Shown here: positions 1 to 64,000 of the stretch, in pieces
How the letters are laid out: each line of letters opens with the position of its first letter
Numbering within the stretch: position 1 is the first letter of the stretch
Source: Clostridiales bacterium
GTDB lineage: Bacteria; Bacillota; Clostridia; Saccharofermentanales; Saccharofermentanaceae
NCBI GenBank assembly: GCA_017527865.1
Contig: JAFXPN010000037.1
Location: 1-64,000, forward strand
Length of the DNA stretch: 64,000 nucleotides
Reading direction: 5' to 3'
Made by a program: the position numbers and the translations under genes
Notes under the pieces: model-generated
What the model was told of the DNA's origin: nothing
Databases searched by the model: none
What the model saw: only the letters and a program-made list of their open reading frames with translations

Positions 1-963
1 ACCGAGACCGGTGCAGGTCAGTGGGGAACGGCTCTTTCCATGGCATGTGCTTTCTATAACATTCCGCTCACCGTTTACATGGTTAAGGTATCCTATGAGC
101 AGAAGCCTTTCAGAAAGTCCATCATCGAGACATTCGGAGCTGACATTATTCCTTCACCTTCCAACACAACAAAGGTAGGACGCGAGATCAACGAGAAGTT
201 CCCCGGCACAGGCGGATCGCTGGGATGCGCCATCTCCGAGGCTGTCGAGAAGGCAACATCAACAGAGAACTGCAGATATGTATTGGGTTCTGTTCTGAAC
301 CAGGTAATCCTCCACCAGTCCATCATCGGTGAAGAGGCTAAGCTTCAGCTTGCCAAGGTAGATGAGTATCCTGACATCGTTATCGGCTGCGCAGGCGGCG
401 GATCAAACCTCGGCGGCATCATGTCCGCATTCATGAGAGATAAGTTAACGGGCGCTGCCGATCCTGAGATCATCGCTGTAGAGCCCGCTTCCTGTCCTTC
501 AATGACAAGAGGAAGATTCGCTTATGACTTCGCTGATACAGGTCATGTTTGTCCTCTTGCAAAGATGTACACATTGGGTTCCGAGTTCATGCCTTCGCCT
601 TCACACGCAGGCGGACTCAGGTATCACGGCATGTCTCCGATCGTCTCGCAGCTGTACCACGACGGTTACATGAAGGCTGTTGCCGTAGAGCAGACCAAGG
701 TATTCGAGGCAGCTGAGCTTTTCGCAAAGACAGAGACGATCCTGCCCGCGCCTGAATCTTCACATGCGATCAGAGCAGCTATAGACGAAGCTTTGAAGTG
801 TAAGGAGAGCGGGGAAAAGAAGACCATCCTCTTCAATCTTACCGGAACAGGCTTCTTCGATATGACAGCTTACCAGGCTTATAACGAAGGTAAGATGAGC
901 GATTTCATTCCTACGGATGAGGATCTTGAGAAGGGATTCGCAAGTCTTCCCGCTGTAGATTGA
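1..963 (+). CDS. trpB: TrpB-like PLP enzyme (TrpB2-type tryptophan synthase beta chain), 5'-truncated by the window edge
   Basis: The reading frame is open from base 1 (ETGAGQWGTAL...), so the start lies outside the window. The sequence has the glycine-rich phosphate-binding loop of the PLP fold-type II family (GCAGGGSNLGG, about 130 residues into the visible part). It also has the TrpB2 signature stretches ETGAGQWG and SHAGGLRYHGMSP. Family knowledge: these enzymes condense indole with serine, and TrpB2 forms often work without a TrpA partner. No trpA follows here, which fits TrpB2. A perfect 10-bp hairpin (971-1002) and a rho-independent terminator (1027-1056) close the transcript. The lysine that binds PLP lies upstream of the window. 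Confidence 0.9.
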   Translation, partial: TETGAGQWGTALSMACAFYNIPLTVYMVKVSYEQKPFRKSIIETFGADIIPSPSNTTKVGREINEKFPGTGGSLGCAISEAVEKATSTENCRYVLGSVLNQVILHQSIIGEEAKLQLAKVDEYPDIVIGCAGGGSNLGGIMSAFMRDKLTGAADPEIIAVEPASCPSMTRGRFAYDFADTGHVCPLAKMYTLGSEFMPSPSHAGGLRYHGMSPIVSQLYHDGYMKAVAVEQTKVFEAAELFAKTETILPAPESSHAIRAAIDEALKCKESGEKKTILFNLTGTGFFDMTAYQAYNEGKMSDFIPTDEDLEKGFASLPAVD

Positions 964-1026
964 TCCGTTCGGGGTTTATCTTTCTGACTATTGATAAACC
1001 CCACAAATATATAACCCGTTTCTTGT

Positions 1027-1056
1027 GAACCTGTCAGTTGTGGCAGGTTCTTTTTT
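1027..1056 (+). terminator. Rho-independent terminator after trpB-like gene
   Basis: A 10-bp stem (GAACCTGTCA with TGGCAGGTTC, one G-U pair) with a GTTG loop is followed by six T. It is preceded at 971-1002 by a second perfect 10-bp hairpin (GGGGTTTATC/GATAAACCCC) that has no T run. Confidence 0.9.
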
Positions 1057-1099
1057 GTGCAAAACTTACAATGATCTAAGTTATCCGGAAGGCGCGGAT

Positions 1100-2167
1100 A
1101 TGAAGACTGTATTAACCATATCTGACTCGGTCGAAGATACGATATTCGACTTAATAAGATGTACAACGACTATCAGGGATCTTGAACTTGATCCTCTTTT
1201 GGTTGTACCGAGGATCGTTCGTAAAGACGGAACGGTCGAGCTTAACGATATCTCGGAAATGCTCGATTATTCTTTGGACAACTGTGATTTTGCCGCTATG
1301 AACATCGGTTATATCACCGAGCCTGAAGCGCTTCTCGGAATTGCCGACAGACTTGAGAAGCAGAAGAAAGCACCTGTTATCTGCTGCCCGTCTCTTATAT
1401 CCGACGAAGGCGAGATACTCGTAGGACCCGAAGTCTATTCCGCGCTTTGTGACCGGCTCCTTCATTTTGCCGATTTCCTTATCATCAATACGATCGAAGC
1501 CGAGACTTTCTGCGGGTTTGACTGTGTCATCCCGAGTGACTTCATGCGGGCTGCGAAGAAGATATTCAACGTTTATGGCTGCCGTGTCCTTATCAGAGGC
1601 AATGAGCGGACGGCGGGTAAGAACGTGCTCTTCGAAGGGGCGAAGCCCGTCATGATAGATGCCATCCCGTATGAGCCGGGATTTGAGAACAGATACAGCC
1701 TACTTACTGCGATCGGATGTGAGTTTGCGCTCGGAAAACCCTCTGAGCTTGCTGCTTCGCTGGCGCTGGAGTTTGTCAGCGGGAAGACTCAGGCAGCTGC
1801 AGCCCCGGCACAGGAAGCGCCTGCAGCCGCGCCTTCATCCGTATCTGCCGAACCCGCGCCCGATGAGCCTGCAAAGACTCCGGTGCCGTCTCTCGATAGC
1901 ATGTCGCGCCTGACATCATCACTCGTTTCTCCGGGTAAATCCATTCGCGATATAGCGAGGGAGATCACTCCGGCTGCCAAGGCACAGGATGTTGAGCCTG
2001 CAGTGACGAGCTCGATCGAGAAGCCGGAGGAACCTAAGGGCGAGGTTACGTCACTTGCCGATTCCCGTTACAGATTCGATGCCGAGGTGCATAATTCCAT
2101 TACAGAACTCCAGTCATTGAGAGACAGGCTTAATAACCTTAACAGACTCGCAGATTCCGGGAAGTGA
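1100..2167 (+). CDS. ThiD/pyridoxal-kinase-like protein with Ala/Pro-rich tail, probably not an active kinase
   Basis: This protein of 355 aa is read from ATG 1100, preceded by GGAAGG. An in-frame upstream start at 1025 lies inside the terminator and is unlikely. Residues about 1-230 follow the phosphomethylpyrimidine kinase (ThiD) layout: ICCPSLISDEGEIL matches the family DPV...SG..LL region and LIINTIEAETFCG matches TPN..EA..L. The family's GTGC anion-hole motif near the end of the domain is missing; RYSLLTAIGCEFALGKP stands there. The aspartate of DPV is also replaced. An Ala/Pro linker (about 235-290) and a charged helical tail follow. The next gene, rsmE, starts 5 bp later, so the two are co-transcribed. 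Inference: a degenerate kinase fold with a binding or regulatory role. Confidence 0.6.
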   Translation: MKTVLTISDSVEDTIFDLIRCTTTIRDLELDPLLVVPRIVRKDGTVELNDISEMLDYSLDNCDFAAMNIGYITEPEALLGIADRLEKQKKAPVICCPSLISDEGEILVGPEVYSALCDRLLHFADFLIINTIEAETFCGFDCVIPSDFMRAAKKIFNVYGCRVLIRGNERTAGKNVLFEGAKPVMIDAIPYEPGFENRYSLLTAIGCEFALGKPSELAASLALEFVSGKTQAAAAPAQEAPAAAPSSVSAEPAPDEPAKTPVPSLDSMSRLTSSLVSPGKSIRDIAREITPAAKAQDVEPAVTSSIEKPEEPKGEVTSLADSRYRFDAEVHNSITELQSLRDRLNNLNRLADSGK

Positions 2168-2171
2168 TCCG

Positions 2172-2915
2172 GTGACGAGGCTTTTTCTCGAGACAATTGA
2201 GGCATCTTCAGGTTCCATCCTGTTAGGCAGTGACGATTCGAGATACCTGTCCCAGGTCCTTCGCATGAAGGAGGGGGATGAACTCACTGTCGTTCTTAAG
2301 GACGGCATTGAAGCTCTTTGTAAAGTGGATGATGCCGGCAGGACCAACGTTACACTTAAGATAATCTCCACAAAGAAGAATACGAGCGAACCTCCGTTCG
2401 GCATCACGCTCTACCAGTCGGTGTCCAAGGGCGAACGGATGGAACTGACCATACAAAAATGCGTGGAGCTCGGCGTAACGAAGATCGTTCCCGTCTTCTC
2501 GGCAAGATGCGTAGTAAAGCCGGACAAGCCCGACAGGCAGAAGGCGAAGACCCAAAGATGGCAGAAGATCGCGCTCGAAGCCGCGAGACAGAGCGGGAGA
2601 GGGATCATACCCGAGGTTACGGAGCCCATGCTTTTCGAGCAGGCGGTGAAGGATGCGGCATCTTCTGATGTAGTCCTTTTTCCGTGGGAAGAGGAGAGAG
2701 CGGTAACGCTTAAGCAGGCCCTTGCCCGAGTCCCGAGGGAGGATCTTAAGACTGTCGCTGTCTTCATAGGCCCCGAGGGAGGCTACGAGGAGAAAGAGGC
2801 TCAGCTTGCCCGCGAGGATAATGCAGTCACCGTTACCATCGGCCAAAGGATACTGAGGACCGAAACGGCAGGGGCCGCAGTTCTCGCGATGCTTCTCTAT
2901 GAATACGAGTTGTGA
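2172..2915 (+). CDS. rsmE: 16S rRNA m3U1498 methyltransferase RsmE
   Basis: The protein has 247 aa from a GTG start 5 bp after the upstream stop. Its C-terminal half holds the SPOUT/RsmE signatures: VFIGPEGGYEEKEAQLA followed by GQRILRTETAGAAVLAMLLY, which form the trefoil-knot SAM site. The N-terminal part (SRYLSQVLRMKEGDEL) is the PUA-like RNA-binding domain. Known family role: methylates N3 of U1498 in 16S rRNA in the assembled 30S subunit. The length is usual for the family. In Bacillota rsmE often sits near translation genes, as here just before aspS. Confidence 0.95.
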   Translation: MTRLFLETIEASSGSILLGSDDSRYLSQVLRMKEGDELTVVLKDGIEALCKVDDAGRTNVTLKIISTKKNTSEPPFGITLYQSVSKGERMELTIQKCVELGVTKIVPVFSARCVVKPDKPDRQKAKTQRWQKIALEAARQSGRGIIPEVTEPMLFEQAVKDAASSDVVLFPWEEERAVTLKQALARVPREDLKTVAVFIGPEGGYEEKEAQLAREDNAVTVTIGQRILRTETAGAAVLAMLLYEYEL

Positions 2916-2921
2916 TCTTTA

Positions 2922-2930
2922 TGATATAAT
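2922..2930 (+). promoter_or_regulatory. Extended -10 promoter for aspS
   Basis: TGATATAAT (an extended -10, TGnTATAAT) lies in the 53-bp gap between rsmE and aspS. No good -35 is visible at 17 bp, as expected for an extended -10 element. The aspS ribosome site AAGGAG follows at about 2950. Confidence 0.55.
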
Positions 2931-2968
2931 GATTTGTCATGAAAGAACAAAGGAGATGACGGATCGTT

Positions 2969-4777
2969 ATGTCAGAGTCTATAGCAAATATGAAGCGCAC
3001 GGACATGTGCGGGGATTTAAGGGAGAAAGATGTCGGTAAAGAAGTCACCCTCATGGGATGGTGCCACAAGGCAAGAGATCTCGGGGGACTTACTTTCATC
3101 ACTTTGAGAGACAGGACAGGTGAGGTCCAGCTTGTCATAACACCCGAGAGTTCCGAAGAGATCCGCGCGAAGGCTTCTAAGATCAGATCCGAATTCGTTC
3201 TTGCCGTAACGGGTAAGGTCGCATTGAGATCCGCGCCGAATGAGAAGATGCCCACCGGCATGATAGAGGTCAATGTGGATGACTTAAGGATCATCTCGGA
3301 ATCAGAGACTCCTCCGTTCTATATAGAAGATGATAATACCGCCAATGAATCTTTAAGGCTTAAGTACAGATATCTGGATCTGAGACGTCCTGTTATGCAG
3401 AACAACATGATCTTAAGACATAAGATCGCTAAGTCGGCAAGAGACTATTTTGACGAGAAGGGATTCCTTGAGATCGAGACTCCGATGCTGGGCAAGAGCA
3501 CACCGGAAGGCGCGAGAGATTACCTTGTTCCTTCAAGAGTCAAGAACGGTTCGTTCTTTGCGCTTCCCCAGTCACCTCAGCTTTACAAGCAGCTTCTTAT
3601 GCTTGCGGGCTACGACCGCTACATGCAGGTCGCGAGGTGCTTCAGGGATGAAGACCTGAGAGCCGACAGACAGCCTGAATTCACACAGCTTGACCTTGAG
3701 ATGAGCTTTGTTGACTGCGATGATGTCATGGGAGTGACAGAAGGCTTTGTTGCACGCGTATTTAAGGAAGTCCTAGATATCGACATCGAGCTTCCGATAA
3801 AGCGTCTTACATGGAAAGAGGCCATGGACCGCTACGGCTCCGACAAGCCTGACTTAAGATTCGGCATGGAGCTTCAGGATATCTCGGACTGGGCTTCTGG
3901 TATCGACTTTGTCGTGTTTAAGAATGCGCTCGAGAACAAGGGTCTGGTAAAGGCTGTTGTAATTCCGGGCGGCGCCGCTTTCTCCCGTAAAGAGATCGAT
4001 GCTTTGGGTGAAGTGTGCAAGACATACAAAGCAAAGGGCATGGCATGGGTCGTTCCTTCAGAGCAGCCCAGAGGATCTTTCCTTAAGTTCCTGCAGCCCG
4101 AAGACATTGCCTCGCTCGCTGCGACAACAGGAGCGGGTGCGGATGATCTTATCTGCATCATTGCCGATAACTTTAAGGTCACACATGACAGCTTGGGACA
4201 GCTCCGTATAGCTGCCGCAGAAAAGCTCGGCCTCATCCGCAAGGATGATTTTAAGCTTTGCTGGGTTACCGAATTCCCGATGTTCGAATGGTCGGAGGAA
4301 GAGGGAAGGTTCATGGCGATGCACCATCCGTTTACATGTCCGATGGATGAGGATCTCGATCATCTGGAATCCGATCAGGGCAGTGTAAGATCCAAGGCCT
4401 ATGATATCGTTTTGAACGGATGTGAGCTGGGCGGAGGTTCCATAAGGATACATGACCGCGCTTTGCAGATGAGGATATTCAAGCTCCTGGGATTCTCCGA
4501 ACAGTCCGCGCAGGAGCAGTTCGGTTTCCTTCTCGATGCATTCAAGTTCGGCGTTCCTCCTCACGGCGGTCTTGCGATTGGTCTTGACCGCTTTGTCATG
4601 CTCCTTACGGGTGCGGGTTCCATCAGGGAAGTCATTGCTTTCCCGAAGGTTCAGAATTCTTCCGATCTCATGACCGATGCACCCGCTCCTGTTGCCTTGA
4701 AGCAGCTGGATGAACTCGGGATCGAAGTGCGGCAGTCAGAGGATGATGCCGACAGTGATAATCTTGTGATGGATTGA
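2969..4777 (+). CDS. aspS: Aspartyl-tRNA synthetase
   Basis: This is a complete class II bacterial AspRS of 602 aa. An N-terminal OB-fold anticodon-binding domain (GWCHKARDLGGLTFITLRD) comes first. Motif 2 (RCFRDEDLRADRQPEFTQLD), the bacterial GAD insertion (about residues 300-410) and motif 3 (GLAIGLDRFVMLLTG) follow. It charges tRNA-Asp. A discriminating (Asp-only) versus non-discriminating (Asp/Asn) activity cannot be decided by eye. ATG 2969 was chosen because AAAGGAG lies upstream. The signal peptidase gene follows after 9 bp, so the pair is an operon. Confidence 0.97.
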   Translation: MSESIANMKRTDMCGDLREKDVGKEVTLMGWCHKARDLGGLTFITLRDRTGEVQLVITPESSEEIRAKASKIRSEFVLAVTGKVALRSAPNEKMPTGMIEVNVDDLRIISESETPPFYIEDDNTANESLRLKYRYLDLRRPVMQNNMILRHKIAKSARDYFDEKGFLEIETPMLGKSTPEGARDYLVPSRVKNGSFFALPQSPQLYKQLLMLAGYDRYMQVARCFRDEDLRADRQPEFTQLDLEMSFVDCDDVMGVTEGFVARVFKEVLDIDIELPIKRLTWKEAMDRYGSDKPDLRFGMELQDISDWASGIDFVVFKNALENKGLVKAVVIPGGAAFSRKEIDALGEVCKTYKAKGMAWVVPSEQPRGSFLKFLQPEDIASLAATTGAGADDLICIIADNFKVTHDSLGQLRIAAAEKLGLIRKDDFKLCWVTEFPMFEWSEEEGRFMAMHHPFTCPMDEDLDHLESDQGSVRSKAYDIVLNGCELGGGSIRIHDRALQMRIFKLLGFSEQSAQEQFGFLLDAFKFGVPPHGGLAIGLDRFVMLLTGAGSIREVIAFPKVQNSSDLMTDAPAPVALKQLDELGIEVRQSEDDADSDNLVMD

Positions 4778-4786
4778 TGGCTTAAT

Positions 4787-5407
4787 ATGAAAAGAAACGA
4801 TAAGAGTGAATCGATCGAGGTCAGGCCCGAAGACAGGAAGACGGAGATAATCTCCGCATCTTTGGACTGGTTTATAGCAATTGCGATAGGCATCCTTGCG
4901 GGTGTTATGTTGGTCATATTCGTTGTCCAAAAGGATAATGTTTACGGCGACTCCATGGTTCCTACATTAAAGAGCGGTTATGTTGTCATGACCGAGAAGA
5001 TATCGACTTACATCGACAGCTACCACAGAGGCGATATTGTGATACTCAACGGTTCCGGCATGGACGGTTACAACCATGAGGAGTATCTTATCAAGCGCAT
5101 CGTGGGACTGCCGGGCGAGACTTTAAGGATAGCCGACGGCCGCGTTTATATCAGAGAAGCGGGAGCTGCCGATTTCTATGTTCTGGATGAGCCTTATCTC
5201 GAACAGGGAGTGGAGACCTACGTTATGAGCTATGGACTCGATAAGGGCTATGACGAGGTAACGCTCGGTGACAATGAGTATTTCTGCATGGGTGACAACC
5301 GCCCGGTGAGCAATGACAGCCGCAATCTCGGACCGTTTACGGCCGACAGGATTAAAGGCATAGCTTTCTTAGTCATCTATCCTTTTAATTCATTCGGATC
5401 GATATGA
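4787..5407 (+). CDS. lepB: Signal peptidase I
   Basis: This is a 206-aa type I signal peptidase of the single-membrane-anchor kind found in Bacillota. A cytoplasmic basic/acidic head of about 25 residues is followed by one membrane segment (about 26-46, WFIAIAIGILAGVMLVIFVV). The catalytic serine is in GDSMVPTL and the general-base lysine in LIKRIVGLPGE. Box E is MGDNRPVSNDSR. It removes signal peptides from exported proteins at the outer face of the membrane. The gene lies 9 bp after aspS and 21 bp before lepA; the lepB-lepA pairing is common in bacteria. Confidence 0.95.
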   Translation: MKRNDKSESIEVRPEDRKTEIISASLDWFIAIAIGILAGVMLVIFVVQKDNVYGDSMVPTLKSGYVVMTEKISTYIDSYHRGDIVILNGSGMDGYNHEEYLIKRIVGLPGETLRIADGRVYIREAGAADFYVLDEPYLEQGVETYVMSYGLDKGYDEVTLGDNEYFCMGDNRPVSNDSRNLGPFTADRIKGIAFLVIYPFNSFGSI

Positions 5408-5428
5408 CGGCTTAAGGATCCGGGTATT

Positions 5429-7237
5429 ATGGAAAGACAGGACCTCATAAGAAATTTCTGCATAATCGCGCACATCGATCACGGCAAGTCTACGCTTGCC
5501 GACCGCATAATCGAACACACGGGCGTTGTCGATAAGCGTGACATGAAGTCGCAGATCCTGGACAATATGGACATCGAGCGCGAGCGCGGCATAACCATAA
5601 AATCCCAGGCTACGAGAATGACCTATACGGCAAAGGACGGGAATACCTATGTCCTTAATCTCATAGATACTCCGGGCCATGTTGACTTTAATTACGAAGT
5701 CAGCAGGAGTCTTGCCGCCTGTGACGGCGCGATCCTGATCGTAGACTCATCCCAGGGGGTCGAAGCGCAGACGATGGCTAATGCTTATCTTGCCGTCGAT
5801 GCCGATCTTGAGATACTGCCGGTGATCAATAAGATCGATCTTCCTGCAGCCCGCCCCGAAGAGGTCAGGCAGGAGATCGAGGATGACATCGGTCTCGATG
5901 CCTCATATGCGCCGCTCATATCGGCAAAGAATGATATAGGTATCGAGGATGTTCTCGAAGGGATCGTTAAGTATCTTCCTGCTCCCAAGGACCCGGAGGA
6001 TGAACCCTTCAGGGCATTGGTTTTTGATTCCAAGTACGACCCCTATAAGGGCGTTATCGTGAGCGTAAGGGTGCGCGCGGGAAAGATAAAGTCAGGCCAG
6101 ACCATCCGAATGATGCACACCGGCAAAGAATTCACGATTACGGAACTCGGATTCTTCCACCCCGGACAATATGTACCTGCTGACACTCTGGAAGCCGGTG
6201 AAGTCGGCTATATATGCGCGTCGATAAAGTCGGTCTCCGATACGGCTCCGGGTGATACCATCACTTCCGCGGAGAATCCTGCGGACGAGCCGCTGCCCGG
6301 CTATAAGGGGATCCAGCAGATGGTGTTCTGCGGTATATACCCCGTTGACGGCGCAAGGTACGGAGATCTGAGGGATGCTCTCGAGAAACTTCAGCTAAAC
6401 GATGCAGCTCTGTCTTTCCAGGCGGAGACCTCGGCGGCTCTGGGCTTCGGTTTCCGCTGCGGATTCCTGGGACTGCTGCACTATGAAGTGATCGAGGAGA
6501 GGCTCGAGAGGGAGTTTAACCTTGATCTTATATCCACCGCGCCTTCGGTTATCTATAAGGTCCACAAGACAGGCGGAGAAGTCCTTAATGTCGACAATCC
6601 TACTAATATGCCGGATCCTGCCGAGATCGACTTCATGGAAGAACCGTATGTCAATGCCGATATCATCCTTCCCAAAGAATATGTGGGCAACATCATGGAG
6701 CTGTGCCAGAACCGACGCGGCGAATATATCGACATGAAGTACCTTGACGACAAGCGAGTCGTGCTCAGGTATCTCATGCCCCTGAATGAGATTATCTACG
6801 ATTTCTTTGATGCGCTGAAATCACGCACCAGAGGGTATGCTTCACTCGATTATGAAATGGCCGAATACCGCCCGAGCAAGCTCGTAAAGCTCGATATCAT
6901 GCTCAACGGCGATCCCGTTGATGCCCTGTCTTTCATCGTTCATCAGGACAAGGCATACGAGAGGGGCAGAAGGATGGCCGAGAAGCTCAAGGAGAATATC
7001 CCGCGTCATCAGTTCGAGATCCCCGTTCAGGCCTGTATCGGCGGCAAGATCATAGCGAGAGAGACGATAAAAGCTTTTCGCAAAGATGTAACCTCCAAGT
7101 GTTACGGAGGCGATATATCGCGTAAGAAGAAGCTCCTCGAGAAGCAGAAGGAAGGCAAGAAGAGGATGCGTCAGGTAGGCTCCGTTGAGGTTCCTCAGGA
7201 GGCATTCATGAGCGTTCTTAAGCTCGATGAAGAGTAA
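5429..7237 (+). CDS. lepA: Elongation factor 4 (LepA), translational GTPase
   Basis: The protein has 602 aa, full length for the family. G1 is [10 protein letters not shown], the switch region includes [11 protein letters not shown]3 is [16 protein letters not shown] and G4 is NKID. The EF4-specific C-terminal domain is present (basic stretch [17 protein letters not shown], then [13 protein letters not shown]). LepA binds ribosomes, promotes back-translocation or rescue and aids 30S maturation. It is the third gene of the aspS-lepB-lepA run. Confidence 0.97.
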
Positions 7238-7308
7238 AGTCAATGTAATATTCCAAGGTGTAAAATAGAATACGGAGACTTAAAGAAGGAAGAAAGAGAG
7301 GTCTTAAT

Positions 7309-7734
7309 ATGAAAAAGCATTTAATTGCAATAATGTCATTGGCAGCGGTGATCGCTCTTGCCGGATGCGGTTCGTCCGATTCCGAGCAGACAGAGTCCGC
7401 TTCTGCTCTGGATAACACGGCGGCGCTGGTACAGGAGACTGTTTCCGGCGGTGATGAGGCTTTGGCGCCGGTTAACGGCGGCGAGGAAGTTCCTGCTGAG
7501 CCTGCGTTCCCCACGGGAGTTCCGCTCAACCAGGATGCCTATGTTGAATTTGACGAGCCTAAGATGTATGAAGTTACGGAAGACTGCATTTCGTGGTCCG
7601 GAAACGATGTTCAGACCTCAGGCGGAGATCTTTATCAGGGAAGCGTTGTTACAGTCGTTGCAAGTGACGGCAATTACCTGATACTTGATGACCAGAGAGT
7701 AGTTGAAGCTTCACATCTGCAGCTGTTCGAATAA
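7309..7734 (+). CDS. Small lipoprotein with a possible SH3-like C-terminal domain
   Basis: The protein has 141 aa. The N-terminus MKKHLIAIMSLAAVIALAGCG is a lipoprotein signal peptide with lipobox LAGC (Cys 20), so it should be anchored to the outer face of the membrane. A low-complexity Ser/Glu/Ala spacer follows to about residue 75. The end (about 85-141) reads like a small beta-rich, SH3-type fold (DLYQGSVVTVVASDGNYLIL). A ribosome site (AGAGAGG) precedes ATG 7309. No specific function is recognised. Confidence 0.75.
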   Translation: MKKHLIAIMSLAAVIALAGCGSSDSEQTESASALDNTAALVQETVSGGDEALAPVNGGEEVPAEPAFPTGVPLNQDAYVEFDEPKMYEVTEDCISWSGNDVQTSGGDLYQGSVVTVVASDGNYLILDDQRVVEASHLQLFE

Positions 7735-7781
7735 TCACCGATAATCCACTGATTCCAATCAGATGAACGTCCCGGTGCTCA

Positions 7782-9401
7782 TCATCCCCAGAGGGCTGTG
7801 AGCATCGGGATTATCTGTTTCTTACGGCTCATGACTCCGGGAAGGAAGACCTGATTATCCTTGGGATCGACCGAGAACGCGAATCTTATCGTTTCATCGG
7901 GTCCAAGGTAGAGAAGGTAAGAGCCTTCGATAAGGACGTCCGTGAGCATGAGGATGATCATGTCGTAACCGTTCTTTTTCTTCAGTGTCTCCATGGTATC
8001 GAGGAACTCGCGTCTTCTCTTGAGCATCTTTACCGAATCGACACAGATGATCTGGGATACTCCGAGTATCTGCCCCGCTATATGGAACTCCTTGAAGTCT
8101 GATTTAATGAGCTGTTCTGCGCTCCTGTCCTCAGCCGTTCCCGCATCGAAAAGCACTTTTCCGAGTTCTTCGATCGTGACCCCTGCTATCTTTGAGAGTC
8201 TCTCGGCCATCACGGTGTCGAGCTTCGTACAGGTCGGGCTCTTGAACATGACCGTATCCGACAGAATCGCGCAGGTCATGAGACCTGCCATTGCAGGTGA
8301 GGGCGTCACGCCTTTCTCCCTGTACATCTCACCGACTATGGTCGTTGTGGATCCGACGGGTTCGTTGCGCACGTGGATAGGCTGTAATGTCTGTATATCG
8401 GCCAGCCTGTGGTGATCTATGATCTCGAGGATCTCCGCCTGTTCCAGTCCCGGAACTGCCTGCGCGGATTCATTGTGATCGACCAGAACGAGCTTCTTGC
8501 GGCGCGGCTTCAGCAGGTGATATCTCGATAAAGTACCGACGACCTTATCATTATCATCGAGGACGGGGTAAGACCTGAATCTGCTCTGCAGTACCACATC
8601 CTTTACATCGTCAAGATAATCGCTTAAGTGGAACGCTACCAGATTGTCATGCGAGCACGTTCCCGCGATAGGAGCAGCCTGGTAAACGAGTTTGGACACT
8701 TTGAGCGGATCTAGCGGAGTCTGGATGATGCATGTATCAAGCTCCTTCGTATCCTTCAGCAGGTCTTCGGGAAAATCGGCGTTGCAGAGTATGAGACACG
8801 ATACCTTGTGGTCGAGGGCTCTTTTGATCATATCGGGCTGATCGCCGCAGATCACTATATTATCCTTGCCTTCGAAAAGCAGTGTATTCTCATTCGCAGG
8901 AAGAGCGATCACTATGTTGCCTGATATCCTGTCAGCCATATCCGAAGGGTCCTTGACGATATGTCCCTCGATAACCCCGAGAAGATTGAACAGCGGCAGA
9001 TCAGCAACTTCGGGCTTCTCGATCGTGTTGAGATTATAGGTGGCAATGTCGCCTGCCGTTAAAGTGCCGTAAAGCGTTCCGTCCGGATTGACGACCGGTA
9101 TCGATGTTGTCTCATTTTCGATCATTACCTTCCAGGCATAATCGAGTGTGACCGTCGGAGCGAGTGCTGTCGGCGTATCAAAATCGATGTCACTGACCTG
9201 TGTCCTCACATCCTTAAGCTTCACCGGAGCTTCGACTCCGAATCTGTTGAGTATCCTCCTCGTCTCGTCAGAGATATGGTCGAGCCTTGCCGCCTTGAAT
9301 TCACGGTCTCCGGCCGCGTTGCGCAGCGCCGCATAGGCCATCGCCGAGACTATCGCATCGGTATCGGGATTCTTGTGTCCGACAACATATACATCACTCA
9401 T
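7782..9401 (-). CDS. ppaC: DHH-family manganese-dependent inorganic pyrophosphatase with CBS and DRTGG domains
   Basis: The protein has 539 aa. The N-terminal DHH motif (VVGHKNPDTDAIVSAMAYA) binds the metal pair. A CBS-DRTGG-CBS regulatory insert follows (about 65-300, with SIPVVNPDGTLYGTLTAGDI and SRFRSYPVLDDNDKVVGTLS). The second DHH segment (LVDHNESAQAV... IIDHHRLAD) and the C-terminal DHHA2 domain come next. Family knowledge: Mn/Co-dependent PPases with CBS pairs hydrolyse pyrophosphate and are controlled by adenine nucleotides. The gene converges on the lipoprotein gene. A GC-rich hairpin (about 7772-7815) overlaps its 3' end. Confidence 0.92.
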   Translation of the reverse strand: MSDVYVVGHKNPDTDAIVSAMAYAALRNAAGDREFKAARLDHISDETRRILNRFGVEAPVKLKDVRTQVSDIDFDTPTALAPTVTLDYAWKVMIENETTSIPVVNPDGTLYGTLTAGDIATYNLNTIEKPEVADLPLFNLLGVIEGHIVKDPSDMADRISGNIVIALPANENTLLFEGKDNIVICGDQPDMIKRALDHKVSCLILCNADFPEDLLKDTKELDTCIIQTPLDPLKVSKLVYQAAPIAGTCSHDNLVAFHLSDYLDDVKDVVLQSRFRSYPVLDDNDKVVGTLSRYHLLKPRRKKLVLVDHNESAQAVPGLEQAEILEIIDHHRLADIQTLQPIHVRNEPVGSTTTIVGEMYREKGVTPSPAMAGLMTCAILSDTVMFKSPTCTKLDTVMAERLSKIAGVTIEELGKVLFDAGTAEDRSAEQLIKSDFKEFHIAGQILGVSQIICVDSVKMLKRRREFLDTMETLKKKNGYDMIILMLTDVLIEGSYLLYLGPDETIRFAFSVDPKDNQVFLPGVMSRKKQIIPMLTALWG

Positions 9402-9578
9402 ATTAGATTCCAGCTTTCCGATCGGTGTATTAATTCAGCGATAATATTAACACATGCGGGGCGCAGTTACATACTGTCTTGGTCAATCAAAGGCCGTATG
9501 GGATTAGACAGCCGCATTGATTAGGTCTTTTTTCAGTTGTTCCGCCAAAAGAAGGATTGCCGATGACTTCAGGAACGG

Positions 9579-9607
9579 TTGCCAACAATTCTTAAAACTC
9601 CTATAAT
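9579..9607 (+). promoter_or_regulatory. Sigma-A promoter of tRNA-Leu
   Basis: TTGCCA (9579-9584), a 17-bp spacer and TATAAT (9602-9607). The predicted start is about 4 bp before the mature tRNA 5' end. Confidence 0.85.
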
Positions 9608-9617
9608 TACAGCATTC

Positions 9618-9700
9618 GCGGGCGTGGTGGAATTGGCAGACATGCCAGATTTAGGTTCTGGTGAGCGATCGTGCAGGTTCAAGTCCTGTCGCCCGCACCA
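9618..9700 (+). tRNA. tRNA-Leu (anticodon UAG)
   Basis: The acceptor stem GCGGGCG pairs with CGCCCGC, and CCA is encoded. The anticodon stem CCAGA/TCTGG encloses loop TTTAGGT, with anticodon TAG at 9652-9654. A class II variable arm lies between the anticodon and T stems, and the T arm GCAGGTTCAAGTCCTGT is canonical. The tRNA decodes CUA/CUN leucine codons. Confidence 0.97.
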
Positions 9701-9705
9701 TGCTC

Positions 9706-9870
9706 AAGTCCCTGCGCTTGGCCGCGGACAGTGCGCTCGTCGCGTTGCTCCTCCGCAACTTGGCTTACGCAGGGACTTTCGCATGGGTCCATCGCTTGGC
9801 CGCGGACAGTGCGCTCGTCGCGTTGCTCCTCCGCAACTTGGCTTACGCAGGGACTTTCGCATGGGTCCAT
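9706..9870. repeat. Two tandem copies of a 78-bp palindromic repeat directly after tRNA-Leu
   Basis: Copies at 9715-9792 and 9793-9870 are essentially identical. Each holds an inner hairpin (GTTGC/GCAAC, 9744-9748 with 9755-9759 in copy one). Outer arms AAGTCCCTGCG (9706-9716) and CGCAGGGACTT (9768-9778) are perfect 11-bp complements, so the unit can fold into a long cruciform or RNA hairpin. It begins 5 bp after the tRNA CCA. Apparent ORFs across it are products of the repeat. It may be a REP/BIME-like dispersed element. Confidence 0.85.
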
Positions 9871-10053
9871 CGCATTGGCACTTTTGCAATAAATACCCGT
9901 TAAAAACATATTTTTTTGTTATTAGTGAACAATACGAGTTGTGTTGTTAATAAATGCCGTAATGCTATCATTGAATTGTGACAGGAATGATTGCCGTTTT
10001 TGTCACTCTCATAAAAAATTTTGCCCGAACTTTTTATGTTGTTGGATCAGACA

Positions 10054-10082
10054 GACCGCTTAACCCGAGCGGTTTGTTTTTT
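10054..10082 (+). terminator. Rho-independent terminator between the tRNA-Leu/repeat region and the phosphoesterase
   Basis: Stem ACCGCT/AGCGGT with loop TAACCCG is followed by TTTGTTTTTT on the plus strand, so it ends rightward transcription from the tRNA-Leu side. The AT-rich 150 bp before it (9900-10050) hold no convincing gene. Confidence 0.8.
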
Positions 10083-10941
10083 ATGCTGTTATCTCTATCA
10101 GGTTCACTTCCGGTCTGGCGAATAACCTGAAAGGCAGGAAAACACAGCCTATTCCTTTGGAAATGAATACCTTGATCCCGTTTACTTTGTGAAGTCCGGA
10201 GATTACTCCCATGAAGGGGAGTTCGTCGTGACGCAGCCTGAATTCAAGTCCGAAGGGGGTCCTTATCTGGCCGCCGTGGATGTGTCCGGAGATCATGAGA
10301 TCGACCTTAAAGGGAAGATCTGCGGGCATGTGCAATACCAGATCCGGATTGTGCGACAGCAGTATATAAGATTTGTATTCTATGCCGGCCGAAGGCTTGG
10401 GCGGAACTGCCCATTTACGGTTCCGGCGGCCATGATCCCGAACTCCGGCAAAAGCGATATACCGGCCGTCCGTACGGGACTTGAGGTACTTGATGCAGCC
10501 GTCCATGTTGTCGAATTCGAAAAGCCCGAGATCCTCGGCGGGCGCGCCGCAGTCGTGGTTCCCCGTAACTGCCATAAAGGGGATATTAAGTTCCCTGCAC
10601 GCTGCTGCTATGGCATTGAGATAATTGATCCCACGTTTCACCTTTCCGCGTCCGATGCAGATGTCGCCGCCGAATATCACCGCATCAAGGCCGTTGACCG
10701 ATGATTCTTTTCTTATGATCCTGATCACGCGCCTTGCGGGTATCAGGCAGAATTCCCTGTGCAGGTCACTGAAATATAAGATGCGAAGATCGGACGCCGC
10801 CGTATCTGCTCCGGAACCTGTTCCTGCGTTTATCTTTGTGCGGGTAACATTAAGCAGGGAGGCCTCAATAAGCCCCCACAGCATAAGGATCAGACCGATG
10901 CCGGCGATCGCTGCGATGATCGTAATAAGAAATACTTTCAT
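10081..10941 (-). CDS. Membrane-anchored calcineurin-like metallophosphoesterase (YkuE type)
   Basis: The protein has 286 aa. An N-terminal membrane segment (about 4-26) is followed by the full metal-binding motif series: YFSDLH, FGGDI, VTGNHDC, LLSHNPD and SGHIHGGQ. The YkuE/LpxH-like group acts on phosphoesters at the membrane; the substrate is unknown. The gene is transcribed away from ydbC, with an AT-rich divergent promoter region (10942-11020) between them. It is one of three similar phosphoesterases in the window (also 37175 and 48306). Confidence 0.88.
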   Translation of the reverse strand: MKVFLITIIAAIAGIGLILMLWGLIEASLLNVTRTKINAGTGSGADTAASDLRILYFSDLHREFCLIPARRVIRIIRKESSVNGLDAVIFGGDICIGRGKVKRGINYLNAIAAACRELNIPFMAVTGNHDCGAPAEDLGLFEFDNMDGCIKYLKSRTDGRYIAFAGVRDHGRRNRKWAVPPKPSAGIEYKSYILLSHNPDLVLHMPADLPFKVDLMISGHIHGGQIRTPFGLEFRLRHDELPFMGVISGLHKVNGIKVFISKGIGCVFLPFRLFARPEVNLIEITA

Positions 10942-11032
10942 AAATTCCTTTTTATTATAATATTTTTATTATATAATAGGCGGTAATTTATACCAATCAA
11001 TAAAATATGTCTGATCATAAGGAGGAAGCAAG

Positions 11033-11275
11033 ATGCCTAAGGCAGAGATCAAGTACGAGATAATAAAGAATATCGGAGTCCTTGCCACTAATAAATCAGG
11101 GTGGCAGAGGGAAGCAAACATTGTAAAGTGGAATGAAGGCAAGGCCAAGCTCGATATCAGAGACTGGGGTCCCGATCACGAGAAGGTCGGCAAGGGGATC
11201 TCACTCAATGACGAAGAGGTCGCCATACTGAAGGCTCTTCTCGAAGATTTCGATCCCGCTGATATCGAGGGATGA
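11033..11275 (+). CDS. ydbC: YdbC/PC4-like single-stranded nucleic acid-binding protein
   Basis: The protein has 80 aa. The pattern (EIIKNIGVLATNKSGWQREANIVKWN ... KLDIRDWGPDHEKVGKGISL) matches the bacterial YdbC family, homologous to the eukaryotic coactivator PC4, which dimerises and binds ssDNA. A strong AAGGAGG lies 7 bp before ATG 11033. The next gene starts 3 bp after its stop. Confidence 0.85.
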   Translation: MPKAEIKYEIIKNIGVLATNKSGWQREANIVKWNEGKAKLDIRDWGPDHEKVGKGISLNDEEVAILKALLEDFDPADIEG

Positions 11276-11278
11276 TAA

Positions 11279-11914
11279 TTGAGAAGTGAGGAACGCGCCG
11301 GTATCGTAGCGGCGGCTCTCCTTCTGTTGTGGGGGACGGTCCTGACTTTTCCTCTCCATAGATTTACAACCTTTCTGGAGGACGCGGGCGCGGCAGCTGT
11401 GGATCTGCTGCCCGCGTCTGTTCCTTTTTTTGTCAGAGGATTGATTCTGGTCGTGCTCCTTACGGCAGCAGAACTGTTGCTTTTGTTCGTGTCGGGAACA
11501 GGCTTTGCCTGTTTTATACCTGCCGCGGCTTTTCTTATGACAACGGTCTTTTTCTGCGTGCGCTGCATAAGGACAGGTGTGTTCGGCGCGGCCGAAGGGA
11601 TCTGTCTTGCAGCTGTCCTGACAGTCCTTGCGGTACTGCACTTCTTTAAAGCCGAGAAGATCCTTTTGTGGGTCACGGACATCACGATCTTTTCCATAAG
11701 CGCGCATCTGCTCGCTTCGATAGTAGCGGCGCCGTTAGCTGCGGCGTATCCCGCACTGAAGACTGTTCTTTACATAACACATTATGATGACACGTTTATC
11801 GGGGAGTCCTTCGGAGGATTCCTGACGCTTCCGGCATTTGTCTGGGGGATATTCTTTATGATCATTTTTACTCTTCCCGTGATCTATTACAGTTTCTCGA
11901 GGAAGAAGGCCTGA
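11279..11914 (+). CDS. Multi-pass membrane protein of unknown function
   Basis: The protein has 211 aa from a TTG start 3 bp after ydbC, with GAGGGAT as ribosome site inside the end of ydbC. Five or six hydrophobic segments are visible (about 8-25, 48-70, 75-95, 102-120, 135-155, 182-204). I see no family motif. Its position between ydbC and ligA, with ligA starting 10 bp later, suggests co-transcription only. Confidence 0.7.
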   Translation: MRSEERAGIVAAALLLLWGTVLTFPLHRFTTFLEDAGAAAVDLLPASVPFFVRGLILVVLLTAAELLLLFVSGTGFACFIPAAAFLMTTVFFCVRCIRTGVFGAAEGICLAAVLTVLAVLHFFKAEKILLWVTDITIFSISAHLLASIVAAPLAAAYPALKTVLYITHYDDTFIGESFGGFLTLPAFVWGIFFMIIFTLPVIYYSFSRKKA

Positions 11915-11924
11915 GGAGGAAAGC

Positions 11925-13963
11925 ATGGAGCAGATTGATCTTTTCAATATGATGGAGCAGCAGGCGGTCCCGGAGCAGATCAGCTCGGAATACAGGAAGC
12001 TCGTGGAGACCTTGAATTATCATGCAAAGCGTTACTATGACGAGGATGCTCCGGAGATCAGCGACTACGAGTATGACATGATGAATAACCGCCTTAAGCA
12101 GATCGAGAAGGAGTATCCCGCGATAGTAAGCCCGGATTCGCCGTCTCTGCGCGTTGGCTGGAAAGCAAGCAAAGGAAAGAAAGTAAAGCACAACATCCCC
12201 ATGCTGTCGCTCCAGGACGTGTTCAGCAAGGAAGAGGTATACGCGTTCGTCGATTCGATGCGCGAAGAACTGGGCCCCGATACGGAGTTTCTCGTGGAGA
12301 CAAAGATCGACGGTCTGTCGATGTCTTTAAGATATGATAACGGTGTGCTTACGACAGCCGTTACAAGAGGAGACGGCATTACGGAAGGCGAGGACGTTAC
12401 CGAGAATGCCGTGCAGATCCCCGATGTAGTCCTTAAGATGCCTGAACCGATCGAGTATATTGAGATCAGAGGCGAAGTGTACATGACGCGCGAGGCTTTC
12501 GCGGCGGTAAATGAAGCAGCGGAGCAAAGGGGAACGAAGACCTTCGCCAACCCCAGGAACTGTGCTGCAGGCACCCTGAGAGGCGAAGCGGACGTCACTA
12601 AGGAAAGAGGGCTGTCCCTTTTCATATTCAATGTGCAGGAATCAAGGGGACGGACGTTTAAGACGCACAGTGAAGGCTATGAGTTCTTAAGAAAGAACGG
12701 CGTCACCGTGATCGAAAAGTATTTTAAGTGCAAGACTTCGGATGAGGTCTGGGAAGCGATACAGAAGATCGGTGATATGAGAGGCGATCTGGCATACGAC
12801 ATCGACGGCGCCGTAGTCAAGCTCAACGATATAGAAGCGCGGAAAAAGCTCGGGAACACGATCAAGTTCCCCAGATGGGCGATAGCATATAAGTATCCTC
12901 CCGAAGAAAAGGAGACCCGACTTCTCGACATCGAAGTCAATACCGGAAGGACGGGAAGGGTAACGCCTGTTGCGGTCTTCGAGCCAATAAGTCTGTGCGG
13001 GACATCGGTGTCGCGCGCGACGCTCCATAATCAGGATTTTATCGATGAGATGGATATCGGTATAGGTGACACTCTCATAGTTTATAAGTCTGGCGAGATC
13101 ATCCCTAAGGTAAAGGGCGTAAACAAGGCAAAGAGACCTTCGGACTGGCAGCCTTACAAGATTCCCGAGATCTGCCCCGTGTGCGGACACCGGCTCGTGA
13201 GGGAAAAGGATGCGGCCGATCTTAAATGCGTGAACCTTAATTGTCCGGGAACGATAGTCAACTCCATACTGAACTTCGTCAGCAGAGATGCCATGAACAT
13301 AAAAGGCTTCGGCTACGAACTCGTAAAAGCGCTTGTTGACGGCGGATATGTTCACGATTTTGCAGATATATTCATGCTTAAGGAAAAGAGAGACGACCTT
13401 ATAGAGAATAAGGTCCTGGGCCTTGCGAAGAATACCGACAAGCTTCTTGCATCCATCGACTCCGCCGCTTCGGAAGCGACTGCGGAGAATGTGCTGTCGG
13501 GACTGGGTATCCCGAATGTCGGCAAGGCTACCGCCAGAGATCTTCTCAAGGCATTCGGATCCATCGATGCCATCTGTGATGCATCGACCGAACAGCTCGC
13601 GTCCGTAGAGGCATTGCTGACGTTTCCGCGGAAGGCATTAACGGATTCTTCCGGGACGAAGGCAACCGTGAGCTCATAGGAAGGCTTAAGGCTGCAGGGC
13701 TTAACTTTGTGAGCACCAATGTGGCGGCATCGGATGTCTTTGCAGGGAAGACCTTTGTCATAACGGGAACGTTGCCTTCCATGACTCGTGATGAGGCGGC
13801 GAAGTTCATCGAGAGCAACGGCGGTAAGGTGGCTTCTTCTGTTTCGAAGAAGACGTCGTTCCTCGTAGAAGGCGAGGCTGCGGGTTCCAAGGCTGTGAAG
13901 GCCAGGGAGCTCGGTATAACGATAATCAGCGAAGATGAGCTTCGCGCCATGGCGGAAGGCTAA
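11925..13963 (+). CDS. ligA: NAD-dependent DNA ligase LigA, interrupted by a one-base deletion near 13611
   Basis: Frame one runs 11925-13679 and includes the adenylation motif TKIDGLS (K is the AMP acceptor), the OB fold, the four-cysteine zinc site (CPVCG...CVNLNCPG) and part of the HhH domain. After SVE the frame breaks. The next frame continues at once with IADVSAEGINGFFRDEG and the complete BRCT domain (VFAGKTFVITGTLPSMTRDEA) to the stop at 13963. Adding one G (GAGGCA to GAGGGCA, about 13608-13612) restores a normal 680-aa enzyme. LigA seals nicks in replication and repair and is normally essential, so this is a sequencing/assembly error or a very recent mutation. A strong ribosome site (GAGGAAAG) precedes ATG 11925. 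Confidence 0.9.
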
Positions 13964-13964
13964 T

Positions 13965-14552
13965 ATGAATGACATTGAGTGGGAGAAGACCCGCATAAGA
14001 TCCCAGGTGCGGGAGTACAGGAAACTCATTACCGGTCAGGAACTTGATCAGTATGACCGGGATCTTCTCGATGCGTTCAAGGATGCGTTAAAGACCGATA
14101 AAGATCTTAAGAAGGCGTTTGATGCTGCGCGTGCCGTTGCCGTGTATAAAGCGGTGGGAGGAGAGCTTCCGTGCGATGCTCTTGCGGCATATATGCGAAA
14201 AGAAGGTAAGAAGACCTTGTACCCTTTGGTAAAAGGGGATGACATGGTGTTCATCGACGTGACGGATCCCGATAAGGAACTTGTTCCCGGGCGCTTCGGA
14301 ATACCGGAACCGGATGGCGGAAAAGGCGTCTTTGAGAACGGGAAGATCGATATCGTGATCATGCCGGGCATTGCATTCGATCCTGAAGGAAACAGACTGG
14401 GTCAGGGCAAAGGCTTCTACGACAGATGGCTTGCTTCTTTTCCCGAAGGAAAAAGGCCGCTGCTTATAGGCGCGTGCATGGAGTATCAGATGATGGGACT
14501 GATCCCGGTAAACACTTCCGATATTCCGGCGGATATGGTATTGTGCATATGA
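13965..14552 (+). CDS. 5-formyltetrahydrofolate cyclo-ligase
   Basis: The protein has 195 aa from ATG 13965, which lies one base after the ligA stop; an upstream in-frame ATG at 13935 lies inside ligA. The C-terminal signature GIAFDPEGNRLGQGKGFYDRWL is the family ATP/folate site. Upstream, AAYMRKEGKKTLYPLVKG matches the substrate-binding region. It converts 5-formyl-THF to 5,10-methenyl-THF using ATP, recycling a storage folate. Confidence 0.92.
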   Translation: MNDIEWEKTRIRSQVREYRKLITGQELDQYDRDLLDAFKDALKTDKDLKKAFDAARAVAVYKAVGGELPCDALAAYMRKEGKKTLYPLVKGDDMVFIDVTDPDKELVPGRFGIPEPDGGKGVFENGKIDIVIMPGIAFDPEGNRLGQGKGFYDRWLASFPEGKRPLLIGACMEYQMMGLIPVNTSDIPADMVLCI

Positions 14553-14562
14553 GGTCAATAAG

Positions 14563-15015
14563 GTGAAGTATTATCTTTTAAATCTTGCGGTGCATGTCGC
14601 TATAACCATTGTCCTGATCTCCGTAACGCTCTTTCTATTCGACCGTAACAGGAAGCGCAGGACAAAGTATCCTGTAACCTATTTTGCCGCGTCTGTGATG
14701 GCTGTTGTTACCGTTGTCTATATGTTCTGTTTCTCCGGCCCCAGGATGCTCGATCTTTCCGATGTTGCGACGCAGGATTATTATTCATACACGGGAACTA
14801 TCGATGATATCTCCATATTCAACAACGCTTTCGAGATGGACGGAGAGATCTATTATATAAACCCTTTGAGAAAGCTGCCTGAAGAAGGCACCAAGGTAAG
14901 GATCAGATATACAAGGTACAGCAGATACGTTATCTCCGTGGATGTAATAGAAGACGTGGATGTTACCGCTGCGATCAACGAGGAGATGGAGACGCACAGC
15001 AGCGTGTCAGAATAA
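14563..15015 (+). CDS. Small membrane protein, unknown function
   Basis: The protein has 150 aa from a GTG start 10 bp after the cyclo-ligase stop, with GAGG upstream. Two membrane segments (about 6-24 and 40-59) are followed by a soluble, beta-rich C-terminal part (about 70-135) that lies outside or inside depending on topology. No known family is recognised. The spacing suggests the same operon as ligA and the cyclo-ligase. Confidence 0.7.
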   Translation: MKYYLLNLAVHVAITIVLISVTLFLFDRNRKRRTKYPVTYFAASVMAVVTVVYMFCFSGPRMLDLSDVATQDYYSYTGTIDDISIFNNAFEMDGEIYYINPLRKLPEEGTKVRIRYTRYSRYVISVDVIEDVDVTAAINEEMETHSSVSE

Positions 15016-15158
15016 TCCCTTAACCCCTGTATTTATTGGAAAACACAGCCCCAAACCGCATGTTTTTTCCCAACTTTTGGGAATCTTTCCGATTTGCTTG
15101 AAAAGCTGCTTTTGCGCGTAGCAAAATATACCCATGGAATAAAAAGGGGGAAGGATAA

Positions 15159-15719
15159 GTGGAATATCGTGAGCTTTATAAGAACTCAGAGGCGGGAATA
15201 TATGTAGTGTGCAGCGATAAAGGCCTGCTCGACAGGATAAACCGCATGCTCAAGAGAAACGGTGTCATCGGGATCGCCGATGCGGAAGGCAAATTTCACT
15301 ACTTTGTAGACGGGAGGCAGAATACGGGCAGGACCGTTGCCGAGGTAAGCGATATAGTGATAAGGAACGCTGCCAGTATCGAAGAAGAACTCCCGAGCGA
15401 TATCGTATCTTCGGTATTGAGAACGGTACTGGTATTTTATGATTTTGACATATCGCTTATCGGTACGACGGCCATATTTCTCATGGTCAGGAAGATGGTC
15501 ATGTTCAGTGACCTTTACTATCAGAGCACCTGCAAGCTCTATTCGATGGCGAGTGAAGCCCTTAAGCTTTCCTGTGATCAGATAGAGCGGGATGTAAGGT
15601 ACTCGATAAAGAAGAGCAGTTTCAACAAGACGGGGATAAAGACTTCGATGATACTTCGCATGCTGTCGGATGAAGTCAGCGACAGAGTAGCGCAAATTAA
15701 AAGGCAGCCGGTTTCCTGA
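15159..15719 (+). CDS. Protein with a Spo0A C-terminal-like DNA-binding domain
   Basis: The protein has 186 aa from a GTG start 7 bp after GGGGGAAGG. Residues about 85-150 (GTTAIFLMVRKMVMFSDLYY ... LYSMASEALKLSCDQIERDVRYSI) follow the Spo0A C-terminal pattern of GY.YL.dAI...., LYp.IA......ER.IRhAI, the helix-turn-helix that binds 0A boxes. The N-terminal 75 residues (AGIYVVCSDKGLLDRINRML) look like the start of a receiver-like fold but lack an obvious phospho-acceptor aspartate triad. It could be an orphan regulator derived from Spo0A. It is the last gene before convergent hup. Confidence 0.6.
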   Translation: MEYRELYKNSEAGIYVVCSDKGLLDRINRMLKRNGVIGIADAEGKFHYFVDGRQNTGRTVAEVSDIVIRNAASIEEELPSDIVSSVLRTVLVFYDFDISLIGTTAIFLMVRKMVMFSDLYYQSTCKLYSMASEALKLSCDQIERDVRYSIKKSSFNKTGIKTSMILRMLSDEVSDRVAQIKRQPVS

Positions 15720-15729
15720 CTGCCTTTCC
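15698..15729. terminator. Bidirectional terminator between Spo0A-like gene and hup
   Basis: An 8-bp stem (AAAGGCAG at 15700-15707, CTGCCTTT at 15720-15727) has T-rich flanks on both strands. The stop of the plus-strand gene falls in the loop. Confidence 0.7.
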
Positions 15730-15758
15730 TTAGAACTTAATTCTACAAAGATTCAAGA

Positions 15759-16052
15759 TTACTTCTTGGACTTCTTCTTGGAGTTAACCTTCTCCTTGAG
15801 GTCCTTACCAGCCTTGAAAGCGGGAACCTTAGAAGCCTTGATCTTGATCGTCTCGCCTGTAGCGGGGTTACGACCCTCACGAGCTGCTCTCTCCTTAACT
15901 TCGAATGTACCGAAGCCAACGAGGGTAACCTTATCTCCTGCTGCAAGTGCAGACTCGATGGACTCGATGGTAGCCTTAAGAGCGCCCTCTGCATCCTTCT
16001 TGGAGATGTCAGCCTTCTTAGCGATTGCATCAATCAGTTCTGTCTTATTCAT
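15759..16052 (-). CDS. hup: HU-family DNA-binding protein
   Basis: The protein has 97 aa from ATG 16052, preceded by AGGAGGC; a longer in-frame ORF to 16124 would overlap the promoter. [22 protein letters not shown] starts the dimerisation domain. [22 protein letters not shown] is the beta-arm with the conserved RNP that inserts into the minor groove. The C-terminus is a short lysine-rich tail (SKKKSKK). HU bends and compacts DNA. Strong codon bias fits a highly expressed gene. Confidence 0.96.
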
Positions 16053-16095
16053 AGAATGCCTCCTGTAAGCCTTAATATAGGCAATTTGCAAAGTA

Positions 16096-16124
16096 ATTAT
16101 CACCTTAAAACACAATGATGTCAA
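16096..16124 (-). promoter_or_regulatory. Sigma-A promoter of hup
   Basis: On the minus strand, TTGACA (16124-16119), a 17-bp spacer and GATAAT (16101-16096) lie about 45 bp upstream of the hup start codon. Confidence 0.85.
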
Positions 16125-16206
16125 GCCTTTTTGCCAATTTTAACAAAGTTAAACAGTAAATATTTTCAAGGCTTTGCGGCCGATCATGCCGGAACACGTC
16201 AAAAAA

Positions 16207-18378
16207 TCATGATGCCTTCATTGTTATATGGAAAACAGTGCCCTTTCCGATGGTGCTGCGGACTTCTATCTTGGCATTGTGACGGTCTAATATCGTCTTT
16301 ACTATGGACAGTCCTATACCGGTTCCCTTGATGTTCTGACCGGAGTTCTTGGCTCTGTAGAATCTGTCGAAGATCATAGGTATCTCGTTCTCGGGGATGC
16401 CTATGCCGTTATCTTCTATCTCTATGTTTACAGTTTGTCTGTCGGCGGGCAGCCCTGCGCCTTCTCTCCATGCGCGCACCTTGATCGCGGCTTCGTCATA
16501 TGTGTAGTTTACCGCGTTCGAGATCAGGTTCTCGAATACCCTTGAAAGCTTCTTGGGATCGGCATTTACGAAAAGCAGATCTTCTTCGGGGATCTCGAGT
16601 TCGATATGCTTGCCCGTGCCCTCTAGATCCGCTTCATACATCATGCAGATCTCATCGAGCATCTCGCATATGGAAATGTCCGTGAACCGGAATTCGTTGG
16701 AATTTGATTCAAGTCTTGTAAGTTCGACGATATCCGATATGATCGTTTCCATCTGTTCGCATCTGCGGATAATGTTCATAAGGTAGTTGCCTTTTTGCTG
16801 ATCGGACATGTTGTCGCGTGTACGAAGCAGGATCTCCGCATATCCCCTTATGGCCGTTATCGGGGTCCTTAAGTCATGGGAGACGTTGGAAAGGACGTTC
16901 TTTCTCGCTTCTTCATTCTCAAGGAGCTTCCTGTTCGTTTCCGACAGATCTTCATTGATCTCCGTGATCCTGGCGGTCTTTTGCTGAACGAGGATCTGCA
17001 TGTTGTTCATGGTGTCTTCGAGCTTACGTGTATTGATGACATATTTGGATGTGAAATAGAACTCGAGCGTAAGGTTCGCGATAACAAGGAAAACCGTGTA
17101 CGTGGGGATGTTGTATTTGCCGCTCGTATCGGTGATCGCATTGACGCAGAAGAAGACATGACATACTTCAACTATACACACAAAGAATGATGATTCCTCT
17201 CCGTAGTGGAATATGAGCATATTCAGTGTAACCAGTATTCCGGTTGCAAACGTGAATAATGTCTCGGGAACGACCGGAAACCATGTGTTGAGACTCTGTC
17301 CGTAAGAAAGCGGAACTACGACGGCGATCAATGCAGCGACAAGCACGACTATCGGGGCGATATTGAGCACAGGAAATTTCCTTTTGCTTTCTTTCGTAAT
17401 GAAAAACGAGTCGATATAGGCAAATACCGCGGCATTGAGAAGGATGAACAGCATATATTTGAACATGCCTTTGTTATATGCGTCGAGAGCCAGGTAATTG
17501 CAGTCGATCATTGTATATGCAAGCGCGAATATCTCGATCGCTATGAACTGATAAAAGACGAGCCTGTTCTTGAATGTTCTCGATACGAGGAATCCGCCTA
17601 AGAGTATGAACGCGAAAAGCGTGAGTTGGACCATGTACCACAGAGCCGGGATTATCGAGAACCTGAGCGAATTGCCGGAGTCGATGACGGAAGGCATTGC
17701 AAGAAGACCGGGATTGCCCATCTTGACATTGGTGCTCACTGCGATAACTACCTGGGCATATCCGTCCTCATCCGGCAATACGGGGACAAGTCCGGAGCCG
17801 AATCCCACGACAGGAGTCCATTCATCATGCCTGCCCCACAGGAATCCCAGGTTATCATAGTTGCAGTAAATTCTTACAAGGCCGTTGGCATTAGGGATGT
17901 TGATGTAGTAGGCGTCGGTTGTATCCTCGAAATACAAAGACAGAATGTAAAGCCCGCATGTTTTTTCTTTGCCGTCTTTCCTTATAATGCGCATATCGGG
18001 AGCGCCGTCTGTATTGTGCCAGACCGCGTCGGCGCCGAGATCGTTCCAACCGTCTGTCGGTGATATCGAGACGCCTGATGCGTACGGTACATCGTGAAGA
18101 TCACTGTAAGTGAAAGAGCTGTCGTCGATATCCGTGTAATCGATATTGGGAACGAATATGTAGTTCTCGCCGATATACACGGCGTCATCGGCGCCTTCAC
18201 TGAGGTCCGGGATCTCGTATATCCCGTCACTGTATAAAAGCCCCGAATCTTTACGCTCGTTGGCATGATTTATCATGAGAGATATGCAAAGACAGGCAAG
18301 TGCAAAAAGCAGCACCAGGAGGAGCTGCTTTGAGACGTTCTTTTTATGCTTTATCTGACTGTCATCCTTCGTGCTCAT
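16207..18378 (-). CDS. Sensor histidine kinase with 7TM-type sensory region
   Basis: The protein has 723 aa from ATG 18378; an in-frame GTG at 18384 is an alternative. A membrane segment (about 18-35) is followed by an extracellular domain (about 40-235), then a block of about seven membrane spans (about 240-445). A coiled coil leads to the HisKA H-box (SNVSHDLRTPITAIRGYAE) and a HATPase with N box (LISNAVNYTYDEA), G1 (IEDNGIGIPENEIPMIFDRF) and G2 (GTGIGLSIVK). The layout resembles 7TMR-DISM kinases, which sense extracellular, often carbohydrate-like ligands; the ligand is unknown. It lies 14 bp after its response regulator gene, so the two form one two-component operon. Confidence 0.9.
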   Translation of the reverse strand: MSTKDDSQIKHKKNVSKQLLLVLLFALACLCISLMINHANERKDSGLLYSDGIYEIPDLSEGADDAVYIGENYIFVPNIDYTDIDDSSFTYSDLHDVPYASGVSISPTDGWNDLGADAVWHNTDGAPDMRIIRKDGKEKTCGLYILSLYFEDTTDAYYINIPNANGLVRIYCNYDNLGFLWGRHDEWTPVVGFGSGLVPVLPDEDGYAQVVIAVSTNVKMGNPGLLAMPSVIDSGNSLRFSIIPALWYMVQLTLFAFILLGGFLVSRTFKNRLVFYQFIAIEIFALAYTMIDCNYLALDAYNKGMFKYMLFILLNAAVFAYIDSFFITKESKRKFPVLNIAPIVVLVAALIAVVVPLSYGQSLNTWFPVVPETLFTFATGILVTLNMLIFHYGEESSFFVCIVEVCHVFFCVNAITDTSGKYNIPTYTVFLVIANLTLEFYFTSKYVINTRKLEDTMNNMQILVQQKTARITEINEDLSETNRKLLENEEARKNVLSNVSHDLRTPITAIRGYAEILLRTRDNMSDQQKGNYLMNIIRRCEQMETIISDIVELTRLESNSNEFRFTDISICEMLDEICMMYEADLEGTGKHIELEIPEEDLLFVNADPKKLSRVFENLISNAVNYTYDEAAIKVRAWREGAGLPADRQTVNIEIEDNGIGIPENEIPMIFDRFYRAKNSGQNIKGTGIGLSIVKTILDRHNAKIEVRSTIGKGTVFHITMKAS

Positions 18379-18392
18379 GGGCACTGTCCGAA

Positions 18393-19103
18393 TCAGAATT
18401 CGTTATGAAGGCTGTTCTTTACAGGCGGGTTGGCAAATGAATAACCGATGCCCCATTCAGTCTTAACAAATGTAATGTCAGGTGCGATCTTATCCATCTT
18501 CTTTCTTAAGTAGGAGATGTTTACCATGACAAGGTGATTGTCACAAGGGGAATCATCACCCCAGACATGTGAATAGATCCTGGAGAACGGTACGATGACG
18601 TTGGGTGTCTCGGCAAGAAGTCTTAAGATGTCGAACTCCCTGTTTGTAAGATGAACGGGAATCTCCTTCAATGTAACTTCACGCGTCTTGATGTTGATCT
18701 TGAGAGGCGGGAATTCCATAAGGAAGCCTTCAGACTTCATGCTACGCCTGATGTGCGCATTGATACGCAGCGACAGTTCGGGAAGAGAGTAAGGCTTGGT
18801 GATGTAGTCATCTGCTCCTGCCTTGAATCCCGTAACTTTATCCTCAGCCTGCTCTCTTGCGGTAAGGAAGATGATGGGCGCATCAGAGTACACCTGGATC
18901 TTGGGAGGCAGTTCAAATGCATTGCCGTCAGGCAGCATAACATCGAGGACGATACAGTCAAAGCTGTATGTCTGAACTTTTTCCATCGTCTGGGCTATGG
19001 TAGTTGCTGTAGATACCTCATAACCCTCACCTTCGAGAAATGCTTTATTGATCTCGAGGATATCGGTATCGTCATCTACGAGAAGGATCTTATTCTGGTC
19101 CAT
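18393..19103 (-). CDS. OmpR-family response regulator
   Basis: The protein has 236 aa. The receiver domain shows the acidic pair in LLVDDDTDI, the phospho-acceptor Asp in IVLDVMLPDG, T in IIFLTAREQ and K in DDYITKPYS. The C-terminal winged helix (about 135-225; NREFDILRLLAETPN ... VNISYLRKKMDK) binds DNA. AGGTACC precedes ATG 19103. It is paired with the kinase downstream and transcribed divergently from dinB. Confidence 0.95.
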   Translation of the reverse strand: MDQNKILLVDDDTDILEINKAFLEGEGYEVSTATTIAQTMEKVQTYSFDCIVLDVMLPDGNAFELPPKIQVYSDAPIIFLTAREQAEDKVTGFKAGADDYITKPYSLPELSLRINAHIRRSMKSEGFLMEFPPLKINIKTREVTLKEIPVHLTNREFDILRLLAETPNVIVPFSRIYSHVWGDDSPCDNHLVMVNISYLRKKMDKIAPDITFVKTEWGIGYSFANPPVKNSLHNEF

Positions 19104-19213
19104 AGGGTACCTCCCTTGTTTTTGCTTTTAACCATATATATAATTTTTGACAAATACAATATAATTATATCAGCCTTGCGGCAAAATACAACACACTTAA
19201 CAGAATGTTCATC

Positions 19214-19219
19214 TATAAT
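19214..19219 (+). promoter_or_regulatory. -10 box of dinB placed 7 bp before the ATG
   Basis: TATAAT at 19214-19219 with ATG at 19227 puts the expected transcription start on or next to the start codon, and no ribosome site is visible. This implies a leaderless mRNA, or use of an upstream promoter. No good -35 is seen. Confidence 0.5.
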
Positions 19220-19226
19220 TACTGTT

Positions 19227-20480
19227 ATGGACCGGATTATTTTTCACATTGATCAGAACTGCTATTTTGCCTCTGTCGAGATGATCTCCAAGCCTTATCT
19301 GCGCGATGTTCCCATGGCGGTTACCGGTGATGCGAGCAAGAGACACGGGATCATCCTCGCGAAGAATGAACTGGCTAAGAAGGCGGGTGTTAAGACCGCG
19401 GAAGCCATATGGCAGGCAAAGCAGAAATGTCCGGATCTTGTCACTGTAAGCTCGCATTATGAGGATTATGCTTTTTATTCCGGAAGATTAAGACAGATGT
19501 ACGAGGAGTATTCCGACAAGGTCGAACCGTTCGGGATGGATGAATGCTGGGTTGACATGACTGACACGATAGGTGACCGCGATCCGAGGGAAGTTGCCGA
19601 TGAGATAAGACAGAGGGTCAAAGACGAATTTAAGCTGACATGCTCGGTCGGGGTAAGCTTCAATAAGATCTTTGCCAAGTTCGGTTCTGATTATAAGAAA
19701 CCTGACGCAACTACGGTTATTACCGAGGATGACTTCAAGGAAATGATCTGGCCGCAGCCTGTTTCCGAGCTGCTTTTTGCAGGGGGAGCCACCGCGAAGA
19801 AGCTTGCTGAGGTCAACATCAAAACCATCGGCGATCTTGCGTGCTCCGACCGCGGTTTTATAACCGATTATCTGGGAAAACCCGGAGATCAGCTGTGGCT
19901 CTATGCCAACGGACTTGATGATTCTCCCGTAAGAGCTGCCGATCATGAGCGTGAACTTAAATCTGTCGGCAACACCATGACCACTCCTGCGGATATCATT
20001 AACCGCACCCAGGCTGCCGGAACATTCCGCACTTTGAGTTCCTCCGTTGCCGCCAGGCTCCGCAGGCACGGTCTTCTCGGCTCGTGCGTGCAGATCACGG
20101 TGCGGGACAGGGATCTTAATATATATGAGCATCAGATGATGCTCTTTGAACCCACGTCGAGCGAGAAAGTGATCTTTGATTCGGCGATGAAGCTTTTCGA
20201 CGAGTCTTATGACTGGCATGCTCCGTTAAGAGGCGTAGGAGTGCGGTGTACGAAGCTCATAAGCGAGGATTCGGGAGTGCAGATCTCCATGTTTCCGGAA
20301 CAGGAGCAGACAAAGGCGGAAGATGACAAACTTGCCCGTACCGTGGATGACATCAACAGAAGGTTCGGGGACGGTACGGTAAGGAGCTGCGCCACTTTGC
20401 AGGGGGTCACAAATCCGAACTACGACCCTGAATTCTACGACGGCGGGATCACTGCCGGAAAGAAATCCCCGTTCGCATGA
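19227..20480 (+). CDS. dinB: Y-family DNA polymerase (DinB-like)
   Basis: The protein has 417 aa from ATG 19227; the ORF extends further upstream in frame but there overlaps the response regulator on the other strand. The catalytic carboxylates are present: HIDQNCYFASVE (first Asp) and FGMDECWVDMT (Asp-Glu pair). The HhH thumb follows (FAGGATAKKLAEVNIKTIGDL). The second Asp of the usual DMD motif is replaced (DQN), as in several Clostridia Y-family enzymes. The C-terminal little-finger domain spans about 235-360; the tail contains QISMFPEQ, a likely beta-clamp-binding motif. It performs translesion synthesis. It overlaps the radical SAM gene by 4 bp (ATGA). Confidence 0.9.
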   Translation: MDRIIFHIDQNCYFASVEMISKPYLRDVPMAVTGDASKRHGIILAKNELAKKAGVKTAEAIWQAKQKCPDLVTVSSHYEDYAFYSGRLRQMYEEYSDKVEPFGMDECWVDMTDTIGDRDPREVADEIRQRVKDEFKLTCSVGVSFNKIFAKFGSDYKKPDATTVITEDDFKEMIWPQPVSELLFAGGATAKKLAEVNIKTIGDLACSDRGFITDYLGKPGDQLWLYANGLDDSPVRAADHERELKSVGNTMTTPADIINRTQAAGTFRTLSSSVAARLRRHGLLGSCVQITVRDRDLNIYEHQMMLFEPTSSEKVIFDSAMKLFDESYDWHAPLRGVGVRCTKLISEDSGVQISMFPEQEQTKAEDDKLARTVDDINRRFGDGTVRSCATLQGVTNPNYDPEFYDGGITAGKKSPFA

Positions 20481-21355
20481 TAACCGCTGACAGATACTAC
20501 AAAGAGCGTTTCGGACGCAAGATGTATAAAGCGGCGATAAGCCTGGATGTGACATGTCCCAACCGTGACGGGACGCTTGGCACGTCGGGATGCGCATTCT
20601 GTTCTGCGGGAGGTTCGGGCGAGTTTTCTGCACCGCGTGAACTTACTGTGACCCGCCAGATAGACGAAGCGGTGGAAAGGCTTAGGAACAAAGTACCCGC
20701 CGGCACGGGCTACATAGCATATTTTCAAAGCTTTACGAACACATACTGTGACCCGTCATATCTTCGCAGGGCATTGGAGGAAGCTTCCTCACACCCGAAG
20801 GTGGCGGCGGTCTCTGTAGCAACAAGACCGGATTGCCTGCCGGATGACATAATGGATGTTCTGGCCGGGATATCGCAGAAAATACCTCTATTCGTGGAAC
20901 TCGGACTGCAGACGGCGGATGATGAAGTTGCCGCAGGCTTCGGGAGAGGGTATAAGACCGAAGTTTATGACCGGGCGGTCAAGGCGCTTAAAGACATCGG
21001 GATCAACGTCATCACGCATATCATCTTCGGCCTTCCGGGGGAGACACCCGATATGATGATAAGAAGCGTTGAACACGCGGTGAATGCCGGCACTGACGGA
21101 CTGAAGTTCACGTGCCTTTACATCCTTAAGGGAACGGCTTACGGGAAGCTTTTTGAGGAAGGAAAGATTGCGGCGTTGGATATGGAGGAGTATTTTGATA
21201 TCGTGGAGCGCGCGATCGATGTCGTGCCTTCTGATGTTGTCATCCACAGACTCACGGGGGACGGCCCCAAGAACCTTCTTCTCGCGCCGTTGTGGACTTC
21301 GGATAAGAGACAGGTCATAAACTATATCAACAGGAGATTTAAGGACCGCTTATGA
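20477..21355 (+). CDS. TIGR01212-family radical SAM protein (YhcC-like)
   Basis: The protein has 292 aa. The CxxxxxxxxCxxC cluster motif occurs as CPNRDGTLGTSGCAFC, the spacing typical of the YhcC/TIGR01212 group and of Elp3-like enzymes, and binds the [4Fe-4S]/SAM cluster. Further family stretches are AYFQSFTNTYCDPSYLRRAL, LGLQTADDEVAAGFGRGY and HIIFGLPGE. The reaction is not known with certainty for this group. Start and stop overlap the neighbours by 4 bp each, so dinB, this gene and the next form one operon. Confidence 0.9.
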   Translation: MITADRYYKERFGRKMYKAAISLDVTCPNRDGTLGTSGCAFCSAGGSGEFSAPRELTVTRQIDEAVERLRNKVPAGTGYIAYFQSFTNTYCDPSYLRRALEEASSHPKVAAVSVATRPDCLPDDIMDVLAGISQKIPLFVELGLQTADDEVAAGFGRGYKTEVYDRAVKALKDIGINVITHIIFGLPGETPDMMIRSVEHAVNAGTDGLKFTCLYILKGTAYGKLFEEGKIAALDMEEYFDIVERAIDVVPSDVVIHRLTGDGPKNLLLAPLWTSDKRQVINYINRRFKDRL

Positions 21356-21711
21356 AGAAATACATTCAGGCCTACATGAGAACAATACGGGAATTCATTG
21401 AGAAGGAGCTTCCGTCAGCGGATGCCTCCCGCATAAATGAGGTGCTCAAAGAGTTCGAACTTAAGATCGCATATTTCCAGCATGAGAGGTTTATCCACCT
21501 TATCGTCACGGTCCTTTTCGCGCTTCTCGAGATGATGGCGGTGTTTACTTTCTTTATCAGTCTGAATCTGAGCGCCATGCTCTTTGCGATGCTGTTCCTG
21601 ATCCTTCTCGTTCCTTATATCATGCACTATTACTTCCTGGAGAACAGCGTGCAGGAGATGTACAGGATGAGAGACGAGATCGTCAGTTCACTGCAGCCGA
21701 AGAAGCCTTAA
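21352..21711 (+). CDS. Small two-span membrane protein
   Basis: The protein has 119 aa. It starts inside the stop of the radical SAM gene (ATGA). A helical amphipathic N-terminus (about 1-45) is followed by two membrane spans (about 47-66 and 70-91) and a basic end. Its 3' end overlaps the convergent mscS gene by 29 bp. No known family is recognised. Confidence 0.75.
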   Translation: MKKYIQAYMRTIREFIEKELPSADASRINEVLKEFELKIAYFQHERFIHLIVTVLFALLEMMAVFTFFISLNLSAMLFAMLFLILLVPYIMHYYFLENSVQEMYRMRDEIVSSLQPKKP

Positions 21712-22747
21712 AGCACTTAAGTCCGTAATCCTTAAGCGCGGCGGTCATATTGCTGCCGAATTCCGATACATATTCACAATAAGCGTCGTAATCGGTGATG
21801 TCTGTCGTAAAGAAGATGTCGACGGGAATGCCGAACCCGGATGAAGCCCCTGACGTTTTGCACTGCAGGGCAAATCCCTCTTTGTAATGGGGATCTTTAC
21901 GGATGCTTTCCAAGACGAAATACCTCCACTTCGTGAGGTTCGTTTCGTTTCCGTCCTTGTCTATAGAGTCCGGGTCTATGGCAAGTTTGAAATTAACCTG
22001 CCTCATGCTGTCTTTTATCGTGTTGTGCCAGTTCTTGAAGGAAGTTGACTGGAAAGTGCTCGCGGGCAGTGTATACATGATGTTGTCAAAGCCCTGCACC
22101 TTGACCGTGACCAACGCTATATCCTTGACTTCGCCTTCCACGCCAAGCGACGGGATCGATATCCAGTCTCCGATCTCGAAGAGATTCTCTGATGTTATCT
22201 GAAGTCCTGCGACAAATCCCTTGATGATGTCCTGGAATATGAGAGATATGATGGCAGTGAAGGCTCCTACTCCGGACACGAGAACAACCGGGTTCTGGTT
22301 AAGGAGGATCGAGATCAGTATCACTGCGAAAAGAATGCACACCGCGATCTTGATGACTGAAAGTATTCCCTTTATGGGGCGCTTCCGGGATATTTCCTTA
22401 GTGACATAGACTGCATTTATCATATCGAGCAGATCGCAGGATAAGATCATCAGCATGATCGTGCTGCCTATGGAAGAGAACTTGGAAAATGCGGGGTAGG
22501 TCAGTACGAAGAATACAAAAACCGCCGTCTTGAAGATGATCTTCTTGCGCTTTACAAAAGCTGACGAGACCTTGATGGCGCTTATCTTCGAATTGGAAAG
22601 CGAGAACGAATTGATTATCTTTAAGATCACATATAAAATGGCTGCGATGAGTGCGGCATAGAGCACCTTTATGAGTATGGAGAGGAAGTCGGACAACAGA
22701 CCGTCTCCGAGGAGCTCAACAAGCCATCGGTCTATCAGTTCGTACAT
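21683..22747 (-). CDS. mscS: MscS-family mechanosensitive ion channel
   Basis: The protein has 354 aa. Several N-terminal membrane spans (about 18-160) lead to the pore helix and the hallmark beta domain (GFVAGLQITSENLFEIGDWI, then VEGEVKDIALVTVKVQGFDN). A soluble C-terminal alpha/beta domain follows (about 250-350). Family role: opens under membrane tension to release osmolytes during down-shock. GGAGGTGAC precedes ATG 22747. The sequence is somewhat diverged from E. coli MscS, but the domain order is normal. Confidence 0.9.
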   Translation of the reverse strand: MYELIDRWLVELLGDGLLSDFLSILIKVLYAALIAAILYVILKIINSFSLSNSKISAIKVSSAFVKRKKIIFKTAVFVFFVLTYPAFSKFSSIGSTIMLMILSCDLLDMINAVYVTKEISRKRPIKGILSVIKIAVCILFAVILISILLNQNPVVLVSGVGAFTAIISLIFQDIIKGFVAGLQITSENLFEIGDWISIPSLGVEGEVKDIALVTVKVQGFDNIMYTLPASTFQSTSFKNWHNTIKDSMRQVNFKLAIDPDSIDKDGNETNLTKWRYFVLESIRKDPHYKEGFALQCKTSGASSGFGIPVDIFFTTDITDYDAYCEYVSEFGSNMTAALKDYGLKCFKASSAAVN

Positions 22748-22869
22748 AAGTTGTCACCTCCGGGAATGCTCGCGGATACACCCGCACAACAAAATCATTA
22801 TAACATGCCGTCAAGGCACTGCCTACCCGCAAATACTAACAATATTTGAACAAATAATTGTGGGTTTTG

Positions 22870-23535
22870 AGATGTTGTTGAGGAGGCAGCGCGGGGGTAG
22901 TATTAAGGTAGCTCCAGGGAATACTGAAGACAAAGTATTCGGACAGGGCAAGCCGCCTTACCTTTACTTAAGCGGGCGCAGGGATTGAACCGGACGGTGG
23001 TGTACAGCGTCAGGCGAAGCCGAAGAAACGAACCTTGGTCGTGGTTATGAGACATTAGATCCGGGGGACACGAAGCAGAGTCTTGAGAGACAGGGAAGGA
23101 GATACGAGCTAAGCGATTGACGGAGGATGATCCGAAGGTTTTACCGGAAGTGATTGCTTACAAGTCGCAGTTGTAACAGATAAGTTGATTCGGATATCGA
23201 TCCGCGAGCTTATGAGATGTCATAGCCGACAGGTAGATACCGAGGTACGACGGATGTTACACCGGTTCGTGCAAACCGAGTAGCCGGTATAGTGTACGGC
23301 AGCGGGGGATGGTTATCATCGACCTGACGGTACACGGAAGAAGCAATTTGATATATGCGGTGAATGGGAGATACGAGTAGCACGGTGCAGGATCTTAAGT
23401 CGTTACAGTCGATGAGTTGTTGCGATGTAGGAAGGCTCGGGAGGTTAGTAAAGGGCGTGACCGGTCAGAAACGAAGTTTAGGTTCGCTGGAGCTTTTTAT
23501 ATGCGGTGAACATTTACAGGTTCACCGCATTTATA
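22870..23535 (+). ncRNA. Candidate large structured non-coding RNA, about 650 nt, class unknown
   Basis: The 800 bp between mscS and the thioesterase gene have no convincing ORF on either strand. The plus strand is purine-rich and dense in short perfect hairpins: 22919-22925/22934-22940 (GAATACT/AGTATTC), 23080-23083/23088-23091, 23158-23163/23171-23176 (TTACAA/TTGTAA), 23191-23195/23200-23204 (CGGAT/ATCCG), 23211-23215/23220-23224 and 23263-23267/23274-23278. The final stem is 11 bp (23501-23511/23520-23530). Two motifs recur: GGAGATACGAG (23098 and 23367) and ATATGCGGTGAA (23353 and 23499). tmRNA, RNase P and 6S signatures are absent. Known giant bacterial RNAs of this size (ROOL, GOLLD, OLE) are possible relatives, but I cannot match a consensus by eye. 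The 5' end is approximate. Confidence 0.55.
23501..23530 (+). repeat. Perfect 11-bp hairpin overlapping the thioesterase promoter
   Basis: ATGCGGTGAAC and GTTCACCGCAT enclose the 8-nt loop ATTTACAG. It closes the candidate ncRNA, and its loop carries the TTTACA -35 of the next gene. A TTTATATATA stretch follows, which is only a weak terminator tail. Confidence 0.75.
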
Positions 23536-23541
23536 TATAAT
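23513..23541 (+). promoter_or_regulatory. Sigma-A promoter of the thioesterase gene (leaderless start)
   Basis: TTTACA (23513-23518), exactly 17 bp, then TATAAT (23536-23541). The expected start point is about 23548, one base before ATG 23549. No ribosome site is present. Confidence 0.7.
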
Positions 23542-23548
23542 GCGTGAC

Positions 23549-23944
23549 ATGGATCCGGAAGAAGCAAAGGAATTTTTTAAGACTGACAGGTACGCGAACG
23601 ATACGACGGAGATCGAGATAATCGAGGTGTCCGAGGGGTTCGCGAAGACGAGACTTAAGATCATGGATAAGCATCTTAACGGCAATAATGTCGTTATGGG
23701 AGGATGCATCTACACCCTGGCAGATTATACATTCGGCATCGCGAGCAATTGCGGTCCGATGGCCTGCGTGACCTTAAGCTCGAATATAGTCTTCAATTCT
23801 CCGGGACGGGGAGAGTACCTTTATGCTCATACCGAGCTGATAAAGAACGGCAGGACTATAAGCAATTATTCCGTTAAAGTTACCGATGATGACGGGAAAC
23901 TGGTGGCGAATGCGGATTTTGTGGGGTACAGGACCGAAAGGTGA
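23549..23944 (+). CDS. PaaI-family hotdog thioesterase
   Basis: The protein has 131 aa from ATG 23549 (MDPEEAKEFF); ATG 23540 is in frame but overlaps the -10 box. The hotdog signature NGNNVVMGGCIYTLADYTFGIA matches the PaaI/YiiD type (usually NxxG.vHGG...lAD), and the central region SSNIVFNSPGRGEYLYAHTEL forms the second half. The usual HGG histidine is replaced (MGG), which may change the mechanism. These enzymes hydrolyse acyl-CoA thioesters; the substrate is unknown. The gene lies directly after the candidate ncRNA, with its own promoter. Confidence 0.85.
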   Translation: MDPEEAKEFFKTDRYANDTTEIEIIEVSEGFAKTRLKIMDKHLNGNNVVMGGCIYTLADYTFGIASNCGPMACVTLSSNIVFNSPGRGEYLYAHTELIKNGRTISNYSVKVTDDDGKLVANADFVGYRTER

Positions 23945-24042
23945 ATTGCCTATGTATTTCCCCATTTTCGAGAAGGAAATAGAATAGAATTGTAACCGGA
24001 ACGTAGCAATATTCTGCTACAATCCGAATTGGATGTATATTT

Positions 24043-25281
24043 ATGAAAGAAAAAAGTAATTCGAAGAAGAGCATAGTAGCACTTGTTGCATGCATATCGG
24101 TGGCGCTGCCCCTGGTATGTTTCCCTTTAGGTTTACGTGACGGACTTGAACCGGCGCTCAAGGTGCGCTCGGCCTATGATTCGGCTTTCCCCGAGGAGGA
24201 ATTCGAACCCGAACTTCCCGAAGAGGACGTCCAGGCGATCCTTGACGAGGGCGACTACGATTATTTCCTTAACGGCGGTACCATAAGCGCCACGTATAAC
24301 GAAGATTTCCAGGTAGGGTATCTCGATACGGAATATGAGGATGTTGCGGCATACACGGTCGTGCAGGGCTTTGACGAAGCCGGACTTCCGGTAGAGCTTC
24401 TCGATCCCGAGTATTTCGCTCCTGATGACACTCTGTACTATATCGCAGCTCCGAATTCTATCCTGAAAGAGTATCCGGATATGAGCTCGATTACTCTGCA
24501 GACTCTGGATTACGCCGACGGAGTAACCAGGATCGGCATCGGTGATACATGGTCAAAGATCAGGACCGAGGACGGAGCCGAAGGATATGTGCTTACCGAC
24601 ACGCTTTCTTATGAGATGGTGTGGGTTGCGATAGACAGGACCGTTTGGGTCGATACGGGGTCTCTCATACTCCGCGCCGAGCCTTCTGTCGATTCCGAAC
24701 AGGTCGGCACGCTTTATGACGAAGACAGGCTTCACTGTATCGGTGTTTCCGATAAGTGGTATCACGTATATGCCGAGGACGGAACGGAAGGTTACGTCTA
24801 TATCTCTTATACTACACAGACAGCGCCTCCCACTCCGACACCCAGGCCGCAGAGAAGAAGCGGCGGCGGTTCGTCCGGCGGCGGTTCGTCCGGCGGCGGA
24901 GGCGGAACCTGGGTCTCCTACGGTACCAACGGTTACACTATCGCCAGCATCGCCGAGTCGATGGTAGGAACTCCGTATGTATGGGGCGCATCGTCCAGAT
25001 CTGCTGTCGATTGCTCCGGTCTTGTATGTTATTGTTATGCGCAGCTCGGTGTAAGCCTGCCTCACTATTCACAGTCGCTTACATCAGTCGGTGTCGGCGT
25101 ATCGCGTGATCAGGTAATGCCTGGAGACATAGTTTGCTGGGGTTCCGGCGGATACAGCGGACACGTCGGCATATATGTCGGCAACGGTCAGTGCGTTGAT
25201 GCCCGAGGCCGTGCTTACGGTACTCTGTACGGTTCGATCGACCGTTCGGGAATAGTTGCCATAAGAAGGATATTCACATGA
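24043..25281 (+). CDS. SH3-domain NlpC/P60 cell-wall hydrolase
   Basis: The protein has 412 aa. An N-terminal signal/anchor (about 10-30) is followed by an acidic region and one or two bacterial SH3 domains (about 150-265; DTGSLILRAEPSVDSEQVGTL). A Pro/Arg and Gly/Ser-rich linker comes next (about 265-300). The C-terminal NlpC/P60 peptidase has Cys in SAVDCSGLVCYCY and His in GYSGHVGIYVGN. Family role: cleaves D-Glu-meso-DAP bonds in peptidoglycan stem peptides outside the cell. The start codon has a TACAAT box about 20 bp upstream and no clear ribosome site. It overlaps the next lipoprotein gene by 4 bp. Confidence 0.9.
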   Translation: MKEKSNSKKSIVALVACISVALPLVCFPLGLRDGLEPALKVRSAYDSAFPEEEFEPELPEEDVQAILDEGDYDYFLNGGTISATYNEDFQVGYLDTEYEDVAAYTVVQGFDEAGLPVELLDPEYFAPDDTLYYIAAPNSILKEYPDMSSITLQTLDYADGVTRIGIGDTWSKIRTEDGAEGYVLTDTLSYEMVWVAIDRTVWVDTGSLILRAEPSVDSEQVGTLYDEDRLHCIGVSDKWYHVYAEDGTEGYVYISYTTQTAPPTPTPRPQRRSGGGSSGGGSSGGGGGTWVSYGTNGYTIASIAESMVGTPYVWGASSRSAVDCSGLVCYCYAQLGVSLPHYSQSLTSVGVGVSRDQVMPGDIVCWGSGGYSGHVGIYVGNGQCVDARGRAYGTLYGSIDRSGIVAIRRIFT

Positions 25282-26117
25282 TGAAGAGAAGATCATTAAC
25301 GGCGGTCGTTCTTGCGGCCGCTTTTTTGCTGCCTTCGTGCAGTTCATTAAGGTCTGTTGACCGTTCACGCACGGAGGATGATCGGGCAGGTCAGACTGAA
25401 CAGACGGAACAGATCGTGGGATCAGTACAGACGGAGCCCGTCGAAGAAACCGCTGTAACGGAGACTCATTCGCAGGAATCTTCCGTGACTGAAGCCACGG
25501 AGACTTCCGCAGAGCTGATAACAGATGAGACCAGGGAAGAAGGATCGGCGGCGGATCCGCATGACGGACAGCCGCAGACGTACGATGATGCCGCCCAGCA
25601 GGGAGAACCCTTAAGTGATGAGGAGCAGTCGCAGTTTTTCGCTTCGTATGCCGATACTTATTATATGAGCAGTGGTGTCGGCGGATGGGGAGTCATCTTT
25701 ACCCTTAATGCTGACGGGTCTTTTGATTATAACTACCACGATTCCGACTTCGGAACATATTATATCTGTCACGCGAGCGGAACCCTGGGCAATGTATGTT
25801 CTGTGGATGATATGAGCTATACCGTATTTGTTGCGGATATGTCCTATGAATACCGGGTTGACAGTGAGTGGTCCGTTACGGATACGGACGGAAGCACGAT
25901 AGAATATGTCGGCGCGGATTCGTACGGGATCCATGAGGGAGACACATTGATCTTTTATTCGGCGGGGATGGATGTCTCCGGTCTTCCGTTCGATTATGTA
26001 ACGTGGTATCTGATGCCGAGAGCTATCCCGGAGGGGGAGGAGCCTGATGTTTTCCCTCTGTCCGGATTCTATAATCCTGCCGAAGGAACGGCGTTTATAG
26101 AGGATGATTACGAGTAA
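25278..26117 (+). CDS. Lipoprotein of unknown function
   Basis: The protein has 279 aa. The lipoprotein signal has lipobox LPSC near residue 21. A long Thr/Glu/Ser-rich, low-complexity segment follows (about 35-110). A globular aromatic and Asp-rich domain (about 115-270; GWGVIFTLNADGSFDYNYHD) looks like an extracellular beta fold seen in lipoproteins of gut Clostridia. It is coupled to the NlpC/P60 gene (ATGA overlap), so it probably acts at the wall. Confidence 0.75.
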   Translation: MMKRRSLTAVVLAAAFLLPSCSSLRSVDRSRTEDDRAGQTEQTEQIVGSVQTEPVEETAVTETHSQESSVTEATETSAELITDETREEGSAADPHDGQPQTYDDAAQQGEPLSDEEQSQFFASYADTYYMSSGVGGWGVIFTLNADGSFDYNYHDSDFGTYYICHASGTLGNVCSVDDMSYTVFVADMSYEYRVDSEWSVTDTDGSTIEYVGADSYGIHEGDTLIFYSAGMDVSGLPFDYVTWYLMPRAIPEGEEPDVFPLSGFYNPAEGTAFIEDDYE

Positions 26118-26128
26118 TTAAAATTACT

Positions 26129-26156
26129 TTGACAATCAAAATAATTCTGTTATACT
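26129..26156 (+). promoter_or_regulatory. Sigma-A promoter of the large membrane protein gene
   Basis: TTGACA (26129-26134), a 16-bp spacer and TATACT (26151-26156), followed by GAGGAGGTG at 26190-26198. Confidence 0.8.
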
Positions 26157-26204
26157 GAAACCATATCAATATATCTTTACACTTTCTTCGAGGAGGTGAA
26201 CAGA

Positions 26205-28790
26205 ATGAGCATAGCGCTTTTATTGATTATTTGGTTGATATCTCCTATCGGACTTACGATAGCGCTGGTCCTTGTTGTGAAGTCACGCAATAAGTACAAA
26301 GACCGCGCTGATGAATTGGAAAAACAGCTGCGCATAGCAAACGGGGAACCTGTACAGCAGGGTCCCGGTCAGGCTCCCGCTTCTGCGCCTGTACCTGTGG
26401 CTGCGCCGGTAGCAGCACCCGCGCCTGCTCCGGTTAAGACCGCAGCCCCGGCACCTGTGTCTGCACCCGCACCCGCGCCTGCGCATGCGAAATATGAATA
26501 CACTGCTCCTAAGGAACGGCCGAAGAAGAGTTCAGGCACTGCTGCCGTAAGTGTATCGTTTGCAGTCGGCGTCCTTCTCATAGTGATAGCTGCAGCAGTC
26601 TTTATATCGGCTACATGGCAGACGCTTCCCGCGGGCATAAAGTGCATCGTGCTCTTCCTCGCGGTAGCATCTGTTTACGGACTGTCGCTGTTCAGCGGAA
26701 AGAAACTCAAGCTTACCAAGACTTCATCGGTCCTTTATATGCTGGGAAGCCTGGTGACGCCGTTAGCCGTATTTGTAGGATCGCTAGCTTTTGAAGTCGA
26801 TGAGACACTGTTGACATTAGTCTGCTGCGCATTATGCCTGGGCGTAACGGGTTTCATAGGATACCGGATATTCGGTTCAAAACTTCAGGTTGCCATAAGT
26901 TATCTGGGTTTTGTCTGGAGCGAATTATTCATAATGATGGAACTGCTCGGCAATCTCACGGGCTTTGCATTCGGTATCTGCTTTGCTGCGCTCGTATCGG
27001 GACTCATCCACTATATTAATCCCAAGATAAGATTCTTCGGACTCTTTGCAGAAGTTACGGCCTATACAGCAGTAACGGGAATGTTTATGTGCTTTGGAAT
27101 AGAAGCTGTTGACATGTGGTGGTCGATAGGGGCCCTGTTGATGTACTGGGTTTCACTCCTCCTTCTTGATAAGCGCAGAAGATTCATCAGATACATATCG
27201 CCGTTTGTGCCTTTGATATTGCTCATCGTCTGCCGTACCGGTTCATATACAGAGAACAGGGATATCTTTGCCGCGGCTTCGATAGCAGTCATTGCAGGAA
27301 TGTTTGCAGTCTACCGCTTCTCTTCACAGGAGAGCCCTGTGAGCAACGCCGTAGCAAGCGCGGGGTCAGCGGTGTTCCTGTTCTTTGTATCCAGGAATTT
27401 TCAGGATCTTGACTTGGATCTTCGCGATTTCCTGTTCTATGTAGGGCTCATCGTGCCCGTATTAAGCTTTGTTACCGTGATCATAATGAGCCGTCATAAG
27501 ATCGAGAGGGCGATATACTGGTATCCGCTGGCGCTGAGCATCATGATCATGTGTTCGAACATATGGAACGTAACCGTTGCATCATATATCTTATTTGTGC
27601 TCGCGGCAGCGGCATTGGTGATTTGCTTCAGAACGGGTAAGCTCCATCCCGTGACAGCGACTGCCGCGTCGTCTCTGATAATGTTTTTCATGAGCATTGC
27701 GGATAATATTGAGAATGATTCCGCGACAACGGTCATCATCATTTTCGCAAGCTTTGCTGCTATGTATTACGGTGCTGCAGTTCTTCTCAACAAGTACACG
27801 AAGGTGTCAAAGAGCACGTTCTATGCCGGCAGGTTCTCGTCACTTGCGCTGCTGGCCGTAAGCAATATTACGCTTCTTGTAAGCGCGATAAACGATAAGC
27901 CGGGATCTTTTATTGCACTGATCCTGATCGATGTGGTCCTCACAGCTCTCACGATGTTCGATACCGATAATTACTTCGGACTGCTTCCGGCCGCTACATT
28001 CGCAGTGCTGATCGGCGAACGGCTCATTTCCAATGATGTAGATACAATGGCAGTCGCAGCTCTTATCATGGTCTCTTATGTGATCCTCGGAAGACTGCTG
28101 ATCTGCGAGAGGTTATTCACGAAGAACCGCGCAGACTGGCTGACGGTCATCGGAGGCGCAGCATGCTTCATCTGCGCGGATGAGATCTATAAGACCACGT
28201 TGCTCTTAACAGTCTTTGTATTGTCTTTCGCAGGACGTCTGGCGGGTGACGGAGCAACAGGCAAGGCTAAGTTTACCGCGCATCTGCGCACGATACTTAC
28301 CGTTGCCGTTATCTCGTTGGCGGTAAGCCTGGCAACACTTGATGTTGATTATATAAGCGGGATCGATTTTGAGATAAGGCTGGCATTCCTGATCGCTGCG
28401 GCGCTTATCATCCTGCTTGTTATCAAACCCGGTCCTTCGGGAAAGTGGATATGGTTTACTGCAGTTGCCGCGTGTCTTGAGATGGAGGCATGGCATGCGA
28501 TAGGAGAGGGGTTCCTTATACCTTTGTCGGTCGTAACCGTATGCGCAGTGGGAATATTCATTTATTCCTTTGCCGCAAGACGCAAATCATGGTTTATCCT
28601 TGCGATAGCGCTCATAGGTCAGATCGGACTCGTGTTTGCCATAACCTTCTGGGAGAGCAAGCTGTGGTGGATCTACCTTCTCGTGCTTGGCGGCATACTT
28701 ATAGCAACTGCCTCGGTAAATGAATACAGAAGACGCATCGCAGCGCAGAAGGGCGAAAAGAACAGGCTGTTCAAAGATTGGGTTTGGTGA
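26205..28790 (+). CDS. Large polytopic membrane protein (DUF2157-like), unknown function
   Basis: The protein has 861 aa from ATG 26205, 7 bp after GAGGAGGTG; an in-frame GTG at 26196 lies inside that site. The order is an N-terminal membrane span, a short coiled stretch (DRADELEKQL), an Ala/Pro-rich linker (about residues 50-95), a basic patch, then about 20 membrane spans to the end. The pattern of many paired helices with short loops resembles DUF2157/DUF2339-type proteins. Function is unknown. It has its own promoter and no tight partner. Confidence 0.7.
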   Translation: MSIALLLIIWLISPIGLTIALVLVVKSRNKYKDRADELEKQLRIANGEPVQQGPGQAPASAPVPVAAPVAAPAPAPVKTAAPAPVSAPAPAPAHAKYEYTAPKERPKKSSGTAAVSVSFAVGVLLIVIAAAVFISATWQTLPAGIKCIVLFLAVASVYGLSLFSGKKLKLTKTSSVLYMLGSLVTPLAVFVGSLAFEVDETLLTLVCCALCLGVTGFIGYRIFGSKLQVAISYLGFVWSELFIMMELLGNLTGFAFGICFAALVSGLIHYINPKIRFFGLFAEVTAYTAVTGMFMCFGIEAVDMWWSIGALLMYWVSLLLLDKRRRFIRYISPFVPLILLIVCRTGSYTENRDIFAAASIAVIAGMFAVYRFSSQESPVSNAVASAGSAVFLFFVSRNFQDLDLDLRDFLFYVGLIVPVLSFVTVIIMSRHKIERAIYWYPLALSIMIMCSNIWNVTVASYILFVLAAAALVICFRTGKLHPVTATAASSLIMFFMSIADNIENDSATTVIIIFASFAAMYYGAAVLLNKYTKVSKSTFYAGRFSSLALLAVSNITLLVSAINDKPGSFIALILIDVVLTALTMFDTDNYFGLLPAATFAVLIGERLISNDVDTMAVAALIMVSYVILGRLLICERLFTKNRADWLTVIGGAACFICADEIYKTTLLLTVFVLSFAGRLAGDGATGKAKFTAHLRTILTVAVISLAVSLATLDVDYISGIDFEIRLAFLIAAALIILLVIKPGPSGKWIWFTAVAACLEMEAWHAIGEGFLIPLSVVTVCAVGIFIYSFAARRKSWFILAIALIGQIGLVFAITFWESKLWWIYLLVLGGILIATASVNEYRRRIAAQKGEKNRLFKDWVW

Positions 28791-28842
28791 CCTGCCTCCA
28801 TAAGGTATAATCACATTGTATCTATGAAACGGAGGAATCGTT

Positions 28843-29319
28843 ATGTTTGATAAGAAGAACGGTACGTTTGCCGTCGTTACGCTGTCGATAAGCATCGCGG
28901 CATTGATCCTTGCTTCTATAAGCCTCGTAAAAGCTCCCGCTAAGACAGAGGTGGCCTTGGATCCGTCTCAGGAATCAGCTGACGTGGTGGTGGAAGAAAC
29001 TGAGGGTGATATCCAGTATATATTGTTTGTAGGCACGAACGATAAAGATACGAATGAGCCCGTTTATGCTCCCGATGAGTGCCTTGAGCATCTTGAAGAG
29101 ATCCTGACAAGGCACTTCTACGGATTTACAATCCAGGAAGCAAGGGGCGGATGGCTTAATGATGACGGTTCTGTGGCACATGAATATACCATGGTCGTCT
29201 ATCTGTCGGATACGAGTATCGATGCGGTTCATGCCGCGTGCGACGAAATGATAACGGAGTTTAACCAAAGCTCCATTCTTATCCAGCAGAATACAACGTC
29301 AACAGAATTCTATTCATAA
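28843..29319 (+). CDS. Membrane-anchored DUF3574-like protein
   Basis: The protein has 158 aa. A single N-terminal membrane anchor (about 12-30) is followed by a compact domain (about 55-150): YILFVGTNDKDTNEPVYAPD, FTIQEARGGWLNDDGSVAHE and TMVVYLSD. That pattern resembles DUF3574, a small ferredoxin-like fold of unknown role. GGAGG precedes ATG 28843, and GTATAAT occurs about 35 bp upstream. The HAD gene follows after 24 bp. Confidence 0.65.
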   Translation: MFDKKNGTFAVVTLSISIAALILASISLVKAPAKTEVALDPSQESADVVVEETEGDIQYILFVGTNDKDTNEPVYAPDECLEHLEEILTRHFYGFTIQEARGGWLNDDGSVAHEYTMVVYLSDTSIDAVHAACDEMITEFNQSSILIQQNTTSTEFYS

Positions 29320-29343
29320 GCGATTTATAAAGGGGATAAAGAA

Positions 29344-30510
29344 ATGGGAAAGAAAGAGACCTCTGATAACGGTAAATGGAAGGGGCTTGCCGCTGCGGCA
29401 TTCTGTCTCCTGATAGTCGTGACCGTGCTGTATGCGATGGCGGCTGTGCGTCTGTATGCGGATAAGAACACAGTTGCTCCTTCCGTTCAGCCGGACGGGC
29501 AGGAGACTTTGGAGATCTCAGGGCTTGAGGCTCTTTCCATGTGGAATGAAGGACATGGCGCAAGAGATGCGCTTATCGAGTATGTTGAAGCGGTTACCGA
29601 TGAGAGCAATCCGGATTTTATTCCGGTCGACAGAAGGATCGCGGTATTTGATTTTGACGGCACGCTTTTCTGCGAGACAGATCCCAATTACTTCGATTAC
29701 ACAATGCTCGTATACCGTGTGTTGGAGGACCCCGATTATGTGGATCTTGCAAGCGATTTCGAACGCGAGGTTGCAAACGACATCGTTGCTCTGAACGAGA
29801 CAGGAACAGCTTCGGCGGATCTTCCCGTAAGACACGGCATGGCAGTCGCATCCGCATTTGCCGGAATGACCATTGAGGAATTCGATGATTACATCCGGGT
29901 GTTCAGTGAACAGGCTATGCCGAGCTATACAGGCATGAACAGGGGTTACGGATTCTATCTTCCGATGATACAGATCATCGATTATCTTGAGGCTAACGAT
30001 TTTACCGTCTTTATCATAAGCGGAACTGACCGTCTCATCGTGCGTTCCGTTGTCGAATGTTACGGGCTCGATATCCCGAACAGCCGCATCATAGGTTCCG
30101 ATGAACTGATAACTGCATCGGGGCAGGGTGACGAGGACGGTCTTGATTACCGTTTTACCGCAGATGATACGCCCATATTGGGAGGCGAATTCTTAAGAAA
30201 GAATCTTCAGGAGAACAAAGTCGAGATAATCGTCCGCGAGATCGGACTCCAGCCCGTGCTGTCATTCGGCAACAGCAGCGGTGACTACAGCATGGCAACG
30301 TACACGGTTAACAATAACCCTTACAGGAGCCTTGCCTTCATGCTCTGCTGCGATGATCTTGTGCGTGAGAACGGAAATCTCGACAAGGCGGACAAGATGT
30401 ATGCCGCGTGTGACGAGAACGGCTGGATCCCGGTATCCATGGCGGATGACTGGAATACCATCTACGGCCCTTCCGTAGTCTACACGGGCGCAACTGTAAC
30501 CGCAGACTGA
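29344..30510 (+). CDS. Membrane-anchored HAD-family phosphatase
   Basis: The protein has 388 aa. An N-terminal membrane segment (about 14-36) is followed by the HAD core: motif I FDFDGTLFCETD, motif II IISGTDR, a lysine region near KNLQENK and motif III LSFGNSSGDYSM. The cap (about 115-210) and SerB-like order point to a phosphomonoesterase facing outside the cell. The substrate is unknown. It is in one operon with the DUF3574-like gene. Confidence 0.85.
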   Translation: MGKKETSDNGKWKGLAAAAFCLLIVVTVLYAMAAVRLYADKNTVAPSVQPDGQETLEISGLEALSMWNEGHGARDALIEYVEAVTDESNPDFIPVDRRIAVFDFDGTLFCETDPNYFDYTMLVYRVLEDPDYVDLASDFEREVANDIVALNETGTASADLPVRHGMAVASAFAGMTIEEFDDYIRVFSEQAMPSYTGMNRGYGFYLPMIQIIDYLEANDFTVFIISGTDRLIVRSVVECYGLDIPNSRIIGSDELITASGQGDEDGLDYRFTADDTPILGGEFLRKNLQENKVEIIVREIGLQPVLSFGNSSGDYSMATYTVNNNPYRSLAFMLCCDDLVRENGNLDKADKMYAACDENGWIPVSMADDWNTIYGPSVVYTGATVTAD

Positions 30511-30564
30511 TAATAGCTGATAATAGAACTATTTTTAATGCATAAGCGAAAAGGAGGATCTTAC

Positions 30565-31110
30565 ATGGCATCTGTTTACGATTTTACGGTTAAGGACAGG
30601 AAGGGTGAAGACGTTAGTCTTGCGCAGTATAAAGGCAAAGTCCTGCTGATCGTCAATACTGCAACGGGCTGTGGCTTTACCCCGCATTACGACCCGCTTG
30701 AAGCGATGTACAAAGACCTGAAAGACAAGGGGTTTGAGATACTCGATTTCCCCTGCAACCAGTTTGCAAACCAGGCCCCGGACGATGACGATAAGATACA
30801 TGAATTCTGTACGATGAAGTTCGGAACCGAGTTCCCTCAGTTTAAGAAAATCGATGTAAACGGTGATAATGCAGAGCCTTTATTTGCTTATCTTGCGACA
30901 GAGAAACCGTTTGAAGGATTCGGCAAGGGACTTAAGAATGCAGCACTTAACAAGTTTGCCGCAAGCAACAATAAAACATTCGGCGACAAGGCCTATATCA
31001 AGTGGAACTTTACAAAGTTCCTGATCGACCGCGACGGCAATGTCGTAAGACGCTTCGAACCGACCGTCGACATGAAGGAAGTCCGCGCGGCAGTCGAGGA
31101 GATGTTGTAA
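30565..31110 (+). CDS. Glutathione peroxidase-family thiol peroxidase
   Basis: The protein has 181 aa from ATG 30565, 7 bp after AAGGAGG. The catalytic Cys is in NTATGCGFTPHYD, followed by DFPCNQFANQAP with the conserved Gln and a resolving-type Cys, and WNFTKFLIDRDG with Trp/Asn. It is the Cys, not selenocysteine, form, which in bacteria usually relies on thioredoxin. It reduces peroxides in the cytoplasm. Confidence 0.93.
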   Translation: MASVYDFTVKDRKGEDVSLAQYKGKVLLIVNTATGCGFTPHYDPLEAMYKDLKDKGFEILDFPCNQFANQAPDDDDKIHEFCTMKFGTEFPQFKKIDVNGDNAEPLFAYLATEKPFEGFGKGLKNAALNKFAASNNKTFGDKAYIKWNFTKFLIDRDGNVVRRFEPTVDMKEVRAAVEEML

Positions 31111-31130
31111 GCAACTTTTGGCGCAATATC

Positions 31131-31163
31131 AAAAGGCCTCCCGGAAAATCGGGAGGCCTTTTT
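31131..31163. terminator. Bidirectional terminator between glutathione peroxidase gene and leuS
   Basis: A 12-bp stem (AAAGGCCTCCCG/CGGGAGGCCTTT) with loop GAAAAT has T runs on both strands. Confidence 0.93.
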
Positions 31164-31182
31164 GCTGTAGTACTTGATGCTT

Positions 31183-33663
31183 TTACTTAACAACTATGTT
31201 GGCGATGCGACCCTTTACGTAGATGAACTTGACGATCGAGCGACCGTTGAGTGCGGCGATGAATCTCTCGTCGTTCTTTACGAGTTCTTCGACTTCAGCC
31301 TGATCTGCTTCTGAAGGAACGTCCTCTCTGAAGATGATCTTTCCGTTCAGCTGTACAGCGATCTGAACCGAATCCTTAACGAGTGCTGCCGCGTCGAAAG
31401 AAGGCCATTCCTGATCGAAGATTGAGTATCCGTTTCCGAAGGTCTCGCACCATGTCTCTTCGCAGAAGTGAGGAGCGAATGGTGAGAGGATGAGGATAAG
31501 CTTCTCTACTGCATAGCGGTAGAACTCAGGGATCTTGTTCGGGTTCTGACCGTACTTTGTGATCGCGTTCAAAAGCTCCATCATACGCGCGATGGATGTG
31601 TTGAACTGGAATCTGTCGATGTCTGCCGTAGCGCTCTTGATAGTGTAGTTGAGCGAGTAGTTGAGCTCTTTCTCAGCTTCTCCCATCGTTATTCCGGAGA
31701 TGTCTGCGGAAGGCGCAGAAGCGGCCTCGGCTGCAGCGTTCTCGATACGGCGGATGAACTTGAGGATAGCCTGAAGTCCCTTGTCGGACCAGGGACCGCC
31801 CTCGATGTAAGCAAAGCCGAATCCGAGATATGTTCTGAATACGTCAGAACCGTACTTCAGGATGTAGTCATCAGGCGCTACGGTATTGCCTCTGGACTTA
31901 CTCATCTTCTGTCCGTCAGAACCAAGGATAGTGCCCTGATGAACGAGACTTGTGAAAGGCTCATCGAAGTTGAGAAGACCCATGTCGCGCATTGCTTTCG
32001 TGAAGAATCTGGCATACAGAAGATGCATGCAGGCATGCTCTGCGCCGCCAACGTACTTATCAACGGGGCAGATCTTATTAACGATGTCGGAAGAGAACAT
32101 AGCGTCGGCATTGTGGTTATCGGGATATCTGAACTGATACCATGAAGAGTCGACGAATGTATCCATTGTGTCGGGATCTCTTCTTGCATCGCCGCCGCAC
32201 TTCGGGCACTTGCAGTTCATGAAGGATTCGCACTTTGCAAGCGGTGATTCTCCGTCGGGCGTAAACTCGACATCGTAGGGAAGAAGAACGGGAAGATCCT
32301 TCTCAGGTACAGGTACTACACCGCAGGAAGGGCAGTGGATCATAGGGATTGGCGTGCCCCAGTAACGCTGTCTTGAGATGAGCCAGTCGCGAAGTCTGTA
32401 ATTGACTTTCCATTCTCCCATTCCGATCTTGGAAAGCTCTTCCACGATAGCCTTCTGTGCTTCATGCATCTCCATGCCGTCGAACATTCCTGAGTTAACG
32501 AGATAACCCTTCTTCTCGCAGTAAGGAAGTTCGTCTTCGACGCCCTTCTCGGACTGGACTACGCGGATGATGTCGAGACCGTACTTGTGAGCAAAATCGA
32601 AGTCTCTCTCATCATGTGAAGGAACTGCCATTACGACACCTGTGCCGTATCCTGCGACTACATAATCGGCAGCCCAGATAGGAACTTTGCGTCCGTTCAG
32701 CGGGTGAATCGCATATGCTCCGGTGAAGACACCGGTCTTCTCTCTTGTTGTGGACATACGGTCGATCTCTGTGACCTTGGAAGTTGCCTTCTTATATTCT
32801 TCGATCGCTTCACGGCACTCGTCTGTCGTGAGTCTGTCGCAAAGTTCTGACTCGGGTGCGATGACAACGTAAGTGACACCCATGAACGTATCGACACGTG
32901 TTGTGAAGACTTCAAGCTTCATGTCCGTTCCGTCTTCGTTCTTAAGTCTCTCACCGTCCTTTTCGACGTAGAGCGCAACCTGCGCGCCCTGGCTTCTTCC
33001 GATCCAGTTTGTCTGAAGCTTCTTGGTCTTCTCGGGCCAGTCGAGCTTCGGCAGATCGTCGAGGAGTTCCTGTGCGTATTCGGTGATCTTGAAGAACCAC
33101 TGTGTCATATTCTTGCGTTCGACTTCAGTGCCGCATCTCTCGCAGGCGCCGTCGACGACCTGTTCGTTCGCAAGAACCGTCTTACATGAAGGACACCAGT
33201 TTACAGGCGCGTTCTTTCTGTATGCGAGACCCTTCTCGTAGAGCTTAAGGAAGAACCACTGGTTCCACTTATAGTATTCAGGCTCGCAGGTCTTAACTTC
33301 ATAAGACCAGTCGACAGTAGTGCCCATCGCACGAAGCTGCTTCTCCATCGTATCGATGTTCTTTAATGTCGAGTCCTGAGGGTGAATGCCGGTCTTGATG
33401 GCGTAGTTCTCTGCGGGAAGTCCGAATGAGTCAAATCCCATCGGGTGGAATACGTTATAACCCTGCATCCTCTTGAACCTTGACCAGGAATCCGTCAGAG
33501 AATAGTTGTACCAGTGTCCCAAGTGTAGATTGGCACCGGAAGGATATGAGAACATCTCAAGGCAATAGAGCTTATCGCCTTTCTTTTCCGGATCGAACTT
33601 GTAAAGTCCGGTCTCTTCCCACTTTTGCTGCCACTTGCGGTCGGTCTCAACTGAATAAGACAT
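31183..33663 (-). CDS. leuS: Leucyl-tRNA synthetase
   Basis: The protein has 826 aa and is a complete class I enzyme. The HIGH-type motif is [32 protein letters not shown] is typical of LeuRS. The zinc region is [22 protein letters not shown]. The editing domain (CP1) spans about 225-410, and KMSKSRGN binds ATP. It charges tRNA-Leu and edits norvaline/isoleucine. AGAGG precedes ATG 33663. No T-box leader is present in the short gap to the mreB promoter. Confidence 0.98.
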
Positions 33664-33747
33664 ATCAATTTACCTCTTTTAATAATATAAACAACTGATT
33701 CTATCACGAATGAAATATATTTGAAACATTGAACAGTCGCGTGATTG

Positions 33748-33775
33748 TTGATTTTGAAGGCTTGTTTAGTATAAT
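33748..33775 (+). promoter_or_regulatory. Sigma-A promoter of mreB
   Basis: TTGATT (33748-33753), a 16-bp spacer and TATAAT (33770-33775), about 65 bp before the mreB start. Confidence 0.75.
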
Positions 33776-33840
33776 TAAAATGCTTTGATGAAGTAATACG
33801 CCCGTAAACAGGGCTTTTCGATATATAGAGGTATGTAAAT

Positions 33841-34851
33841 ATGGGTTTAGGAATGGAAATAGGTATCGATCTCGGTACCAGCAGTGTTTTGATCTATGTT
33901 CGCGGTAAAGGTGTTGTCCTTAAGGAACCGTCGGTAGTCGCGGTTAATAACAAGACCGGACGTGTCCTTGCAGTAGGCGAGAGTGCTTCCCTGATGCTCG
34001 GACGTACACCCGGTGTCGTTGAGGCGATCCGTCCTCTGCGCGAAGGCGTCATCTCCGATTTCCGTGCAACGGAAGTAATGCTCAAGGCTTTTATCGGAAG
34101 AGTATGTACAGGACTTCGCGCTACTTACTTCAAGCCTACTATCGTTGTCTGTGTTCCCTCGGTTATCACACCCGTTGAACAGCAGGCCGTTGAGAATGCC
34201 TGCCGTCACGCAGGCGCCAAGGATGTATTCCTTATCCGTGAGCCTATCGCGGCTGCGATCGGTGCAGGTATCGATATCACGAAGGCATCAGGTTCCATGG
34301 TTGTTGACATCGGCGGCGGTACGACTGATATATCGGTCATCTCGCTGTGTGAACCCGTTGTTGATGCATCACTGAAAGTTGCAGGCGACAAGTTCGATGA
34401 AGCGATCATCAAGCACGTAAGAAGAAAACACAATATCCTTATCGGTGAGAAGACCGCCGAGATGCTTAAGATACAGATCGGATGCGCATATCCCAGAGAT
34501 GAGGAGCTTACATTGGATGTACGCGGACGTAACCTTATCACGGGTCTTCCCGCTGCAGTTACGGTATCTTCGACAGAGATGCTCGAAGCGTTGGAGGAGC
34601 CTGTGTCTGCCGTATTCGAGGCAGTGCATGTAGTTCTCGAGAAGACGCCTCCGGAACTTATGGCGGATATCTCACAAAGAGGCATCGTAATGACGGGCGG
34701 AGGCGCGCTGCTCTACGGTCTCGACCGTATGCTTGCGACAAAGATCGGTATCGATGTATATATCGCCCAGGATCCTATCTCCTGTGTTGCCATCGGAACG
34801 GGTAAGGCTCTCGACATGATGGATAAGTTCGCAGCTTTGGGCGATCAGTGA
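33841..34851 (+). CDS. mreB: MreB/Mbl-type actin-like cell-shape protein
   Basis: The protein has 336 aa. Phosphate-1 motif EIGIDLGTSSVLIYVRGKG, phosphate-2 MVVDIGGGTTDISVISL and the adenosine motif MTGGGALLYGLDRML are the actin-fold ATP site of MreB. It forms membrane-bound filaments that steer cell-wall synthesis. Here it stands alone, without mreC/mreD, so it may be an Mbl or MreBH-like paralogue. A terminator follows at 34893. Confidence 0.93.
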   Translation: MGLGMEIGIDLGTSSVLIYVRGKGVVLKEPSVVAVNNKTGRVLAVGESASLMLGRTPGVVEAIRPLREGVISDFRATEVMLKAFIGRVCTGLRATYFKPTIVVCVPSVITPVEQQAVENACRHAGAKDVFLIREPIAAAIGAGIDITKASGSMVVDIGGGTTDISVISLCEPVVDASLKVAGDKFDEAIIKHVRRKHNILIGEKTAEMLKIQIGCAYPRDEELTLDVRGRNLITGLPAAVTVSSTEMLEALEEPVSAVFEAVHVVLEKTPPELMADISQRGIVMTGGGALLYGLDRMLATKIGIDVYIAQDPISCVAIGTGKALDMMDKFAALGDQ

Positions 34852-34892
34852 TAGATAGAAATTAATATTTATTGTAATCTATGTAATTAATT

Positions 34893-34920
34893 ACAACCCC
34901 TTTTAAGGGGTTGTTTTGTT
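34893..34920 (+). terminator. Rho-independent terminator of mreB
   Basis: CAACCCC/GGGGTTG stem with a short TTTTAA loop, followed by TTTTGTT. Confidence 0.88.
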
Positions 34921-34972
34921 ATTGTGGATATAGCTCTGTTGTAAGAGTTAAAGATGTGTGTTTAATCATTGT

Positions 34973-35473
34973 TTATAGACTACTGTATAAAAAAAACAAC
35001 AAAGCAAACAAACCAATAATCGAAAGAGTAATTCCCCATATTGAGAGTGATGTGTCCTTGCCCTTTTTCTTATCATCGGAATAACTCTTTATTGATACGG
35101 CAAGCGCAATTATCGAAGGAAAACCGCATGTTACTAAAGAAAGAAGAGCAAGGATCAGACTCAACAAGCCGGAAAAACTAAATGCAGAACTACTCGATGT
35201 TTTGGTCTTATTAATTTGTAAACTTGGTGGAGGGTATGTCCTATCAACTCTTTCGTTTGATCGGGGTGTGTTTGAGTTCCCTGTTGGTTTTTTATGATTA
35301 CTATCAATAGGATTAGAATGGCTGGTGTTTTCAAACGGGTTATTGTACGTCTGTTGTGTAGACTCAAATGGATTATTGTAAGTTTTTGAAGCATTATTCA
35401 GTAATGAACCGCATGAACCACAGTTTTTGTTGTTATCATCGTTTAATGCACCGCAACTATTACATCTAATCAT
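34973..35473 (-). CDS. Zinc-ribbon membrane protein
   Basis: The protein has 166 aa. An N-terminal CxxC zinc ribbon (CNSCGALNDDNNKNCGSCG) is followed by an Asn/Ser/Thr-rich linker with a repeated NNPFE motif (about 33-55), then two membrane spans (about 97-125 and 145-163). The end resembles DUF4190-type membrane domains. It lies in an AT-richer patch with the divergent TerB-like gene, which also has a zinc ribbon, suggesting recent acquisition. Confidence 0.75.
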   Translation of the reverse strand: MIRCNSCGALNDDNNKNCGSCGSLLNNASKTYNNPFESTQQTYNNPFENTSHSNPIDSNHKKPTGNSNTPRSNERVDRTYPPPSLQINKTKTSSSSAFSFSGLLSLILALLSLVTCGFPSIIALAVSIKSYSDDKKKGKDTSLSIWGITLSIIGLFALLFFLYSSL

Positions 35474-35640
35474 CGAAAAACCTCATTTGAATTCAGATTC
35501 ACTGACTATTTAATAATACGCATTTTTGTCGCAGATAATCATCGATTTTCTCAAGCTTTACCGATTATTTACACAGAGGTAACTATAGTTAAAAAATAAT
35601 CGTAATAAAATGAGATTATCGGATGAAAGGAGGCGTTCTT

Positions 35641-36411
35641 ATGTTAGGAACTATTCTTGCAGTAGCGGTTGCAACTAAAGTAGCAACAAAAGTCGGGAAA
35701 GCTGCAGTTGGTGCAGCGGGTGCGGCAGTTGCCACAGGAGCTGTAGTTGCCGGAGCTGCTGCGGTGGCCGGAGTTGCTACAGCAGCCGGTACAGCGATTG
35801 CTAATAAACAAAGAAGCAAAAACTTAGGATCTGCAGATTATGCAGTTTCCAGTGAGAATGCCCGACGAGAAGCCGAAGTTATGCGTCAAAGAGATATTAA
35901 TAATACGATAAAACAGCTTTACGCTAAGTTTGCGATATGCTATTACATAGCTCTTTCGGATGGAGTTCTTGCAGCTGAAGAGAAGGCTGAACTAGACAGG
36001 TTGTGTGTAGAGATATATAACAGATTTCCTAATCCAGGGGTAAAAAGTGAATTGCTCAAAATCTACAATACCCCTAATATGAATTTTATAGTCCTGGAAA
36101 GATATATCCGAGACGTTGATCATACTGTAATAGCATCGTTTTTAACTCTCGCTGATGAGACGGCGGCGCTGGATGGTAATACTACCGATGCCGAGAAACA
36201 GAGTATTTATAAATTGCGTAAGTATCTTACTGATAAGACGGGATACGATTATCTTGGTAACTATCTGCATCTTGATACTGATGTAAATATGCAATGCCAG
36301 GGCTGTGGATCATCCATGAAGTTGATTCCCTATGACAACAAAGCAGTATGTCCTTATTGCGGTCATTTCATATATCTTAAACCACGCGATTGTTCCAGGC
36401 GGGTTAGATAA
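35641..36411 (+). CDS. TerB-like domain protein with Ala/Gly membrane segment and C-terminal zinc ribbon
   Basis: The protein has 256 aa from ATG 35641, 7 bp after AAAGGAGG; an in-frame ATG at 35623 is upstream of that site. The N-terminal 55 residues are an Ala/Gly/Val-rich hydrophobic stretch. Residues about 85-200 look TerB-like (ALSDGVLAAEEKAELDRL ... LADETAALDGNTTDAEKQ, two acidic turns). The C-terminus has a CxxC...CxxC ribbon (CQGCGSSMKLIPYDNKAVC). TerB-type domains occur in tellurite/phage-stress systems; no specific role is assigned here. Confidence 0.7.
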   Translation: MLGTILAVAVATKVATKVGKAAVGAAGAAVATGAVVAGAAAVAGVATAAGTAIANKQRSKNLGSADYAVSSENARREAEVMRQRDINNTIKQLYAKFAICYYIALSDGVLAAEEKAELDRLCVEIYNRFPNPGVKSELLKIYNTPNMNFIVLERYIRDVDHTVIASFLTLADETAALDGNTTDAEKQSIYKLRKYLTDKTGYDYLGNYLHLDTDVNMQCQGCGSSMKLIPYDNKAVCPYCGHFIYLKPRDCSRRVR

Positions 36412-36474
36412 TCTATAAAAATAGGTTGGTATGATATTTATTGTTGAATCCTTGGGATTGGATAAATGTGATTG

Positions 36475-36655
36475 TTAGTCCTGCTTGGACCGCATACCTT
36501 TCATGAACTCTTCAGAGATCTCTTTATGATCGGCCAAAATGAAGAGCCAAGTGAAGAATTCAGGCCTTTTTCTGCAACTGTCTCTTCAAAAACGGAATAA
36601 GCGAAGAGACATCCGAAGAGTTTGTCCGTGTCATTGATCGATCATGAATTCGGCT
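36475..36655 (-). pseudogene. Remnant of a gene, frameshifted C-terminal fragment
   Basis: In the 364-bp gap before the GlsB-like gene, the minus strand reads as coding in two linked frames. One gives DTDKLFGCLFAYSVFEETVAEK and the next continues RPEFFTWLFILADHKEISEE, then FMKGMRSKQD and stop (36475-36477). The break falls at an A-run (about 36565-36575), where one missing base restores one frame. A stop about 36640 closes the upstream side. I do not recognise the family. No promoter or ribosome site remains. Confidence 0.55.
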
Positions 36656-36775
36656 TTTCGCTTTGTGTATTCTCAAAACCGAATGGCTGGCATATCGATT
36701 CTAAAATAGAAAGGGATACAGGGAATGGAATAAGGTTATAATACTTACTATGAAATTGTATTGGAGGGCATAATA

Positions 36776-37006
36776 ATGGGTCTTGTTATTTCACTTATAA
36801 TCGCAGGTGTGTGCGGCTGGGTTGCAGGAATGATCATGAAGAGTTCATTCCCCTGGTTCATCAATATCATTATCGGTCTGGTCGGCGGCGCCATATTCAG
36901 CTGGCTGCTCGGCAGCTTCGTGATCGCAGGTATCGTCGGTAACATCATCGGCGGTATTATCGGTTCCTGCCTGGTCATCTTCATAATCAAGCTGATCAAG
37001 AAGTAA
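36776..37006 (+). CDS. GlsB/YeaQ/YmgE-family small membrane protein
   Basis: The protein has 76 aa from ATG 36776, 8 bp after TTGGAGGG; a TTG at 36761 is in frame but overlaps that site. The Gly-rich three-helix pattern (GLVISLIIAGVCGWVAGMIM ... IVGNIIGGIIGSCLVIFIIK) is the transglycosylase-associated/GlsB family, linked to general stress. It has a terminator at 37081. Confidence 0.88.
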   Translation: MGLVISLIIAGVCGWVAGMIMKSSFPWFINIIIGLVGGAIFSWLLGSFVIAGIVGNIIGGIIGSCLVIFIIKLIKK

Positions 37007-37017
37007 TTTTGAATTGA

Positions 37018-37141
37018 ATTCTCCATTCGGCCATGGATTTCGGCGCATTTTAATGATCAATGGAGAATTGTGTGATCTAAAGGCATAGGATTCTCCATGC
37101 CTTTTTATTTTTAACTGTAAATTAATGACGAGTGGAGAATC
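37018..37141. repeat. Four alternating copies of ATTCTCCAT / ATGGAGAAT
   Basis: ATTCTCCATT (37018-37027) pairs with AATGGAGAAT (37059-37068). GATTCTCCA (37089-37097) pairs with TGGAGAATC (37133-37141). This gives two nested-in-series inverted repeats after the GlsB-like gene. Confidence 0.7.
37081..37112 (+). terminator. Rho-independent terminator of the GlsB-like gene
   Basis: AGGCAT/ATGCCT stem, followed by TTTTATTTTT. Confidence 0.75.
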
Positions 37142-37174
37142 AAAGCGGGTCTGAACGGACAGATCGAACGGTAT

Positions 37175-38023
37175 TCAGGTTAGATCGATGATCACCAGTT
37201 CCGGTCTGTTGTACAGGCGGGGGATGCGCGTTGATTCGCGGGCAAGGCCGCGGGAGACGATCATGGTTGTGTTTTCTTCTTCGTAGAGACCGCCCGCGTA
37301 CTTGGGAAAGAGCCCCTGGTTAGGCGCATATAAACCGTTCAGGATCCCCGGGATCCTCCACTGTCCGCCGTGGGCATGACCGCACAATGCGAGGTCGTAG
37401 TTATGCGCCGTGTAAGTGTCCATATACTCCGGTCTGTGAGACAGGATGATGTTGTATGAAGAAGCATTAAGACTGAGGTATGCATCGACGAACTGATTTT
37501 CAAGGATGAGATCCGAATCAACAAGATGGGAATCATAATCATCGACACCTGCAAGACATATGTCATTGCCGTTTATGTCCAAAGAGACAACGTCACCCTG
37601 AAGACGCGGGATGCCGAGATCTGAAAGAACGGACATCTGCTCCTGATACTGATCTACTCCGCCCCAGAATTCGTGGTTGCCGGTAACATAGTAAACGGTA
37701 TAACGACCTGCGATCCCGTTAAGAAAATCGACCGTGTTGTCGTCAGGCAGAATATCATCAAAGATGTCTCCTCCGAGAAGTACAAGATCGGGTGCGGCTT
37801 CATCGATCGCGGACAGCAGTTCCGATTCGTGATCACCGTAGCGGCAGGAGTGGAGATCGGTAATGAGCGCGATCCTTACAGGTGTATCTATCTTATCGGA
37901 TTCCAGCGTGTAATTAACGACCTTCAGCTTGTTGTAAAGACCCGGCAGGATCAGTGCTGCCAATACGGTTAGAACGATTATCCGTGTATAGATCTGTTTA
38001 CGTGTTAACTTAAATAACTTCAT
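37175..38023 (-). CDS. Membrane-anchored metallophosphoesterase (YkuE type)
   Basis: The protein has 282 aa. A basic head and one membrane span (about 13-30) precede the metal-site motifs ALITDLHSCRYG, LLGGDIFDD, VTGNHEFWGG, LSHRPEYMDTY and CGHAHGGQWRIPG. It acts as a phosphoesterase of unknown substrate at the outer membrane face. A TATAAT on the minus strand (38039-38034) is only 10 bp from the ATG, so the leader is 5 nt or less. Confidence 0.88.
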   Translation of the reverse strand: MKLFKLTRKQIYTRIIVLTVLAALILPGLYNKLKVVNYTLESDKIDTPVRIALITDLHSCRYGDHESELLSAIDEAAPDLVLLGGDIFDDILPDDNTVDFLNGIAGRYTVYYVTGNHEFWGGVDQYQEQMSVLSDLGIPRLQGDVVSLDINGNDICLAGVDDYDSHLVDSDLILENQFVDAYLSLNASSYNIILSHRPEYMDTYTAHNYDLALCGHAHGGQWRIPGILNGLYAPNQGLFPKYAGGLYEEENTTMIVSRGLARESTRIPRLYNRPELVIIDLT

Positions 38024-38024
38024 A

Positions 38025-38053
38025 TTGACGATAATTATATCTAATGATAATAT
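38025..38053 (+). promoter_or_regulatory. Sigma-A promoter of rho
   Basis: TTGACG (38025-38030), a 17-bp spacer and TAATAT (38048-38053). It leaves a leader of about 105 nt before the rho start, long enough for autoregulation. It overlaps the divergent phosphoesterase promoter. Confidence 0.75.
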
Positions 38054-38166
38054 TTGCGCAAGGTTAGAGCCTTGAGATTCCGATTGCAGGGCAACACCTG
38101 ATGATCCCCACGACAGATAAAGACTATTAACAGATTTCTTTTTCTATCACAACAAATGAGGTATAT

Positions 38167-40059
38167 ATGTCAGAATTAGATTCTTTGATGCAAAAGTCAA
38201 AGGAAGACCTGGAGGCGATAGCTGCGCAGTTCGGTGATTATACGCCTGCCGTCGCCAAGACAAAATCCCGAGAAGAACTTATCGCGTCGATTACAAGGAT
38301 GTCCGTCAGGGAAGTCCAGGATGTGATCGAGAAGGCATCGGCACAAGTTGCTGAAGATGCGCCTGCCCCTGTTGAGAAGACGGAGGAAAAAGCTGCCGAA
38401 CAGGTTAAGGCAGAAGAGAAACCTGCTTCCAAGAAGCGTGCTCCCAGGAAGAAGAAGGCTGAGCCTGAACAAAAGGCTGAACCCGAAGTTTCTGAGGCAA
38501 AGCCTGCCGAAGACAAGACATCGGAAGTAAAGGAAGCCGAAGTCAAAGCTACTGAAGACAAGGCATCGGAAGAAAAGCCCAAGAAGCGCGGAAGAAAACC
38601 CAAGAAGACAGAAGAACCTGCTCCCGAGCAGATCACTATAGAGGAAGCTGCCGCGGCTGAAGCTGATGCAGCGGCTTCTTCTGAAGAGCAGAAAGCGGAG
38701 AAGAACTCTGATAAGAATTCCGGGAAGACTGAACAGAAGAAAGCAGAAGAATCTTCGGAGCCTGCTAAGAAGCCTGAGAAGAGAGGCAGAAACAAGAGAC
38801 GTATAGCATTCGGTCCCGACACCGAGACTCACGAGGTGGAGATCAGTCCCGAAGAGGCGCAGGCACAGTCTTCCGAAGAGGAAGCAAATAATCAGCCTCC
38901 GCAGCCCGAGTATATAGAAGTGGAAGGTATTCTTGAGATCGGCGGCGATAACAAGAATGACTTTAACGGATTTGTTCACAAGAATAATTACCTGCCCGGC
39001 GAAGAAGATGCATATGTTCCGGGCCAGATGATAAGACGTCTGGGCCTTCGCAAGGGTGATAAGATCAGAGGTCTTGCGGTAGCTCCTCACGGCAAGGACA
39101 GATACGCTCCGTTAAGGAAAGTGATCGCCGTAAACGATATCGAGATCCCTGAGGACAGCGATTTCGCGGTTACCAAGAAGCGTCCGAGATTCGAGAATCT
39201 TACCGCTATCTATCCTGACAGCAGGCTGAAGCTCGAGACAGGAGCCGAGGATCTGTCGTGCCGTATCATCGATCTCTTCTGCCCTATAGGAAAAGGTCAG
39301 AGAGGAATGATTGTTTCTCCCCCGAAGGCAGGTAAGACGGTCCTTCTCAAGAAGGTTGCCAATGCCATCACAACGAATAATCCCGAATGTAAAGTCATAG
39401 TCCTTCTGATCGACGAGCGTCCCGAAGAGGTTACGGATATGCAAAGATCGATCAAGGGAGAGGTCGTATACTCCACTTTCGACAAGCGTCCCGAGAACCA
39501 CGTAAGAGTCACCGAACTCGTTCTCGAGAGAGCGATGAGACTTGTCGAGCTCGGACAGGATGTAGTTATCCTGCTCGACTCCATGACCAGACTTGCAAGA
39601 GCTTATAACCTTACGATCAATCCCACCGGAAGAACTCTCTCGGGTGGTCTCGATCCGGGATCGCTCTACGGTCCGAAGAGATTCTTCGGTGCTGCCAGAA
39701 ACATCGAGTTCGGCGGCAGTCTCACCATAATCGCATCGGCGCTCATCGAGACCGGTTCGAGAATGGATGAGGTTATCTTCGAGGAGTTTAAGGGTACGGG
39801 TAATATGGAAGTCGTGCTCGACAGAAAGCTTGCAGACAGACGTGTTTACCCTGCTATCGCGGTCGACAAGTCCGGTACGAGAAGAGAAGACCTGCTTCTT
39901 ACCGAGGAACAGCTGTCATCCGTCTGGCTTACTCGAAAAGCTATCGCAGACGTCGATACGATCGCGGGTACCGAGGCGGTGCTCAATTTCCTCAAGAGAA
40001 CACCCGACAACAGATCGTTCGTATTGTCGGCGCAGAAATCTTTTGCCGTTGACGGTTAA
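38167..40059 (+). CDS. rho: Transcription termination factor Rho with long charged insert
   Basis: The protein has 630 aa, about 200 more than E. coli Rho. A Rho-N-like helical domain (about 1-55) is followed by an Ala/Glu/Lys-rich low-complexity insert (about 56-225; many KxxE/PAE repeats and basic KKRGRKPKK). The RNA-binding cold-shock-like domain (about 245-320), Walker A ([12 protein letters not shown]), Walker B ([13 protein letters not shown]) and the R-loop ([19 protein letters not shown]) complete a functional hexameric RNA helicase. Such inserts occur in Rho of several Bacillota and Actinomycetota. A large antisense ORF over the insert is only its shadow. Confidence 0.96.
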
Positions 40060-40102
40060 GGTGTATAATTAAAGATATTTTATTTTTCGGAGGATTACGA
40101 GA

Positions 40103-40369
40103 ATGAGTGAGAATAACATCCCTTCAGAGTACAAGCCGATCAGTATGTGGGGATACTTCGGATATGAGATCCTTTTCTCTATTCCGGTCATCGGCTTTAT
40201 CTGCCTGATCATCATGTCATTTGCTGCAGGCAACAAGAATGTTAAGAACTTCGCCAGATCTTATTTCTGCCTGTTCATCATCACTCTTGTCGTAACGATC
40301 GTGCTTGTCGCCATCGCTTTGGCAACAGGTGCCGTTGAGTCACTCGACGATATTTTCGGATCGCTCTGA
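40103..40369 (+). CDS. Small two-span membrane protein
   Basis: The protein has 88 aa. GGAGG lies 8 bp before ATG 40103. Two membrane spans (about 17-42 and 52-75) are joined by a short basic loop (GNKNVKNFARSY). The pattern resembles small DUF-type membrane proteins of Clostridia; function is unknown. It lies between rho and rpmE. Confidence 0.75.
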   Translation: MSENNIPSEYKPISMWGYFGYEILFSIPVIGFICLIIMSFAAGNKNVKNFARSYFCLFIITLVVTIVLVAIALATGAVESLDDIFGSL

Positions 40370-40375
40370 TTATTG

Positions 40376-40404
40376 TTGACAATTGCGGATAAATAAGATA
40401 TTAT
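40376..40404 (+). promoter_or_regulatory. Sigma-A promoter of rpmE
   Basis: TTGACA (40376-40381), exactly 17 bp, then TATTAT (40399-40404). Transcription should start near 40411. Confidence 0.9.
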
Positions 40405-40422
40405 CCTGCGGTTACATGAAAT

Positions 40423-40462
40423 CCGATATGGCATACGTGCGCTTTGTACGCGCCATATCTTT
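40423..40462 (+). promoter_or_regulatory. Structured rpmE leader, possible L31 autoregulatory element
   Basis: Between the promoter and rpmE a stem GATATGGC/GCCATATC (about 40425-40460) encloses an inner GTGCG/TACGC helix. L31 leader motifs that bind the protein are known in Bacillota. This hairpin is in the right place, but I cannot verify the consensus. Confidence 0.45.
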
Positions 40463-40479
40463 GATTAAGAGGTGAGAAA

Positions 40480-40680
40480 ATGAAGACAGACATCCATCCC
40501 AAGACTTACAACGCTGTTGTAAAGTGTGCATGCGGTGCAACATTCGAGACAATCTCTACTAAGCCTGAGATTAGCGTCGATATCTGCTCCAACTGCCATC
40601 CGTTCTATACCGGCAAGCAGAAGCTCGTTGATACAGGCGGAAGAGTTGACAAGTTCAACAAGAGAATGGGAAGAAAGTAA
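40480..40680 (+). CDS. rpmE: 50S ribosomal protein L31 (zinc form)
   Basis: The protein has 66 aa. It has the cysteine set of the zinc-binding form (CACGATFE... [14 protein letters not shown]) and the family ending [22 protein letters not shown] precedes ATG 40480. It binds the 50S central protuberance and bridges to the 30S. Zinc-form L31 also serves as a zinc store. Confidence 0.97.
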
Positions 40681-40694
40681 GATCTACCGAATGA

Positions 40695-40726
40695 GAACTG
40701 CCTTGAAAGAAAGGCAGTTCTTTTTT
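40695..40726 (+). terminator. Rho-independent terminator of rpmE
   Basis: GAACTGCCTT/AAGGCAGTTC stem, loop GAAAGA, then TTTTTT. Confidence 0.93.
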
Positions 40727-40771
40727 ACAATTAAAGTCGTTAATAAAAAGAAAGTCGGATAAGTTCAATAT

Positions 40772-41794
40772 ATGTCTAAAGAAATAAAGGTACAGGAGAA
40801 CGGTCCCTCCGTCGGACCGGAGATCAAGAAGACTACTATAGGCGGTCAGGCTCTGATCGAAGGTATCATGATGGTGGGTCCCCGCCGCACCTGTATCGCT
40901 GTCCGCAAGGGCGACGGCACTATCCATGTCGAGGAGATCAATGAGAGCGAGAAGGTCGCCTTCTTCGAGAAGGTTCCCTTCATAAGAGGATGCATAAGAT
41001 TCTATAAGATGCTCGTTAAGGGGACCGATGCGCTTATGAAGTCGGCGGACATCTCCGAACAGGGCGCGCCTGAGCAGAAGAAAGAAGGGGAGAAGGAGGC
41101 CAAGAAGCCTTCAGCTCTCGAACAGTATCTCAACACCCATTACAATGTGATGGTCACGCTGTCTGCCGTGTTCGGCATCCTGTTGAGCGTCGGGCTCTTC
41201 ATACTGCTGCCGTGGCTCATAGTATTCCTTGCCACCAAGCTCATGGGAAGCGCGCTTGCTCAGACTGCGTGGATGTCGGTTGTCCTTAATCTCGCAGAAG
41301 GTATACTTCGTATGATCATCTTCTTCCTCTATCTGAGATTTGCTTCTAAGATAGAGGGGATCGACCGCGTATGGCGTTATCACGGCGCGGAACATAAGAC
41401 CATCGCCTGCTATGAGGCAGGACAGCCTTTGACGGTCGAGAACATCCTTAAGTTCCCGAGATTCCATCCCCGCTGCGGTACATCGTTTATGTTCCTCGTT
41501 CTTGCGATATCCATACTTATCTATACTGTCGCGGGCATCATCGTAGGAGACGGAAGATTCATCGTGAATGTGATCGTCAGACTCATACTTATACCTGTGA
41601 TATGCGGCATCTCGTTTGAGGTCCTGAGATTCGTGGGAAGACACGATAAGAGTCCGGTTTGCAGACTCCTGTCCAAGCCCGGACTGTGGCTTCAGAAATT
41701 TACCACTTCCGAGCCCGACGGCCCCATAATCGAGGTTGCGGTCGCTGCCATGCAGGCCGTCATTCCCGAAGATGCCGACGAGGATGTCTGGTAA
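40772..41794 (+). CDS. YqhQ/DUF1385-family membrane protein
   Basis: The protein has 340 aa. The family opens with GGQALIEGIMMVGPRRTCIAVR and has the metal-like motif WRYHGAEHKTIACYEAG and FHPRCGTSFMFLV. Four or so membrane spans lie at about 128-155, 165-190, 240-262 and 265-285. The function is poorly known. The adjacency to prmC, which starts inside its 3' end, is a conserved Bacillota arrangement. Confidence 0.93.
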   Translation: MSKEIKVQENGPSVGPEIKKTTIGGQALIEGIMMVGPRRTCIAVRKGDGTIHVEEINESEKVAFFEKVPFIRGCIRFYKMLVKGTDALMKSADISEQGAPEQKKEGEKEAKKPSALEQYLNTHYNVMVTLSAVFGILLSVGLFILLPWLIVFLATKLMGSALAQTAWMSVVLNLAEGILRMIIFFLYLRFASKIEGIDRVWRYHGAEHKTIACYEAGQPLTVENILKFPRFHPRCGTSFMFLVLAISILIYTVAGIIVGDGRFIVNVIVRLILIPVICGISFEVLRFVGRHDKSPVCRLLSKPGLWLQKFTTSEPDGPIIEVAVAAMQAVIPEDADEDVW

Positions 41795-42644
41795 CATCGA
41801 CAGCGCAATAAAGAGATTAACTCAGGCGGGCATCGGAGAAGATGATGCCCGTTTTGATATAAGCCTGATCTTTTCCTATACCGGCGATGACGCCGAACTG
41901 TTTGAGAAGGCCGTCACAAGAAGGGCAGAAGGCGAACCCGTTGCCTATATAATCGGCCGTCAGGCATTCTATAAGGAAGAATATAAAGTTACGCCTGACG
42001 TGCTCATACCGAGGGCGGACACGGAACTTTTGGTGGAGACTGCTCTGGGATTTGCCGGAGCTCTCGGCTTTGCCGCGGGAGACTTAAGTGAGGTGCCGGA
42101 ATATTCAGGCAGCAAGAAAAGCCTGCGCATCCTCGATCTTTGCACAGGCACGGGCTGCGTAGGAATTTCCGTTATCAACACCCTGCTCGAAAAGCATATT
42201 ACGGCTTCTGCCGTGCTGTCAGATGTTTCCGGCGCCGCATTGGATATCGCAGGGGAGAATATCGGGACTTCCTGCAAAGATCCCGGAACTGTCACGGTTG
42301 TCAGGCTTGACGTTATGAATGAGGATCCGGCTGACGGGCTTTTCGATATTATCACGGCGAATCCGCCGTACATAAACGCGAGTGACATGACAACGCTCGA
42401 CAGGGAAGTGAAGGATCATGAGCCGGCGCTTGCGCTTCAGGGAGGAGAAGACGGGTTGATGTTCTATCCTCATATATGTAATATCGCATTAAAGTGTCTC
42501 AATAAGGGCGGAATGCTTGCCGTGGAGCACGGATACGATCAGGGGGATGATGTGCGGGAGATCCTTATAAATAAAGGGTTTAACAATGTTAAAACGCTGA
42601 AGGACTTCGGCGGAAACGACAGGGTGACATTCGGTATCCTGTAA
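41784..42644 (+). CDS. prmC: Peptide chain release factor N5-glutamine methyltransferase PrmC
   Basis: The protein has 286 aa from ATG 41784, overlapping the yqhQ stop by 11 bp; an ATG at 41736 would overlap far more. The helical N-terminal RF-binding domain contains AEGEPVAYIIGRQAFY. SAM motif I is ILDLCTGTGCVGISVI, and the catalytic NPPY is in ITANPPYINAS. It methylates the Gln of the GGQ motif of RF1/RF2. A roughly 15-residue insert sits just before motif I (AAGDLSEVPEYSG). Confidence 0.94.
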   Translation: MSGNIDSAIKRLTQAGIGEDDARFDISLIFSYTGDDAELFEKAVTRRAEGEPVAYIIGRQAFYKEEYKVTPDVLIPRADTELLVETALGFAGALGFAAGDLSEVPEYSGSKKSLRILDLCTGTGCVGISVINTLLEKHITASAVLSDVSGAALDIAGENIGTSCKDPGTVTVVRLDVMNEDPADGLFDIITANPPYINASDMTTLDREVKDHEPALALQGGEDGLMFYPHICNIALKCLNKGGMLAVEHGYDQGDDVREILINKGFNNVKTLKDFGGNDRVTFGIL

Positions 42645-42666
42645 AAAAGACAGAAGAGGGATAAAA

Positions 42667-42876
42667 GTGCCTGGAAAGTTTTTCTTATATCAGTATCAGG
42701 AGGGTGACGTTGTCAGGATGAAGAAGAAGCATCCGTGCGGAAGCTTCGAATGGACGCTGACACGTGTAGGTGCCGAATGCAGGATGACCTGCAATAAGTG
42801 CGGGAGACTTGCCGTTATGAAGCGGCCTGATCTCGAGAGATCGACAGTGGAGGTAAGATCAGATGGACAGCCTTGA
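42667..42876 (+). CDS. DUF951 protein
   Basis: The protein has 69 aa from GTG 42667. The family pattern VRMKKKHPCGSFEWTLTRVG ... CNKCGRLAVMKR is clear, with a CxxC pair plus an upstream HPCG cysteine suggesting metal binding. The cellular role is unknown. It overlaps the NYN gene by 14 bp, and is often found near replication/GTPase genes in Bacillota. Confidence 0.9.
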   Translation: MPGKFFLYQYQEGDVVRMKKKHPCGSFEWTLTRVGAECRMTCNKCGRLAVMKRPDLERSTVEVRSDGQP

Positions 42877-43675
42877 AAGGATAGCAATGCTGATAGATGC
42901 CGATAATACCCAGGTGGGCAAGATCGGCGCGGTAATAAGACAGATATCGACAAAGGGACGCATCGTGGTGAAGAGGGCTTACGGCAACTGGAAGAAGGAT
43001 GCCTTAAGACCGTGGGAAGAGCAGATAAAGACGCTCGCCATCGATGCCAAACAGCAATTCGATTACGTTTCGGGAAAGAATGCTTCGGATATGGCGGTGG
43101 TGATAGACGCGATGGATATGCTCTACCGCGATATCTACGATTGCTTTGTGCTCGTGTCTTCCGACAGTGACTACACACCGCTGGCGATAAGGCTTCACGA
43201 TTCGGGAGTTTATGTCATCGGCGTCGGCGAGAAGAAGACTCCGGTGTCGTTCAGAAACGCATGTGATGAATTTGTCTTCCTTGAGAATATCGAATCAACC
43301 AAGAAGAGGGTCTCCAAGACTTCAGACGGAACAAAGAAGAAAAAGACGGTGACGGAGGCAGCCGCACCGGAAAAAGCAGGGAAGTCCAAGTCTAAGAAAA
43401 AGACAGCCGAAGAAAGCGAATCAGACACCCCTGACATAGAAGAGGTTCACAGCCTCCTTCATATAGCGTGGAACAGTTACCAGGATGACGACGGGTATGT
43501 AAACGTATCATCGGCGGGAACCTACATCAAGAGGGCAATGCCCGAATTCGATGCCAAGAACTACGGCTATTCCAAGATCCCCGAGATACTGGCGGCGTTC
43601 CCCGACAGATACGAGATGACGCGCCATCCGGGCAAGGGAACGACAACCATAATCGCATACAGATGCCTTGATTAA
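42863..43675 (+). CDS. NYN-domain nuclease with C-terminal LOTUS/OST-HTH domain
   Basis: The protein has 270 aa. The N-terminal NYN (LabA/PIN-like) fold has acidic active-site positions in MLIDADNTQVGKI, NASDMAVVIDAMD and VLVSSDSDYTPLA. A Lys-rich, Ala/Glu-rich linker (about 150-190) follows. The C-terminal OST-HTH/LOTUS domain (about 195-268; GYVNVSSAGTYIKRAMPEFD) resembles RNA-binding domains paired with NYN in other bacteria. Inference: an RNA-processing nuclease. It converges on the alarmone synthetase gene. Confidence 0.88.
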   Translation: MDSLERIAMLIDADNTQVGKIGAVIRQISTKGRIVVKRAYGNWKKDALRPWEEQIKTLAIDAKQQFDYVSGKNASDMAVVIDAMDMLYRDIYDCFVLVSSDSDYTPLAIRLHDSGVYVIGVGEKKTPVSFRNACDEFVFLENIESTKKRVSKTSDGTKKKKTVTEAAAPEKAGKSKSKKKTAEESESDTPDIEEVHSLLHIAWNSYQDDDGYVNVSSAGTYIKRAMPEFDAKNYGYSKIPEILAAFPDRYEMTRHPGKGTTTIIAYRCLD

Positions 43676-43679
43676 AGGA

Positions 43680-44741
43680 TCACTGCTCCGAGTACTTTTC
43701 TCTCTGATTAAGGATGGAATCAGCCCTCTTCTCGACCATTGAGGGCTTGGTGTTAGACATAATGAGGAATTTTCTGATGTCCTTCTTTGAATAGTCGCCC
43801 TTTATGAGCTTGGCGCGGCAAAGATAGTAGAGTCCCGTAGATACCGCCATGTCTTCGATCTCCATGCCGGAGAGCGATGTCTGAGCCAGATCGTCGATGA
43901 TGTCCCGGTATTCGCGGATATTGTCGATAAGATCTCCCAAAGTCTTTATGTCGAGGAAGTCCAGTCTGTCTATGAAGGAATCCGCGTTGCAGTCGGATAT
44001 CTCCGCGCCCGTTATCGAGGCGATGTCCGTTATGAGATCGAGATAGACCTGATTGTATTTCATGAATTCGCGCAGTGAGAGCGAATCGATCGCAACCCCC
44101 GCGACATCTCCGCTCTTGAGCTTCTCCCTGATCCTCTCGCCGTAGGAATTGAGCTCATCCTTGATACGGACAAATCCCTCGTCCGCTATCTCCAGAAGGC
44201 TTGCCATACGGGAGAATTCGCGCCTTACATGCTTGGGAACGCCGAATTCGTTCTTGTATCCCAGATCGTGCTCGATCTCTGCCCATGTATGCTGAAGAAC
44301 GGTCCTGATCTGTATCTCGAATTTGTAGCCGCAAAGCTCATCGGGATATTCATCGGGGGACGGCTTCAGCATGCAGATATAGTGGACCGACAGATAACCG
44401 AAGGTGTTGGGTGATAATATCTTGCTCTTGTCGACATAATTGTCCGTATCGATATCGAAGGTATCCTCGACCATCCTGCAGATATCGTCTATCTGGTCGC
44501 ACAGATAACAGATTATCCTGAATCCGACTATGTCGGTCATGTCTGTCGCGGTAGAATATTTGTCGGGCTTCTTCAGCATCTTCGCATAGACGGACTTCTC
44601 GTCCTTGAGCCTGTGCGCCACCTGCATGGTATGTATGCCCGCTGCGTCAAGCGCGCTGTTGATCTTGTCTTCGACTATCGCATCAACTTTCCGGTAATTC
44701 TCCAGATTGTTGTAGTAACTTATCATCTTTATATTATTCAT
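43680..44741 (-). CDS. RelA/SpoT-domain protein (putative (p)ppGpp synthetase) with long C-terminal extension
   Basis: The protein has 353 aa. The synthetase fold (about 20-190) shows DMTDIVGFRIICYL, FGYLSVHYICML and FEIQIRTVLQHTWAEIEHDLGYK, the RelA/SpoT catalytic series with EIQIRT for guanosine binding. There is no hydrolase, TGS or ACT domain. The last 150 residues (about 200-353) are a helical extension with no obvious known family. Small alarmone synthetases are usually 200-260 aa, so this is a longer form. It could be active, or a RelA-fold toxin-like enzyme; the catalytic residues look intact. Confidence 0.85.
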   Translation of the reverse strand: MNNIKMISYYNNLENYRKVDAIVEDKINSALDAAGIHTMQVAHRLKDEKSVYAKMLKKPDKYSTATDMTDIVGFRIICYLCDQIDDICRMVEDTFDIDTDNYVDKSKILSPNTFGYLSVHYICMLKPSPDEYPDELCGYKFEIQIRTVLQHTWAEIEHDLGYKNEFGVPKHVRREFSRMASLLEIADEGFVRIKDELNSYGERIREKLKSGDVAGVAIDSLSLREFMKYNQVYLDLITDIASITGAEISDCNADSFIDRLDFLDIKTLGDLIDNIREYRDIIDDLAQTSLSGMEIEDMAVSTGLYYLCRAKLIKGDYSKKDIRKFLIMSNTKPSMVEKRADSILNQREKYSEQ

Positions 44742-44824
44742 AGGCTATATGTTATCACAAAAAAGACTCAATAACGTTTTGTGATAGAATAAAAAGGCAG
44801 GAAAAGAAAGGGAGAACGTTGGAT

Positions 44825-45040
44825 ATGCTTTTCGCAAAAAGCAGAATGCCGGAAACGGATTACGACCCTGAAGTCTCGGAACCTGCAGTACGCAAGAGTA
44901 TCTGTACGGGTGAGATGACGGTAGGGTTTGTCGATAAAGCTACGGGGAAGTTCCGCGATGTTAAGCTCGTGAGATCTCAGGCCGAGGTCGAGGAGTTTAT
45001 GGATAAGCTCGGCGTGGATAAGATAAAGACTATTTATTAA
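44825..45040 (+). CDS. Small conserved-looking protein, unknown function
   Basis: The protein has 71 aa from ATG 44825 (or 73 from TTG 44819, closer to GGGAGA). It is acidic and soluble, with no membrane segment; GEMTVGFVDKATGKFRDVKL suggests a small beta sheet followed by a C-terminal helix. It is 27 bp upstream of the LUD gene and probably co-transcribed. Confidence 0.65.
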   Translation: MLFAKSRMPETDYDPEVSEPAVRKSICTGEMTVGFVDKATGKFRDVKLVRSQAEVEEFMDKLGVDKIKTIY

Positions 45041-45067
45041 CGAAGAATACGGAAGCAGGAGGCGGCT

Positions 45068-45697
45068 ATGAACGAATTTGAATCTAAACGCAATGAATTG
45101 CTCGCGCAGAAAGTCATAAAGGGGCTTTCATCGAGGAATATGAGCGGCAGTTATGCTGCGTCAAAGGAAGAGGCGCTGACACAGGCTCTCGGACTCATAG
45201 AGCATGGAAGCACGGTCACGATGGGCGGATGCATGAGCGCAAGACAGATCGGTCTTGTCGATGCTCTTAAGGAAGGCGATTATGTTTTCATAGACCGTGA
45301 CAAGATGGAGGATAAGCGCGCGGCAATGCTCGCTGCATATGATGCGGATGTGTTCCTTACGAGCGCCAATGCGATTACGGAAGACGGCATCATCGTCAAT
45401 ATCGACGGCAATGCCAACCGTGTTTCCGCGATCGCGCAGGGACCGCGCAAGGTTCTGTTCATCGTAGGCATGAACAAAGTATGCGATGATGTCGACGGAG
45501 CGTTAAAGCGTGCGAGAAATGTGGCGGCGCCGGTAAATGCACAGCGCTTTAATATCGATACCCCCTGCGTCAAGACGGGATCGTGCATGGACTGCAAATC
45601 ACCGGATACGATATGCTGTCAGTTCCTGTTCACACGGTATTCCAAGCATAAGGACCGCATACATGTGATCCTTGTCAACGATTCCCTGGGATTCTGA
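45068..45697 (+). CDS. LUD-domain protein (LutC-like)
   Basis: The protein has 209 aa. The LUD pattern is clear: GSTVTMGGCMSARQIGLVDAL, DVFLTSANAITEDGIIVNID and GPRKVLFIVGMNKV. A cysteine pattern near the end (CVKTGSCMDCKSPDTICC) may hold an Fe-S or metal site. LutC proteins act in lactate oxidation with LutAB, which are absent here, so this stand-alone form may have another role. Confidence 0.9.
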   Translation: MNEFESKRNELLAQKVIKGLSSRNMSGSYAASKEEALTQALGLIEHGSTVTMGGCMSARQIGLVDALKEGDYVFIDRDKMEDKRAAMLAAYDADVFLTSANAITEDGIIVNIDGNANRVSAIAQGPRKVLFIVGMNKVCDDVDGALKRARNVAAPVNAQRFNIDTPCVKTGSCMDCKSPDTICCQFLFTRYSKHKDRIHVILVNDSLGF

Positions 45698-45704
45698 TGT
45701 CTTA

Positions 45705-46124
45705 TCAGTCGTCAGGCGACCAGCTGGCCTGAAGATCCTCGACGACGATATTCTCGTCGACTTTTACAACGACCTGGTATTCGTCTTCGTATACTATCTC
45801 ACCGGGGAAGTTCGTATAGACAACATAGTAAGGGTGGTCATATCTCTCGAGAAGCCAGAGAAGGGGATTGATCATCTTCATCATCATCTCGGAATTCTCG
45901 ACCTTGAAGTAGCAGATGACCTTTTCCTGTCTCTTGCACTGCGGCGGCCACGGGAGCTTCCTTGAGAACCACAGATCGATCTGTTTGAACAGCCCCACGT
46001 CCTCTTCATCCATGACGCCGTCAGTGACCATCTGGTTCAGCATGCTGAATATGCCCTTGCCGGTCATCGTGTTGGCGGCAAGTTCTTTTCCCTGGATTCG
46101 GCAATACTTAAATGTCACAGCCAT
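45705..46124 (-). CDS. Hypothetical protein with Clostridia-type fold
   Basis: The protein has 139 aa. It is soluble and aromatic-rich, with a KLPWPPQCKRQEKVICYFK stretch and a methionine-rich helix (EMMMKMINPLLWLLE). I do not recognise the family. The gene converges on the LUD gene 7 bp away and lies 18 bp below the next minus-strand gene, suggesting an operon. Confidence 0.7.
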   Translation of the reverse strand: MAVTFKYCRIQGKELAANTMTGKGIFSMLNQMVTDGVMDEEDVGLFKQIDLWFSRKLPWPPQCKRQEKVICYFKVENSEMMMKMINPLLWLLERYDHPYYVVYTNFPGEIVYEDEYQVVVKVDENIVVEDLQASWSPDD

Positions 46125-46142
46125 ACGGATTACCCGGCTGTC

Positions 46143-46481
46143 TTATTTGATTATCCTGATCGTGCCGAAGAACAGTACCGGCTTGGCAAGTCCCTGGCAG
46201 GCATATACGATGGCAATGATCTGGCAGACTAAGACGAACAGGTCCCACATCCAGCCTACAAAGGGGATAACAGCTCCGATAACCACACTTAAGAAGAATA
46301 TCAGACCTTCATTGGCATAAAACTTGAGATAATCAGAGCGCTGTCCGTTGACATCACCTCCGAAGTAAGCAAGGATAACGCCCATGAATCCGCCGAAGAC
46401 AGCCATGATGCCGAGCAGCTTGTCACAGGGGTTTTCCGGTACCGGATATGAAGCAGAGTAATCGTAGTTCCCGTTTTCCAT
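46143..46481 (-). CDS. DUF4870/Tic20-like small membrane protein
   Basis: The protein has 112 aa from ATG 46481, 7 bp after GAGGAGG; longer in-frame starts (46508, 46544) lack a ribosome site. An N-terminal polar stretch is followed by three or four membrane spans (about 25-45, 60-80, 83-104). The pattern KFYANEGLIFFLSVVIGAVIP matches the DUF4870/Tic20-like group. Function is unknown. Confidence 0.78.
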   Translation of the reverse strand: MENGNYDYSASYPVPENPCDKLLGIMAVFGGFMGVILAYFGGDVNGQRSDYLKFYANEGLIFFLSVVIGAVIPFVGWMWDLFVLVCQIIAIVYACQGLAKPVLFFGTIRIIK

Positions 46482-46559
46482 CTTAGGATCCTCCTCAAAT
46501 GTATTCATTATGATTCTATCCGATTTGGCTATTTTCAACTTCACAGTTGATATTTATAA

Positions 46560-46700
46560 ACTGCCGATACAATCATATCATATCGGTACTTTAATGGCAT
46601 TAGCCTGATGCCTCTACCTGATCTAATTCAGGCTACTTTCAACTTTGTAATCTTTTCTCTTTCTTTAATCCGTATCTCTCTTACGCTGACAAGTTTGATC
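46560..46700 (-). ncRNA. Candidate omega-RNA (reRNA) at the 3' end of tnpB
   Basis: Directly at and after the tnpB stop the minus strand can form a pseudoknot. GGCAT (46612-46608) pairs with ATGCC (46600-46596), and the loop CAGGCT pairs with AGCCTG upstream (46634-46629). A further hairpin CCGATA/TATCGG follows (46587-46563). TnpB guide RNAs are known to overlap the tnpB 3' end and to carry such a pseudoknot. The exact guide boundary cannot be set, since the element's right end is not certain. Confidence 0.55.
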
Positions 46701-47959
46701 ATCTGATAGGCAGCATTGACATCAGCATTGATGCTGATGCCTGAGTTACTCATAAATAAGCCTCTCTTTACTCTGCGACTCTTGTCATAATTCGATGCGC
46801 TTGGCCTCTCTCCGTCAAGATAACTCGTTCCGCTGGTGTAACTTTCACTTACTACCTTGACTTCGATCCCCAGCAGTCTTGCCTTGTAGGATATCATGTT
46901 GATTAGCATGTTGTAAGGAATAGATACAAAATTCTGGTTTGTTCTGTTTCCCATCTTTGCATTCTGCTTCCATCCTTTATTTCTGCCGATAACAATAAGT
47001 TCTGCACCTGTAGTTGCTGCATGATTCACGATCTTTCTGCTTGCCTTATGCATGTAATCCTTTATCTTCCTGTTTCTCTTACTTGTAAGCCGAGATATCT
47101 TCTTGGTCATATCACGACCATTATTCTTCTTTGCCTCCTCCTGTAATACCGCTCTTGTCTTATTGAAATACTGATTTATCGATTTTAATGGTCTCCCGTT
47201 AATTATCACAGGCGTCATTTCCGAATCCCAGCTTGCCGCTATCAGATTGTTTACACCTATATCTATTCCCATAACCGTATTCGACAGTATCTGTTCTGCT
47301 TCTTTCTTCTCGTATTGAAGAGAGATATCGATAGAATCTTCTGTCGTCCTTATACGTATCTGTCTGACCCCGTTGTGTCTTGCACGGATACGGATTCCGT
47401 TCAGAAACTTCGGCATTTGGATCCTATTATCTGCATCTGCTTTAAAGTTTTGACTCGTGATCACTATTGTTCCTCTTCCGTTATCGGGATCAAGATATCC
47501 GGGGGCATGTGGTCGTCCAAGGAACTTCTCCGGATTTTTTTGATACTCAACCAGGGCTGAGTAGAAAGACTTCCACTCCCGACATTTCTCCTGGATGCAT
47601 ATCTGACTGCATGTTGCGTATGGTACGGCCTTATATTCAGGTTTGTCTTTAAGATACCAACTCAGGAAATAAGCATCAGTGATGAAAGCATTATCCGAAT
47701 CTACATACCGAAGTTCCCTCTTGTTTGGGCGTCCCAAATTATATCTTCTGATCCCGTCGTTTATCTCATCCACCATGGTTCTTTCCCAATCTTCAAGATC
47801 ATTTCCTGCCTTGAGTTTGGTATGAATGCGGTAGCTTTGCTTTATCAGATAATTGACTGAATTGGACAGATTTTTTATGAGGTAGCAGAAGTTGTCTATC
47901 TCATGAAAGAGTTCCTTGTTTTTATGTAATCTGATCCTGTGCAGTTCGGAAAGTATCAT
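46628..47959 (-). CDS. tnpB: TnpB RNA-guided endonuclease (IS605/IS1341 OrfB family)
   Basis: The protein has 443 aa. The RuvC catalytic residues look intact: Asp in VMGIDIGVNNLIAASW, Glu in VKVVSESYTSGTSYLDGE and Asp in SINADVNAAYQ. The zinc-finger cysteines between the Glu and last Asp are absent, as in a Clostridia subset. TnpB cuts DNA next to a short transposon-associated motif, guided by the omega-RNA. No TnpA is nearby, so the element depends on an external transposase or is immobile. It overlaps the small upstream ORF by 4 bp (ATGA), with AAGGAGGTG as ribosome site inside that ORF. Confidence 0.93.
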   Translation of the reverse strand: MILSELHRIRLHKNKELFHEIDNFCYLIKNLSNSVNYLIKQSYRIHTKLKAGNDLEDWERTMVDEINDGIRRYNLGRPNKRELRYVDSDNAFITDAYFLSWYLKDKPEYKAVPYATCSQICIQEKCREWKSFYSALVEYQKNPEKFLGRPHAPGYLDPDNGRGTIVITSQNFKADADNRIQMPKFLNGIRIRARHNGVRQIRIRTTEDSIDISLQYEKKEAEQILSNTVMGIDIGVNNLIAASWDSEMTPVIINGRPLKSINQYFNKTRAVLQEEAKKNNGRDMTKKISRLTSKRNRKIKDYMHKASRKIVNHAATTGAELIVIGRNKGWKQNAKMGNRTNQNFVSIPYNMLINMISYKARLLGIEVKVVSESYTSGTSYLDGERPSASNYDKSRRVKRGLFMSNSGISINADVNAAYQMIKLVSVREIRIKEREKITKLKVA

Positions 47960-48156
47960 GCGGGCACCTCCTTAAAAGGCAGAGGTGAACGAGCAGATAT
48001 ACAGGAGCGTTTATCACCCAAACGTGTCTCGATAAGGAAGTTTTGAAGATTCTCTTCTCGCACATCTATGTCGTTGGACAGTGTGCAATAGAACGCAACA
48101 CGGTCGCTGAATGAGAGGTTATGATATGCAGTTATGACTTCCTTGAGATTAGACAT
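47956..48156 (-). CDS. Small ORF upstream of and translationally coupled to tnpB
   Basis: The protein has 66 aa from ATG 48156; ATG 48177 is also in frame but would leave almost no leader. It is a mostly helical sequence (SNLKEVITAYHNLSFSDRVA, FYCTLSNDIDVREENLQNFL) ending LGDKRSCISARSPLPFKEVPA. The last codons encode the tnpB ribosome site and the stop overlaps the tnpB start, a layout for coupled translation. It could be a TnpB accessory protein. Alternatively it is the cut-off N-terminus of another transposase (IS1595-like N-termini read similarly, then continue into a zinc ribbon that is missing here). Confidence 0.5.
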   Translation of the reverse strand: MSNLKEVITAYHNLSFSDRVAFYCTLSNDIDVREENLQNFLIETRLGDKRSCISARSPLPFKEVPA

Positions 48157-48170
48157 GACCCGCGTTCCCA

Positions 48171-48218
48171 CAAACATATGTTTGTTTATATTATATTGAA
48201 CAAATGTTCGTAAGTCAA
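48171..48218 (-). promoter_or_regulatory. tnpB operon promoter with two LexA/SOS-box-like palindromes
   Basis: On the minus strand, TTGACT (48218-48213), 17 bp and TATAAT (48195-48190) form a near-consensus promoter. TGAACAAATGTTCG (48197-48210) fills the spacer and matches the Bacillota LexA box CGAACRNRYGTTCG at 13 of 14 positions. CAAACATATGTTTG (48171-48184) covers the start point and matches 12 of 14. Confidence 0.6.
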
Positions 48219-48305
48219 CTATGAAATTGAAAAGAGCGTCCGATTTTACAGGGCGGATGGTTACTTTTACGCGTCAATTGATGTGATGAAGGGTGACTGT
48301 ATCTG

Positions 48306-49400
48306 TTATTCCGGAAGTATGTCTATGATCACATATTCGGAATGAGTGCCGGTCTTGAAGTACAGAGCCCAGTCTGAGATGCCCGAAGTTACGATGAAAT
48401 CGGTACCGTTGATCTGCTCGTATCCGTAGGTGCTGTCGTTGATTCCGAATGCCACTCCGACAAATGTTATCGGTATGAGCTGACCGCCGTGAGTGTGCCC
48501 CGACAGAACCAGATCCGCCGCGGTTGCCGCTTCGTTGTCGTAATCGTTCGGCTCGTGATCAAGCATGATGATGTACTTGCCGGTATCAAGTCCCTCGAGA
48601 AGATCCGCGGCCGATATACGGTCATATCCGGAATCAAGTCTTCCGGCTACATAGAAGCTGTCACCTACAAGTGCACACTCGTCCTCAAGTACATGAACAC
48701 CGTTTGATATCAGAGCCTCACGCAGCTCGTCGCCGGAGAATCCTCTGGAGTTATAGTAACCTTCGTCGTGGTTGCCGAACGTGAACCATACCCCGTAAGG
48801 GATGTCCGCCTGTCCCAGTACTTCGCAGGCGCGTATTATGTCTTCACGATCGGAGGAATCGTCAACAAAGTCGCCCGGAATGAGAAGAATATCAGGTGAC
48901 TGTGCTTCGATCTCCTCCAGATACCGTGCGAGTCCGTCGGCGTCGAACGTGGTGCCGAGGTGCGAGTCTGCAAACATCGCAACACGGAGTGGCGCGTCTC
49001 TCTTTGAAGTGGTGAGGGTGTAGTTTGTCTGCCATACATGAAAGCACAGGAAGAACGCTATCCCGAGGTATATCACAGATACGGCAAGTGCCAGCCACCC
49101 TTGAAGAAAGATCTTCGGCTCCTTGTGCGCAATGCGTTTGAAGATCGGTGCGGCGGGGGAACACAGTAAGAAAAAGATCATCACGTGTATCAATACCACG
49201 ATGGCATTCACGGAACCCATGGTGACAGAGATGATAAGGAAAACGACCGTTATTAATGCGAATGCGAGCGAAGTGCCTAGGATCTTGTTCTTATCCGTGA
49301 CTTTTCTGATCCATGCGAATCTTCTGACTGCGACGGTCAGGTATATGAGCCCTGTAATGGCGCACAAGAGCGTAAGAACCAGTATTATCAGCCACATCAT
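48306..49400 (-). CDS. Polytopic metallophosphoesterase
   Basis: The protein has 364 aa. Four membrane spans (about 2-22, 40-62, 66-85, 108-128) precede the calcineurin-like domain with AMFADSHLGTTFD, LIPGDFVDD, TFGNHDEGYY, MLDHEPND and LSGHTHGGQL. It is the third YkuE-related phosphoesterase in the window and the only one with a multi-span membrane part. The domain faces outside; the substrate is unknown. Confidence 0.88.
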   Translation of the reverse strand: MMWLIILVLTLLCAITGLIYLTVAVRRFAWIRKVTDKNKILGTSLAFALITVVFLIISVTMGSVNAIVVLIHVMIFFLLCSPAAPIFKRIAHKEPKIFLQGWLALAVSVIYLGIAFFLCFHVWQTNYTLTTSKRDAPLRVAMFADSHLGTTFDADGLARYLEEIEAQSPDILLIPGDFVDDSSDREDIIRACEVLGQADIPYGVWFTFGNHDEGYYNSRGFSGDELREALISNGVHVLEDECALVGDSFYVAGRLDSGYDRISAADLLEGLDTGKYIIMLDHEPNDYDNEAATAADLVLSGHTHGGQLIPITFVGVAFGINDSTYGYEQINGTDFIVTSGISDWALYFKTGTHSEYVIIDILPE

Positions 49401-49483
49401 ATGATACGTATTTTCCTGTAAGCAGACTATTTTCTATTATACAGTATTTTAAGTATAATGCTGAATAGAAAGAGGAAAGATCA

Positions 49484-50107
49484 ATGATTGTTCAGCGTAT
49501 CAAAGGAAAGACCGATAACTGTTATCTTGTAACAAACGGCAGCAGTGCGATGCTCGTGGATACCGCAAGCGGCGAAGTTTACGATCAGGTACTTGCGGAG
49601 TGCAGCAAGTATGACATGAAGCTTATAGTTCTGACGCATGTGCATTTCGATCATGCAGAGAATGCCGCGAAGCTCGCGGAACACTTTGATATACCTGTCG
49701 CGTTCCATCCCGCTGACGAGGAACTGTTCGTAAGCTACGATAAGCAGCCGCTCCGCTCATACGGACTTGTCGGCAAGGCGGTTCTGGGAATGTCGCTGAA
49801 AGTCCTGCGCGAGACCGAAGTTAAGAAACCTGCGAAGTTCTTTTATGTCAGGGAAGGCGACACGCTTAATGAGTACGGGTTCGACGCGAAGATAATCGAA
49901 TTGCCGGGGCACACCGCGGGTTCGATCGGCGTCGATGTGGAAGGAAGGGATCTTATCGTCGGAGATGCGCTCGACAACTGGATCATGCCCGCGACGGGAC
50001 ACCTTTACAGTGATAAGGATGCGTTGAAGAAAAGCGCCGCGAAGATCCGCGCCCTTGGCAGGAGGAAGATATATTACGGTCACGGGAAGCCGACCCTTAA
50101 TTCGTGA
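49484..50107 (+). CDS. MBL-fold metallo-hydrolase
   Basis: The protein has 207 aa. The zinc-binding motif is THVHFDHAENAAK, with further ligands His in LPGHTAGSIGVD, Asp in IVGDALDNW and His in YYGHGKPTL. It is a glyoxalase II-like member; the substrate is unknown. TATAAT (49454) and AGAGGAAAG precede ATG 49484. It is 27 bp upstream of the MATE gene. Confidence 0.88.
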   Translation: MIVQRIKGKTDNCYLVTNGSSAMLVDTASGEVYDQVLAECSKYDMKLIVLTHVHFDHAENAAKLAEHFDIPVAFHPADEELFVSYDKQPLRSYGLVGKAVLGMSLKVLRETEVKKPAKFFYVREGDTLNEYGFDAKIIELPGHTAGSIGVDVEGRDLIVGDALDNWIMPATGHLYSDKDALKKSAAKIRALGRRKIYYGHGKPTLNS

Positions 50108-50134
50108 CCTGAATCATATTGACAGATCAGTAAG

Positions 50135-51508
50135 ATGCAAAACGATAAGAATCATCTGTTCGAGGAAGAGCGCCCGGGCAAAGCGCTCGCCATAATGGCG
50201 CTCCCGACGATCATAAGCCAGATGATCGTCCTTCTTTATAACCTTGCCGATACATGGTATATCGGACGCACGAATGATCCTGACATGGTCGGAGCATCGT
50301 CGCTCGCCGTCACTTTATATCTTGCAGTAGTCGCGCTCTCCAATGTCTTCGGTGTCGGAGGCGGAACTCTCATGGCAAGGCTTGAAGGCGAGAAGAAGAC
50401 GGACGACGCCCGCAAGGTCGCTTCCTACAGTGTGGCTGCGGCAACGCTTTGCACACTTGCATTCTCTTTGCTCGTACTGATATTTATCGATCCTATATTG
50501 AGATTCCTCGGCGCTGACGATGCTACGATCGTTTATGCGCGGCAGTATGTGATGATGACTTCTGTCATCGGAGGCGTTCCGACAGTCCTTTCCATGTGCA
50601 TGCCCCAGCTTCTGCGTAATGCGGGCTATGCGAGACAGGCGGGGCTGGGTGTCGGAATAGGCAGCCTTCTTAATGTATTGTTAGACCCTTTATTCATGTT
50701 CGTTATCCTGCCCAAGGGCAGCGAGGTACTCGGCGCAGGTATCGCGACCATGCTCTCGAATGTCATTTCCATGATCTACTTCATAGTCCTGTTCATAAAG
50801 CTTAAGGACAAGACGGTCCTGTCCATACCGGTGAGGATCGAGAAGATAGGTCCTGAGAACACAAAGGCTCTGTACTCGGTCGGAGTGCCTGCGGCGTTCG
50901 CGATATTCCTTTTCGACGTGGTGACGATTGCTCTTAACAAGATGACGGTCGCTTACGGCAATATCCCGCTTGCTGCCATGGGCATCGTGCTTAAGGTCGA
51001 GCGTATCCCGATGTATATAGGCATCGGCATCTGCCTCGGCATGGTGCCGCTCATCGCGTATAACTACGGATCCGGCGATAAGGAGAGGATGCATCAGATA
51101 AGCGCAGCCGCCAGAAGGGCGGTCATTATCTCTTCCGTTATCTGTACCGTATTGATGTTTGTGTTTGCAAGACAGATCATCCGTGAGTTTATAAAGGACG
51201 AGCAGACCGTCGCGTACGGAATAATCTTCCTGAAGGCAAGAGCTCTTGCGATGCCTTTTATGGTTGTCGGAAACTATATTGTTCATTACATGAATGCGGT
51301 CGGCAAGGGCAAAGTATCGTTCGTGCTCGCCGTCATAAGACATCTCGTTCTCATACTGCCCATAATGATCATCATGAACTTCGCGTTCGGGCTTAACGGT
51401 CTTGTGTGGTCGCAGTTAGTGGCGGATGTGATCAATACAGGGGCGGCCGCCGCCATCTTCCTGCGTGTTGTTAATTCGATAATGAAGAAAGGAAAACCTG
51501 CCGTATGA
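50135..51508 (+). CDS. MATE-family multidrug/sodium antiporter
   Basis: The protein has 457 aa with 12 membrane spans in two halves. MATE hallmarks are LPTIISQMIVLLYNLADTWYIG in the first span pair, and MPQLLRNAGYARQAGLGVGIG. It exports cationic drugs or metabolites using Na+ or H+. It overlaps the next gene by 4 bp (ATGA), forming an MBL-MATE-acetyltransferase operon that looks like a resistance cassette. Confidence 0.93.
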   Translation: MQNDKNHLFEEERPGKALAIMALPTIISQMIVLLYNLADTWYIGRTNDPDMVGASSLAVTLYLAVVALSNVFGVGGGTLMARLEGEKKTDDARKVASYSVAAATLCTLAFSLLVLIFIDPILRFLGADDATIVYARQYVMMTSVIGGVPTVLSMCMPQLLRNAGYARQAGLGVGIGSLLNVLLDPLFMFVILPKGSEVLGAGIATMLSNVISMIYFIVLFIKLKDKTVLSIPVRIEKIGPENTKALYSVGVPAAFAIFLFDVVTIALNKMTVAYGNIPLAAMGIVLKVERIPMYIGIGICLGMVPLIAYNYGSGDKERMHQISAAARRAVIISSVICTVLMFVFARQIIREFIKDEQTVAYGIIFLKARALAMPFMVVGNYIVHYMNAVGKGKVSFVLAVIRHLVLILPIMIIMNFAFGLNGLVWSQLVADVINTGAAAAIFLRVVNSIMKKGKPAV

Positions 51509-52692
51509 ATTACTCAGTTGTTGATAAAGATAAGTATTACCGCAAAGGCGTTTACGATCATTTTACGAAGGACTGCAAGTGCTCCACGTCCATGACGGCG
51601 AGGATAGATGTCACGCGTCTCGTATGGTTCTCAAAGGCAAACGGCACCAAGTTCTACATCAATTTTCTCTACATCCTCTCGAAGGTCTTAAACTCGAGGG
51701 ATGACTATAAGATGGGATATCTCTGGGAGACTGACGAGCTTGTTTGCTACGACACGATCAACCCGATACAGTATTGCTTTCACGAGGATACCGGGACGTG
51801 CACTCCCGTGTATACGGCTTATTACGAGGACTATAAGACTTTCTATGATAATGCCCTGAACGACCTTGAGGAAGCCAAGAAGACACGGGATTATAAACTT
51901 GATATGCAGGGACATCCGAACTGGTTCGACGCGTCATACATATCGTGGCTTTCGTACGACTCGCTTAACATTGAACTTCCGGACGGGTATCTGCATTTTC
52001 CTCCGATAGTAAACTGGGGCAGGTACCGCGAGGAGAACGGCAGACTCATGATGCCCGTGAGCGTGCGCCTCAACCATGCTGTTGCAGACGGTTTTCTCGT
52101 AGCGAATGTATTCCGCCTGCTCGAGGAGGAGATCGCATCTTTCACTCACGCGACTCTTTATACCGACAGGCTCATCCTGCGCCGGTGGGAGGAGAGCGAT
52201 GCAGAGGATATGTTCGAACTGTGCAGAGACCCCGATATCGGACCGATTGCAGGCTGGCCGCCCCATCAGAATGCTGAGGAGAGCAGGGGCATAATCAGAA
52301 ATGTTCTTAACGGCGCGGAAGCATATGCCATCTGCCTTAAGGAAGACAACAAGGCGATAGGCTGTATCGAACTCAAACTTAACGGCAAAGCGGATCTCGC
52401 GGAGCATGATGATGAATGTGAGCTCGGCTACTGGCTCGGCAAGCCTTACTGGGGTCAGGGGATCATGCCCGAGGCCGGAAGGGAACTGCTGAGGCACGCT
52501 TTCGAGGATTGTCATTTCAGCAAGGTGTGGTGCGGATACTACGACGGCAACAGCAAGTCAAAACGGGTTCAGGAGAAGCTCGGGTTTAAGTATCAGTGGA
52601 CGAGCGAAGGTGTGGATGTTCCTCTCATGCATGAGAAGCGCACGGGTCATGTTAATCTCATGACGGCGGAAGACTGGGAGACAATAAGGTAA
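51505..52692 (+). CDS. Fusion of a type A chloramphenicol acetyltransferase-like domain and a GNAT acetyltransferase
   Basis: The protein has 395 aa. Residues about 1-208 are CAT-like, ending with VRLNHAVADGFLVANVF, where the catalytic His of HHxxxDG is kept (NHAVADG). Residues about 212-395 are a RimJ/RimL-type GNAT domain (TDRLILRRWEESDAEDMFEL, YWLGKPYWGQGIMPEAGRELL). Both active sites look intact. The open frame and smooth junction (SFTHATLYTDRL) argue for a true fusion. Substrates are unknown; drug inactivation is possible given the coupled MATE pump. Confidence 0.87.
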   Translation: MNYSVVDKDKYYRKGVYDHFTKDCKCSTSMTARIDVTRLVWFSKANGTKFYINFLYILSKVLNSRDDYKMGYLWETDELVCYDTINPIQYCFHEDTGTCTPVYTAYYEDYKTFYDNALNDLEEAKKTRDYKLDMQGHPNWFDASYISWLSYDSLNIELPDGYLHFPPIVNWGRYREENGRLMMPVSVRLNHAVADGFLVANVFRLLEEEIASFTHATLYTDRLILRRWEESDAEDMFELCRDPDIGPIAGWPPHQNAEESRGIIRNVLNGAEAYAICLKEDNKAIGCIELKLNGKADLAEHDDECELGYWLGKPYWGQGIMPEAGRELLRHAFEDCHFSKVWCGYYDGNSKSKRVQEKLGFKYQWTSEGVDVPLMHEKRTGHVNLMTAEDWETIR

Positions 52693-52709
52693 GTTCGTTA
52701 TTTGACCTC

Positions 52710-53153
52710 ATGAAGACAGTACCTTACAACAGTTCTCTGAAACAGGAAGTATTTGATTTTACCGACAGGTGTTTTGCGGAACTCGGCAAGAGATTTGAAC
52801 CTGAAGGCAGACACTTCTTCTATAACGATATCGGGAAGAATTTTGAAGTGTTCCTGTGTCTGATCGATGAAGATAAAGTCGTCGGGACCGTGGCGCTTAA
52901 AAGGACCGATGAGAACACGGCCGAACTCAAAGCCCTATATATCGACAGCGCATACCGGGGTCAGGGTTTGGGAACACATCTCATGGAAGTGATATTAGAA
53001 GAGGCAAAGAGACTAGGATTTAAAGTCATAGTCCTCGATTCGATGAAGCAGTATAAAGATGCCCGTAAACTTTATGAGAGATTCGGCTTTAAGGCCTGTG
53101 ACAGATATAATGATAATCCTTATGCCGACGTGTTTATGCGTCTGGATCTTTAA
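52710..53153 (+). CDS. GNAT acetyltransferase
   Basis: The protein has 147 aa. The acetyl-CoA loop is IDSAYRGQGLGTHLMEVIL, and the C-terminal motif is DARKLYERFGFKACDRYND. It is complete and of usual length. The substrate (small molecule or protein N-terminus) is unknown. It lies 17 bp downstream of the CAT-GNAT gene. Confidence 0.88.
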   Translation: MKTVPYNSSLKQEVFDFTDRCFAELGKRFEPEGRHFFYNDIGKNFEVFLCLIDEDKVVGTVALKRTDENTAELKALYIDSAYRGQGLGTHLMEVILEEAKRLGFKVIVLDSMKQYKDARKLYERFGFKACDRYNDNPYADVFMRLDL

Positions 53154-53290
53154 CCGACGGAGAAGTACACAGAGCCGGGCTCAAAACCGTATTTGTTATG
53201 ATATAGTCCATGACCTTAGGTTCGAGATCTTCGCGTGTGGAGTGTTTCTCACGATAACATCCGCATTGCGTGTGTTGCGATGGCGTGTTA

Positions 53291-53313
53291 CAATATACGC
53301 AATGCGTATATTG
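53291..53313. promoter_or_regulatory. Palindromic operator before the HTH/KilA-N pair
   Basis: CAATATACGC (53291-53300) and GCGTATATTG (53304-53313) form perfect 10-bp arms separated by AAT, 20 bp before the HTH start. The site lies in an AT-rich promoter-like stretch (TTACAA upstream, TATATAA downstream), so it is probably the HTH protein's own operator. Confidence 0.65.
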
Positions 53314-53333
53314 TATATAAGGTGTGATTGAAT

Positions 53334-53540
53334 ATGGATTGCAGGACAAAGATAAAGGAACTTCGCGAACTGTCAGGCATGAACAGGAAGGAATTCTGTG
53401 ATTATTTCATGATTCCATACAGAACAGTTACTGATTGGGAGCATGATGTGCGACATGCCCCTGAATATGTACTGCGCTTATTGGAGTACTACATACGATC
53501 AGAGAAGTTGTATGAGGACAATGACAATAAGAAAGAGTAA
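53334..53540 (+). CDS. Small HTH (XRE/Cro-like) protein, antitoxin-like
   Basis: The protein has 68 aa from ATG 53334, 9 bp after AAGGTG. KIKELRELSGMNRKEFCDYF, MIPYRTVTDWEHDVRHAPEY and VLRLLEYYIRSEKL is a Cro/XRE helix-turn-helix typical of small regulators found beside toxins. The palindrome at 53291 is a likely binding site. It lies 24 bp before the KilA-N gene, forming a two-gene accessory unit of lower GC than the neighbours. Confidence 0.8.
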   Translation: MDCRTKIKELRELSGMNRKEFCDYFMIPYRTVTDWEHDVRHAPEYVLRLLEYYIRSEKLYEDNDNKKE

Positions 53541-53564
53541 TTGCTGCGAAAGGAATATGGTGAT

Positions 53565-54428
53565 ATGGGAAAAGCGATAAGGAAAGATACTATTCATGCT
53601 AAAGGATTTGATATTGGTATATATACCACCGATTACGAGAATGAGTTTATCTCATTGACAGATATCGCTAAATACAAGAGTTCCGATCCCAATGATGTAA
53701 TCAGAAACTGGATGAGAGGAAGGGAGACATTGGAGTTTCTTGGTTTATGGGAACAATTACACAATCCGAATTTTAAACCCGTCGAATTCGACGGGTTTAG
53801 AAAGGAAGCCGGACTAAATGCATTTACCATGTCTCCAACAAAGTGGATTGAAAGCGTAAATGCTATAGGTATAGTTACAAAGGCCGGACGCTATGGCGGT
53901 ACTTATGCGCATTCCGATATTGCACTCGAATTTGCATCATGGATATCTGCCGAGTTTAAGCTTTATATCATGAAGGATTACCAAAGATTGAGACGTGATG
54001 AAAGCAGCAGGCTTTCACTTGCTTGGAATCTTAACCGTGAGATTGCAAAGCTCAATTATCGTATCCATACCGATGCAATCAAAGATAATCTTATACCGCC
54101 CGTGCTTACTCAGGAACAGATCTCATATAGGTATGCCAGCGAAGCAGATATGCTTAACGTAGCAGTGTTTGGCATGACTGCTAAGCAGTGGTGTGAGAAC
54201 ACTCCAGACAAGAAAGGCAATATCAGAGATCATGCCAATCTTAACCAGCTTTTGGTCCTGGCTAATATGGAAAGCTATAACGCGATATTGATTGAGCAAG
54301 GAATGGAAATGTCTGAGCGTCTGGTATTGATCAGACAACATGCTGTTAAGCAAATTCAGACTCTCGCTCAAGTAAATATTGATAATTTGCCCAAGATTGC
54401 AGGAGAAAGGAAATCTGCATCTGTATGA
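53565..54428 (+). CDS. KilA-N domain protein
   Basis: The protein has 287 aa from ATG 53565; an in-frame TTG at 53541 is less likely. The N-terminal half is a KilA-N DNA-binding fold (FISLTDIAKYKSSDPNDVIR, NWMRGRETLEFLGLWEQLHN, GGTYAHSDIALEFASWISAE, FKLYIMKDYQRL), common in phages and mobile islands. The C-terminal half (about 150-287) is helical and of unknown function. Its end overlaps a truncated GNAT coding sequence in another frame (54391-54507), marking an insertion or deletion junction. Confidence 0.85.
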   Translation: MGKAIRKDTIHAKGFDIGIYTTDYENEFISLTDIAKYKSSDPNDVIRNWMRGRETLEFLGLWEQLHNPNFKPVEFDGFRKEAGLNAFTMSPTKWIESVNAIGIVTKAGRYGGTYAHSDIALEFASWISAEFKLYIMKDYQRLRRDESSRLSLAWNLNREIAKLNYRIHTDAIKDNLIPPVLTQEQISYRYASEADMLNVAVFGMTAKQWCENTPDKKGNIRDHANLNQLLVLANMESYNAILIEQGMEMSERLVLIRQHAVKQIQTLAQVNIDNLPKIAGERKSASV

Positions 54429-54507
54429 GAAGATGGGGTATCACAGGACCGGACGGATCGAGAAGATTAATGACCGTATGGATATTGTGTTTTATGAAAA
54501 GGATTAG
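54391..54507 (+). pseudogene. C-terminal fragment of a GNAT acetyltransferase
   Basis: In a frame different from the KilA-N gene, the sequence reads RLQEKGNLHLYEKMGYHRTG then RIEKINDRMDIVFYEKD and stop TAG (54505-54507). LYEKMGY...GRIE is the typical GNAT C-terminal end. The N-terminal two thirds of this gene are absent, so the HTH/KilA-N unit probably replaced them. Confidence 0.75.
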
Positions 54508-54515
54508 AGTGTTAT

Positions 54516-55067
54516 ATGATTCGACTCGAGACTGACAGGCTGATCTTAAGGGATTATTGTGCTGATGATTTTGATGAGTACTTCAGACTGATGTCTGATG
54601 ACAAGACCATGTACTATCTTCCGGAACTGAAGCAGACTGACATTGATTCCGCTAAAGAAAACTTCGCTGAAGTTTTGAAAGACATGGAACGCGAAGAACG
54701 TGAGTTCTGCTTTTTCTGCATGGAATCAAAGGAAACTCATGAGATTATAGGGAATGTCGGATATAACGTTACAGGAAGAACACCGGAAGGAAAGACGGTG
54801 CACTTGGGTTATTTCTCATATCCGAAGTTCTGGGGTAACGGATATATGCCCGAAGCGGTAAAGCGAGTTCTGAAATTCGCATTTACAGAGGATAATGTGT
54901 ATAAAGTAACGACAGGGTGTCTTTCCGAGAATATGGGATCGGAACGTGTTATGCAGAAGAACGGGATGGTTAAGTATGCCGAGCTTAAAGATCATGAACT
55001 GCATGACGGCAAGCTTAAGACCCGAGTGGAATACCGGTTGTTAAGGGATGAGTGGAAGACATTATAA
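54516..55067 (+). CDS. GNAT acetyltransferase (RimJ/RimL-like)
   Basis: The protein has 183 aa. It opens with MIRLETDRLILRDYCADDFD and has the CoA motif LGYFSYPKFWGNGYMPEAVK and the ending NMGSERVMQKNGMVKYAEL. Members acetylate ribosomal protein N-termini or small amines. The upstream neighbour is the GNAT fragment, 8 bp away. Confidence 0.88.
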   Translation: MIRLETDRLILRDYCADDFDEYFRLMSDDKTMYYLPELKQTDIDSAKENFAEVLKDMEREEREFCFFCMESKETHEIIGNVGYNVTGRTPEGKTVHLGYFSYPKFWGNGYMPEAVKRVLKFAFTEDNVYKVTTGCLSENMGSERVMQKNGMVKYAELKDHELHDGKLKTRVEYRLLRDEWKTL

Positions 55068-55208
55068 CTATATTTCACATGCAAGTCCCAAAGGATAACA
55101 ATTTTCTACGGCGATGAAAGATAGTTATTGTTTTCGCGCAGGAAGACGGTGTTCGCGAGGCGTGGTTTGCAATATACTTACAATAGCCATAGAAAAGAGG
55201 AAGCGCTT

Positions 55209-55673
55209 ATGTGCCTTATCTGCGACAGGATTGAGATGATCAAGAACGGGACTAACCCGTATTTTGTTAAGGAACTTAAGACGGGGTACGTCGTGGTCGG
55301 CGATAATCAGCATTTCTACGGGTATACGCTGTTCCTGTACAAGAACCACGATCACACGGAGTTGTTTCAATTGGATATGGAGGAGCGCACTCTGTTTATG
55401 CAGGAGATGTCCGTGGTCGCGGAAGCCGCGGCAAGAGCATTCAAACCCGACAAGATGAATTATGAGTTGCTCGGCATGGGCGACGCGCACCTCCACTGGC
55501 ATCTGTATCCGAGGCGCAACGGCGATATCGGCGATTACGGTAATCACGGCAGGGGACCTGTGTGGTGGTATCCTATGGAGAAGATGTATTCGGATGAATC
55601 GCGTCCGGATGAGGCTTCTTTAGAAGATATGAAGAATAAACTTCTGAAAGAGTTGGATGCTTTGACAATATGA
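55209..55673 (+). CDS. HIT-like domain hydrolase
   Basis: The protein has 154 aa from ATG 55209 (AGAGGAAG upstream). The CxxC start (MCLICDRIEM) and the histidine triad in GDAHLHWHLYPRRNGD are those of the HIT superfamily, which cleaves nucleoside-phosphate linkages. It overlaps the next GNAT gene by 4 bp (ATGA), so the two are co-translated. Confidence 0.87.
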   Translation: MCLICDRIEMIKNGTNPYFVKELKTGYVVVGDNQHFYGYTLFLYKNHDHTELFQLDMEERTLFMQEMSVVAEAAARAFKPDKMNYELLGMGDAHLHWHLYPRRNGDIGDYGNHGRGPVWWYPMEKMYSDESRPDEASLEDMKNKLLKELDALTI

Positions 55674-56092
55674 TCACATATGAAGACAAGATTACCGCAG
55701 AAGAGTTCCTTGCTTTAAGAGCACATGTCGGCTGGGTAGAGCTGCCGCTTGAGGAAGCGCGCGTATGCGTCGAGAATGTGTACTTCATCATGTGTGTGCG
55801 TGACGACGGGAAAGCGATCGGAGTTGCGCGATTGATGTGGGACGGCGGCTACATGGCGTTCCTGTCTGATGTTATCGTTGATGAGAATTACAGAGGGCTC
55901 GGCATAGGACGTAAACTTGTGGAGTCGTGTATCGGGAAACTGAAGTCAGATCTTAAGCCCGGCTTCAAGGTTAAGATGACATTGAATTCGGCTCGGGGAA
56001 AAGAGCATTTCTATGAGAAGTTCGGATTCGAGGTGCGTCCCAACGATCACGCCGGATGCTCTCTTGATAAGTGGATAACGGCTGATGAATAA
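55670..56092 (+). CDS. GNAT acetyltransferase
   Basis: The protein has 140 aa. The CoA-binding stretch is VDENYRGLGIGRKLVESCIG, and the end KEHFYEKFGFEVRPNDHAGC is the family C-terminus. It matches small single-domain GNATs. It is coupled to the HIT gene and lies 18 bp before the epimerase gene. Confidence 0.88.
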   Translation: MITYEDKITAEEFLALRAHVGWVELPLEEARVCVENVYFIMCVRDDGKAIGVARLMWDGGYMAFLSDVIVDENYRGLGIGRKLVESCIGKLKSDLKPGFKVKMTLNSARGKEHFYEKFGFEVRPNDHAGCSLDKWITADE

Positions 56093-56110
56093 TTAGAGAA
56101 AGAGGTCTGT

Positions 56111-57010
56111 ATGAAGGTATTGGTTTTGGGAGGGACGAGGTTTTTCGGTGTTCACATGGTAAACGACCTTATTGAGAAAGGTCATGAAGTTACCATAGCA
56201 ACAAGAGGACAGACTCCGGATGATTTCGGCGATTCAGTCATGAGGATACGTCTCGACAGAACTGATGAGGACAGCATCAAAGCGATGATCTCCGACACGC
56301 ATTATGATGTGATAATTGACAAGATCGCTTACTGTTCGAATGATGTCCGCAAGCTTATGGATAATGCCGACTGCGATAAGTATATCTGCATGAGCAGTAC
56401 GGCAGTTTATGATCCGCTTCGCCCCGATACTAAGGAAGATGATTTTGACGGCAATGCGGAAGATGTTATCTGGTGCGACAGACCCGACTTCCCTTACGAT
56501 GTGGTGAAGAGAAACGCAGAATATGCTTTGTGGCAGAAGTATTCTGACAAGAACTTCATCGCCGTCAGGTATCCTTTTGTAATCGGCAAAGATGATTACA
56601 CCAAGCGCCTGTATTTCTATGTTGAGCATGTGTTAAAGCAGATGCCGATGAAGATCGATAATCTTGATAATAAGATGTCTTTCATAAGGTCAGATGAAGC
56701 GGGTAAATTCATCTCTTTCCTCGTTGATAAAGACTTTACCGGCGCGGTTAACGGCTGTTCGCACGGCACGGTCAGCATAAGGGAGATACTGGACTACCTT
56801 AAGAACGAAATCGGAATGAGCGCTGTCTTAAGTGAAGACGGCGATCCCGCACCTTATAACGGCACGCCAGAATACAGTATCAATACCGACAAGGCTGAAT
56901 CTCTCGGCTTTAAGTTTACTGACATTAACGACTGGATCTTCGGCTTGATCGATTACTATATCGACGTGGCTCACGAAGGCATGCTTGGACTTTACGATTC
57001 AATAGATTAA
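56111..57010 (+). CDS. NAD-dependent epimerase/reductase (extended SDR)
   Basis: The protein has 299 aa. The N-terminal Rossmann motif is VLVLGGTRFFGVHMVNDLIE. The remainder keeps SDR features: YICMSSTAVYDP and a Tyr near YDVVKRNAEYAL (YxxxK-like). The GGTRFFG form is typical of a group of reductases/epimerases in Clostridia. The sugar substrate is unknown. Confidence 0.87.
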   Translation: MKVLVLGGTRFFGVHMVNDLIEKGHEVTIATRGQTPDDFGDSVMRIRLDRTDEDSIKAMISDTHYDVIIDKIAYCSNDVRKLMDNADCDKYICMSSTAVYDPLRPDTKEDDFDGNAEDVIWCDRPDFPYDVVKRNAEYALWQKYSDKNFIAVRYPFVIGKDDYTKRLYFYVEHVLKQMPMKIDNLDNKMSFIRSDEAGKFISFLVDKDFTGAVNGCSHGTVSIREILDYLKNEIGMSAVLSEDGDPAPYNGTPEYSINTDKAESLGFKFTDINDWIFGLIDYYIDVAHEGMLGLYDSID

Positions 57011-57060
57011 TATATCGATTAAGCGTAGCAGCGCAAGAAGTGAATTAAAGGGATAATGGG

Positions 57061-57822
57061 ATGACAGGGATTTATTTCAGCGGGACGGGCAATTCGAAGT
57101 ATGCCGCCGAATGCTTTTGCAGGAATTACGATAAAGATTCAAAGGTGTTTTCCATAGAAGACCCGGATTCTGTATCGGAAATCAAACATTCCGATCTTCT
57201 TGTGTTTGCTTACCCGGTACAATACAGTACTGTTCCGAAAATATTGAGAGACTTCATCACAAACCACAGTGAGTTATGGATGAATAAGAAAGTATTCATA
57301 ATTGCAACTATGGGCTTGTTCAGTGGCGATGGTTCAGGAATGCTGGGTCGGCTGTTGCATGGTTTTGGAGCGGAAGTGATAGGCGGACTTCATTTGAAAA
57401 TGCCTGACAGTATAGGTGATGAGAAGGCTCTTAAAAGACCTCTTGAGACAAACAGAGAGTTAGTCAGATCCGCTGAATCGAAGATAAAGGAATCCGTGAG
57501 ACTTCTTAAGGAAGGTAAACCGACACGCGAAGGATTAGGTCCTCTTTATCAGATGGCAGGTCTCTTTGGACAAAGACTGTACTTTGGACATAAAACGAAG
57601 GAGTATTCTTCTAAACTTAAAATCAACTCAGATAAGTGCGTCGGATGCGGATTGTGTGTTAAGCTGTGCCCGATGAATAATATAACTGTTGCACAGGGGA
57701 AGGCTGTTTCCGGCAATCAATGTACCATGTGCTACAGATGTATCAACAAGTGTCCCAAACAGGCGATAACGTTGCTTGGCAAAGAAGTAATCGAACAGAG
57801 CGTGATAGAGAAATATGTGTAA
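57061..57822 (+). CDS. EFR1-type flavodoxin-ferredoxin fusion
   Basis: The protein has 253 aa. The N-terminal flavodoxin-like part (MTGIYFSGTGNSKYAAECF, FMN-binding loop) is followed by two 4Fe-4S clusters (CVGCGLCVKLCPMNN and CTMCYRCINKCPKQA). EFR1-family proteins carry electrons in anaerobes; partners are not visible here. The start is preceded by AAAGGGA. Confidence 0.9.
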   Translation: MTGIYFSGTGNSKYAAECFCRNYDKDSKVFSIEDPDSVSEIKHSDLLVFAYPVQYSTVPKILRDFITNHSELWMNKKVFIIATMGLFSGDGSGMLGRLLHGFGAEVIGGLHLKMPDSIGDEKALKRPLETNRELVRSAESKIKESVRLLKEGKPTREGLGPLYQMAGLFGQRLYFGHKTKEYSSKLKINSDKCVGCGLCVKLCPMNNITVAQGKAVSGNQCTMCYRCINKCPKQAITLLGKEVIEQSVIEKYV

Positions 57823-57913
57823 GGTTTGTATTGTCAGACACGGTAAAGCGTATGACAGTGTGGATATCTAAGGAGGATTGAATTCCTGGATGATTTAGAA
57901 GAGGTATTAGCCG

Positions 57914-58264
57914 ATGGATTTCCCTGAGTTTATGTTCAGAAGAGAGAATATGATCCCTGCTTCCCAGCAGAATACACCTGATATAGAAGGGTATTACTAT
58001 ACGGCAAATGACGGAAGCCAGATGGCTTTCTGGATCTATAAGGCTGACCGTGTCTCCAAGGAGCACACTCATGATTACGATGAGTATATGCTCTGCGTTG
58101 AAGGAGAATATATAGTTGTTATAGATGGTGAAGAACATATCCTGCATGCAGGCGATGAGCTGTTTATCCCGAAGGGAAGTATTCAGGGAGGCCGTGTAAA
58201 AGCGGGTACAAGATCGATACACGCTTTCGGCGGGCAGAGAGTAAAAGGCGGTGAACATGAATAA
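57914..58264 (+). CDS. Cupin-domain protein
   Basis: The protein has 116 aa. The cupin motifs are THDYDEYMLCVEGEY (GX5HXHX3-like, with H and E ligands) and GDELFIPKGSIQGGR. Cupins of this size are metal-binding sensors or small enzymes. It overlaps the methyltransferase gene by 8 bp. Confidence 0.82.
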   Translation: MDFPEFMFRRENMIPASQQNTPDIEGYYYTANDGSQMAFWIYKADRVSKEHTHDYDEYMLCVEGEYIVVIDGEEHILHAGDELFIPKGSIQGGRVKAGTRSIHAFGGQRVKGGEHE

Positions 58265-58883
58265 TCCGTGGGAAGACATTAAACTTGATGATTATGAGAA
58301 GCATATGAGTCTGGATTCTGTTAAGCAGCTTCAGACTATGAATATGATCATGAAGTCCCAGTTTGAGGATTATCCTGTCGATTCCGTGATAGTGTTCGGG
58401 ATCGCAGGCGGCAACGGTTTGGAACACGCGGACCGGAATAAGTACCGTACAGTCTATGGTGTTGATATCAACGAAGAGTATTTACGGGCGGTGGAGCTGC
58501 GGTATGCTGATCTGGCAGATGTCCTCAGATGCATGAAGCTTGATCTGATAAATGAATCAGACAGATTGCCTCGCGCAGGATTGATAATCGCCAATCTGCT
58601 TATCGAGTATATCGGTTATGAAGTCTTTAAGAATGCTGTGGTTAAAGTTGATCCTGACTATGTATCATGCGTAATACAGATCAATACGGATACAAAACAA
58701 TGGGTCTCGGATTCCCCGTATCTTCATTCATTCGACAGGCTGGACGAAGTGCACCATCAGATGGAAGAGAATGAATTGGATGCTGCAATGAATGAGATCG
58801 GTTATTCGAAGATCATGTCCCGTAAAGAACCTCTTCCCAACGGCAAAGCCCTGTTGAGACTGGATTATTCTAAAGAGAGTTAA
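58257..58883 (+). CDS. Class I SAM-dependent methyltransferase
   Basis: The protein has 208 aa from ATG 58257, 8 bp inside the cupin gene, with AAGGCGGTG upstream. Motif I is VIVFGIAGGNGLEH, and the acidic motif II is VYGVDINEEYL. The later motif is GLIIANLLIEYIGY. Substrate is unknown. The overlap with the cupin gene suggests joint function. Confidence 0.85.
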   Translation: MNNPWEDIKLDDYEKHMSLDSVKQLQTMNMIMKSQFEDYPVDSVIVFGIAGGNGLEHADRNKYRTVYGVDINEEYLRAVELRYADLADVLRCMKLDLINESDRLPRAGLIIANLLIEYIGYEVFKNAVVKVDPDYVSCVIQINTDTKQWVSDSPYLHSFDRLDEVHHQMEENELDAAMNEIGYSKIMSRKEPLPNGKALLRLDYSKES

Positions 58884-58902
58884 TCCCCGTTCTCATTCGA
58901 AT

Positions 58903-58928
58903 CGGAGGAGAGATCCTCCGGTTTTCTT
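58903..58928 (+). terminator. Terminator after the methyltransferase gene
   Basis: CGGAGGA/TCCTCCG stem with loop GAGA, then GTTTTCTT. Confidence 0.8.
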
Positions 58929-58931
58929 ATG

Positions 58932-58937
58932 TATAAT
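58932..58937 (+). promoter_or_regulatory. -10 box 7 bp before the start of the next gene
   Basis: TATAAT at 58932-58937 with ATG 58945; no ribosome site is visible, implying a leaderless mRNA. Confidence 0.5.
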
Positions 58938-58944
58938 AGATCGT

Positions 58945-59325
58945 ATGGAACATGCAGTAACACAAGTATTATTTTCTTTCGGGATAGGGGCAATGATAGC
59001 GGTAATTCTCATAACGTGTATCATTGTGTTCGCTGTAAAGTATCGTAGACACCGGGAGGTCAAACGGGTGATCATTTCCATTATTGCCTGTCTTATGATC
59101 GGCGGAATTCACTTACTGTTCTGCGCTTCGCATCCGACGGATCTCAGATATAATGATTGGCTCATTATCGGTCACAAGATAGATGATGTGGAAAAGCATT
59201 ATGGACCCGCGGTAAGAAGGCAGGGTTGGGCTTGTTTTGACGAGAACGGTCATGGGTATTGGATGAGACTCGACAAAGATGGAACAGTTATATCAGTTAG
59301 TTACGGCAACGGACCTTGGGGATGA
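58945..59325 (+). CDS. Small membrane protein, unknown function
   Basis: The protein has 126 aa. Two membrane spans (about 7-30 and 42-60) are joined by a basic loop (KYRRHREVKR), followed by a soluble tail (about 65-126; GHKIDDVEKHYGPAVRRQGW) that looks like a small beta domain. No family is recognised. It sits between two terminators, so it is its own transcription unit. Confidence 0.75.
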   Translation: MEHAVTQVLFSFGIGAMIAVILITCIIVFAVKYRRHREVKRVIISIIACLMIGGIHLLFCASHPTDLRYNDWLIIGHKIDDVEKHYGPAVRRQGWACFDENGHGYWMRLDKDGTVISVSYGNGPWG

Positions 59326-59349
59326 TTAATAATATGCTCAACATGTAGT

Positions 59350-59376
59350 GAGAAGGGCACTGTCCCTTCTCTTTTT
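59350..59376 (+). terminator. Terminator of the small membrane protein gene
   Basis: GAGAAGGG/CCCTTCTC stem with loop CACTGT, then TTTTT. Confidence 0.88.
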
Positions 59377-59410
59377 ATATGGCTCAGAGCGTAAAATCCG
59401 GATTATAGGG

Positions 59411-59416
59411 TACAAT
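59411..59416 (+). promoter_or_regulatory. -10 box 8 bp before the start of the next gene
   Basis: TACAAT (59411-59416) with ATG 59425 and no ribosome site in between: a leaderless arrangement. Confidence 0.45.
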
Positions 59417-59424
59417 GAGTCTGC

Positions 59425-60516
59425 ATGAGACGAGTCATAACAAAAGAAGAGAAGCAGATACTCGATAAATACAGCGCGTATATCGCGACCGGCCCGCAGT
59501 CCGGCAGGGCCGGATTCAGTTTCGTCGCGCTTGCAATAGGCTGCGCGGCAGGCAGCATCACCGGCGCTGTCCTGGCTTTCGGTATCCTCGGGCAGCATCA
59601 CCCGTTATCAATGGTCGCTTTCTTCATCCCTTTCATACTCGGCTCGGTCCTTCTGCCGTGGATTGCGGGTGTCATCGGCACGAGAAGAATACAGAACAGG
59701 CTTTTCGTTGTGGGTAAGACCAGGATCAACGGCGCCACGTGTGTGTCCGATATATACTGTCCTTCCGGAACGACATATACCGAGGACGATTACCTTGATG
59801 AGAACGGACGCCCGTACAGGATGCTGTGGCCAGGAAGCATACTCCCGCCGCGCAGGGGAACGCGTTACATTCTGGTCGAAAATGAAGGCAAAATCTTCCT
59901 GATGTACTACGCCAAGGGCCTTAAGTCTCTTGTGCCGGAGACGGCTCCGCAGGAAGCTGACGATGAGTGCACGATCATAGGCCACCAGAACCAGTTTCAG
60001 AATGAGCAGAACAATAAGGCTGATCAGCGAAGGATCGAGCAGTTTTTCAGCAACTATAAGAATACCTCCAAGCACCGCAAGTCTTTGTGCATGCTCGGTA
60101 CGGGTTTCTTCGGGTTCTGTCTCTGGACCATCGTGATTTTCGGAGGCTATGGCGTGTTCTTCGAAGGCACGCGTTACGAGGATCTGTACTTTCCCATCGC
60201 GCTGCCGATGCTGTTCGTGCTGACAGGATTGTCGCTTGCAGTGTGCGCTTATCTGTTCCGGAGAAGCATCTGGCTTAAATACCGCAATATCACTTTTGTT
60301 AAGAAAGTAGTCCTTGTAAATACACAGTCCTACCTGGATAACTCGGGCCGTCGCTACTTCCTTGTTACGGAGACGGACGCAAACGGCAATTCCGTTCCTA
60401 GAGAGTACGCTGCACATGACGGATTCGACTGCGCCGATGCGGCGAATATGAGGCCCGGTCAGACTATATTCAAATACACATACGGAAAGGGAGACGTGTT
60501 CTTCGGAACGAAATAA
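59425..60516 (+). CDS. Membrane protein with two helical hairpins, unknown function
   Basis: The protein has 363 aa. An N-terminal helical head is followed by two spans (about 32-55 and 62-85), a central soluble domain (about 90-205, Asn/Gln-rich to the end), two further spans (about 215-240 and 250-275), and a C-terminal domain (about 280-363). Both soluble parts contain an Asp-rich repeat-like unit (YLDENGRPYRML and YLDNSGRRYFLV), suggesting an internal duplication. No family is recognised. Confidence 0.75.
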   Translation: MRRVITKEEKQILDKYSAYIATGPQSGRAGFSFVALAIGCAAGSITGAVLAFGILGQHHPLSMVAFFIPFILGSVLLPWIAGVIGTRRIQNRLFVVGKTRINGATCVSDIYCPSGTTYTEDDYLDENGRPYRMLWPGSILPPRRGTRYILVENEGKIFLMYYAKGLKSLVPETAPQEADDECTIIGHQNQFQNEQNNKADQRRIEQFFSNYKNTSKHRKSLCMLGTGFFGFCLWTIVIFGGYGVFFEGTRYEDLYFPIALPMLFVLTGLSLAVCAYLFRRSIWLKYRNITFVKKVVLVNTQSYLDNSGRRYFLVTETDANGNSVPREYAAHDGFDCADAANMRPGQTIFKYTYGKGDVFFGTK

Positions 60517-60529
60517 CAGGGGGGAATAA

Positions 60530-60664
60530 TTAAGTAGACGAAGCAACAGTCTCATAATTGAGAAAACCTGCAACCTCAAAGAAATTCCTTTGACGCTTGG
60601 AACTCACACTAATCAGATTAGCCTTTTCCAGAAGTAATACAAACCTTGCATATGAGTCTTCCAT
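60530..60664 (-). pseudogene. Truncated PDDEXK-type nuclease-like N-terminus
   Basis: A 44-aa ORF from ATG 60664 reads MEDSYARFVLLLEKANLI then SVSSKRQRNFFEVAGFLNYETVASST and stop. It resembles the start of PD-(D/E)XK nuclease-family proteins of mobile islands, cut off after the N-terminal helix region. It starts 3 bp after the stop of the remnant upstream (60668), indicating a former two-gene operon. Confidence 0.5.
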
Positions 60665-60667
60665 AGT

Positions 60668-60785
60668 TTAAATCTCGATATTTCTGTGTTCCATAGCGTC
60701 ACGAATAAGCGTTTCGATTAATTGTTTATACTTATGGTACTCTTCATATATATCGACAAAGGTACCTGTTTTGATGGGGTATCAG
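60668..60785 (-). pseudogene. C-terminal gene remnant upstream of the truncated nuclease
   Basis: The minus strand reads TGTFVDIYEEYHKYKQLIET then LIRDAMEHRNIEI and stop TAA (60670-60668), with no start codon or ribosome site. It is the tail of a lost gene, lying directly after the K+ channel terminator. Family unknown. Confidence 0.5.
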
Positions 60786-60789
60786 GTTG

Positions 60790-60832
60790 CACAAAAATAA
60801 TAGTCCTTCATTGTCTGCGGACAATGAAGGAC
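60790..60832 (-). terminator. Rho-independent terminator of the K+ channel gene
   Basis: A 13-bp perfect stem (GTCCTTCATTGTC/GACAATGAAGGAC) with a 4-nt loop, followed on the minus strand by TATTATTTTTG. Confidence 0.92.
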
Positions 60833-60861
60833 CATATTTGTTTATTCTATGAAAGATTATA

Positions 60862-61602
60862 TTAATTACCAGTTTTCTCTTTAGCGCTGTTTATTTCATC
60901 CATCATTCCTGATGTAATAATACCAGCTGGTAGTGCTACAATCGCTATTCCCATAAATGAAGATATCATTGTCACTATCCTTCCTGCCGTTGTAACTGGA
61001 TATATATCTCCATATCCCATAGTTGTCAAAGAAACCGTCGCCCAATAAACGGCATCAAAGTAATTATTGAAGCTGTCTGGCTCGACATTGAATACTATCA
61101 GAGCAGATACTAACACATAAGCAAAAGCCATGCCGCATACTACAAGTAGTGAATCTTTTTGCTTTTTAAAGACATTAATTACAGTCTTTATGCTCTTAGA
61201 ATATCTAACCGCCTTAAATATACGTAAAGCTCTAAATGTTCTTAAAAGTCGAACTAGTTTGAACAGTTTAAACCCACCAGATACAAGCGTGAGTGATGGG
61301 AGAATTGTTAATAAATCTAATATCGCCATGGGGGTTATGGGATAAAGAATATAAGATAGTTTTCCTTTCTCCAATTTCAAATCAGCGACTATCCATCTTA
61401 GAAGATAATCAACAATAAAAATAATTACTGTAATCTTATCGATTATTTCAAAGGCTAAATTAGTACTCTTAAATGCCAATGGAACGATGCTAGCGATAAT
61501 AGCTACCATCATCAGAAAATCATACCAATCAAAAGATGTATTTTCTTCGTTAATGCCGTCAGGCGACTCTACCAAGTACAGTACTTGTTTCTTAAGTGTC
61601 AT
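60862..61602 (-). CDS. Voltage-gated potassium channel (6TM)
   Basis: The protein has 246 aa. Spans S1-S3 lie at about 25-115. The S4 voltage sensor carries spaced arginines and lysines (FKLVRLLRTFRALRIFKAVRY). The pore loop has the selectivity filter TTMGYGD (VSLTTMGYGDIYPVTTAGR), with S6 after it. The length resembles KvAP/Kch-type channels. It carries K+ across the membrane. The AT-rich composition differs from the core genes, so it may be acquired. Confidence 0.93.
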   Translation of the reverse strand: MTLKKQVLYLVESPDGINEENTSFDWYDFLMMVAIIASIVPLAFKSTNLAFEIIDKITVIIFIVDYLLRWIVADLKLEKGKLSYILYPITPMAILDLLTILPSLTLVSGGFKLFKLVRLLRTFRALRIFKAVRYSKSIKTVINVFKKQKDSLLVVCGMAFAYVLVSALIVFNVEPDSFNNYFDAVYWATVSLTTMGYGDIYPVTTAGRIVTMISSFMGIAIVALPAGIITSGMMDEINSAKEKTGN

Positions 61603-61637
61603 TCTTCTTCATTGCTCCTTTAAAGAGTCATAAGTCA

Positions 61638-62585
61638 TTAAGGTTCAAAAGTAAATGTCGTGATAAAGTGAGCGCTTTGACCGCTATTGCGCCCGCCATT
61701 TTCAGTTGCGTAAACATCGACGGTTACAACAAAACCATTATCAAAATCTTCTTGCGTTACAGTATGAGTTACTGTCGCCTCGCCGATATCAGGATTATCA
61801 TCTTCCTCTACACTTCGAACATAGAACTCAAGTGTATCTCCTACCGATGCTGTGAAAACGCCATTGCTTGCTGCTACTCCGTTGATTTTTCTTGTATGGC
61901 TCCATTCATCACCGATGTTATTTGAATCTTCTCTTTGGCGCGAAATAGATAACTGGAATGATCGAAGAGAATCATCTGCGGAAGCGCTGCTCTCACTAGA
62001 TTCGCCATTGCTTGATATTGCTGTTATAGTTGTCGGATCGTTGGAATCTCCTGTTACCACTCCGTTTACATCATCTGAAGCAATCGAGCTATCGTTAGTG
62101 TTCAGAGTTGACGTTATTTCAGCAACATACTCAGATTCATTACTGGCTGGTTCATTTGCTTTATCAACACACCCCTTAATCGAAACAATCAGTATAATTA
62201 CCGCAAGACCGGAAATTAACCCAATTTTCCATTTCTGAGGGAGATTACTCTTGTAAATAAAATATATGGCTAAAAACGGCCAGAAACAAAGCCACAATAT
62301 TATCCATAACCATATCGGTATATTGGATTTCTTCTTCTGTTGAACGGTTGGCCTTACCGTATTGATAGTTGCATAATTCCTAGCATTTTCCTTTTGAGCT
62401 TTCTGTCTTCCTTTTTCAAATTGATATCCCGCTTCTTCAGCATTGTCGTATTTAATATGTTGCGTTGTTGATTCATCATCCAACATAAATACTCCGCCGC
62501 AGCTTTCACACCTACATTCTCCGCTATCTTTATTAACCGACAATTTGGAGCCACAATTGGGGCAATTCATATTCAAAAGTTTCAT
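61638..62585 (-). CDS. Zinc-ribbon, single-span surface protein with beta domain
   Basis: The protein has 315 aa. The N-terminal zinc ribbon (MNCPNCGSKLSVNKDSGECR, then CESCG) is followed by a linker, two membrane spans (about 95-130 and a short one), a Ser/Asn-rich stalk (about 140-205) and a C-terminal beta-rich domain (about 210-315; GVFTASVGDTLEFYVRSVEE). It resembles zinc-ribbon membrane proteins of Clostridia. Function is unknown; the domain faces outside. Confidence 0.72.
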   Translation of the reverse strand: MKLLNMNCPNCGSKLSVNKDSGECRCESCGGVFMLDDESTTQHIKYDNAEEAGYQFEKGRQKAQKENARNYATINTVRPTVQQKKKSNIPIWLWIILWLCFWPFLAIYFIYKSNLPQKWKIGLISGLAVIILIVSIKGCVDKANEPASNESEYVAEITSTLNTNDSSIASDDVNGVVTGDSNDPTTITAISSNGESSESSASADDSLRSFQLSISRQREDSNNIGDEWSHTRKINGVAASNGVFTASVGDTLEFYVRSVEEDDNPDIGEATVTHTVTQEDFDNGFVVTVDVYATENGGRNSGQSAHFITTFTFEP

Positions 62586-62782
62586 AGATAACTTCCTTAA
62601 CTAATTACAATTATGTAAAGACTTAACTATATATCCCCACAATTATAATATGTAAAAGTTGTTCTATCTATTATGGTGAAGGCAATATCAGTTGTTTTAA
62701 AAGCCAAGGGAATAATACTTACAACTATCGTTATCATCATCAACACATCGTAAAGTCGTTAACGGTCTATTTCGATAATCCG
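62586..62782. other. AT-rich intergenic stretch, no gene seen
   Basis: These 197 bp hold no ORF with a ribosome site and no strong repeat. They probably carry the promoter of the zinc-ribbon gene. Confidence 0.6.
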
Positions 62783-63016
62783 CTACTTCCTAAACAGCCT
62801 AAATATATCGCCTAACCCAAAAGTGGTTTTTCGGTATATCTTATTTTTGATAGATTTTCCTGGATTCTTTATAAAACCCACTCCTTTTCTACCATATAAA
62901 GGATTAATCGCTCGCTTTAACTTACGTTTGTACTTTCCCGTCGTACGAGCTCGAATAGACTTCTTTATAGAAGGTGTTCTAAACCCTATTTTTATACCTG
63001 TCTTCCTTCTACCCAT
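62783..63016 (-). CDS. Small highly basic protein
   Basis: The protein has 77 aa with a very high Lys/Arg content (MGRRKTGIKIGFRTPSIKKS, then IRARTTGKYKRKLKRAINPL). It looks like small conserved proteins of mobile islands; nucleic acid binding is plausible. It lies 20 bp downstream of the lipoprotein gene. No known family is claimed. Confidence 0.7.
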   Translation of the reverse strand: MGRRKTGIKIGFRTPSIKKSIRARTTGKYKRKLKRAINPLYGRKGVGFIKNPGKSIKNKIYRKTTFGLGDIFRLFRK

Positions 63017-63036
63017 AATGAAACAAACATACGAAT

Positions 63037-63672
63037 TTAATCATTTCGCATCTTTAACAATAAACTACATGAACCATCATCATCCTCAAATAAAGTCATT
63101 CCTAAATCAGAATAATAGTATCCATTAGCTTCTCTATGCCCACCTACATAGTTTCCATTAATATAATCGATTGTCTCCTGCAAAATCTCATCCGTAATAG
63201 ATGTATCCATTATAGGAGACGCAATTCTAATCATATCCTCGCATTGTTCAAATGAGCCAATCATGTATATCCTTAAGCAAGGATCACCATACATTGGTTC
63301 TCGATATACAATATCGACAGTAGCATCATCAAAGGTATAGGATTTGCCAACGGCATCTCTATATCCATTTAATCTGAATTCTGTCCTATAGTGATCACTT
63401 GATTGATCAGAAGGAGTAAAGTCCTCAACAAAAACTAAATCAATATCACTAGAGACATTAAAAGCTTCTACAAATCCCTCTATCCCATTTACGGATTGCA
63501 ATTCCGCTTCTGTGGTTTCAATTGTCGATTCAGATATATCAGATATTTCTTGTAAACTGCTGGTAGTTATTACTTCTCCTTCGCTCGAAGAATCAGGTTT
63601 ACCACATGCAGAAACATATAATAAACTTAAAACAAACACTAAAGAAAAAGCAGCAATATTTCTACGTTTCAC
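63037..63672 (-). CDS. Lipoprotein, unknown function
   Basis: The protein has 211 aa. The signal peptide is followed by a lipobox Cys (VSACGKP, about residue 23). A Ser/Glu/Thr spacer (about 28-60) leads to a compact domain (about 65-205; EGFVEAFNVSSDIDLVFVED). The low GC resembles its neighbours, not the housekeeping genes. It is the first gene of the short operon with the basic protein. Confidence 0.75.
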   Translation of the reverse strand: MKRRNIAAFSLVFVLSLLYVSACGKPDSSSEGEVITTSSLQEISDISESTIETTEAELQSVNGIEGFVEAFNVSSDIDLVFVEDFTPSDQSSDHYRTEFRLNGYRDAVGKSYTFDDATVDIVYREPMYGDPCLRIYMIGSFEQCEDMIRIASPIMDTSITDEILQETIDYINGNYVGGHREANGYYYSDLGMTLFEDDDGSCSLLLKMRND

Positions 63673-63834
63673 TCACAAACACCCCTCATATAGTATTTAT
63701 AAAACAATTTTAATATATGGTACTACAGTATTGGTTAACAATAAATGAATAATCAATAAACTGCAGCAGGGTTCGGAAACAGGTAATATAAGCAACAATT
63801 CTTTGAACTATGGTTCGTATATATTGGCAAAACA

Positions 63835-63864
63835 AAACGGTCAGACCGTTAAGTCTGACCGTTT
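63835..63864 (-). terminator. Terminator downstream of tRNA-Ser
   Basis: A 12-bp perfect stem (AAACGGTCAGAC/GTCTGACCGTTT) with loop CGTTAA; on the minus strand TTTTGTTTTG follows. Confidence 0.85.
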
Positions 63865-63969
63865 GAATGGACGCTTCTTTCGAATTTGTCGCAAAACTCT
63901 GTTTCTTGAATTCTGCAAAACCGTAAAAGCCTTGATTTGCTTGCTTTTTCACGACGCCCGTTTAAAATT

Positions 63970-64000
63970 TGGCGGAGATGGTGGGATTCGAACCCACGTG
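63970..64000 (-). tRNA. tRNA-Ser, 3' end only (cut by the window)
   Basis: The minus strand shows the T arm GTGGGTTCGAATCCCAC, acceptor 3' half CATCTCC, discriminator G and encoded CCA. A G discriminator with a GGAGATG-type acceptor points to tRNA-Ser. The anticodon lies outside the window. Confidence 0.8.

Follow-up and report, generated by a model that had tools for sequence, protein, structure and literature searches.

The 64-kb stretch of DNA analyzed here, referred to below as the window, contains an interval (22748–23539) with no credible gene on either strand. It is bordered by the start of an MscS gene at 22747 (minus strand) and the start of a thioesterase gene at 23540; the ORFs in between are short, overlap one another and do not exceed 105 aa. 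A sequence-only reading of this DNA had reported no ORF on either strand for 800 bp here. The MscS-type channel gene (21683–22747, minus strand) is located between the RNA described below and the gene of a 119-aa membrane protein (21352–21711, plus strand), an arrangement seen in some members of the genus; in others the same position holds a different membrane protein gene or nothing. The gene of the 119-aa protein lies between an MnmL/YtqA gene and the RNA, is conserved in much of the genus, and encodes a product with no Pfam or NCBIfam match.

The RNA gene and its transcription signals

Within the interval lies the gene of a structured RNA (Table 1). The region originally delimited at 22870–23535 does contain this RNA, but its limits are corrected here to 22910–23493, with the terminator reaching to about 23535. 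All intact homologues used start with AGYTCCARGGAATRC and finish with GGTTCGYTGGARC, deviating from these sequences once or twice at most, and 22910–23493 is the equivalent segment of the window. Across the family the end motifs are nearly invariant (5′ AGYUCCARGGAAURC and 3′ GGUUCGYUGGARC) and pair with each other as the closing helix.

Table 1. Features of the RNA gene and its flanks (window coordinates)
Feature	Position	Strand	Details
RNA gene	22910–23493	+	584 nt, AGCTCCAGGGAATAC to GGTTCGCTGGAGC; homologues, constant ends and covarying structure, without Rfam match
Promoter (predicted)	22875–22903	+	−35 TTGTTG (22875–22880), 17-nt spacer, −10 TAGTAT (22898–22903)
P1 closing helix, 5′ strand	22911–22922	+	GCTCCAGGGAAT; partner 23482–23493
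AGCCGCC motif after first hairpin	22951–22957	+	CCGCC invariant in 24 genus members
Helix Pa, 5′ strand	23105–23109	+	CGAGC, immediately 5′ of hairpin H1; 100% paired within genus
Hairpin H1	23113–23168	+	GCGATTGACGG ... ACAAGTCGC
Two inner helices, 5′ strands	23170–23188	+	Partners 23409–23415 and 23419–23426
Branched stem-loop	23189–23244	+	TTCGGATAT...ATACCGAG around CCGCGAGCTTATGA/TCATAGCCGACAGG; helices 10–11, 9 pairs with two-sided changes
Long helix	23257–23390	+	23257–23272 with 23370–23390, around variable apical region
Helix Pa, 3′ strand	23435–23439	+	GCTCG; partner 23105–23109
Unpaired AAAGGG near 3′ end	23450–23455	+	Nearly invariant in genus
P1 closing helix, 3′ strand	23482–23493	+	GTTCGCTGGAGC; recovered also as inverted repeat
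Intrinsic terminator	23501–23530	+	11-bp stem, then T-rich tail; terminator region to ~23535

The predicted −10 hexamer of the window ends 6 nt before the first A of the RNA, and in 88 of the 101 homologues the hexamer likewise ends exactly 6 nt 5′ of AGCTCC. Promoters matching at least 9 of the 12 consensus positions were found in 68/101 homologues, compared with 2.2% of shuffles, and in distant relatives and other genera they are near consensus (−35 TTGACA, −10 TATACT or TATAAT). At the other end, what had been described as a strong closing stem is the intrinsic terminator; terminator-like structures lie downstream in 85/101 homologues versus 16/101 shuffles. Comparison of the homologues shows a discrete transcription unit, with its own σ70-type promoter predicted to start transcription at about 22910 and an intrinsic terminator predicted to end it at about 23535.

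The RNA is purine-rich, as had been observed: its purine content of 60.8% is reached by only 1.4% of 584-nt stretches in the 64 kb, and all 101 homologues share the property (mean, 61.8%). Two recurrent motifs are also present as described, GGAGATACGAG at 23098 and 23367 and TATATGCGGTGAA at 23352 and 23498, but they are not features of the family. The second copy of TATATGCGGTGAA is a terminator arm absent from most relatives, and most relatives have GGAGACATGAG in place of the second copy of GGAGATACGAG. The longest open forward stretch is 65 codons, with no excess over shuffled sequence (63 codons). A coding explanation was rejected: there is no long ORF, length differences are not limited to multiples of three, and conservation follows base pairing.

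Conserved structure and covariation

The impression of a hairpin-dense region did not hold up by energy alone. Single-sequence folding of the window RNA gives a minimum free energy of −203 kcal/mol (z = −1.44), and 3 of 20 shuffles were equally good; folding energy by itself does not prove structure. The RNA is instead established by comparative evidence, which goes beyond the single sequence available to the first reading. That reading had proposed aligning homologous regions and testing them for covariation. Our main test used 24 diverse members of the genus (Saccharofermentans), and as controls the 3′ partners were slid and 500 shuffles were made. The predicted structure comprises 100 pairs in 15 helices. 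In this structure 92.3% of cells are paired, compared with 32.8–41.7% when the 3′ partners are slid, though the paired percentage is biased in the structure's favor, since its prediction came from a related alignment; two-sided changes depend on this less. These occur at 44 pairs, compared with 11–22 in the slid controls and 29.3 in shuffles, and the covariation score is 0.307 (0.053–0.097 slid, 0.191 shuffled). On none of five structure measures did any of the 500 shuffles reach the real value. A four-core-helix model applied to 25 more divergent members behaved in the same way as the 100-pair structure. Our own tree-based covariation test of single column pairs, run with two nulls, was underpowered and placed one pair above background, with 6 of the 20 top pairs inside the predicted structure; this test is weak because two clades dominate the alignment. 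Pairwise identity within the homologue set goes down to 47%.

P1 has 11 pairs with 100% of cells paired in the 24 sequences, and two of its pairs show two-sided changes (CG/UA and GC/AU). In H1, the outer stem is 100% paired with two-sided changes at 4/6 pairs, and the inner stem has such changes at all four of its pairs; H1 can be recognized in every genus of the family and also in parts of family f3. Next come two inner helices (helices 8 and 9), which are 99.4% and 85.6% paired, with two-sided changes at 2 and 4 pairs, respectively, while the long helix (helices 13 and 14) is 97.1% and 93.3% paired, with 6 such pairs. Outside the genus, most other genera and G199, a genome of another order, carry the AGCCGCC motif at about the same spacing from the 5′ end, and AAAGG or AAAGGG follows 3′ of helix Pa in most other genera.

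Distribution, surroundings and architecture of the family

In a nucleotide search, 54 of 99 relatives matched; almost all of them belong to one genus, which a pattern search in named genomes identified as Saccharofermentans, represented mostly by rumen and gut metagenome bins. The RNA is also present in the cultured isolates YAD3003, AB4001 and KHP2. Homologues are ~58–80% identical to the window sequence, aligned over most of its length. A covariance model of the core (R1) found the RNA in 78 of 85 genomes of the genus, in single copy except in G137, where two copies lie on different contigs. Because the remaining seven show no copy by model or motif, the RNA is not strictly universal in the genus. 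Three of these genomes (G006, G053 and G142) are 97–99% complete and lack a copy by either model or the 5′ motif, reflecting either real loss or strong divergence. One subclade (L171–L174 and L083, from G137, G155, G144 and G038) has a 437- to 449-nt form missing ~100–130 nt of the 5′ domain.

Beyond the genus, a second model that included divergent members (R2) gave nine weak matches (24–28 bits) in sister genera, all of which, on reading the DNA, carry the 5′ motif with zero mismatches together with the 3′ motif. A joint pattern of the 5′ motif and GCCGCC, which is independent of the covariance model and for which the reversed pattern gave zero matches, picked out 83 of 188 genomes of the order, belonging to seven genera, and also G199. 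The 15-mer 5′ motif alone revealed further members in families f2, f3 and f4, some with two tandem copies, and nearly all have a matching 3′ end where the contig extends far enough. One 15-mer match, in contig C41 of G067, has no 3′ motif and looks like chance. Homologues are thus present in all the other genera sampled from the family and in each of the order's four families, as well as in a single genome from a different order; in a phylum-wide sample of 398 genomes the window alone was found. The RNA thus appears to be old within the order, with at least one member outside it. In the single-contig genome G064 of family f4 (L241), two adjacent copies start at 6001 and 6501 on the minus strand, with identical ends and differing interiors. 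In G067 (L243, 7696 to the contig end), a second tandem copy contains many AGATCAAA tandem repeats, within which the contig stops.

Most lineages have hpt (PF00156) and a cytidylate-kinase-like gene (PF13189) arranged tail-to-tail with the RNA; hpt is convergent and downstream in 70 of 103 loci, including that of G199. This recurrence, extending to another order, indicates vertical descent of an independent gene. The upstream genes vary; in the window's genus they frequently include dinB, the gene of the radical SAM protein MnmL/YtqA and that of the 119-aa membrane protein. With a convergent hpt directly following it in most lineages, and in the other order too, the RNA might act in cis on hpt and the cytidylate-kinase-like gene, either by interfering with transcription or by serving as an antisense 3′ partner. 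We regard this as very unlikely. In the window's own clade a thioesterase gene takes the place of hpt and the RNA is unchanged in kind; altogether, the window and ~20 other loci with enough downstream sequence have no hpt yet keep the RNA with the same structure, which argues against cis action. Moreover, the RNA has its own terminator. In one subclade a lone tRNA-Thr gene, not a tRNA island, lies ~2 kb downstream of the RNA, and many assemblies (at L053, L058, L062, L063 and similar loci) break 2–2.5 kb downstream of the RNA, near a tRNA-Thr gene.

The ends of the RNA form inverted repeats and a few genomes carry two copies, as a mobile-element remnant or decayed gene might, but such an origin is extremely improbable, given that the location, promoter and terminator are conserved and the structure covaries. 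In addition, phage and plasmid records gave no match to the RNA, and viral contigs no match to the 5′ motif. Viral contigs did give four matches to the 3′ motif; these lack a 5′ partner and were dismissed as chance.

Homologues range in length from 245 nt (L215) and 269–274 nt (L200 and L207) up to 623 nt, the compact natural forms including those of G199 (274 nt) and G126 (269 nt). P1 and the GGGAAUAC/GGUUCGC strands are common to all; the GCC(G/A)CC hairpin, helix Pa just 5′ of H1, and AAAGG near the 3′ end are common to most. The window's genus has CGAGC/GCUCG as Pa; elsewhere the same place is taken by GCGAAC/GUUCGC (DNA GCGAAC/GTTCGC), GCGAAU/AUUCGC (DNA GCGAAT/ATTCGC) or UGCGGGUA/UGCUCGCA (DNA TGCGGGTA/TGCTCGCA). 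A few automatic anchor rows were wrong in the cross-genus Pa and H1 tables (for Pa, e.g., L037, L064, L198 and L207); these were read by eye and the numbers left unused. Support for Pa across genera comes from the recurrence of complementarity at the same position and not from single comparisons, which are modest against shuffles (0.003–0.3).

The middle of the RNA, by comparison, is conserved within a genus and scarcely alignable between genera. Fourteen sequences of sister genus g28 have 236 invariant columns and two-sided changes at 58 of 152 predicted pairs, in a structure predicted from the same alignment on which it was tested. In family f4 the middle is A-rich and nearly of low complexity, and the 245- to 274-nt forms keep little beyond the frame. 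We therefore favor, with moderate confidence, an order-wide RNA class in which a closing frame is fixed and the interior is rebuilt from genus to genus, that is, a constant docking module with an exchangeable structured payload. We know of no other large bacterial RNA with such a design.

Two other explanations bear on this contrast between frame and middle. The RNA could be a large ribozyme, its conserved core catalyzing a reaction, or an RNA-only assembly whose core forms a homo-oligomer. It has a complex branched fold and, within the genus, more than 100 invariant columns despite a mean column identity of only 52%, and RNA-only complexes have been seen by cryo-EM for ROOL, GOLLD and OLE (PMC12286853). 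Even so, we consider this unlikely: a catalytic core should lie in the middle, yet this is the part that scarcely aligns between genera; what persists is the closing frame and H1 alone, and the compact forms retain little besides the frame. Alternatively, a purine-rich middle might capture an RNA-binding protein or pair with many mRNAs as a regulatory sponge, the closing helix serving only to stabilize it. The purine bias of every homologue, the AGATCAAA repeats that make up part of one lineage's copy, and the fast change of the middle between genera fit such a role, which is nevertheless rather improbable, as the middle in any one genus has a specific structure that covaries and contains invariant positions, which a sponge would not need, and the ends are conserved far above what stability alone requires.

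Proposed role and comparison with known RNAs

The existence and anatomy of the RNA are well supported by these comparisons, which show vertical inheritance, a covarying fold, a closing frame and no apparent coding capacity. As to function, we infer that the region is probably a gene for a stand-alone structured noncoding RNA that acts in trans and belongs to a family not catalogued before, and that this RNA probably serves as a ribonucleoprotein scaffold, a role suggested by analogy. P1 encloses the first hairpin domain, helix Pa, H1, the large variable middle and the conserved AAAGG strand. Because the interior varies while the frame (P1, GGGAAUAC/GGUUCGC, H1 and AAAGG) stays constant, the frame most likely binds a conserved partner, with a protein as the likeliest candidate and the ribosome as a possible one. 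The RNA may then act in trans as a scaffold or regulator within a ribonucleoprotein particle, in which the middle would be a lineage-specific domain that sets the particle's target or supplies lineage-specific contacts. Among the remaining rivals, a ribozyme or RNA-only assembly ranks first, a sponge second and cis action on hpt third.

Few bacterial RNA classes reach this size, and several of them have proved unusual, among them ribozymes, RNA cages and membrane-bound particles. The RNA described here spans an order of gut, rumen and related bacteria and is near-universal in its genus, with terminal bases that are near-constant and a middle that is rebuilt. This contrast makes its function approachable, as the frame can be used as bait for a partner. 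In addition, the compact natural forms of 245–274 nt are small enough for structure determination, and the cultured isolates that bear the RNA make expression and knockout tests possible.

The family is previously uncatalogued and lies outside Rfam 15. Covariance scans of the window at gathering and permissive thresholds gave no relevant match, and those of six relatives and two compact homologues gave none. The sequence-only reading had suggested either one of the giant RNAs ROOL, GOLLD and OLE or a new class, and had listed these, RNase P, tmRNA and group II introns as families to search for; none matched in the region. Membership in the three giant classes did not survive: ROOL (named for its rumen origin) was unmatched in the window, the six relatives and the two compact homologues, GOLLD and group II introns were unmatched in the window and six relatives, and OLE (RF01071) went unmatched at both gathering and permissive thresholds in the window, relatives and compact homologues. 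A whole-genome search for OLE in the window's genome was also negative; as it was silent in every control genome it is weak alone, and the direct Rfam scans agree with it. The RNase P RNA (RF00010) of the genome lies elsewhere (C32:66600–66958, 252 bits), and tmRNA was ruled out, ARAGORN finding none in the window and Rfam giving no match. The new-class alternative is the one borne out, the region being conserved, covarying, noncoding, equipped with promoter and terminator, and without Rfam match. With its own predicted promoter and terminator, conserved covarying structure and no coding sequence, it appears to belong to the large stand-alone structured noncoding RNAs. We found no description of such an RNA in the literature on Saccharofermentans or this genomic context. 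Structured-RNA candidates from the human microbiome, of 27–219 bp (PMC8040213), were discovered by the same principle, as conserved, covarying intergenic sequence outside Rfam; by that size range the full RNA lies outside them, and a fragment could be among them.

ROOL and GOLLD resemble the RNA in being large and ornate. They are encoded by phages or prophages, often near tRNA islands (PMC12286853), whereas the RNA here is a chromosomal gene with conserved chromosomal neighbors and no phage or viral match. GOLLD, moreover, has a universally conserved 3′ region, while here both ends are conserved and not a 3′ half. Because Clostridia often carry raiA, a search was also made for this RNA (RF03072). 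No sampled genome of the order, nor G199, gave a match; the only one came from G188, of another family, and its sequence shows by eye no resemblance to the RNA at the ends. The raiA motif RNA, or ModT, is abundant and trans-acting in C. difficile (PMC11706538) and, like the RNA here, is a stand-alone structured RNA of Bacillota, though of ~210 nt compared with 584 nt in the window. OLE shares with the RNA a length of ~600 nt, a chromosomal gene in Bacillota and an ornate conserved structure. It often adjoins the OapA gene (PMC11332333); the RNA here adjoins MnmL/YtqA, the 119-aa membrane protein, MscS, and thioesterase or hpt, and OapA (CNNM-like; PF01595) had no match among five neighboring proteins of the window. 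Unlike OLE, the RNA is constant at its ends across genera and changes in its middle. On the best reading, it is an RNA comparable in kind with OLE or raiA.
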